Assembly (NCBI GenBank): GCA_026710795.1 | Contig: JAPOQK010000104.1 | Coordinates: forward strand, 1-32,521 | Origin: Candidatus Poribacteria bacterium | GTDB lineage: Bacteria; Poribacteria; WGA-4E; WGA-3G | Length of the DNA stretch: 32,521 nucleotides | Direction: 5' to 3' | Program-made: the position numbers and the translations under genes | Shown: piece after piece, positions 1-32,521 of the stretch | How positions within the stretch are numbered: the first letter of the stretch is position 1 | Layout: the number at the start of each line of letters is the position of its first letter | Notes under the pieces: generated by a model | Told to the model about the DNA's origin: nothing | What the model saw: the letters and a program-made list of their open reading frames with translations, nothing else | The model's database searches: none

Positions 1-31
1 AAGGATCATAACTTGCAGTCTCATACAACCG

Positions 32-152
32 AATGTGGTATTGAATGATTTTATCACCCATCATTCCAACTCAAGCATTTGAGTGGATAGGACACCTACA
101 GGAAGTAGGTGAATGCTTTCCTATCCGAATGATAGGAATATGATACCACATT
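32..152. other. Foldable pseudoknot-capable element in the gene-free 1-381 region
   Basis: No gene is visible in 1-381. A perfect 10-bp outer stem (32-41 with 143-152) encloses several perfect stems: 43-49/60-66, 73-79/112-118, 85-92/119-126, 93-99/105-111 and the alternative 120-125/131-136. The 93-99/105-111 hairpin (5-nt loop) and 85-92/119-126 form one long hairpin. Its 7-nt bulge (112-118) pairs perfectly with 73-79, which makes a pseudoknot. Further stems follow (164-168/176-180, 191-195/209-213, and the near-palindrome 234-247). This density of nested perfect pairs suggests a structured RNA or a mobile-element end. I do not recognise a known family, and the strand of any transcript is unknown. 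Confidence 0.4.
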
Positions 153-381
153 TATTGAACAAAATCAAGCGTTTTTTGATAAATGGAGACGTTAGCGGTG
201 TTTCATCACTAACCTAAAGGATAGGGCTTTCACACCGAACGTTTGGTAATAGATGTATTGATCTGCATACGATTCAACCCAGCAGCCTATCAAACAAGGT
301 TTAACATACACGATTACATTTCCAGTTAGCAAAACGTTGGTCTGCAAAAGACAGCAAACTGCCCTAATAATATAGAATAAA

Positions 382-1185
382 ATGAGAATACTTTTAACAG
401 GTCATAAAGGTTTCCTTGGTAGACATATATATAAGGCACTCGATTTAAATGACACACATGAGGTACACGGATTTGATTGTGATTCCGATTACGATGTGTT
501 TGATGACTTGTATCGCAAGTTGGTGTCTGATGGTAATAGATATGATTTGGTTATCCACAACGGTGCTTTAAGCAATTCTCAAGTAACAGATAACTTACTA
601 TGGCAACTCAACTACAAAGCAAGCACAAAAATTGCGGATTATTGCAAACAGACACAAAAAAAATTAATCTTTATTTCATCGGCAGCAGCGATTGATCCTG
701 ATATTCCTTACGGATGGAGCAAACATTGTGCGGAGTATTACTTGTCTCAGGTAATTGCAAGCAGTAATTTATGTATCTTAAGACCCTTTAACATCTGGGA
801 TTATGATGAGGAAGGCAAAGAAAGTCCAAGTATCGTCTACAAAATTTTGGCAGGTAAACTTGAGAAGGCTTATGAAGGATGCCTTCGTGATTTTGTTCAT
901 GTAACAAATGTTGCTACCGCTATTCAACATGTAGTGAATGAATGGGAACCTGGAGTTTTCAGTATTGGAACAGCACAACCGACTAATATTGCAACATTAG
1001 TTAATCAGTTGTACCAAAACGGCAACAAATCCAAGCATCCAAAACCCCTGATTGTAAATGAATGTCCTATCAAAGAAAGACTGGTAGCCAGTCCCGAAGA
1101 TCTACTTCCAAACTGGAAAGCCACACCATTAGAGAACTATTTTGAAGAATTACAACACTATCTTATAGAAGACGATGAAGGTTGA
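382..1185 (+). CDS. NAD-dependent sugar epimerase/dehydratase (extended SDR, HldD-like)
   Basis: The protein has 267 residues. The N-terminal Rossmann motif TGHKGFLG (residues 6-13) and the YxxxK catalytic pair (Y110, K114), with serine at about 99-100, define an extended short-chain dehydrogenase. The sequence pattern IHNGALS, the YGWSKHCAEYY block, LRPFNIW and RDFVHVTNVA resemble ADP-glyceromanno-heptose 6-epimerase (HldD), although the protein is shorter than the roughly 310 residues usual there. The expected role is cytoplasmic NAD(P)-dependent interconversion of a nucleotide sugar for surface glycan synthesis. The exact substrate cannot be read from sequence. There is no clear Shine-Dalgarno before the ATG. 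The gene is followed by a 72-bp gap and a PhyH gene on the same strand. Confidence 0.8.
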   Translation: MRILLTGHKGFLGRHIYKALDLNDTHEVHGFDCDSDYDVFDDLYRKLVSDGNRYDLVIHNGALSNSQVTDNLLWQLNYKASTKIADYCKQTQKKLIFISSAAAIDPDIPYGWSKHCAEYYLSQVIASSNLCILRPFNIWDYDEEGKESPSIVYKILAGKLEKAYEGCLRDFVHVTNVATAIQHVVNEWEPGVFSIGTAQPTNIATLVNQLYQNGNKSKHPKPLIVNECPIKERLVASPEDLLPNWKATPLENYFEELQHYLIEDDEG

Positions 1186-1257
1186 ACATGTAGAGATAGA
1201 GTTATATTACTTATAGTGTGGAAGACCAAATGTCTAGATTAATATGGAGTGACAATT

Positions 1258-2151
1258 ATGAACGGAAAATGTCTTGATCACCTATTATCAGAAGAGGAGC
1301 GAAAACATTTTAAGGAACAGGGATACCTTTATGTACCAAACGCGTTGTCTTTAGACATGATAGAACATTTGACAAATGCTGTAGATACACTTTACGATAA
1401 TGCCCTTTCCACAGGTAGAGCGAAACCTAATAACCATTGGGGTTTCTCCAATTTCTTAGGAGAAGATGACGCTTTTTTAGATCTTGTTGATCTACCAACA
1501 ACACTACCCAAAGTGTGGGGGATTTTGGGATGGAATATCTACCTTTACCATGCACACATGCACGTCAAACCTCCTGCCCTACCAGATGCACAGGATGGAG
1601 ATGGTTGGTTGGAATGGCATCAAGATAGTGGTCGCGTCAATATTGAGATGGAGACACATCCACGTCCGCGTCTATCGTTGAAGGTGGCGTTTTTCCTCAC
1701 GGATGTCTCGGAACCTGGTCGTGGCAATTTTTACATTCGTCCCGGTAGCCATTTTTCAGATGTACCGTTACTTGAATCGGAAATAAGTCGTGACCCACGC
1801 GAAAAAACAGCATCGGGGATTCCAGATGACGCGATACCTGTGTGTGTTGAACCAGGAACTGCTGTTCTCTTTGATAGACGTCTCTGGCACTCACGAAGTC
1901 CTAACACCTCACAGATGACTCGCAAGGCTCTGTTTTACGGCTATGGGTATCGGTGGATTCGTCAGAAAGACGATATGACGGTTGAACATCTTTATGAACG
2001 GTGTGATCCCATTCGCCGCCAATTGCTTGGTGCTGCTGTCCGAAATAATGGTCGCTACGTTCCGTCCGATGAGGATGTGCCTTTACGAGGATGGCTTATT
2101 GAGCAATTTGGAAAAGAATCTGTTTATTCACAGGCACCAGTTGGAGCATAA
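1258..2151 (+). CDS. Phytanoyl-CoA dioxygenase (PhyH) family protein
   Basis: This is a 297-residue Fe(II)/2-oxoglutarate oxygenase. The iron triad is visible as H121-x-D123 in EWHQD and a distal H211 in LWHSRSPN. R222 in the following TRKALFY strand is the likely 2-oxoglutarate anchor. RPGSHFSD (161-168) is a typical PhyH loop. I prefer the ATG at 1258 because GGAG at 1246-1249 lies 8 nt upstream of it; an in-frame GTG at 1249 overlaps that box. The family hydroxylates varied small molecules, and the substrate here is unknown. The gene ends 29 bp from the convergent MDR gene, with no obvious terminator hairpin between them. Confidence 0.88.
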   Translation: MNGKCLDHLLSEEERKHFKEQGYLYVPNALSLDMIEHLTNAVDTLYDNALSTGRAKPNNHWGFSNFLGEDDAFLDLVDLPTTLPKVWGILGWNIYLYHAHMHVKPPALPDAQDGDGWLEWHQDSGRVNIEMETHPRPRLSLKVAFFLTDVSEPGRGNFYIRPGSHFSDVPLLESEISRDPREKTASGIPDDAIPVCVEPGTAVLFDRRLWHSRSPNTSQMTRKALFYGYGYRWIRQKDDMTVEHLYERCDPIRRQLLGAAVRNNGRYVPSDEDVPLRGWLIEQFGKESVYSQAPVGA

Positions 2152-2180
2152 CTACAATATCCTCCATCTGTTTCCATACT

Positions 2181-3224
2181 TCATGGCAACAGACATACCT
2201 TTCCAAAGTTCTTGCGAGACTCCAGTAATTGATGTGCCTCAGCAGCTTTATCTAAAGGAAGTGTCCGATCAATGATAGGGATTAACCGACGCTGTTCTGC
2301 AAGACGAACAAGGGTTCGCAGTTCGGTAGGAGTGCCTAACGCAGAACCCATGATGGTGAGTTGTTTTTGATACATTTTGCGGATATTAATCTCTCCGATG
2401 TTTCCCGTTGTTACCCCACAAGAAACAAGTCTACCGTTTTTTGCAAGACTGTTGATGCTTTGTTCCCACGTCACAGTACCAATATGCTCAAGTACAACAT
2501 CAACACCTCTACCATTTGTCTTTTCAAGAATAACCTCTGAGAAATCAATATCTTTGTAGTTAATTGTAATATCTGCACCGAATTGTTTGGCACGCGCTAA
2601 TTTTTCATCTGTACTCGCTGTTGCAAAGATGCGTGCTCCGATAAGTTTTGCGATTTGTAATCCAGCACTTCCAACACTCCCACCCGCACCAAGTATCAGT
2701 ACATCATCTCTTGCTTGTAACTGTGCGCGTGTGATAAGCATATGCCATGCTGTTAGGTAGGCAATTGGCAATGCTGCTGCCTCAACAAAAGGCAACGTAT
2801 CGGCTATGCTAATAGCATTTTTCACAGGTGCTTTAACAAATTCTGCATAACCGCCATCAGTTTGAAATCCAAGCAACTGCTGTGTATCACATAGATTTTC
2901 GTAACCGTTGATACAGTCGCTACAGATATCGCACGGAATACATGGCGCGAGGAGTATACGGTCACCTATAGCAAATTCGGGATGTTCGCCAGAAATTTCG
3001 ACTATTTCACCTGCGATGTCAGAGCCTAAAATGTGGGGTGCGCCTGTTTCTTCTAATTTCTGTTTTATCTCAGGTCGGTTGCGCCGCGCGTGGATATCAA
3101 GATAGTTGACAGCACACGCATTAACTTTGACCAGAATTTCACCATCACGTAGTTTAGGTTCGGCAACATCTTGATACTGTAGAACATTAATCTCACCTTG
3201 TTCAGTGAACGCAATTGCTCTCAT
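2181..3224 (-). CDS. Zinc-binding MDR-family alcohol dehydrogenase/quinone oxidoreductase
   Basis: The 347-residue medium-chain dehydrogenase/reductase has an N-terminal GroES-like domain and a Rossmann domain with GAGGSVG at 178-184. The structural zinc site is intact as C98-x2-C101-x2-C104-x7-C112. The usual catalytic-zinc ligands look lost: the position of the first cysteine reads N40 (AVNYLDIH), and the GHE motif is replaced by GSD (67-69). That suggests a quinone-oxidoreductase-like NADPH enzyme that keeps only the structural zinc. This is inference from alignment by eye. The start is ATG at 3224. It lies 40 bp downstream of the second PhyH gene on the same strand and is probably co-transcribed with it. 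Confidence 0.87.
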   Translation of the reverse strand: MRAIAFTEQGEINVLQYQDVAEPKLRDGEILVKVNACAVNYLDIHARRNRPEIKQKLEETGAPHILGSDIAGEIVEISGEHPEFAIGDRILLAPCIPCDICSDCINGYENLCDTQQLLGFQTDGGYAEFVKAPVKNAISIADTLPFVEAAALPIAYLTAWHMLITRAQLQARDDVLILGAGGSVGSAGLQIAKLIGARIFATASTDEKLARAKQFGADITINYKDIDFSEVILEKTNGRGVDVVLEHIGTVTWEQSINSLAKNGRLVSCGVTTGNIGEINIRKMYQKQLTIMGSALGTPTELRTLVRLAEQRRLIPIIDRTLPLDKAAEAHQLLESRKNFGKVCLLP

Positions 3225-3264
3225 GCAAATTCCAATTTATTGTAAAGATTAAGTCGATGTGATT

Positions 3265-4074
3265 CTAACCGTACGCGCCATGGTTCAGGAATCCAAGCAA
3301 CCTACGTAATCTTGGGTTTGCGTCACGGTATACAGATTCAGGCATATTGTAATTCATGAACGGATAGAATTTATGACCAACCAGTCGACGAGCGTAAGTT
3401 ACCTGTGTAATGTATCGAGTGCGTTGGCTCTGATTTGGACCACCACGATGCCATACTTGATTGTTGAACATCGCTACGCTTCCCGCTTTGCCGAGATTGT
3501 AACGGATTTTTTCTTCCCACTTGGATCCTTCTATAGGATTCGGAGGGGAGGCACCGAAAAGATGTGATCCGGGTATAACCTCTGTTCCACCATGTTCAAT
3601 CTCTGTGACATCTGTGAGGTAGTAGTTAGCAGTAAATAGGAGCACAGGGAGTTTGACGTTCGTAGGCGGTTCACCATCTGTGACAAGGTAGTGCGGTGAA
3701 TCATCTTGGTGCCATGACGTTATACCGCCGCCAGGACGTGTTTGAAAGGAGTTGTTGTGGATAACATGGCAGTTTCCAGCAACAAGAGCTTCAGCAAAGG
3801 AAACAATTGGTTCAAGGTCAAATAACCGAAGGTTTGCCTTGCTGTGTTCAAACATGCGATGACTCAAGTGCATCGTTGATTGGTAATTTCCACCATTCAA
3901 ACCGTTGGGATTGTTTTCAAGTGCCCATTCCAAGTCTTGCCGTAGTTCAGCACAGTGTTCGAGAGTCAACACATTCTGTAGAAATAGACATCCATCTCGG
4001 TGGAATGTTTCCACCCATTCCTGTATTTGTTCTTGACTTATATTTTGTTCAGATAAATAAGGAGAATGTTTCAT
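3265..4074 (-). CDS. Phytanoyl-CoA dioxygenase (PhyH) family protein
   Basis: The protein has 269 residues and is a cytosolic Fe(II)/2-oxoglutarate oxygenase. The metal ligands are H122-x-D124 in SWHQDD and H209 in VWHRGGPNQS. R218 or R220 in SQRTRYITQ is the probable 2-oxoglutarate contact. GGTEVIPGSH (162-171) is a family hallmark. It is only distantly similar to the PhyH protein at 1258-2151, so the two are not a recent duplication. It sits between a cupin gene upstream and an MDR oxidoreductase downstream on the same strand, which suggests a small oxidative pathway on an unknown metabolite. Confidence 0.88.
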   Translation of the reverse strand: MKHSPYLSEQNISQEQIQEWVETFHRDGCLFLQNVLTLEHCAELRQDLEWALENNPNGLNGGNYQSTMHLSHRMFEHSKANLRLFDLEPIVSFAEALVAGNCHVIHNNSFQTRPGGGITSWHQDDSPHYLVTDGEPPTNVKLPVLLFTANYYLTDVTEIEHGGTEVIPGSHLFGASPPNPIEGSKWEEKIRYNLGKAGSVAMFNNQVWHRGGPNQSQRTRYITQVTYARRLVGHKFYPFMNYNMPESVYRDANPRLRRLLGFLNHGAYG

Positions 4075-4162
4075 ATAGTTACCATCTGTTGCTTGGATGA
4101 TGATTAATATCCTTTACTAATAGATACTCTCGGTAACAGAACCATTTGTTGTATTCTGTATG

Positions 4163-4552
4163 TCATTCAGAATGCTTACCACCAATAATAATGAGAAATA
4201 CACTGTCCTCATTGGCATGTACCGAATGATTGATATCAGATGTGAAGGCAACCGATTCAGTCTGTGTGAGTGTGATATTTTTTGTCTTTGTAGAAAATAA
4301 GATATTTCCACTAAGTGTAACAACAGTCGCTGCACCTGGTGCTGAGTGTTCCTCAAGTGTCATACCAGATTTCATCGCCACTAAGACGACAGTCATTTCA
4401 TCACCGCGTGCTAATGTCAACGAAGCACGTCCAGAAGTTGCAGACTCCGCTTCTACCATCAACTGATCACCCATTGAATTAAGTGGAAATCCCTCTATCT
4501 GAGATATGTTGAGATCAATTGGTCTATATGGTCGGTTATATACTATTTTCAT
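4163..4552 (-). CDS. Small cupin-domain protein
   Basis: This is a 129-residue single-domain protein. The central part reads as a cupin beta-barrel: the first conserved motif is represented around LEEHSAPG (H69) with a following glycine turn LSGNI (80-84), and the second around DINHSVHANEDS (H109, H112). The first motif lacks the usual second histidine, so metal binding may be reduced or altered. No signal peptide is seen and the product is probably cytoplasmic. The role is unknown; such proteins act as small isomerases, dioxygenases or ligand sensors. It lies 88 bp upstream of the PhyH gene on the same strand. The Shine-Dalgarno is weak. Confidence 0.7.
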   Translation of the reverse strand: MKIVYNRPYRPIDLNISQIEGFPLNSMGDQLMVEAESATSGRASLTLARGDEMTVVLVAMKSGMTLEEHSAPGAATVVTLSGNILFSTKTKNITLTQTESVAFTSDINHSVHANEDSVFLIIIGGKHSE

Positions 4553-4713
4553 TAGGTTTCTTTATGCGATGATTGTAATTCAGGAATACATAGGTAATCA
4601 ATAAATTGATCCTAACTGATGGAGGTATCTCCGTATAACGACGTATCGCGTAGTAAATGAGGAATTGGAAATACATCCTTCATTAGCAATATAACCTACA
4701 ACAAATTGTGCTG

Positions 4714-5055
4714 TTACCCCATAGCAGCAGCAACAATTATACCGAGTGAGACGAGAACACCCGCAACTGCAATACCAGCGGCGACATTGTTATCTTCCGC
4801 AATTTGTCGGTTGAGATCATACGGAGTTGCCATATCAAAGACTTTGTAACCCACCATTAAAATGATTAGACCTACAATACTAAAGATTGCTACTAAGATA
4901 ATATCTCGTGCTATAACTTTCCAAGGAAACATTGAGAGTTCTTCTGACGCAGCACCTTCATCCTGTGCAGACGCAACTGTGACAAATACTGTAAAGACAC
5001 AGAGAGCTACCATAACTAAGCAGAGGGTTGTTGATACGATTCTTTTCGCGTTCAT
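4714..5055 (-). CDS. DUF350-like membrane protein
   Basis: The 113-residue protein has a signal peptide or first membrane segment at residues 8-30 ending VASA, then two further hydrophobic segments (about 50-72 and 92-112). The linker GYKVFDMATPYDLNRQIAEDNN followed by a glycine/alanine/valine-rich helix is the typical DUF350 signature. The function is unknown; the family is inner-membrane. I chose the ATG at 5055 because AGGAG (5065-5061) lies 5 nt upstream. A perfect -10 box (TATAAT, 5089-5084) would start transcription near 5077, which excludes the longer frame starting at 5085. It is a separate transcription unit from the large gene that ends at 5187 upstream of it. Confidence 0.75.
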   Translation of the reverse strand: MNAKRIVSTTLCLVMVALCVFTVFVTVASAQDEGAASEELSMFPWKVIARDIILVAIFSIVGLIILMVGYKVFDMATPYDLNRQIAEDNNVAAGIAVAGVLVSLGIIVAAAMG

Positions 5056-5083
5056 TGTTTCTCCTATTGGGACATAGAAGTCC

Positions 5084-5110
5084 ATTATACAATAAGTTAG
5101 ATGTGTTCAA
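5084..5110 (-). promoter_or_regulatory. Sigma70-type promoter for the DUF350 gene
   Basis: Read on the minus strand: -35 TTGAAC (5110-5105), a 15-bp spacer and a perfect -10 TATAAT (5089-5084). The spacer is short. The predicted start near 5077 leaves a leader of about 22 nt before the ATG at 5055. Confidence 0.45.
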
Positions 5111-5186
5111 GAGTATATAATTACGTTAAAATGGTTATCCTTATACGACTATAAACACTTTACCGAAAATTTGAAATTAATTCAAC

Positions 5187-8100
5187 TTATTTCGTCAGTT
5201 GATATTGCATTTCATTTGTGATATGAATCTGTTTGATCAAAATAGCATCTTTTTCTGGGATGTAACGCCATCCGGATGTAACTTCTTCAAGAGATTCTAC
5301 TTGAGGTATGTCAATGGTGGAATTATCTTTGTCATCATCCATTTGCTCTCCCTGGACACGGATGAGTGATGGGACTTGTCCATAACCGGTAATCAATGTA
5401 TGACTTGTTTCGTTTTCTGCATAATTAAGTCCCCATTTCAACTCACCTGAACGGGATGCTGTAAAGTCAACGGGTATTGCACCAGAACTTAGGTGAATTG
5501 ATCCTGCGATAGCGGATTTTACCCCAGGGTCAAGTCCGCTGAGTGTGTAAACATTGACCATAATATCTTCAGGATTGATATGCGGTCCTTTGCCTTCTGT
5601 ACAAAAGCCGTAGAATCCATCTGGATATGTCCCTTTCAACTCGCCATCATCCCACTGTTGATACAAGGCACTGACGGTAATTCCCTCTGCAACCTGTCTC
5701 CATCTTTCATCTCGTGAATATTCATTTAGGCGTTGTAGGTAATATGCATACACCAATCCGTTCCATTGAACCGGCACCCCGAACCAAGGATGTGTATAGA
5801 ACGTTGTTCCGAATACAGGTATGGAGGCAAATTGCATGCCGGGACGGTCAGGAAGATGCCAATGATAAAGGAAAGGCAGCCCTGTTTCTGCCCAATACTC
5901 CGCCCGTTTCAAATATGTCTTATTACCGCTGACTTCATGTGCTTCAACATAGGCACCGATTGCATGTGCGGCAGCGAGGATATCCGGTTCATAAATCGGA
6001 CATTCCCATGGTTGCGCACCACGTGGTACTACAAAACGATCCATGTAGGAGAGTGCCTTTTTACCAGCATTGAGTGATTTCTTGTCACCTGTTATACGAG
6101 CATGCTTTAGAAGTTTGAGGGCATTCAAAGCACACGTCCCAAGAACTACATCACCTGCAGTCCCAAGGTTTTGTGTTTTTTCCGATGTAGGTTGAAACCC
6201 CCAACTACCGTCATCAGACTGGGACTCAATTATGGGTTGGACTTCTGTCTCATAAAGACCTAATGCAGCATCCAAGTGTCCATAATAAAATGGTAACTCA
6301 CCACCCAAAATATGGCATGACCCACGATATGCTAATCCTTCAGCACCGTCATCTGCTATAGTTTTCTCCGCTATTTCCATAACCCTTGACTTTACTTCCT
6401 CAGATTTCGTTGCCAGGTAATCATACCAAAGTAGAGTCGCAAATCCTGGTTCGTTTCGAGATGCCCAATCCACGCAGTGTCTGGATTGTCTTTCCTCAGC
6501 ATCCCATACAGTGTGCATAAATCCATGACGTGAAAGGAGTACCTCCTCTTCATCGTTACGAGGTCGTGTCAACGGTTTAGGCGTTCCAAAAGCAGATGTC
6601 CAGTGCGATATAGCTGCTAAAATTGAAGCATTCCCATCAGCAATTATTTCACAATCCAAAGTAATTTCCTTACCAGATTTTAGTTGATATGCAGTTTCAG
6701 CAATCAGGTTATTCTCTTTTACCAAATCTGGCACTGTAGGCAAGAAGAGTCCCATCAAGTGGTTTCTCTCTTGGTTATGCATATTAGGAGATGAAAATAC
6801 AGCGGATACATTTTGCATTTGACCATCCCAACACTGCAACGGATTCCAGGCAATTCCAACTATAGACTTTTGTATCTCAACTGCCATCACAGGAATAGTT
6901 ATCTTATATGGGTGTGGGACCAACCGATTATTATGCGGTGGTGCAGCATCCCGTGTATTCGAAGAAGGTTCATCACCTTCAAGATACTCCAAACCTGGAA
7001 ACAGAGCAGCAGTTTTCTTTTCACGCGTGCTTTTGTGACCTGCATAAATTTCTGTCCCACGAAAAGCGAGAAGTTCACGTTTCTTATCAACTGATAATTT
7101 GTAAGCAGTCTTAATACGTTTAGAATCTTCAGTTAGAATCAACTCCAACTGTAGCGACCAAGTAACGCCATCCGAATCTTTGTTTTCACCTGATATACGA
7201 AGAATTGATTGTCCAAGACTATCTCCAGCTAACTGCACATCGTTCGGAACAAACTTTATGGTGTGAACAGTATCTTTGGAAAGGTAGGTTACCTCAGCAA
7301 TCACCTTGGAGGTAGCTACCTGCTGATAATTACTCCCTTTCGCTACATATATTGCGTAATATTCATATCCCTGTGGGGATTTGTCAAACGATTTTGATTT
7401 GGATTTGCTAACATTTTCCTGTGAAGGTGAATTGTTATGAACAAAAATCATGCGAAGATGTTTATTTCCAAATACCAAATGCTTACCTTCCATAAAGGTG
7501 TAGAGTTCTGGGATTACCTTCGTATCAAGTTTTGGTAATGCTGGTCGGATGTTTACAGATCCCTTCATTTTACCTTCACCTTGAAGATAACGAGACTTGA
7601 GAGTTACTGCGTAATTAATATCAGATGGACGTGAGACACCACGTGCATACCAAACATAAGTTAATGTATCACCAGGACCGAGTGTCTTTACATTATGTGC
7701 TGTTCTTCCGCGTCGTAACTTTATATCACTTATGCTTAATCGCGTTTTACTATCTTTTGAAAGAGGTCCCGCACCAACATTTTTGATAGTGCACTGCACC
7801 TCAAACGCTTCACCCATTCCAATGACTGCTGCCGTTGTACCAACACTTACGATTTCTAATTTCGGTTGTGATGCGAAGAGTGTCAAGTCAATCGGAGAGG
7901 TATCTAATTGGCTGTAGATCTCGTTAGCAATTTCTGTCGCTGGAGTAAAACCATCTCTATTAAAATCAAATAGCACGTTATGATTTTCAGCAACTTGTGC
8001 AATTGCAATTCCACATTGTATATCTATGGGAGGCAACTTTTCGTCTGTAACAATTACATCATTCCGAGTAAGTTTGAGTAGTTTTGGCTGCCCCCATAGT

Positions 8101-9203
8101 GCCCAGGCGTAGCTGCTATTTCCCTCAACATTACATTGCGTGATGAAAACAAGTTCTACCTTTTCGCCTGCATAACGGGTTAGATTTAATCCGTGTTGTA
8201 TCCAATGACATTCAGTTGAAACAGATTCAAAACACTGTTCGCCTGAGATTTCAATAGAATATTTGACACCACCCGGTTGTCTATCAGGATCATCAAATAC
8301 GACACCATCTCGGAGTCCAATACTGAAATATAAGAATAGGGTATCATTGTCGTCAACAGAAGGCAGATCAAGTTGGTAGGCAATTCGGGAAGGTTCGGTT
8401 GGAGACGGATGTTCAAAAAGTGCAGGTTTTGTTACTCCACCGGATGAATCCATTATGTTTACGGATATATGTTCACCACCAGAACATACACTCTCTTTAA
8501 AATTTGTAATGAAATCATACAATTCCTCGTTCTCTCCGAGAGAATATGGTTTAATCTCCTCATCAGAGGAAGGAATTTTTTCTACATTAGTTTCCTCTTC
8601 TTCTGGTGTATCATCAGTTTCTTCTGGTGTATCATCAGTATCGGAGGGATGATCAGTCTCGTGAGTATCCACGGTATCAGGTAATGGCTCTGCTTCCGAT
8701 ACCTCTGGTTCCGGTGGTGTGTCTTGGGATTCAGACGGGGGTTCTGTTTCAGACTGATCTTGGGTATCAGACTGTACAGCAACTTCAGTTGCCTCTTCTT
8801 CTGGTATATCTTTGGATTCAGATGGTGCCTGTTCCTCTGATGATATATTAGAATCTGGGGTGATATCCTCTTCAACGGTCTCTCGTTCCTCAGACTCAGG
8901 TGTTTCGTCAGTTTCAGATGCATTTACTTCTTCTGTGTCGTCTGATTGTGGTGTTTGTTCAGGTTGAGACACTACTTCTGGATCGACTGTTTTTGAAGAA
9001 GAGTCAGATTCATTTTCGTTTTCAGGTTGACCTTCATTTGGGGTTTCATCGTCCTCTATTTCCTCAACATTTTTAAGCGAATCACTATTAGAAGTTGGGT
9101 CTTGATGTTCAGACTCCGGTTGTTCTGGATCAACTCCTTCTTCGTCATTATGTGTTTCTTCTTCCATTTTCCCGATGAGAAAATGTTGGAAAAACGTCAG
9201 CAT
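5187..9203 (-). CDS. Large multidomain protein: acidic linker, galactose-binding-like, CARDB-like, six-hairpin glycosidase-like
   Basis: The protein has 1338 residues. Residues about 12-218 are a low-complexity acidic Glu/Asp/Ser/Thr/Pro linker with short repeats such as DDTPEE. Next comes a beta-sandwich resembling NPCBM or galactose-binding modules (about 230-380, ending YAWALWGQPKL). A CARDB-like adhesion domain follows at about 450-560 (KNVGAGPLS). The C-terminal third, with WDAEERQSRHCVDW, QSDDGSWGF, GDVVLGTCALNALKLL and YDYLA-type helices, looks like an alpha/alpha barrel of the six-hairpin glycosidase kind. A role in glycan binding or degradation is inferred, and no catalytic residue is assigned. 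ATG 9203 has AGGAG 7 nt upstream, and a TATAAT at 9227-9222 argues against the longer start at 9230. No signal peptide is visible, which is odd for this architecture. Confidence 0.72.
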   Translation of the reverse strand: MLTFFQHFLIGKMEEETHNDEEGVDPEQPESEHQDPTSNSDSLKNVEEIEDDETPNEGQPENENESDSSSKTVDPEVVSQPEQTPQSDDTEEVNASETDETPESEERETVEEDITPDSNISSEEQAPSESKDIPEEEATEVAVQSDTQDQSETEPPSESQDTPPEPEVSEAEPLPDTVDTHETDHPSDTDDTPEETDDTPEEEETNVEKIPSSDEEIKPYSLGENEELYDFITNFKESVCSGGEHISVNIMDSSGGVTKPALFEHPSPTEPSRIAYQLDLPSVDDNDTLFLYFSIGLRDGVVFDDPDRQPGGVKYSIEISGEQCFESVSTECHWIQHGLNLTRYAGEKVELVFITQCNVEGNSSYAWALWGQPKLLKLTRNDVIVTDEKLPPIDIQCGIAIAQVAENHNVLFDFNRDGFTPATEIANEIYSQLDTSPIDLTLFASQPKLEIVSVGTTAAVIGMGEAFEVQCTIKNVGAGPLSKDSKTRLSISDIKLRRGRTAHNVKTLGPGDTLTYVWYARGVSRPSDINYAVTLKSRYLQGEGKMKGSVNIRPALPKLDTKVIPELYTFMEGKHLVFGNKHLRMIFVHNNSPSQENVSKSKSKSFDKSPQGYEYYAIYVAKGSNYQQVATSKVIAEVTYLSKDTVHTIKFVPNDVQLAGDSLGQSILRISGENKDSDGVTWSLQLELILTEDSKRIKTAYKLSVDKKRELLAFRGTEIYAGHKSTREKKTAALFPGLEYLEGDEPSSNTRDAAPPHNNRLVPHPYKITIPVMAVEIQKSIVGIAWNPLQCWDGQMQNVSAVFSSPNMHNQERNHLMGLFLPTVPDLVKENNLIAETAYQLKSGKEITLDCEIIADGNASILAAISHWTSAFGTPKPLTRPRNDEEEVLLSRHGFMHTVWDAEERQSRHCVDWASRNEPGFATLLWYDYLATKSEEVKSRVMEIAEKTIADDGAEGLAYRGSCHILGGELPFYYGHLDAALGLYETEVQPIIESQSDDGSWGFQPTSEKTQNLGTAGDVVLGTCALNALKLLKHARITGDKKSLNAGKKALSYMDRFVVPRGAQPWECPIYEPDILAAAHAIGAYVEAHEVSGNKTYLKRAEYWAETGLPFLYHWHLPDRPGMQFASIPVFGTTFYTHPWFGVPVQWNGLVYAYYLQRLNEYSRDERWRQVAEGITVSALYQQWDDGELKGTYPDGFYGFCTEGKGPHINPEDIMVNVYTLSGLDPGVKSAIAGSIHLSSGAIPVDFTASRSGELKWGLNYAENETSHTLITGYGQVPSLIRVQGEQMDDDKDNSTIDIPQVESLEEVTSGWRYIPEKDAILIKQIHITNEMQYQLTK

Positions 9204-9246
9204 ATTATTTCTCCTCTGGTCATTATACAATGTAAGACTATGGAAT

Positions 9247-10395
9247 CTATTGCTTTTTTTGCCATTGCTGTTTCTTAAGTTTCATTTCGTCATTCAGTAC
9301 GATCTTGGATGATGGTGTTTGGTTCGACTCGTCAATAATCCAATTTCCATCTTCATCCTTCAGTACAGGTTTGCGTTGTTGAACGGATAGCACACCAAAC
9401 GGTTTATGCGGTTCTATCTGATACCAATATGCAACAGAGGATGTCTCGTTGCTCAGGTGGTTACCATGTCCATGCTCAATCGTAACCCGTATTTCCTTCT
9501 CAAAACGGATAGGGTTTTCCAAATGATATACATACGAAGTTTGGTAACCGTTAGTATTTCTCTCGTGAATTGATGATCCGTTATGTGCGAATGCATTTTG
9601 TTGCATACCCCACGCCTGATTGAGATAGTCCTCTGAACCTGTGCCGTGTAAATCGGGAGGCCATTTGTACCCATCAATCCATATCATATCATCACCTTCA
9701 CCCCACCATGTGCCTTGAAAGTTGCTCACAGAAAGGTTGCATCCGATATAGTGTCCTTTACCCTCAGCAGATAGAATCAGATAGTTATTATCCCAAGCGA
9801 GTCGTTCAGCGTTTATGATATTGGCTTCTGCGGTGTTGACTGTGATTTCGTGTCCCCACCCATCACATGGATTTTCACGATGGAATTGCGCGTGAAAGTA
9901 TGCCACATCTTCACCGTGTTCTGTTGGATATAACTCATAATCAACATAAAAGTATTGACGGTGCGAAGTTTCACCATCGTTGACAAGTTCAATACGAGCA
10001 GAACGGTTAAACGGCATTTGTAAGTAACAGTTGAGCGCACACCCTGAATTAAATTGATTGTTGCTGTGCGTAGACGCTGAAAACGGAATGGAATCGTAAG
10101 AGTTAACGATTTCGTTTCCAAGACCAAAAAAATCACCTAACGGACACAAAACACTCGGATGCTCTTCATCGTCCCAGAACATCTGAATCAGCACGTTACG
10201 ATATCCGTTTGGCTGAGTCATCCAGATATGATTGATACATCCCGGTCCTTTTATATCAGCGAGAACACGCGTTTCACCGGGGGCAATATCCCATGCATCG
10301 TTATTGCGTCCTGTCGTATCCCACGATGATGCACGTAAAGATCTGGCATCTTTCACACGTGTCAACGACGACAATAATCCATCAACATAGTTCAT
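9247..10395 (-). CDS. DUF2961 / GH172-family protein
   Basis: The 382-residue protein carries the DUF2961 hallmarks: the RASSWDTTGRNNDAWDI opening, CINHIWMT, LGDFFGLG, WWGEGDDMIWIDG and HGTGSEDYLNQAWG. Characterised members of glycoside hydrolase family 172 are alpha-D-fructofuranosidases, difructose-anhydride enzymes or D-arabinan-degrading enzymes. The conserved acidic residues in GEGDD and GTGSEDY are the likely catalytic region. The length matches the family. No signal peptide is seen, so a cytoplasmic location is expected unless a non-classical route is used. It lies 43 bp upstream of the large glycan protein on the same strand, and the two probably act on the same carbohydrate. AAGGA lies about 8 nt before the ATG. 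The substrate is not predictable. Confidence 0.87.
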   Translation of the reverse strand: MNYVDGLLSSLTRVKDARSLRASSWDTTGRNNDAWDIAPGETRVLADIKGPGCINHIWMTQPNGYRNVLIQMFWDDEEHPSVLCPLGDFFGLGNEIVNSYDSIPFSASTHSNNQFNSGCALNCYLQMPFNRSARIELVNDGETSHRQYFYVDYELYPTEHGEDVAYFHAQFHRENPCDGWGHEITVNTAEANIINAERLAWDNNYLILSAEGKGHYIGCNLSVSNFQGTWWGEGDDMIWIDGYKWPPDLHGTGSEDYLNQAWGMQQNAFAHNGSSIHERNTNGYQTSYVYHLENPIRFEKEIRVTIEHGHGNHLSNETSSVAYWYQIEPHKPFGVLSVQQRKPVLKDEDGNWIIDESNQTPSSKIVLNDEMKLKKQQWQKKQ

Positions 10396-10462
10396 TCACT
10401 ATTTCCTTTACTATACGAATTCATTCATTTATTATATCATGTGAATAAGGACACAGACACTA

Positions 10463-10606
10463 TTACAATCCCACAATAGCACGCATCTTCTCCAACCCAA
10501 TCTTCGCAGCTTCCTCAGGATCTTCCTCCCAGTAACTCGGGTTAAACAACTCCAATGAGATAACTCCCGAATAATCAGCATCAGTTTGTTCCACACTTGC
10601 TGGTTC
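10463..10606 (-). pseudogene. C-terminal remnant of a sugar phosphate isomerase/epimerase
   Basis: The minus strand here encodes the last ~48 residues of a paralog of the intact isomerase at 11396-12208. [27 protein letters not shown] and a stop codon at 10465-10463 are shared. Upstream, [11 protein letters not shown] matches EPTRAEQTDAD of the intact gene. The 22 residues between its two Asp-Ala-Asp copies are missing, so an internal deletion between short repeats has occurred. There is no start codon and no N-terminal three quarters. DNA identity to the intact copy is only about 80 percent by eye, so the duplication is old. Confidence 0.75.
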
Positions 10607-10641
10607 AATTTCAAGAAAACTCAGTATCAAACCTAAATTGA

Positions 10642-11073
10642 CTATGGTGTAAAACTAAAAATCGTAGATGGAATTGGTTCAGTGTTAATGATATGCTTTG
10701 AATAACTAATACTAATGTCAAAGCAAGATAAGAAATTTGCACCTAATAAACCGTGTGCATAAGTCTCAATAGGCAAATAACTCGCTGCTATTTCCATTCC
10801 TTCAAAAGTTTGACCAATTACCGAGAGTCTACTGACTTTGATAATGTCAACCTTAGTAATACCACTTGCAGTAACAAAGTCAATCTTAGATAAGTTTGTA
10901 TCAGAAAGATCATACCCTAAATCTGACAAGATGTCTGGATTAATAGTCGTAAACGATGCACCCGTATCTAATATTAAATCTATTGTAACATGTTTGCTAT
11001 AGTTCAAAGCATGTATTTTTGCTTGAACCATAATTAAGCCGTCAGGTCTTAACTGAAAACGCGTCTGACTCAT
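10642..11073 (-). CDS. Retropepsin-like (clan AA) aspartic protease
   Basis: The protein has about 143 residues. The active-site motif [12 protein letters not shown] (Asp36 from the ATG at 11073) and the later HGLLGANFL hairpin are the two marks of a single-domain, dimer-forming retropepsin of the bacterial clan AA type. No signal peptide or membrane segment is seen. The ATG at 11073 overlaps the TAA stop of the upstream small gene by one base (TAATG), which indicates translational coupling. An in-frame GTG at 11085 is an alternative start, but it sits only 3 nt after GGGAG. The cellular substrate of these bacterial enzymes is largely unknown. The close pairing suggests the small upstream protein is a partner or target. 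Confidence 0.85.
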
Positions 11074-11312
11074 TATAACAGGCACAATCTCCCTTCTGGG
11101 ATCTCACCAGTATAATGTATCACAGCACCACCTTTCAGGTTTCTTAGTTCACTATAAACATCATCCCTTAAATCGCTATGGGCAGTAACTATTCCCGATA
11201 TAAGTTCTGAAGTTTCATCGTTAATTATAGGTTCAACAATAAACAGCCACTGGTCAGGATACTTCTCTATCATATCATCCAGTGTCAAACGTTCACCCAT
11301 TTCTACATGCAT
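11073..11312 (-). CDS. Small partner protein of the retropepsin (DUF5678-like)
   Basis: The 79-residue protein starts at an ATG (11312) with AAGGAG 7 nt upstream. The frame is open further upstream but without support. Its layout is an N-terminal helix (LTLDDMIEKYPDQWLFI), a strand pair, an AHSDLRDDVYSEL helix and a C-terminal strand GAVIHYTGEIPEG. This resembles the small DUF5678-type proteins often found directly before retropepsin genes in bacteria and archaea; I recall that pairing from general knowledge and it is not tested here. Its function is unknown. It overlaps the protease gene by one base, so the two form a cassette inserted between an intact isomerase gene and an isomerase remnant. 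Confidence 0.72.
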   Translation of the reverse strand: MHVEMGERLTLDDMIEKYPDQWLFIVEPIINDETSELISGIVTAHSDLRDDVYSELRNLKGGAVIHYTGEIPEGRLCLL

Positions 11313-11395
11313 TCCACATCTCCTTATTATTACGAACGCTGGAAGTAGACTTGTATGCAAAGCGGATAATAATGGTGAATATTCGAGAATTAATA

Positions 11396-12208
11396 TCAGG
11401 ACTGCAGAACAGATTGCATCTTCTCTAATCCAATCTTTGCTACTTCCTCAGGATCATCCTCCCAATAACTCGGATTGAAGAGTTCCAATGATATAACACC
11501 CGAAAAATCTGCATCTTTCAAAATAGAGATCATCTTTTTCAGATCAAGGATGCCATCTCCTGGATAAACACGATCCGCATCTGTTTGTTCGGCACGTGTA
11601 GGTTCAGCAGGGGCATCGTTGAAATGGAACACAGCGATTTTTTCACCAGGGATACCTTCCATATCCTCTATTTCGCCACCACCACGATAGATATGGAAAG
11701 GATCAAGTACAATCGTGCTATCAGGATGGTCAGCAACTTCTATGACTTCCCATGCATGTTTTACCTGATTGACACCATCGACAAATCCGAGGAATTCCAT
11801 TGCAGGTTTAACTCCAAACTCACGACCCAGTTCAAGTAGTTTACGATAATTCTCACCACCTAACTGAAGATCAGCCACTTCACGCGGAGGACTTGAGATA
11901 ATATAGGTTGACCCAACAGCTGCAGCTTGTGCCATCCGTTTTTTAGCATCTTCCATTGCATTCTCAAATTCCACACCAGTTGCATTTAGCCATCCGTGCA
12001 ATGCGATGACAGTCGGCACAGATAGTCCGTGATCGTCCAGAGCTTTTTTCACATCAACGAGGGAACCACCATTGTCCTCATATTCCGATAAATCGTTATT
12101 CCACAACTCAATTGCAGTATAGCCGGTTTCCCCTGCAATCCGTATTTTATCCATCAAATCGGCAGGACGAATTGTGCTTGTATTCAACCCTAACTGAAAT
12201 TGTCCCAT
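11396..12208 (-). CDS. Sugar phosphate isomerase/epimerase (xylose-isomerase-like TIM barrel)
   Basis: This is a 270-residue AP-endonuclease-2/xylose-isomerase-like TIM barrel. The likely divalent-metal and catalytic residues appear in the usual order at the strand ends: E138 (AMEFLGF), D169 and H172 (LDPFHIY), H195 (FHFNDAP) and E242 (SLELFNPS). The start has AAGGAG 7 nt upstream and lies 9 bp after the stop of the neighbouring isomerase gene, so the two are co-transcribed. The enzyme probably acts in the cytoplasm on a keto- or hydroxy-sugar acid linked to the DgoD-like dehydratase. A truncated paralog lies 0.8 kb downstream (10463-10606). Confidence 0.87.
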   Translation of the reverse strand: MGQFQLGLNTSTIRPADLMDKIRIAGETGYTAIELWNNDLSEYEDNGGSLVDVKKALDDHGLSVPTVIALHGWLNATGVEFENAMEDAKKRMAQAAAVGSTYIISSPPREVADLQLGGENYRKLLELGREFGVKPAMEFLGFVDGVNQVKHAWEVIEVADHPDSTIVLDPFHIYRGGGEIEDMEGIPGEKIAVFHFNDAPAEPTRAEQTDADRVYPGDGILDLKKMISILKDADFSGVISLELFNPSYWEDDPEEVAKIGLEKMQSVLQS

Positions 12209-12217
12209 TATATCTCC

Positions 12218-13015
12218 TTATTTGTCCATCAAAGCGCGGATGAAGCGTACATCTACACGAGCAAGATCAATCACACTGTCCACGGGTTCACCACCATATT
12301 CACTGTGAAAACTAACAGGTCCTGAATATTCCATCGCCTTCAGCGTATCAAGAGTTGTCTCCCAGTCAACAAATCCTTTTCCCATACGGACTACCTTACC
12401 TCCACGCATTCCAGGGGAACGCGCAAGGTCTTTGAAGGCTATAACTGCCAGATGTGACTTGACAATATCAAGTGCCATATTGATAGGTTCACCAACGATT
12501 GACAAATGACCCGTATCCGAAAACACACCTACATGTTGTGGGTCGAATCCCTTCACAAGGTTCATCACTGCACATGAGTTTAGTCCCATAGATGTACCAG
12601 AGTGATTGTGAATACATGTCCTTGGTCCATATTTTTCTGAGAGTTTTGCGAATCCATCAAGTTGTTTGTGAATAGAATCAACCTGGGACCAGTATCCTCC
12701 ATCAGCATGCCAATGCCAATATCCCAGTTTGATGTTTTCAACACCTGCTTCACCTGCAGCAGCATAAACGCGGACTGTCTCTTCTTTGGATGGGTCTAAA
12801 AAATCACCGGGTGTCGTAACAAGAGGAATAGACAAACCTGCTTCATCAAACTGTTTCGCTGCAGCGGGTAATTCCTTCTCTGCATTTTCAGGATTCACAG
12901 GATAGCCGGGACGAACACAAAGGTCAGCACCTTCCACGCCAACCGACTGTAATGAGGTGATAATATCTGGAATTTCTAAACCTTCCAGATGTTTCGTGAA
13001 CATTATAAATTTCAT
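12218..13015 (-). CDS. Sugar phosphate isomerase/epimerase (xylose-isomerase-like TIM barrel)
   Basis: The 265-residue TIM-barrel protein is only distantly similar to its 11396-12208 neighbour. Putative metal ligands are in CIHNHSG (H136, H138), FSDTGHL (D167, H170), FKD (D196) and HSEYGG (E239). The first ligand position, usually Glu, reads as His-Asn-His here. It lies between the dehydratase gene (52 bp away) and the second isomerase gene (9 bp away). The shared orientation and spacing point to one operon for catabolism of a sugar acid. The Shine-Dalgarno is weak (AAAGAAAG). The specific reaction is not predictable from sequence. Confidence 0.85.
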   Translation of the reverse strand: MKFIMFTKHLEGLEIPDIITSLQSVGVEGADLCVRPGYPVNPENAEKELPAAAKQFDEAGLSIPLVTTPGDFLDPSKEETVRVYAAAGEAGVENIKLGYWHWHADGGYWSQVDSIHKQLDGFAKLSEKYGPRTCIHNHSGTSMGLNSCAVMNLVKGFDPQHVGVFSDTGHLSIVGEPINMALDIVKSHLAVIAFKDLARSPGMRGGKVVRMGKGFVDWETTLDTLKAMEYSGPVSFHSEYGGEPVDSVIDLARVDVRFIRALMDK

Positions 13016-13067
13016 ATTATGCTTTCTTTAGTTTGTGAGTGCTATTTCCGAATCGCGTACTTTTCCC

Positions 13068-14171
13068 TTACCAATCCACAACAGAACCGTCATCTGGATG
13101 GTAGGATTCAGGATTTCTCCAATCGTGGTCTATTTTATCTTCAAGTGCATCTTCATCCAATTCAATACCTAAACCTGGACCTGTGGGTAATTCAACAAAA
13201 CCATCTTTGAAAACAAACGGATTCTTGAGATAACCTTCACCAAGTGTTGTATGTTCTTGCATCACGAAGTTTGGAATTGAAGCATCTAATTGGATACAGG
13301 CTGCCAACGAAATAGGACCCAGTGGGTTGTGTGGCGCGATACCTCCATAATACGCTTCTGCCATTCCAGCAATGATACGTACTTCATTGATACCCCCAGC
13401 ATGGCATAGGTCTGGCTGTAGAATGGATGCCGCCTGTTTCTCCAATATCTCACGGAATCCCCACTTCGTGAAAATCCTTTCACCAGTCGCTATCGGTAAG
13501 TGAGTGCTACGAGCGATTTCTGCAAGCGTATCAACATTCTGACACTGTATCGGTTCTTCAACAAACATCGGTTGATAAGGTTCTAATGCCTTAATTAACA
13601 CCTTTGCTGTTTGTGGACTGACAGCACCGTGAAAGTCAATTGCTAAATCTACCTCTGTACCTGCCGCTTCTCGTAGCGCAGCAAAGTGATTAACGGCTTT
13701 ATCAATAAAAGCTTTATTCTCAATAATACGTGCAGGTCTACCTCCAGCAACACCTGTTTTAAATGCAGTGAACCCTTTGTCAATCCATTCTTTAATTCCG
13801 TCTGGATCGCCGCCCCCTTTATACAATCTTATACGATCGCGAGTCGGTCCTCCAAAAAGTTGATATACAGGCACACCCAGGGATTTACCCGCTAAATCCC
13901 AAAGTGCTTGCTCAACTCCGCTAAGTGCACTCGTGAGAATAGGACCTCCACGGTAAAATGCATGACGGTACATTGCTTGCCAATGATGTACTACACGTCT
14001 TGGGTCTTCTCCGATAAGATAAGGTGCGAGTTCATCAACTGCTTGCGCACACGTTTTTGCGCGTCCTTCTAAGATCGGTTCACCGAGACCAACTAATCCT
14101 TCGTCTGTATGAATTTTCAGGAATAACCAACGAGGCTGTACAAGAAAAGTTTCTAACTTTGTTATTTTCAT
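13068..14171 (-). CDS. dgoD: D-galactonate dehydratase-like enzyme (enolase superfamily)
   Basis: The 367-residue mandelate-racemase/muconate-lactonizing-type protein closely follows the E. coli DgoD pattern from memory (LKI-TDEGLVG-GEP, EGRA, YRGGPIL, LQPDL-HAGG, APHNPLGP, GLGIE). Metal ligands are D179, E205 and E231, and catalytic bases are H181 (DFHG) and H281. All are offset by four from the E. coli numbering. The reaction would be dehydration of D-galactonate, or a related aldonate, to the 2-keto-3-deoxy acid in the cytoplasm. No KDG kinase or aldolase gene is nearby; two TIM-barrel isomerases follow instead, so the true substrate may differ. AAAGGTGA lies 8 nt before the ATG, and a promoter with an operator candidate sits upstream. 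Confidence 0.83.
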   Translation of the reverse strand: MKITKLETFLVQPRWLFLKIHTDEGLVGLGEPILEGRAKTCAQAVDELAPYLIGEDPRRVVHHWQAMYRHAFYRGGPILTSALSGVEQALWDLAGKSLGVPVYQLFGGPTRDRIRLYKGGGDPDGIKEWIDKGFTAFKTGVAGGRPARIIENKAFIDKAVNHFAALREAAGTEVDLAIDFHGAVSPQTAKVLIKALEPYQPMFVEEPIQCQNVDTLAEIARSTHLPIATGERIFTKWGFREILEKQAASILQPDLCHAGGINEVRIIAGMAEAYYGGIAPHNPLGPISLAACIQLDASIPNFVMQEHTTLGEGYLKNPFVFKDGFVELPTGPGLGIELDEDALEDKIDHDWRNPESYHPDDGSVVDW

Positions 14172-14214
14172 GAAGGGTTCACCTTTTAGAATTTCTGCAC
14201 TTCAAGAATACTTT

Positions 14215-14255
14215 AATTTCTATTCTATGGTAACACCTTGAATAGAAATTGTCAA
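14215..14255 (-). promoter_or_regulatory. Promoter with 11-bp inverted-repeat operator candidate for the dgoD-like operon
   Basis: On the minus strand: -35 TTGACA (14255-14250), a 17-bp spacer and -10 TACCAT (14232-14227). A perfect 11-bp inverted repeat (14215-14225 and 14240-14250, AATTTCTATTC and its complement, 14-bp spacer) brackets the -10 box, and its distal half abuts the -35. Such placement would let a dimeric repressor block RNA polymerase. No regulator gene is nearby. Confidence 0.6.
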
Positions 14256-14443
14256 TATATTTTTATGTATATTGCAGATGCAACCAATTGTAGTATTTCT
14301 CAATGATGTATAGATACAAAGTAAGAAGATTATATTCGTAGAACTGAGAAATTACACCTCAGTCTTTCTCGTCCTATAGAAATGTAAAAAAACAGATTTG
14401 AGATCCGTTGTTTATGTATATTTTAGTGAAAATTGAATGGTTT

Positions 14444-14584
14444 AAAATGTCATACTTTAGAGTTTTTAGAGTCAATAGCAATTTGGTGCATTTTACAAAA
14501 AAGCTATAAACCTATATCATAACTGGATTTACGCCTTATATATGACAAGTTTAGTCAGGATTGACTCTAAAGTTTTACATTTTT
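14444..14584. repeat. MITE-like inverted-repeat element
   Basis: A perfect 12-bp inverted repeat (14465-14476 and 14560-14571) extends outward as a longer arm (14444-14476 against 14560-14584) if a 9-bp tandem slip in the left arm is allowed. The 83-bp centre has no open frame of interest. The 141-bp size and terminal inverted repeats resemble a non-autonomous mobile element, with no target duplication identified. The rest of 14256-14797 shows no gene and no other structure I can support. Confidence 0.4.
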
Positions 14585-14797
14585 ATAATAGGTCGGATAA
14601 TTTGTGAGATTATTCCTTGAAATAACAATTATTGTGTGTGAATTGAGTTTGGAACTCTTTCAATAAATACTGTACGCGACAATGAATGGTAATGAGGTAT
14701 TTTGGCACTACATTCTTAACCTAATATTTGATATACTTCTACCATCAACACACATCATTTACATAGATATATCCTGCGACTTACATTATTTTAATCC

Positions 14798-14942
14798 AAG
14801 TTGCTACCTACAAGATTTTAGACAGTCTAACACCGTTGTTAATTGGTAATAATCCATGTTTCGCAAGTATTTGTAGCGCAATCTGTTAGTTTGCGCGTCC
14901 ATAGGCACAATCTAACAGATTGTGCTACATAGGTAGCAACTT
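14798..14942. repeat. Nested inverted-repeat (cruciform) element
   Basis: Outer 12-bp perfect arms (14798-14809 and 14931-14942) flank an inner 18-bp hairpin with one mismatch (14872-14889 with 14912-14929). Each inner arm is itself palindromic: GCGCAA/TTGCGC at 14876-14896, and a 9-bp palindrome with a 3-nt loop at about 14905-14925. It looks like a REP/MITE-type intergenic repeat, and it ends only 41 bp before the sigma promoter motif. Confidence 0.5.
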
Positions 14943-14983
14943 AGGTTATTTTACTTATATTTTGAATTAAACACTTCATTTTA

Positions 14984-15015
14984 TGCAACCTTTCCATATT
15001 CTTTTGAGTCTTTGC
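14984..15015 (+). promoter_or_regulatory. ECF-type promoter candidate of the first sigma-fusion gene
   Basis: TGCAACCTTT (14984-14993) and GTCTTTGC (15008-15015) recur upstream of the second sigma-fusion gene with the same 63-bp distance from TGCAAC to the GTG start. TGCAAC/GTCT is a plausible ECF -35/-10 pair, with 18 bp between the two. Because both genes encode sigma factors, autoregulation is the simplest reading. The claim rests on the two-copy comparison only. Confidence 0.5.
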
Positions 15016-15046
15016 CTTATGAAGTAATCATGGTTGGAGAACAGTC

Positions 15047-17116
15047 GTGGAACACACAGACGTTGAACTGATAAAACGGACATTGTCAGGTGATCAAGAT
15101 GCATTTACCGTCTTGGTTCGGAGATATGATAAGCGGGTGCACGCGCTTGCATGGCGTAAAACTGGTGATTTTCATATTGCCGAAGATATAACACAAGATA
15201 CCTTCCTGAGAGCATACAGGAATCTTGGAACACTGAAAAATCCTAATCTGTTCGCTGGATGGCTATATGTCATAGCGAATCGTTTGTGTGATACATGGTT
15301 TAAAAGAAGTAGACCACAGTTACAATCATTGGAAGCACTTCCTACGGCTGAACTTGAGGAGACTCTTTATTCAGATTTTACTATGAAACAACGTGAAAAG
15401 CGTGCATCGGAACAGCGAATTGACCTTGTAAAACGGCTCCTTCAAAGATTGCCTGAGAGTGAACGAATCGTGATTACACTCCATTACCTTGCTGAAAGTA
15501 CAATTAAAGAAATAAGTGAATTTTTAGGAGTGTCTCAAAATACCGTGAAAAGTCGTCTCTATCGAGCCAGACAACGTTTACAAAAGGAGGATAACATGCT
15601 ACGAGAAACCTTGGGTAGTTTCCAACCCACAACGAGCTTAACAGAGAATATAGTCAGAGTTCTTAAAGAAACTGGAATCCCGATTGACTCTACTGCCCCA
15701 TCTGGTAACAAACCGCTTGTGCCGTGGGTAATTGCAACTTCAACCTTTATCATAATCGCTCTGATGCTTGGACTTGGAGCAAATATACTTGCACGGTTTC
15801 AACAACCGTATAGTCTTGATGCTACATCTGAAATGACTGTAGACATAGTTGATGCATCCGTAATGTTGAACTTGCCATCTAATCCAGAGGTGCAAAATCA
15901 AGTTGGCAATATCAATGCTCCAGATAAAAGCCAAGGGACAAGTCAGAATCCTGATGCGAAGTTGTCCTCCTCTGCATCAGGTAAAATCGTTGATGAGGTA
16001 GGTAATCCGGTGAATGATGTCAGAATTGCAGTAATGCCTGTCGAATATATCAAAGGAGGATGGTATCCAAAAGATGTAGATGAAGATAGTCGTTGGCCTG
16101 ATGACCCGTTGGCATTCCCAGCACATGCCAATAAAGACGGTAATTTCGTCATTAATTCTTTTGACCAAGGCACTGTCTTATTAGGAGTCCTCCCTTATTA
16201 TAAACCAGAATATCAAATTGTAAAAGTTAAAATAGGGGGTATGAACTTTTATTCCGTAAAAGAAATTTGGGGTGGTATTCTTTTAGCACCAGAACCGGGT
16301 AAAGAGATAAAAAACGTTGAGGTTACTGTGCGACATTTTCTGAAAGTTCACGGGAAAGTTCAAGAAGTAAACGGAACCGCAGTATCCAACGTACGCTTAG
16401 AATTCGAGGTAACACAACTAAGTTTGGATAGAGAAGGACCTATATTAGAAAGTAGTCGGGGGTTCGGAGTCAGGACAGATGTCAAAGGCAATTTCGAAAA
16501 ATTTGTACCAAACTATACCAATGGAACCGCATTTTACATTATGTCTATAAAATATCAAGAACGTATAGCGATGTCAAAACCAGTAGTAATTAAACATGGA
16601 GATCGAACACACGAAGCAGTCTTCACATTCAATGAACCATTAATACCATCTCCACCCGAAGATGTTAAACGCGAAAATCAAACAAGTGCATCAGGCAATA
16701 GCGGTGTTGATGCAGTTGGTGTTTGGGTAGTCAATCCTGAAAATGGACATGCCTACAAAAAAATCCGATGTGATAGTCCTGAGGATGCAATGGTACAAGC
16801 CACAGATGAAGGTACACATCTCGTCACCATTAATAATGAAGCAGAAGAGAAATGGTTAAGAAAAGTTTTCAACACGAATGGTATCTTAATAGGACTTAAT
16901 GATATTGAGGTAGAAGGACAGTGGCAGTGGCGCAACGGTGAACCTGTGGAATATACCAACTGGGATAAGTTTGAACCAAAGGATACTGATAACGGTGATG
17001 AAGATTATGTTGTCCTTACTTCGCAAGGATGGAAAGACATTGGTGAGGAAAGTATTGGATGGCGCTGGATTCGCACTGCTCTCCTTGAAAAAGATAATTG
17101 GAGCATTGACAAGTAA
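15047..17116 (+). CDS. Membrane-tethered ECF sigma factor with C-type-lectin-like ectodomain
   Basis: The 689-residue protein has sigma region 2 at about 8-88 (AEDITQDTFLRAYRNL) and region 4 at about 124-180 (LPESER, ISEFLGVSQNTVKSRLYRAR). A cytoplasmic linker follows, then one membrane helix at 226-246. Outside lie a conserved juxtamembrane block (251-293), carboxypeptidase-regulatory-like sandwiches (about 310-530) and a C-type-lectin-like domain (558-683). In the lectin, WQWRNGEPVEYTNW is typical. The calcium-site motif EPN reads EPK and WND reads WKD, so sugar binding is uncertain. GTG start with GGAG 7 nt upstream. An internal AAGGAGG-ATG at residue 184 could give a sigma-free product. 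The 57-bp gap to the next lectin gene suggests an operon. Sensing surface or environmental glycans is inferred. Confidence 0.85.
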   Translation: MEHTDVELIKRTLSGDQDAFTVLVRRYDKRVHALAWRKTGDFHIAEDITQDTFLRAYRNLGTLKNPNLFAGWLYVIANRLCDTWFKRSRPQLQSLEALPTAELEETLYSDFTMKQREKRASEQRIDLVKRLLQRLPESERIVITLHYLAESTIKEISEFLGVSQNTVKSRLYRARQRLQKEDNMLRETLGSFQPTTSLTENIVRVLKETGIPIDSTAPSGNKPLVPWVIATSTFIIIALMLGLGANILARFQQPYSLDATSEMTVDIVDASVMLNLPSNPEVQNQVGNINAPDKSQGTSQNPDAKLSSSASGKIVDEVGNPVNDVRIAVMPVEYIKGGWYPKDVDEDSRWPDDPLAFPAHANKDGNFVINSFDQGTVLLGVLPYYKPEYQIVKVKIGGMNFYSVKEIWGGILLAPEPGKEIKNVEVTVRHFLKVHGKVQEVNGTAVSNVRLEFEVTQLSLDREGPILESSRGFGVRTDVKGNFEKFVPNYTNGTAFYIMSIKYQERIAMSKPVVIKHGDRTHEAVFTFNEPLIPSPPEDVKRENQTSASGNSGVDAVGVWVVNPENGHAYKKIRCDSPEDAMVQATDEGTHLVTINNEAEEKWLRKVFNTNGILIGLNDIEVEGQWQWRNGEPVEYTNWDKFEPKDTDNGDEDYVVLTSQGWKDIGEESIGWRWIRTALLEKDNWSIDK

Positions 17117-17173
17117 GTCTACAAATTTCTTCTTTAATTCTGTTTTCAAATACTTACTGTAAGGAGTAAATCA

Positions 17174-18583
17174 ATGATACGTTTGTTACATAAGTACAAG
17201 ATTTTCGTGTTTCTTATAATGATTTTGACGCTTTTCGCTCAATTGACTTTACAATCTAATGCTCAAGAAAAGACTGGTACTGTTAGTGGACGGGTAGTTG
17301 ATATAGACGGACACCCCGTTCCAAAGTTGCCAATTTATATTGCCCCCTTGGGAATTGGTGGTGGGTTTACAGATACCGTATATTTCCCAAATCAATATTC
17401 TCTATTACATCAAACTCAGACCGATGGCGTAGGTCGATTTACAATATCCGGAATACCTACGGGTTCTTTTTACTTCGGAGTACTTCCTTACAACATTAAC
17501 AAGCAATTACCACATGACTTTGAAAAAGATCTTGAACATTTTCTTCATGTATGGAATTCTCCAGGGTATACCTCAGAATATATTGATGCCCTTATCTATA
17601 ACAACTTCGGTTTAGCAGCAAGTGATTATGAACCTGATGTCAAAATTCAATCTCTACGTGTACAAGGTATAAATTTCTACACTACACCAGGTACGGAAGA
17701 GATTGCTTTCGGTATTGACACAGGAACTCACATTGAAAATGTTGAAGTTATAATCAAACCTCGAATGAGAGTTCAAGGACGTGTTCTATTTAATGATGGA
17801 ACACCACTTGCTAATGCGCGATTGAAGATACGTGCTGATTATCGTAGTGAAAGTAGTAGTGGAGGAACACGTGCCCGACCTTGGACAGATGAAGAAGGAT
17901 ACTTCGTTACATATCTAAATGAAAATTACGGGGCACCAATCTATACGTATACAATTTCTGTGGAATATCAGGACCTCGAAGAAACGGCAGAACCTATCCA
18001 ACTTGCACCAGGAGATAGGCTTGATAACTTAACATTTACACTTGACAGTCCCCCAATTGCTCCCAAACCAATACCCCCAATAACAAAACCTGAAAACAAT
18101 GAACTTGAACCTTCAACAAAACCTAAATCATCAAAGAAACCGGTGTCTAATGAGGTTTGGATTGTAAATCCTGCGAACCGACACGCCTATAAGAGGATTC
18201 TATGCGAAACTGTTGATGATGCTATTGTGCAAGCAACTGATGAAAAAGCACATCTCGTTACCATAAACGACGAGAAAGAGCAAAAATGGTTAGGAGCAGT
18301 ATTCGGACATGAATTGTATTGGATAGGACTCAGTGATACCAAGAAAGAAGGTGAATGGCAGTGGCAAAACGGTGAACCTGTTAAATATCAAAACTGGTTA
18401 CCGGACGATTATTTTTCTGAAACTTGGGATGCTGATGAAAGAGACAATGTGGTCATTACATTTGAGGATGGAAAATGGTATGCTGTTAGTCAGAATAGTG
18501 TAATCGTGAAGATGACTAAGATGGCAATCATTGAAAAAGCAGATTTGAAGATAAATCTGCCTGAGAAAAAGAAGCGACCGTAA
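17174..18583 (+). CDS. Secreted beta-sandwich plus C-type-lectin-like protein
   Basis: The 469-residue protein has a signal peptide (residues 1-30, ending SNA) and then two carboxypeptidase-regulatory-like sandwiches (about 36-312: SGRVVDIDGHPV and QGRVLFNDGTPL). After a Pro/Lys linker comes a C-type-lectin-like domain at 328-455 (VWIVNPANRHAYKR, YWIGLSD, WQWQNGEPVKYQNW). The EPN and WND calcium motifs are absent. The sandwich part is homologous to residues 448-709 of the sigma-fusion protein at 18928-21057, and the lectin to that of the upstream sigma protein. AAGGAG lies upstream of the ATG. It is probably co-transcribed with the upstream sigma gene and could be a soluble or surface partner for its ectodomain. 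Confidence 0.82.
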   Translation: MIRLLHKYKIFVFLIMILTLFAQLTLQSNAQEKTGTVSGRVVDIDGHPVPKLPIYIAPLGIGGGFTDTVYFPNQYSLLHQTQTDGVGRFTISGIPTGSFYFGVLPYNINKQLPHDFEKDLEHFLHVWNSPGYTSEYIDALIYNNFGLAASDYEPDVKIQSLRVQGINFYTTPGTEEIAFGIDTGTHIENVEVIIKPRMRVQGRVLFNDGTPLANARLKIRADYRSESSSGGTRARPWTDEEGYFVTYLNENYGAPIYTYTISVEYQDLEETAEPIQLAPGDRLDNLTFTLDSPPIAPKPIPPITKPENNELEPSTKPKSSKKPVSNEVWIVNPANRHAYKRILCETVDDAIVQATDEKAHLVTINDEKEQKWLGAVFGHELYWIGLSDTKKEGEWQWQNGEPVKYQNWLPDDYFSETWDADERDNVVITFEDGKWYAVSQNSVIVKMTKMAIIEKADLKINLPEKKKRP

Positions 18584-18634
18584 GTATATCAATTTGATGG
18601 TGCTTTATTTTATGGGGATTCCGTTTTTCTATAC

Positions 18635-18723
18635 ACCTTTCGCACCTCTGGTGCTGAAGGACGATTGTAAACAACATAAAATTTAGGACATATACCTTTC
18701 GCATCTCTGGTGCTGAAGGACGA
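18635..18723. repeat. Two 30-bp direct repeats, 59-bp period
   Basis: 18635-18664 and 18694-18723 match in 29 of 30 positions. Each copy begins ACCTTTCGCA or its one-base variant and contains CTCTGGTGCTGAAGGACGA. The 29-bp spacer is AT-rich and not repeated. With only two copies this is an intergenic dispersed-repeat candidate. It occupies the gap 18584-18927, which has no gene. Confidence 0.6.
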
Positions 18724-18864
18724 ATGTTAAAGCCTCAAATACTAAGACTTTCTATTAAACTTAGAATATGCTATTCTCAACACACCAGAAACATATCTTA
18801 TATCAATAAAATCTTCTGATATAAGTTAATTTACTCAAACACTTTTCAATTTCTGCTTATTTTA

Positions 18865-18897
18865 TGCAACCTTTTCGTCCTAAATAGGTGTCTTTGC
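18865..18897 (+). promoter_or_regulatory. ECF-type promoter candidate of the second sigma-fusion gene
   Basis: TGCAACCTTT (18865-18874) and GTCTTTGC (18890-18897) match the motif pair at 14984-15015. The gap between TGCAAC and GTCT is 19 bp here instead of 18, but the TGCAAC-to-GTG distance is again exactly 63 bp. Sequence between the boxes differs, so the boxes are conserved above background. Confidence 0.5.
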
Positions 18898-18927
18898 GAC
18901 ATGAGGTAATTTGCTTGGAGAAAACGC

Positions 18928-21057
18928 GTGAAAAACAGTGACAGTGAACTAATTCATAGAATATTATCTGGTAACCAAGAGGCATTTACTAGCTTAGTAA
19001 GTAAATACCAAAAACGTGTGCATGCGCTAATATGGAAAAAAACGGGTGACTTCCACGTTGCTGAAGAGATAACTCAAGACACCTTCCTAAGAGCATATAG
19101 AAAACTTGGATCACTTAAAAATCCAAATCTGTTTGCTGGATGGCTTTATGTAATTGCAGATCGCTTGACTAACACCTGGTTTCAGAAGAAGAGACCAAGG
19201 ATGCGGTCCTTAGATGCAATGACACAAGGTCAAATAGACGAATTATTTTACTCTAAATATGTGGAAAAACATAATGAAGAACTTGCATCGGAAAGACGCG
19301 TTGACCTTGTTAAGCGGCTACTAAGTAAATTGCCTGAAAGTGAACGGATTGTTATAACACTGCACTACCTTGCAGGAAGTTCAGTTAAAGAAATTAGTGA
19401 ATTTTTAGGTGTTTCGTTGAACACGGTAAAGAGTCGTCTACATCGAGCACGAAAACGATTACAGAAGGAGGATAACATGGTACGCGAAACCTTGGGTATT
19501 TTACAACCTATAACCAACTTAACCGAAGATATAATGAGAACAATTAAGGATACCGGAGCACACATTGATTCTGCAGTGCCTTCAGGCAGCAGACCGCTTG
19601 TGCCGTGGGTAATTGCCACGTCAATGGTTCTTTTTGTTGTATTAATGCTTGGAATCGGAGCAAATAATTTTGTGCAATTTCAGCAACCGTATAGTCTTGA
19701 TTCTACATCTGAAATGACTGTAGACATAGTTGACGCATCCGTAATGTTGAACTTACCATCTAATCCAGAGGTGCGAAATCAAGTTGGCAACATCAATGCT
19801 CCAGATAATAACGATGAAACAAATCAGAACATTGAAACCAACGTATCCTCTTCTGCCTCTGGTAAGATAGTTGATAATAATGGAAAACCTGTCAATGATG
19901 TCCAGGTAGCACTTTTTCCTCTCAAAGATGGCGATGGAGCTTGGTTTCCAATTACCATCGGAGACCAAAGCAGTATTCACGAGGGTCTGCAAGCGTTTCC
20001 TGCGAAAATCAACCGCAAAGGCAATTTTACGATCAAAGACTTCAATGATAAGGTGATGAAGTTAGGATTACTCCCATACTATAGACCAGTGGAGAGGATA
20101 GTAAAGATACAAATAGGTGATCTCTATCTATTTCCTAATAAATTGGGTAGTTATAATGGAGTGGTGCTTCAAACAAAACAACAAGAAATCAAAAATGTCG
20201 AAATTACTGTCCAAGACGAAAAACATAACATAGCAAGAACCAGACAGAAATTAACTCATAGAAATTCGTCAAGTATAAGCGGACGTGTTGTTGATACAGA
20301 TGGAAATCCAGTTGTTGATTTGCCTATATTCATTTCACCACATTTAATCCCAGAAGAAGCAGAAGAAGGTATTTATTTGACTGCTATTCCACCAGAGGGT
20401 TTGCTAAATTTTTGTCGTGGTCAAACTGATGTTGATGGTCAGTTTACTATAACAGGTGTTACTTCAGTACCACAATATCTCAGTGCTCTTCCATACAACA
20501 TCGATCAGCGTCTACCTGAAGATTTTGAGACGATCTTAAAAAAGTTTATTTCACGTACTTATCAACTCCCATTTCACAGATCAAAGCCCTATATAAAAGA
20601 ATTTGAGGAATACGGTTTCGGTACAGATCATTATGATTATGAACCGGATGTTGAAATTGTTTCTCTCACAATTGACGGAATAACCTATTATCCACATGCT
20701 GATTTTGATGAAATTCCTTTTGGGATAGTACCAGGTAAACATATTAAAAATGTGGTAGTTACCGTGCAGCCGAGAGGATATGTTAAGGGACGAGTCATTT
20801 TTAAGGATGGAACACCGCTTACCAATGATCGTATATTACTCAGTTATAACTACAGCGGAAATAATAGGCGTGGAAGTTCTACAGAGAATAAACTTTGGGT
20901 AGATGCCGATGGTTATTTTATTCATTATCTTGATGAGAAAGATTCTCATTTCTCATACCAGTTTACGATTGAGTATCAAGGACATAAAGCAACTTCTACT
21001 CCAATCACACTTAAACCCGGACAACGGTATGACGATCTAATATTTAGGCTGAAATAG
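18928..21057 (+). CDS. Membrane-tethered ECF sigma factor with duplicated carboxypeptidase-regulatory-like ectodomains
   Basis: The 709-residue protein is a paralog of the sigma-lectin protein and aligns without gaps over residues 1-330. Sigma regions 2 and 4 (1-180) are 125/180 identical, and the juxtamembrane block 251-293 is 41/43 identical. One membrane helix spans about 226-246. The ectodomain has a first sandwich module (310-430) and a second module (448-709) homologous to the secreted protein at 17174-18583. There is no lectin domain. GTG start with GGAG 7 nt upstream. An internal AAGGAGG (19465-19471) stands 5 nt before an in-frame ATG at residue 184, as in the paralog. The likely role is a one-component transmembrane transcription regulator whose signal and targets are unknown. 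Confidence 0.84.
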   Translation: MKNSDSELIHRILSGNQEAFTSLVSKYQKRVHALIWKKTGDFHVAEEITQDTFLRAYRKLGSLKNPNLFAGWLYVIADRLTNTWFQKKRPRMRSLDAMTQGQIDELFYSKYVEKHNEELASERRVDLVKRLLSKLPESERIVITLHYLAGSSVKEISEFLGVSLNTVKSRLHRARKRLQKEDNMVRETLGILQPITNLTEDIMRTIKDTGAHIDSAVPSGSRPLVPWVIATSMVLFVVLMLGIGANNFVQFQQPYSLDSTSEMTVDIVDASVMLNLPSNPEVRNQVGNINAPDNNDETNQNIETNVSSSASGKIVDNNGKPVNDVQVALFPLKDGDGAWFPITIGDQSSIHEGLQAFPAKINRKGNFTIKDFNDKVMKLGLLPYYRPVERIVKIQIGDLYLFPNKLGSYNGVVLQTKQQEIKNVEITVQDEKHNIARTRQKLTHRNSSSISGRVVDTDGNPVVDLPIFISPHLIPEEAEEGIYLTAIPPEGLLNFCRGQTDVDGQFTITGVTSVPQYLSALPYNIDQRLPEDFETILKKFISRTYQLPFHRSKPYIKEFEEYGFGTDHYDYEPDVEIVSLTIDGITYYPHADFDEIPFGIVPGKHIKNVVVTVQPRGYVKGRVIFKDGTPLTNDRILLSYNYSGNNRRGSSTENKLWVDADGYFIHYLDEKDSHFSYQFTIEYQGHKATSTPITLKPGQRYDDLIFRLK

Positions 21058-21254
21058 TTCTTCGACTTTTCCAAAATAACTATTAACACTACATCATACA
21101 ATGAAGTTTGGGTTAAAGAACATATTCTATTCCTATATTTTTAGTATTTTGTGTAAAAACTGTTAAGGAATTCGTATTCATCCTGCGATTGCCCGATAGT
21201 GTGCATAGTGGTGTCGTATTAATAGCAATTGCTTATCTTGAATGGTTGCACATT

Positions 21255-21306
21255 TGGCACAAAAATTGCTGATTCTTTTTGAAAGGATTTATCCTAATGA
21301 TATAAT
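21255..21306 (+). promoter_or_regulatory. Overlapping sigma54-like and sigma70-like promoters before the secreted lectin gene
   Basis: TGGCAC (21255-21260) followed by 5 nt and TTGCT (21266-21270) fits the -24/-12 sigma54 pattern. Just downstream, TTGAAA (21279-21284), a 16-bp spacer and TATAAT (21301-21306) form a good sigma70 promoter. Either could drive the gene at 21342. The sigma70 site is the safer assignment. The remainder of 21058-21254 shows nothing recognisable. Confidence 0.45.
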
Positions 21307-21341
21307 CCTGTGTCTTAATTCATAATAGGAGGAATTATCTT

Positions 21342-23402
21342 ATGTTCCATTCATACTATACTCATATATTGATATTCCTAACAAGTATTGTATTATTAAG
21401 TACTATATCTTCTCAATCTCTTGCTGAGACCTTTTCTGGTCGTGTTGTTGACGAAGAAGGAAATCCTGTTGCAAATGTTTCAGTAGCACTTCATGATAAT
21501 AATCTCAATGCAACTGCACTATCAGAAACGGATGAATCAGGCACTTTCTCTATATCTGCTACAAGTTCTCCAGTTGCACTCATGTTACATCCTGAGAAAA
21601 AAGTAGAATATTTTATTCGTAAGGTTAATATTTCTGGACTAATCTTATATCCAGACCAACATGCAAATTCTGATGGTGATATTATATTTACAATGGCAGA
21701 AGATGCAGAGATAAAAGATGTGGAAATTACAGTACGTAAACGAATATCAATCAGAGGGAGAGTACTTGACACTGACGGGACACCATTGAAAAACGTAGAG
21801 ATAGTTCTAAGATTTAGTGGAGAAAATATAAATGAAAAGCGTATTATTGAGTGGAGTACAAAAACAAATCTTGATGCTAAGGGATATTTCGATGTATATA
21901 TCAATCACACAGGTTTATATACAGTATCCGTTAAATATCAAGCACAGTTAGCTACTGCAGATAATGTGCAAATTATGGAAGAAAACAAAAATCTAAATCT
22001 TGTGTTGATGCTTGGTGGTACAACTAATATAAAGAACAATAATATCAGTGTCCTTCCAGTACCAATTGTAGTTACTCAACCTGAACTTCCTGAACCACCT
22101 CCTGCAATTCCTCCTGATACCGCAACAGAATCAAAGGAAAAATCAATATTCTCTGGACAAGTCGTGGACACAGAGGGGAAAGTTATTTCAGGATTCCAAT
22201 TAGGAATGGTCCCTGTACGTTACATACATGGTAGGGCAATACCTGAGACTGAATCGTTTAATGCAGGTAATGTATCTGAAACCCAGATACCTCGTTCTAC
22301 ATTACTATCACAAATCAATTCATCGGGGAATTTCTCTTTCAACAATATTGAGTCTGGACTTTTTCAACTATTCATAGCACCTGAGAATACCTCCATTGAT
22401 GCTGACAATATCACATCAAGAATTCAGTACTTATCCCATTTAGATTCCGAATATGAATTGCAATTGATTAAAATTGGACAAATGATCTTTACAAACCAAG
22501 CAGTTTTACCCCGGTTTTCCCTAAAACAATTTGTGTTTGCTATTACACCTGGTGCATCCGTAGAGAATGTGGAAATCATCGTGAAAAAGAAATCTCAAAT
22601 ACGCGGTAGAATTATCTACGCTGATGGATCACCCGTGAAAAACAAAAGCGTAAAGTTAAGAGTAAAAGAACCGCAAAATAGAGAACTTGGACCAATTCGG
22701 TTAGGGGATGCGGATGGCTATACATTAAGGAGAGACATACGGACAGATAATTACGGTGATTTTTCAATATTTGTTGATAAACCTGGTGAATATTTTTTCC
22801 ACGTAAAGCTCATAGTACTTTCAGCAGAAGCTGGACCAATTACTATGAAAGACAAGGCACAACAGAATGAACTACTATTGAAGTTAAATGGCACTATGAT
22901 TTTTCCTAATACCTCTACCGATGAAATACAACCAAACCAGCAGGGATTTTCCGCAGATGAGCAATTACCCGATGTATGGATTGTAAACCCTACAAATGGA
23001 CATTCATACAAACTGGTAGCGTGTGAAGATTGGTTTGACGCACATCGTCAAGCGACACAGAACGGTGCACATTTACTCTCAATAAACGATGAAGCAGAAC
23101 ATAAATGGATTATGGAACTGTATGGTAGTGGTTTCTTTTGGATTGGACTCAATGATATAAATGAGGAAGGTGAATGGCAGTGGGATGGTGGAGAACCTGT
23201 TACTTATGAACATTGGGAATCTAATGAACTCTTTCCAGATGATTCACTGACTGATGAAGAAAAGGATTACGGAGTCATGAACCTTAACGGTGCGTGGCAA
23301 AAAACTGCACAACAAGCAACAATCTGGATTATGACACGTCAAGCAATAATTGAAAATGACGGACGACTTTCAAATATACAAATTAATACCCTACCTGAAT
23401 AA
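21342..23402 (+). CDS. Secreted multi-sandwich C-type-lectin-like protein
   Basis: The 686-residue protein has a signal peptide (about 1-28, ending SLA). Four carboxypeptidase-regulatory-like segments follow, opening at about 31 (FSGRVVDEEGNPV), about 137 (RGRVLDTDGTPL), about 265 (FSGQVVDTEG) and about 415 (RGRIIYADGSPV). The C-terminal lectin-like domain spans 545-672 (VWIVNPTNGHSYK, FFWIGLND, WQWDGGEPVTYEHW). The lectin shares the same entry motif as the two upstream lectins, while canonical EPN/WND calcium residues are not seen. AGGAGGA lies 7 nt before the ATG. It has its own promoter region, so it is a separate unit in the sigma/lectin cluster, perhaps a target or a soluble ligand-binding partner. 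Confidence 0.82.
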   Translation: MFHSYYTHILIFLTSIVLLSTISSQSLAETFSGRVVDEEGNPVANVSVALHDNNLNATALSETDESGTFSISATSSPVALMLHPEKKVEYFIRKVNISGLILYPDQHANSDGDIIFTMAEDAEIKDVEITVRKRISIRGRVLDTDGTPLKNVEIVLRFSGENINEKRIIEWSTKTNLDAKGYFDVYINHTGLYTVSVKYQAQLATADNVQIMEENKNLNLVLMLGGTTNIKNNNISVLPVPIVVTQPELPEPPPAIPPDTATESKEKSIFSGQVVDTEGKVISGFQLGMVPVRYIHGRAIPETESFNAGNVSETQIPRSTLLSQINSSGNFSFNNIESGLFQLFIAPENTSIDADNITSRIQYLSHLDSEYELQLIKIGQMIFTNQAVLPRFSLKQFVFAITPGASVENVEIIVKKKSQIRGRIIYADGSPVKNKSVKLRVKEPQNRELGPIRLGDADGYTLRRDIRTDNYGDFSIFVDKPGEYFFHVKLIVLSAEAGPITMKDKAQQNELLLKLNGTMIFPNTSTDEIQPNQQGFSADEQLPDVWIVNPTNGHSYKLVACEDWFDAHRQATQNGAHLLSINDEAEHKWIMELYGSGFFWIGLNDINEEGEWQWDGGEPVTYEHWESNELFPDDSLTDEEKDYGVMNLNGAWQKTAQQATIWIMTRQAIIENDGRLSNIQINTLPE

Positions 23403-23544
23403 AGTCCAAACACAGAGAATGTAGTCCATAGGTTGACAGATACCGATGCTCTTGCGGTTCTATCAAACCTACGATGTAGTCCTACCTTCCCCTTGTTAAC
23501 TGGAAAGACTAATACATTATAGTCTTGATATATCTTAAAAACAG

Positions 23545-23574
23545 TTGACATCTATAAATTCATCATGATATACT
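23545..23574 (+). promoter_or_regulatory. Sigma70-type promoter of the CBM9-like gene
   Basis: A perfect -35 TTGACA (23545-23550), an 18-bp spacer and TATACT (23569-23574) lie 34 bp before the ATG at 23608. The upstream gap also holds a 7-bp hairpin at about 23505-23526 that may belong to the end of the preceding gene. Confidence 0.7.
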
Positions 23575-23607
23575 TTTTTCAATATAGTCCACAGGAGGAA
23601 TCATAAA

Positions 23608-24312
23608 ATGCAAAAACAGATTCTTTTGATGAGTGTGCTGTTGTTAATGGTTGTGTCCTTTGCTTCAGGACATCTAATAGATGAAAAACTTGAGAACTTT
23701 CAATATAACGCGGAACTTGTTTCTGTTGCTCCAATCGTTGATGGATATCTGGATGACCCTGTATGGGAAGATGTTTTACCAGCAAAACTAAAACAAGAGA
23801 TCATTACAGGACAGGAGTGGCATGATTCATACGATTTCACCGGATCATTCAAAGCGGTCTGGCGTAGCGGGTTCCTTTATATCGCAATAAAAATACAAGA
23901 CGATCAATTTGAAAAACATCAATCTAAACTCTTTAGAGAAGATCAGTTAATCCTCCACGTTGACGAATATCATTATCAAGGTAAGGATGATATGTTACGC
24001 TATGAAATTCCAGTTGGCGTAGAAGAAAGTGCCTTAAAATCATCTTTAACGTCTGTGGCTTGGGCAAATGATGGACAAACATGTGAATTGAGATTTAGAC
24101 TCGGTGATGTTGCATCAAAAGGAAATACAATCGGTTTTGGTATTGCCTATGACGACATAGATAATGGACAACTACAAAATAGAATCGCATGGGCACCGTA
24201 TGACTACATGCAAGAAAACCAAAATCTCCCTGACCTCGTTTTCACAGCGAGGATTAATCCAAATGCACAGCAAAAACTGATCAGATGGGGGCAAATTAAA
24301 AGACTTTACTAA
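23608..24312 (+). CDS. Secreted CBM9-like (DOMON-related) carbohydrate-binding protein
   Basis: The 234-residue protein has a signal peptide (1-21: MQKQ then a Leu/Met/Val-rich core, ending FASG). The opening APIVDGYLDDPVWEDV (41-56) is the standard CBM9-type signature, followed by FKAVWRSGFLYIAIKIQDD and LHVDEYH strands and an FGIAYDDIDNG segment. CBM9-like domains bind sugars or, in related DOMON folds, heme, and which applies here is unknown. AGGAGG before the ATG and a strong promoter (23545-23574) suggest good expression. Its position after the lectin cluster fits a role in extracellular glycan binding. Confidence 0.8.
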   Translation: MQKQILLMSVLLLMVVSFASGHLIDEKLENFQYNAELVSVAPIVDGYLDDPVWEDVLPAKLKQEIITGQEWHDSYDFTGSFKAVWRSGFLYIAIKIQDDQFEKHQSKLFREDQLILHVDEYHYQGKDDMLRYEIPVGVEESALKSSLTSVAWANDGQTCELRFRLGDVASKGNTIGFGIAYDDIDNGQLQNRIAWAPYDYMQENQNLPDLVFTARINPNAQQKLIRWGQIKRLY

Positions 24313-24321
24313 TAACAAATC

Positions 24322-24369
24322 AGGGCAATTCCAACATATACATGATTTTGAATATGGTGGGGTTGCCCT
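24322..24369 (+). other. Inverted repeat after the CBM9-like gene
   Basis: AGGGCAA (24322-24328) pairs perfectly with TTGCCCT (24363-24369) across a 34-nt loop, and two more CC/GG pairs are possible. There is no T tract, so it is not a typical terminator. It covers the first codons of the next frame, which suggests that gene starts downstream of it. Confidence 0.3.
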
Positions 24370-24566
24370 TAAACATTGGGTGTCATGTGTATTATATTGG
24401 AAAGACATTAGAACTTATGGGTATAGCCTGTTTAGGTGCAGCTTTATATTTAGGATTATTTAATCCTTACGGTTATAGTGAAGCTAAAGCAATGGGTGTT
24501 GAGATGGGTTTCTTAGCACTCGGCGTTATAGTCTTTTTCGTCGGAAGACTAATTGAAAAACAATAA
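24342..24566 (+). CDS. Small two-helix membrane protein
   Basis: The frame is at most 74 residues, with two hydrophobic segments (about 25-42 and 52-70) joined by a short loop YGYSEAKAM, ending FFVGRLIEKQ. The segment YYIGKTLELMG and the two-helix layout look like a small conserved membrane protein, but I do not recognise a named family. No good Shine-Dalgarno precedes the ATG at 24342. A GTG at 24387 (giving 59 residues starting VYYIGKTLEL) lies after the inverted repeat and may be the true start. It follows the CBM9-like gene by 29 bp on the same strand. Confidence 0.55.
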   Translation: MILNMVGLPLNIGCHVYYIGKTLELMGIACLGAALYLGLFNPYGYSEAKAMGVEMGFLALGVIVFFVGRLIEKQ

Positions 24567-24657
24567 TAGACTGATAGAATCCGTATTCATACAGACAAAT
24601 ATCACCCCTCCTGTGTGTTGAAATTCCATATCAATAGATAATTTAGATACATATCAA

Positions 24658-25728
24658 TTAATTCTCCGAATCACTGGTACGCGTTGGTGTTGGGTTTCTG
24701 GGTTGATTTGTGTTAATATAACCATAAACGGGAATGCGGATTGGAATAATAGAGGTATTAATATAAAGTTCTTCACGCAACAACGTTGGGGATTGTGATA
24801 CATGCCAAGAAACTTTGAAATGTCTCACATAGTTTAGTGAATCCGTCTTTGACTTGTTATCCTGATTTATCGCAACCACCTCTATATAGTCTGACACCTC
24901 AATGTTTATTATTTCAAATTTTGAATTTGCGTTAAGTGTGAATATTAATGATGGTGTAGAATCTGCATTTACTATGCCGAAGCTAAGGCTATTAGGTTTT
25001 GCAATTATTGGTTCTACAAATCTCCCTACAATAGGTAATGTTAATGTCCTATCATTAGGAAAAGCAACAGTTAACAATGTTGAAAAGAGTTTGTCTTGTT
25101 CTCTACCAGATTGAGTTGCCCGCATTTGTATCGTGAGTATATAGTTACCTATATCTTCATCTATTGACATATTCCAAGTCAACGTTGGATGATCTGATGG
25201 AATAAGACGAATTTCTTGCTGGTTCAGCGGTTCGTTCACATACAGTTTCACCCGCTTTTCATACGATGTATTTTGAAGTATCTCACCAAAATCACACACC
25301 TCTGCACTGAGTGATGCAAATCGTATTGCTGTTGCATCTATTGTTAGATAGACTTGTGGTGTCTTAATACTATCTGTGAAAAGAATTGCTGTTGCAGAAG
25401 TTGGTTCATTGGGTATGAATTGGGGGTTCAGTATCACTTTGAATGTGGCATTTGACTCTGGTGGAATTACCGTAGGACCTTCAATCTCAACATAATTACA
25501 TCCAGTTTGAATATTGACTATTTTAACCGGACTTTTGCCACTGTTTTGTGCCAAGACCGTTTTTGTTATTTGTCCATTCCATTCAGGAACAGTCCCAAAG
25601 TCAATTCTCGTCTGAGTCAGCGTTAATTCACCGGATTGAACTTGTTGATTATTAATGAGAATGAATATTAACCCAGAGACCAACAAACTTGGAATTATGA
25701 TTGTCGTAAGAATTGCACGTCTTGACAT
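24658..25728 (-). CDS. Membrane-anchored DUF1573-type protein
   Basis: The 356-residue protein has one N-terminal membrane anchor (about 6-26) and an extracytoplasmic part with three related beta-sandwich segments. These open at about 42 (IDFGTVPEWNGQITKTVLAQNSG), about 141 (CDFGEILQNTSYEKRV) and about 238 (LSFGIVNADSTPSLIF). The first matches the DUF1573 pattern, including IVNIQTGCNY, but keeps only one cysteine of the usual pair. The function of the family is unknown; it is often near secreted sandwich proteins and thiol-redox genes. The gene is divergent from the sulfotransferase-like gene, with 194 bp between the starts. Confidence 0.75.
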   Translation of the reverse strand: MSRRAILTTIIIPSLLVSGLIFILINNQQVQSGELTLTQTRIDFGTVPEWNGQITKTVLAQNSGKSPVKIVNIQTGCNYVEIEGPTVIPPESNATFKVILNPQFIPNEPTSATAILFTDSIKTPQVYLTIDATAIRFASLSAEVCDFGEILQNTSYEKRVKLYVNEPLNQQEIRLIPSDHPTLTWNMSIDEDIGNYILTIQMRATQSGREQDKLFSTLLTVAFPNDRTLTLPIVGRFVEPIIAKPNSLSFGIVNADSTPSLIFTLNANSKFEIINIEVSDYIEVVAINQDNKSKTDSLNYVRHFKVSWHVSQSPTLLREELYINTSIIPIRIPVYGYINTNQPRNPTPTRTSDSEN

Positions 25729-25873
25729 GGGTTTAGTCGGTAATGTGGATATAGAGAAAAATAGTATATCTTACAAACTTCGTTTTGACTACTGAATTTG
25801 GTTGAACACAGATAGAATGTTGGTTTGACTAAACTTAACCTATCCTAAAGTCCCACTCACAAAAACTGAGAAC

Positions 25874-25902
25874 TTGACTCCTGATTTGGTATACAATATA
25901 CT
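25874..25902 (+). promoter_or_regulatory. Sigma70-type promoter of the sulfotransferase-like gene
   Basis: TTGACT (25874-25879), a 17-bp spacer and TATACT (25897-25902). The predicted start near 25909 leaves a short leader containing AAGGA before the ATG at 25923. Confidence 0.65.
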
Positions 25903-25922
25903 ATTAAAGATAAGGAATAAAC

Positions 25923-26651
25923 ATGCAAACGCAACGAATCTGTCTCTGGTCGGGACCACGGAATATATCAACAGCATTAATGTATGCCTTCGGACAACGA
26001 AGCGATACCGAAATCATTGATGAACCATTGTATGCACATTATTTACATGTCTCTGGTGCGATGCATCCTGGACATGAAGAGGTAATGGCATCTATGCAGA
26101 CTGACTGGACAGAAGTAATTCGTGATGTTATCCTCGGTCCTTGTGCTAAACCTGTTCTATTTATGAAACAGATGGCACATCATTTAGTGGATGTTGACAG
26201 AACATTCATGCGTAAAACAGTAAACATTTTGCTCATACGAGATCCAAAAGAGATGTTACCTTCATTAACGAAGGTCATCGGGATTCCTTCCTTGAAAGAT
26301 ACAGGTTTGAAAACCCAAGCCCAACTGTATACCGAATTACAAGAGATAGGACAATCACCACCTATTTTGGATGCACGCGAATTGTTGTTATCACCGAAAG
26401 ATGTTCTGTCTAAACTGTGTGTAAGATTAGGACTACCTTTTGAGGAGTCAATGTTGTCATGGGAACAAGGAGGACACCGATCGGATGGTGTGTGGGCACC
26501 GTATTGGTATGAGAATGTGCATCGGAGTGAGGGTTTTGTACCGTATCAACCCAAAAAGGAACCGTTTCCGAAGGTATTAGAAGGTGTTTTATCTGAGTGT
26601 TTACCATATTACGAAATATTACGCGCCGATGCGATTTGTAGCGATTCGTAG
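25923..26651 (+). CDS. Sulfotransferase-like P-loop protein
   Basis: The 242-residue cytosolic protein opens with CLWSGPRNISTALMYAF (7-23), the PAPS/phosphate-binding loop variant of sulfotransferase-like proteins. The later NILLIRDPKEMLPSL segment matches the 3'-phosphate-binding strand and helix, and the protein ends in the usual C-terminal helix. Members of this group occur in bacteria and plants, sometimes fused to aminotransferases, and the acceptor is generally unknown. The start is set by AAGGA 7 nt upstream and a good promoter. It is convergent with the MauE-like gene (36 bp between the ends), so it forms a single-gene unit. Confidence 0.8.
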   Translation: MQTQRICLWSGPRNISTALMYAFGQRSDTEIIDEPLYAHYLHVSGAMHPGHEEVMASMQTDWTEVIRDVILGPCAKPVLFMKQMAHHLVDVDRTFMRKTVNILLIRDPKEMLPSLTKVIGIPSLKDTGLKTQAQLYTELQEIGQSPPILDARELLLSPKDVLSKLCVRLGLPFEESMLSWEQGGHRSDGVWAPYWYENVHRSEGFVPYQPKKEPFPKVLEGVLSECLPYYEILRADAICSDS

Positions 26652-26687
26652 ATTTTGTTGTGATAATTTTAATACTATATTATCTTT

Positions 26688-27188
26688 CTAAACCGTCGTA
26701 TCAGATCTTCCCATATTTCCAATAAGTGATTCTAATCCATATCCTTGTTGTTTCGAAATACCAACTCCTATACTTGCTAACGCCAATACAATATCTACAA
26801 ATACCATCTTCCAATTAGGTGTTGTAGATATTGAAAATCCAAAATAATCTAATAGACTAAAAAGAATATTATTACATCCACATTCATTTACGGGTAGTTT
26901 TTTCAACAACACAATTACCAATGCAACCGAAAATATCAGAAAAAGCAACGCAGACAAGATACCTGCTCCTCGTGAAAAATACCCGATGCATAGTGCAATT
27001 CCAACCGTTATTTCAGCGGAAATAAATAGATAACTCGTCGGTTTGACAAGTCCAGGTGATAAGATTTGATATGCAGCTACATCAGCAATAAATATACTAA
27101 AACTCGTCAGTTTTGCAATTCCAGCAAAAAGAAGAATTGTCCCAACCACTATTCTTAGAACCGTTATCAACAGACTATGTAAAGTCAT
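26688..27188 (-). CDS. MauE/DoxX-family redox-associated membrane protein
   Basis: The 166-residue protein has four predicted membrane helices (about 7-27, 33-43 with 50-70, 75-96 and 128-148). An extramembrane loop LPVNECGCNN carries C103-x-C105, typical of MauE/DoxX-type proteins that help with disulfide or thiol chemistry in the envelope. I chose the ATG at 27188: its ATGA overlaps the TGA stop of the rhodanese gene by 4 nt, whereas the longer frame would start inside that gene. Together with the rhodanese it probably forms a thiol or sulfur-transfer pair. It is the last gene of the six-gene operon from 31983. Confidence 0.8.
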   Translation of the reverse strand: MTLHSLLITVLRIVVGTILLFAGIAKLTSFSIFIADVAAYQILSPGLVKPTSYLFISAEITVGIALCIGYFSRGAGILSALLFLIFSVALVIVLLKKLPVNECGCNNILFSLLDYFGFSISTTPNWKMVFVDIVLALASIGVGISKQQGYGLESLIGNMGRSDTTV

Positions 27189-27691
27189 TCTGTTTCCAGT
27201 GTGTAACCTAATGACTGCCAACCTTTGATTCCACGCGTAAATAATCTGACGTTTCGGTAACCTCGTCCCAACAACACCTCCATCAACTGATATGCATTGG
27301 GACAATATATGCTCCCACAATACGTAATCAATGGTGTATCGCTATCAGTAGGTAACAAATATATATGTGGTAATATACGGTTAATAGGAACATTTACAGC
27401 CCCTGGAATGTGTCCTCGTCTAAAGTTGGCAGTCGAACGTGCATCAACGAAGATTGCTTCTTTACGTTTCCAAATATCATACACTTCAGGGAATTCAACT
27501 TGTAGAGATGGATTACTTAAGGTGTGTGATGTTGATGGAAACAGTCCAAATCCATCAGCACACCAAAGTGTTATCGCACCAAAGCCAATCCAAACACAGA
27601 CAATGAGTAATTCTTTTGCTATATGACGAAGAGTAATGTGTTTAGAATTGTTTTGTAATTCGACTTTCGATTGTTGTGTGTTGCTACGCAT
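27185..27691 (-). CDS. Membrane-anchored rhodanese-like protein
   Basis: The 168-residue protein has one N-terminal membrane helix (about 26-45) and a rhodanese domain (about 68-165). FVDARSTANFRRGHIPGAVNVP and the active-site loop YCGSIYCP (catalytic C125, with a second C130) are clear. The domain would lie on the outer face if the helix is an uncleaved anchor. The ATG at 27691 overlaps the TAA of the upstream gene by one base (TAATG). A start eight codons upstream is possible but overlaps that gene. The 4-nt overlap with the MauE-like gene shows tight coupling. The sulfur or disulfide substrate is unknown. Confidence 0.85.
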   Translation of the reverse strand: MRSNTQQSKVELQNNSKHITLRHIAKELLIVCVWIGFGAITLWCADGFGLFPSTSHTLSNPSLQVEFPEVYDIWKRKEAIFVDARSTANFRRGHIPGAVNVPINRILPHIYLLPTDSDTPLITYCGSIYCPNAYQLMEVLLGRGYRNVRLFTRGIKGWQSLGYTLETE

Positions 27692-28407
27692 TAGTTTCTC
27701 TTTAGTTGTGCCCAAGAGGATGTTACTTTGACCTTGGGGGTTACGTTTAACCCAGAAATAGAGAATGAGTCAACCCATCCTTTACCAATCCATTGGTTTG
27801 CTATATTAATGCCTTCAACAACAAATCCAAGGATGTCAACTTTATTGAAGTTTTGGTCATGGAATTTTGCGCGGAATTCACCATCTGCAAACAAAAGAAA
27901 GAGCCCAGAGTTAAAGTGTATCTCCATCTCTGATAATTCGTCTGTATTCCAACGTGTACGAGGTTCCCGTGATAATCTGCTATGAAAGGGATGGCTACTG
28001 CCCCGACCGTCAAAACGCCGAGGTGTAATTTCATCTGTGAAGAACACATAAAAAAACGGATCTTCCGCTTGTGTTTCTGGAAAACGTCGTCCGACACAGA
28101 ATCCGAGCCGTATCTTATCACCACCAATATCATTAATCCGGATGCTAAAGTCTCGGTATGGAGAAGGAAATGCAATCAATTGATAGAGCTCAAATTGAAC
28201 TGCCCAATCTCTGTTAACATCAACTCGTAAGAATCCATCAGCGACTTTCCAAACATCATCATTTCCTATTATTTTCCATGCGTCAGGATTTTCAGCGTCA
28301 AAATCTTCATGCCAAGTTTCCGCGGATACATGCAATATATCAACAAGTGAAGTAAATATAAGTATGATAATCACAAAAATGGTTTTACTGAATCTTTTTT
28401 TCTGCAT
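27691..28407 (-). CDS. Secreted concanavalin-like (LamG/DUF1080-type) protein, copy A
   Basis: The 238-residue protein has a signal peptide (about 1-27, ending VSA) and a single beta-sandwich domain. WHEDFDAENPDAWKI, DDVWKVADGFLRVDV, RLGFCVGRRF, MEIHFNSGLFLLFADGEF and KGWVDSFSISG are typical of family-16-like or DUF1080-like lectin folds. It is a paralog of 29174-29899 and of the remnant at 32031-32175. All three end with an xTP..K.(T/A)..W(A/G)QLK tail. The ATG at 28407 follows the upstream stop by 5 nt. Sugar or cell-surface binding is likely, and the ligand is unknown. Confidence 0.68.
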   Translation of the reverse strand: MQKKRFSKTIFVIIILIFTSLVDILHVSAETWHEDFDAENPDAWKIIGNDDVWKVADGFLRVDVNRDWAVQFELYQLIAFPSPYRDFSIRINDIGGDKIRLGFCVGRRFPETQAEDPFFYVFFTDEITPRRFDGRGSSHPFHSRLSREPRTRWNTDELSEMEIHFNSGLFLLFADGEFRAKFHDQNFNKVDILGFVVEGINIANQWIGKGWVDSFSISGLNVTPKVKVTSSWAQLKRN

Positions 28408-28412
28408 TGTTC

Positions 28413-29159
28413 TCAATTGAGTTTGATACAATCAAACCAACGGTTTGTTCGCTTACCTTTCCGACTTATCACACCGGGTTTTCGCTCGACGGGAGTCCCA
28501 AAATGACCATATTTCTGAGCCAAGACGTTCCAGTCAGGGGGAAACCATGTTCGTAGAGTTTTACAGTGCACCTCAAGACTTTCCCCTTGCCATCCTCCGA
28601 TTTTGTAATACATTGGGCAAATCCACCGTTCTCTTCCGCGAGAATACTGACGCCACCCCATTACAGATGCATGTGCACGTATGATGTTACCATCGCGCCA
28701 ATGTCGTTCAATTCCACTCCAAGGATAACCTGTTGTACCGCCTCTCCCTGTGTGAATTTCACTCCATCCAAGGTCGTCGCTTAACGTAATGTAAAAGTAG
28801 TTTGTCCCCCAAGGTGTGTCGTCATTAGCAAATTTCCACTCTTGTCTGCGGTACCAGTGTAATGCTCCATTAATCCTTGATTTTGATACAACTGCATTTT
28901 CAATTGTCTCAATAATATCAAAGAACCCTCTATTGTTATATGGGTTATGGACACCCTTACAAAGTGTTAAGGAGTTTATCTCCGGACCGAACCACCTCCC
29001 ATTTTTCCCGGGGGTTCTATAATATGCCCCAGAATCACCTGGTTCAGCCCGTTCACTTGGATTTAATTTTGCCTTTGCGTAGGTGCTCCAAAACGCAATA
29101 CCTAACACCGCGATTAATAAGAATGCATCTATAATCAGATCTATATTTTTTCGTAACAT
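28413..29159 (-). CDS. Membrane-anchored protein of unknown function
   Basis: From the ATG at 29159 the protein has 248 residues; the frame is open to 29267 without a supported start. It has one N-terminal membrane helix (about 7-27) followed by an extracytoplasmic part rich in Trp, Arg and Gly (WFGPEINSLTLCKGVHNPYNN, YFYITLSDDLGWSEIHTGRGG, WICPMYYKIGGWQGES). The N-terminal hydrophobic segment with a short basic leader is loosely like a pilin anchor, but the prepilin cleavage motif is not clear. I do not recognise the family. It lies 14 nt after copy B and 5 nt before copy A of the concanavalin-like genes, so it probably works with them. Confidence 0.65.
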   Translation of the reverse strand: MLRKNIDLIIDAFLLIAVLGIAFWSTYAKAKLNPSERAEPGDSGAYYRTPGKNGRWFGPEINSLTLCKGVHNPYNNRGFFDIIETIENAVVSKSRINGALHWYRRQEWKFANDDTPWGTNYFYITLSDDLGWSEIHTGRGGTTGYPWSGIERHWRDGNIIRAHASVMGWRQYSRGRERWICPMYYKIGGWQGESLEVHCKTLRTWFPPDWNVLAQKYGHFGTPVERKPGVISRKGKRTNRWFDCIKLN

Positions 29160-29173
29160 TATGTATTTTATTT

Positions 29174-29899
29174 TTAGATTTGTTCCTGTTTTAGTTGTCC
29201 CCAGATAGTCGTTACTTTCCGTATAGGTGTGACGGGCAGTCCAGTAATCGTTATCTTTTCCGCCCATCCAGAACCAGTGCTTGTGTCATTTGTGACATAC
29301 CCAACCAGCACAAAACCGATAATATCAAGCTGCTTAATGTTGGCATCCATAAAGTCCAAGCGAGATTCGCCATCTCCAAATAATTGAAACCTTCCGTCAT
29401 CAAATTGTAACAACATGTGGTTCAAGGCATCTGTATGCCAGCGTTTACCAGGACCGAGAAATAACTTGCCATTACGAGATGCTTGCATATCGTTTGTAAA
29501 GAATAGATAATAACCAATTTCCTCAACTTCTTCATCGTCATTTAAGAAATGTTTTCCGAGTGCAATTCCGAATCGGACATCCGTTCCACCGATATTTTCA
29601 ATGTTAATCGTTATGTTGTTATAGGGTCCAGGGATTGCTTTGAATTGATATATTTGAAATATAGTTTGCCACTGTTTCTGTGTCTGAATTTTCCCTCTTA
29701 AGTATCCTTCCTCAATACTCCATATAGAATCGTTACCTTGTTGATACCAACTATCTTCTAACATTTGATTGAAGTCATCCTGCCATGTAACAGCACCAGC
29801 GATTCCTTGTAAAACGAATAAGGTTATTAAGGCGATGTGTATTCCCAAAGAGTTTCTCAAGGTTTTAGTTTTATAATTAAAGATGTGGGTAGGTTTCAT
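29174..29899 (-). CDS. Secreted concanavalin-like (LamG/DUF1080-type) protein, copy B
   Basis: The 241-residue protein has a long basic leader and signal peptide (about 1-36, ending IAGA) and a sandwich domain parallel to copy A: WQDDFNQMLEDSWYQ, DSIWSIEEGYLRGKI, RFGIALGKHF, MLLQFDDGRFQLFGDGES, GSGWAEKITITG. The C-terminal tail reads VTPIRKVTTIWGQLK. The ATG at 29899 overlaps the stop of the large upstream gene by 4 nt (ATGA), so translation is coupled. The function is unknown; surface or glycan binding is likely from the fold. Divergence from copy A shows an old duplication. Confidence 0.68.
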   Translation of the reverse strand: MKPTHIFNYKTKTLRNSLGIHIALITLFVLQGIAGAVTWQDDFNQMLEDSWYQQGNDSIWSIEEGYLRGKIQTQKQWQTIFQIYQFKAIPGPYNNITINIENIGGTDVRFGIALGKHFLNDDEEVEEIGYYLFFTNDMQASRNGKLFLGPGKRWHTDALNHMLLQFDDGRFQLFGDGESRLDFMDANIKQLDIIGFVLVGYVTNDTSTGSGWAEKITITGLPVTPIRKVTTIWGQLKQEQI

Positions 29900-31983
29900 T
29901 TTTTTACAAATGGTGTGCCATCCGACCTCCCAAGATAGATATGTTGTATATTATCAGGACAGATGGGTATTGTTACTTGCTTTTGAAGATACTTTCGCAT
30001 AAATTTTTGTGTTTCCTTATTATAGACTGAGTTGACAGCACGAATATGTAAATTATAACCTGTTTGTGTCAAATTTGAAAATACAAATTTACCTTCACGG
30101 TCAGTTTCCGTTTCAAAACGATCTAAAGTAATTGACATATCGTATTGACTCAATTCCCATGGATACCAAGAGCGCGACACCAAGACGTTCTGAGCAGGTT
30201 CTCCAGTATCCGACCACAACACTTGTCCATATAACACTACCGTCGGTTCGTCTGCAACAATTAGTGCTTCTTCGTCATTCATAGATGCTTTCACAACAAT
30301 AGAAGTTGCTGCGATACCATCACCTACGATATAGAGTGTATAGGTTTCTTCAAACAGACCGTCCAACACAAAAGTCGTTTCTGTTACAGGAAATCGTTTT
30401 GATTTTACTGGTTTGTACAACGACATAGGATTCAGCGTGTGTTCCATTTCGGTATTTTCGGGGAATACTTTTACTTCATAAAATCCTTCGGATGCTACAT
30501 CAGGTGGAAGTATAACTCGTCCCTTAATGGCAAATCCTTGTTGAAGAGAAATTTGCAACGGTTCATTTCCAATCTCTACTTTTGGATATACACTTGTTAG
30601 ATAACCTGATTTAGTTACTTCAATGGACAGCAGATGTGGTTTTGTTTCCAATAGTTGCATTTGGAATAAGCCGTTTGTATCGCTTTGTGTCTGAGAAAGG
30701 ATTGCACCGTGACCGTAAGGATTTTCACTACGTCGTACAGCATAAATATTAGCATCTGCAATAGGATGGTGTCGTGTATCAACAACCTTGCCATGTAATA
30801 TTTTCAATTTCGGCAAACGGATTTTAAGCGGTTTTATCCTTTGTGGGTTGACCGAATCCAAGAATGCTATGATAACATCGTTTTGGAGTATTGTCAAACT
30901 GTAGTCAATCGGATGTAGCTCGGAGAAGAGGAAATTACCATTAGTGTCTGTGTAAACAGTGTGTTCAGGTTGTGCCCCTGCACGGAAGAAGTTACTTGGT
31001 TTGTTATGCATCTTTAGATACACATGGAGTCCATCTGTTGATTTAGAAACACTCCCTTGTAGAGAGAAGAATGGTTTCAATTCAAGATGACCTAATTCAT
31101 AGTCATTTTTATCTGGAGACATATCCCATCTCCATTGTTGTGTTTGATACCTTGGATGTGATGCAATCAACGTGAAAGCGGAATAGGTTTCAGGATCATT
31201 TGGTATTGAGAGATGGAAATTTCCGTTATTGTTAGTTTTTGTATGGTATGTATGTGTGCTCTGGACATAAATGGTATCTTTCTTTTCAGATGTAACATTA
31301 AGTGCAACATCAGAGATAGTGGATCCGTTTTCAGCATCAACATAAACTCCAGAGAGAGATGCACCCGTTTTCAATAATAAATCAACACCTCCGATGTGAC
31401 TTCCCGGATAGACCATCACTACAGGAGAATCGGATTCTGCAAAAACATAGCCATCAAAAGAATCGATAATCACGTAGCGACCAGACAGCAGGTTTTTGAC
31501 TTCAAAATATCCGTTGGTTACATTTCCACTATATACATCACCTATAGTATCCTCACTATCTACAAGAATCCCAACTTTTATCTCACCTGAAATTGGGAGG
31601 GGAAGATTGTTAGCAGTATCAAGCAAGAATCCAGAAATAACACCTCTACCGTTAATCACAAAATCTGCTTCAACTATGGTGTTTTCAGTTATGGTAACTT
31701 CACGTTGTGCAAGTAATGTGCTGAAGTGTCTGATTTCTAATTCGCAAGTTCCAATAGGAAGGTTCGTAAGTGAAAAACGTCCACCTGAATTCGTTTTGAC
31801 TGCGTAGGTAATGTTGTCTGTTTGTGATACTGCAGAGATGGTGTAATCACTGAGGGGGTTGTTCTGTTTATCTGTGACTTGTCCGTTAATCGTGGCGGAT
31901 ACAGATTGTGAATGGCAGATTTCTATCGGTGTGCAGATACAAACCAAAAACAGTAAGACATAAGTAAGGATCATGCGGTACAT
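29896..31983 (-). CDS. Large secreted carboxypeptidase-regulatory-like repeat protein
   Basis: The 695-residue protein has a signal peptide (about 1-26, ending CHS). A series of carboxypeptidase-regulatory-like beta-sandwich segments follows, with openings such as INGQVTDKQNNPLSDY (about 33), ISGFLLDTANNLPLP (about 115), LHGKVVDTRHHPIADA (about 409) and LYGQVLWSDTGEPAQNV (about 595). Turn motifs TDTNGNFLFSEL and TDREGKFVFSNL recur. No enzyme or anchor domain is recognised at the C-terminus. Such proteins act as surface scaffolds or as the secreted sensing part of regulators. It is the first gene of the six-gene minus-strand operon and overlaps the next gene by 4 nt. Confidence 0.78.
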   Translation of the reverse strand: MYRMILTYVLLFLVCICTPIEICHSQSVSATINGQVTDKQNNPLSDYTISAVSQTDNITYAVKTNSGGRFSLTNLPIGTCELEIRHFSTLLAQREVTITENTIVEADFVINGRGVISGFLLDTANNLPLPISGEIKVGILVDSEDTIGDVYSGNVTNGYFEVKNLLSGRYVIIDSFDGYVFAESDSPVVMVYPGSHIGGVDLLLKTGASLSGVYVDAENGSTISDVALNVTSEKKDTIYVQSTHTYHTKTNNNGNFHLSIPNDPETYSAFTLIASHPRYQTQQWRWDMSPDKNDYELGHLELKPFFSLQGSVSKSTDGLHVYLKMHNKPSNFFRAGAQPEHTVYTDTNGNFLFSELHPIDYSLTILQNDVIIAFLDSVNPQRIKPLKIRLPKLKILHGKVVDTRHHPIADANIYAVRRSENPYGHGAILSQTQSDTNGLFQMQLLETKPHLLSIEVTKSGYLTSVYPKVEIGNEPLQISLQQGFAIKGRVILPPDVASEGFYEVKVFPENTEMEHTLNPMSLYKPVKSKRFPVTETTFVLDGLFEETYTLYIVGDGIAATSIVVKASMNDEEALIVADEPTVVLYGQVLWSDTGEPAQNVLVSRSWYPWELSQYDMSITLDRFETETDREGKFVFSNLTQTGYNLHIRAVNSVYNKETQKFMRKYLQKQVTIPICPDNIQHIYLGRSDGTPFVKK

Positions 31984-32030
31984 ACAGATTGCGTTTTCTC
32001 ACTAAGTATAGAGCTGGTATTGTAAAATTA

Positions 32031-32175
32031 CTAATGGTGTTTGAGTTGTCCCCATGTTGTTGCTAATTTGCTCTGCGGTGTTACGGATAATCCTTTTCCA
32101 GAGATCTTAAATGAATCTACCCATGCATGCCCAACATGAAGGTCGCTCCCAATCACAACAATCCCAAGTGTTTAA
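32031..32175 (-). pseudogene. C-terminal remnant of a third concanavalin-like paralog
   Basis: The minus strand encodes about 47 residues: LGIVVIGSD, GHAWVDSFKISGKGLSVTP, then TTWGQLKHH and a TAG stop at 32033-32031. This matches the C-termini of the proteins at 27691-28407 and 29174-29899. A stop codon lies just upstream in the frame, with no start codon or N-terminal part. It sits directly upstream of the operon that carries the intact paralogs, which points to an ancient copy lost by decay or insertion. Confidence 0.7.
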
Positions 32176-32326
32176 TAAGAGAATAAAGTAGGACGAAATT
32201 AATATTTGATATGGATAAACCGATACAACCATTTCAATATTCTACATAATTAATGACACAGTATATGGTTGGATTGGGTGCATATATTGAAGAAAATTGA
32301 TACACATTCCTATTGTGAAAACTTAT

Positions 32327-32466
32327 ACTATAGTGAACTTTAGAATTAACAGGACATTTTGAGTTGTAGGAGGGAACTCCGATTCCCGACTATCAGTGAG
32401 TTTTGTCGCGATTCGGAGATCGCTCCTACAGAAATGTGTCTCTTTAATTCCAATGTTTACTATAGT
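32327..32466. repeat. 140-bp MITE-like element
   Basis: Terminal inverted repeats of about 30 bp (32327-32356 and 32437-32466) begin ACTATAGT at both ends and agree in roughly 80 percent of positions. Inside, a 21-bp hairpin (32365-32385 with 32410-32430, about 18 matches) contains GTAGGAG and its complement. No gene is inside. The region 32176-32326 shows nothing recognisable. Confidence 0.55.
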
Positions 32467-32521
32467 TCTTCCAGATGAACTTTACTCGTATGGTAATTTA
32501 CTATTAATGGTATTTTATGCT

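Follow-up and report, generated by a model that had tools for sequence, protein, structure and literature searches.

Can a single bacterial gene encode a transcription factor, its membrane anchor and an outside sensor, and, if so, which proteins does it make? The question is raised by a gene of the window, by which we mean the whole 32,521-nucleotide stretch of DNA from a Candidatus Poribacteria bacterium that was analysed. A sequence-only reading had described sigma regions 2 and 4, one membrane helix and a lectin-like domain in a single frame. This description and its coordinates hold in Pfam and hydropathy analyses, and the HMM search that it had proposed matched Sigma70_r2, Sigma70_r4_2 and Lectin_C.

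Architecture and distribution of the fusion

The features of the gene and its neighbours are as follows.

15047–17116, plus strand: full-length gene for the sigma–membrane–lectin fusion (689 aa, GTG start, uninterrupted frame)
15113–15310, plus strand: Sigma70 region 2 (residues 23–88, Pfam)
15425–15580, plus strand: Sigma70 region 4 (residues 127–178, Pfam)
15716–15772, plus strand: membrane helix (residues 224–242, hydropathy)
15797–15907, plus strand: conserved outer stalk, FQQPYSLDA... (residues 251–287), common to paralogues with differing ectodomains
16802–17038, plus strand: C-type lectin domain (residues 586–664, Pfam; sequence matches in the PDB)
17174–18583, plus strand: paralogue with CarboxypepD_reg and Lectin_C and without sigma, with a hydrophobic (signal-like) N-terminus, 57 bp after the fusion
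18928–21057, plus strand: second sigma–membrane fusion (709 aa, CarboxypepD_reg ectodomain)
21342–23402, plus strand: second paralogue with CarboxypepD_reg and Lectin_C and without sigma (Pfam)

In the 689-aa protein, Pfam matched Sigma70_r2 with an E value of 1.1e-12 and Sigma70_r4_2 with one of 7.4e-17, and a sequence search matched the sigma part to the structures of SigW and RpoE. The helix is the single hydropathy peak. In the stalk, Q252, P254 and Y255 are invariant across 48 sequences. Pfam found no match between the stalk and the lectin; this stretch resembles carboxypeptidase-regulatory and Ig-like beta domains (SdrD and pilin repeats), with Foldseek E values down to 5e-8 but TM-scores of about 0.2. 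Lectin_C was matched with an E value of 3e-10 (41.2 bits against a cut-off of 22.6). Compared by sequence with PDB chains, the lectin part is of the mannose-receptor type, the best match being the phospholipase A2 receptor (E 2.5e-23); the macrophage mannose receptor was also matched (E 1.6e-19). The predicted model over residues 558–683, to which the C-type-lectin fold had been assigned, has block-mean pLDDT values of only 26–65. The mean pLDDT values of the models, 46 for the N-terminal part and 56 for the outer part, are too poor for reading contacts between the sigma and its tether. The calcium and sugar motifs of C-type lectins are EPN and WND, together with paired cysteines. At these places the protein reads EPK and WKD, and residues 557–689 contain one cysteine. 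The domain exceeds the C-type lectin profile cut-off, and it lacks intact sugar-binding motifs and paired cysteines.

A frameshift as the origin of the fusion, which the sequence-only reading had considered, is ruled out: matches over at least 680 of the 689 residues in one open frame were found in at least 11 of the 58 relatives (orthologues or paralogues, among the matches listed), so the gene is not a frameshift artefact. The architecture is also widespread. The 4.7-Mb assembly (94% complete) contains 62 Sigma70_r4_2 matches, and a genome search found 34 copies of the block that runs from residue 184 through the helix and the stalk, all 34 with a sigma region 4 match at most 60 nt upstream on the same strand. 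When 35 sigma fusions were scanned jointly, all had sigma regions 2 and 4, 18 had Sortilin/BNR-type propellers and 11 had WD40 domains; one of the 35 (L130) is without a clear helix. Single scans gave other ectodomains, namely Lectin_C (the window gene at 15047 and L143), CarboxypepD_reg (the window gene at 18928) and an inactive M16 domain (L134), and recognised nothing in the ectodomain of L142:18208. A search of the phylum found the block in 67 of 84 genomes. It occurs in all 58 genomes of the same family and in 2 of 2 and 7 of 9 genomes of other families of the order, and is absent from the 3 genomes of a third family and from the 12 genomes outside the order (10 in the rest of the class and 2 outside it). 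Genomes of the same family carry between 1 and at least 54 copies, and at least 71 related loci listed are titled Candidatus Poribacteria or uncultured Poribacteria. A match in G009, listed with one TAA as a possible split gene, was discarded as such, the sole stop in the translated stretch being its end.

Other genes of the window include a galactonate-dehydratase-like enzyme upstream that exceeds its NCBIfam cut-off (13068–14171, minus strand) and a small CBM9-like protein after the lectin cluster (23608–24312, plus strand). Tandem arrays of genes of the CarboxypepD_reg and C-type-lectin type were seen in relatives (L167, L168 and L169), and in L167 and L168 one member bears the sigma–helix block where the others have a hydrophobic N-terminus. 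A gene of another genome (L040, G017:C206) has a sigma part 79% identical to that of the window gene, followed after the join by oxidoreductase-type sequence, as judged by eye, and no membrane helix. In the genome of the window itself, L152:1689–5873 (minus strand) is a 1394-aa frame that combines a divergent ECF-like sigma with an FtsZ/tubulin domain and DNA polymerase III alpha domains.

A probable internal start at the sigma/receptor join

At the point where the sigma part gives way to the membrane part, both fusions of the window contain the elements of a second translation start.

15584–15590, plus strand: internal Shine-Dalgarno (SD) sequence AAGGAGG (duplex energy −11.6, against −6.4 at the gene's own start)
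15596–17116, plus strand: predicted short product, a sigma-less membrane receptor (506 aa, ATG at residue 184)
19465–19479, plus strand: internal SD and ATG of the second fusion (duplex energy −11.7, against −6.4 at its own start)

Positions 15584–15598 read AAGGAGG-ATAAC-ATG, in frame and directly after region 4. What we take to be the 16S 3′ end, TGGATCACCTCCTT, contains CCTCC and has one occurrence in each of 4 genomes checked. We collected 193 fusions that are distinct over the sigma-to-stalk region, a few of which may be edge-truncated copies; 36 of them are from the genome of the window, as against the 34 blocks of the genome search. The join codon is ATG in 179 of the 193, the other 14 having TTG (3), ATA (3), CTG (2), CTT (2) and CTC, ACA, GTG and CTA (1 each). 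The SD duplex energy is −8 or lower at 157 of the 179 ATGs, and the last GGAG ends 6 nt before the ATG in 149 fusions. Over all 193 joins the mean energy is −10.2 kcal/mol, compared with −7.3 at the genes' own 5′ starts, 182 of which could be located, and −3.0 at 2827 other in-frame ATGs. Synonymous recoding with the codon usage of the genes gave a mean of −4.7 (sd 0.22, 50 rounds), a null that ignores relatedness and so overstates significance, as the copies share descent. An SD match of at least 6 nt was found at 79% of the joins, 11% of the recoded ones and 1.5% of the other ATGs.

Because the copies are related by descent, a column-rank control and a pairwise control were added. In the former, which itself shares descent, Lys180 (AAG in 136 of 145) and Glu181 (GAG in 160 of 170) are the top two of 111 two-fold columns in the use of G/C-ending codons, the next-ranked Lys and Glu columns standing at 58% and 75%. 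In the latter, the 103 columns compared have a mean third-position identity of 59% among divergent pairs; Lys180, with 83%, is eighth of them, Glu181, with 77%, is lower, and several other columns equal or exceed these two. The pairwise control backs selection on the SD codons only mildly. In addition, the SD is weaker in the 10 rows whose join codon is not ATG, GTG or TTG (−4.9 versus −10.6, Mann–Whitney p 2e-6); the one row with GTG has a full SD. The SD is weak (above −6) at 18 of the 179 ATGs, 8 of these rows reading YEPM at the join, and among the 36 rows from the genome of the window, 27 have the ATG and 22 a strong SD. Predicted mRNA structure is lowest at and just after the join among 14 offsets, which partly follows low GC.

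Three sigma-less genes begin at the join ATG. In L172, the first codons of the sigma gene are kept, the rest is deleted and the old start is out of frame; an 825-aa WD40 frame opens at the join ATG (SD energy −10.3). L173 has a 1174-aa WD40 frame from the join ATG with a moderate SD (−6.2), and the upstream stretch read contains no sigma frame. The third gene, L118, has a 384-aa frame from this ATG (SD energy −11.6) and no Pfam matches. When blocks without sigma were sought in G009 and G034, the 14 blocks of G023 being left out, 2 of 54 had no sigma region 4 match upstream, both among the 20 blocks of G009. These genes demonstrate that a gene for the short form alone is possible, not that intact fusions make it. 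Taken with the conserved internal SD and ATG, they suggest that one gene probably makes two proteins, and the gene looks like a pair of sigma and membrane regulator that was fused in frame, with the regulator's own ribosome-binding site kept.

The internal SD might instead serve as a programmed ribosome pause that aids sigma folding or membrane delivery, only the full-length protein being made. The SD-like stretch of the window gene does lie about 40 codons before the helix, where pausing could help insertion. A pause, however, needs no nearby downstream ATG, yet the ATG and the strong SD tend to vanish together; moreover, the sigma-less genes begin at the join, and the low mRNA structure there resembles that of a start. 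We regard the pause as unlikely, and think it slightly less likely still that the internal start is an unused relic of neighbouring sigma and receptor genes that became fused. An SD in the 3′ end of a sigma gene and an ATG after region 4 are what a sigma/anti-sigma operon leaves on loss of a stop, and some members have lost the internal start; against this, the two SD codons rank highest of the 111 two-fold columns across divergent copies, and the SD at the join exceeds those at the 5′ starts in mean strength. Internal translation of a sigma-less receptor remains our preferred explanation of the join.

Further sigma fusions of the same genome are not membrane proteins. At a contig edge (L124:1–830, minus strand), a sigma continues in frame into the N-terminal end of the DNA polymerase III beta clamp, and an in-frame ATG after the sigma part is preceded by an SD (−10.8). 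L121, L123, L127, L140 and L141 join a sigma to an S9 peptidase, WD40 or unrecognised sequence, and in most of them the sigma part is followed by an in-frame ATG with an SD before it. Judging from these genes, the two-start layout may reach beyond the membrane family.

A promoter motif upstream of the fusions

Both fusions of the window are preceded by a motif of the type recognised by ECF sigma factors.

14983–15014, plus strand: ECF-type promoter motif before the sigma–lectin gene (−35 TGCAACC, −10 GAGTC), kept in orthologues or paralogues (L021–L026 and L029–L031)
18864–18896, plus strand: second ECF-type promoter motif (TGCAACC...GTGTC)

The lectin group has a promoter variant of its own, TGCAACCTTT...G[AT]GTCTTTG, common to related genes. 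With up to 4 mismatches, this variant occurs in the window only before the two fusions (14983 and 18864). The exact lectin-type pattern with a spacing of 10–12 gave one match and none in the reversed control, and a shorter one gave 2 matches, equal to the 2 of the reversed control. Over the family, GCA[AC]C and [CT]GTC separated by any gap of 8–26 were found in 86 of 183 upstream regions (shuffle mean 4, maximum 9), and the gap was 17 or 18 in 86 of 93 counts. In the genome of the window, GCA[AC]C-N17/18-NGTC lies upstream of 25 of the 46 sigma fusions, membrane and soluble (shuffle mean 0.15, maximum 2), both window fusions being among the 25. By this pattern, the other 21 fusions and all 14 free-standing sigma genes are without the promoter. 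A stricter pattern matched 20 places genome-wide, versus 2 in the reversed control. Twelve of them are within about 70 nt upstream of sigma fusions, 5 are inside unrelated open frames of more than 200 aa, and 3 are elsewhere, one of these being followed after 126 nt by a WD40-type gene whose start looks signal-like. A loose pattern gave 8 further matches in the window.

Promoters with AAC and CGT and positive autoregulation are classic ECF traits according to PMC8103513. Set against the −35 AAC and −10 CGT, the window promoters read AAC and GAGTC or GTGTC, and NGTC is the −10 reading before the 25 fusions. Since the motif precedes the fusions themselves, the sigma parts are apparently active, many of them apparently under their own control, which suggests self-activation through their own promoters. 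We infer that the targets of each sigma are narrow.

Relation to known systems and a proposed mechanism

Sigma factors with fused membrane extensions are known, including one group with an outer carbohydrate-binding domain (PMC5826349). The earlier proposal is supported as far as it concerns a tethered ECF sigma whose outer domain probably has a sensory role, and this fits the known class. By the definition given in PMC8103513, ECF group IV sigmas have only sigma2 and sigma4 as promoter-binding domains, with a linker of fewer than 50 residues; in the window protein, Pfam places these two domains alone of that kind at residues 23–88 and 127–178, with a gap of 38 residues. The same text reports that a co-transcribed anti-sigma gene was dropped from the later ECF definition. 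The window fusion does not have that arrangement of a separate, co-transcribed anti-sigma gene; its presumed partner shares the frame of the sigma.

The nearest known systems share some features with the fusion. ECF52 (SCO4117 of Streptomyces coelicolor) likewise consists of an ECF sigma, a C-terminal membrane region and an outer, carbohydrate-binding domain, and is thought to be activated by proteolysis (PMC5826349, PMC8999054). It differs in having a zinc finger between the sigma and the helix, for which the poribacterial fusion gave no Pfam match, residues 184–223 of the window translation being free of cysteine; and it is described as exclusive to Actinobacteria, whereas the related loci found here, at least 71, are from Poribacteria. 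The poribacterial family is further set apart by its lectin, BNR and WD40 ectodomains, its copy numbers of up to dozens per genome and its conserved internal start. IutY of Pseudomonas putida (ECF243) similarly unites a sigma and a membrane-bound anti-sigma in one protein, and its sigma is freed by Prc and RseP (PMC8999054). IutY, however, belongs to an iron-starvation cell-surface-signalling system, whereas the poribacterial fusion has another sensor and no anti-sigma domain recognised by Pfam; a FecR-type extension was found neither in Pfam nor among the 25 of 100 NCBIfam matches listed. By the defining features in these sources, the poribacterial family thus fails to join the ECF52 and IutY groups, with no zinc finger, no FecR match and an origin outside Actinobacteria. 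In the SigI/RsgI systems of Clostridium thermocellum, paralogous membrane sensors for different substrates also control sigmas, with RseP involved, but RsgI is an anti-sigma protein separate from the sigma (PMC12203970). Poribacteria are described as rich in surface-type domains, WD40 among them, that are often accompanied by a membrane helix or a signal peptide (PMC3909097); the eukaryote-like repeat proteins of that account share such domains with the present family, but the word 'sigma' is absent from its main text. In the open-licence literature searched, we found no report of poribacterial sigma fusions or of an internal start in a sigma fusion, nor of a two-start design, exchangeable ectodomains at such a scale or self-promoters.

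On these grounds of sequence, we think it fairly probable that the gene encodes a receptor-type ECF sigma, one mRNA giving both a tethered sigma-receptor and a sigma-less receptor, with release by cleavage and self-activation. Sigma regions 2 and 4 would lie inside, followed by one helix, the family-wide outer stalk and an exchangeable sensor outside, here of the C-type-lectin type. Each mRNA would be translated into the tethered sigma-receptor and, from residue 184, the sigma-less receptor. At rest, the tether would hold the sigma off RNA polymerase. The sigma-less form, probably in excess, may act as a brake, partner or decoy; by binding the ligand or the sigma, it could set a threshold as a separate anti-sigma does. 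Engagement of the outer domain would bring about a cut in the membrane helix or close to it and free the sigma, as has been proposed for ECF52 and shown for IutY. An M50 protease is encoded in the genome, a family that was also matched in 14 of 14 control genomes. The freed sigma would then act on its own promoter (14983) and on what is presumably its own operon, including the lectin paralogue at 17174.

It is conceivable, though improbable, that the sigma acts at the membrane or as a mere DNA-binding tether and is never released, the lectin serving adhesion. The neighbouring lectin paralogues without sigma would fit such a role, but the ECF-type motif before the fusions suggests an active sigma, and the ectodomains differ while the sigma–helix–stalk block is kept. 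Some frameshifts are stimulated by SD-like sites. A +1 frameshift at the join, also or instead, which would end the sigma at an overlapping TGA and yield a soluble sigma, is very improbable and was dropped as the main reading: the SD-like site could stimulate it and 169 of 193 fusions read ATGA at the join, as overlapping genes do, but this overlap follows from a conserved Ile codon, the codon before the ATG varies (CCG, CCC, ACA, CAC, AAC and others) and offers no fixed slippery site, and the window gene has CTA after its ATG and hence no overlapping stop.

Returning to the receptor-type sigma with two products, we lean towards the view that this family of Poribacteria senses its surroundings at the cell surface by single genes, each giving a tethered sigma and its own sigma-less receptor. 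There would be 1 to at least 54 such one-gene, two-protein, self-activating units per genome, with exchangeable sensors; about half of this genome's sigma fusions would also have a near-private ECF promoter. If this is true, it would be a compact design of bacterial signalling, in which sensor, tether, transcription factor and a separate partner come from one gene, and the annotation made by gene callers would show a single product for genes that probably have two. The promoter motifs would offer a route to the regulons. The design would be of family scale, in an uncultured, sponge-associated lineage whose environmental sensing is little known.
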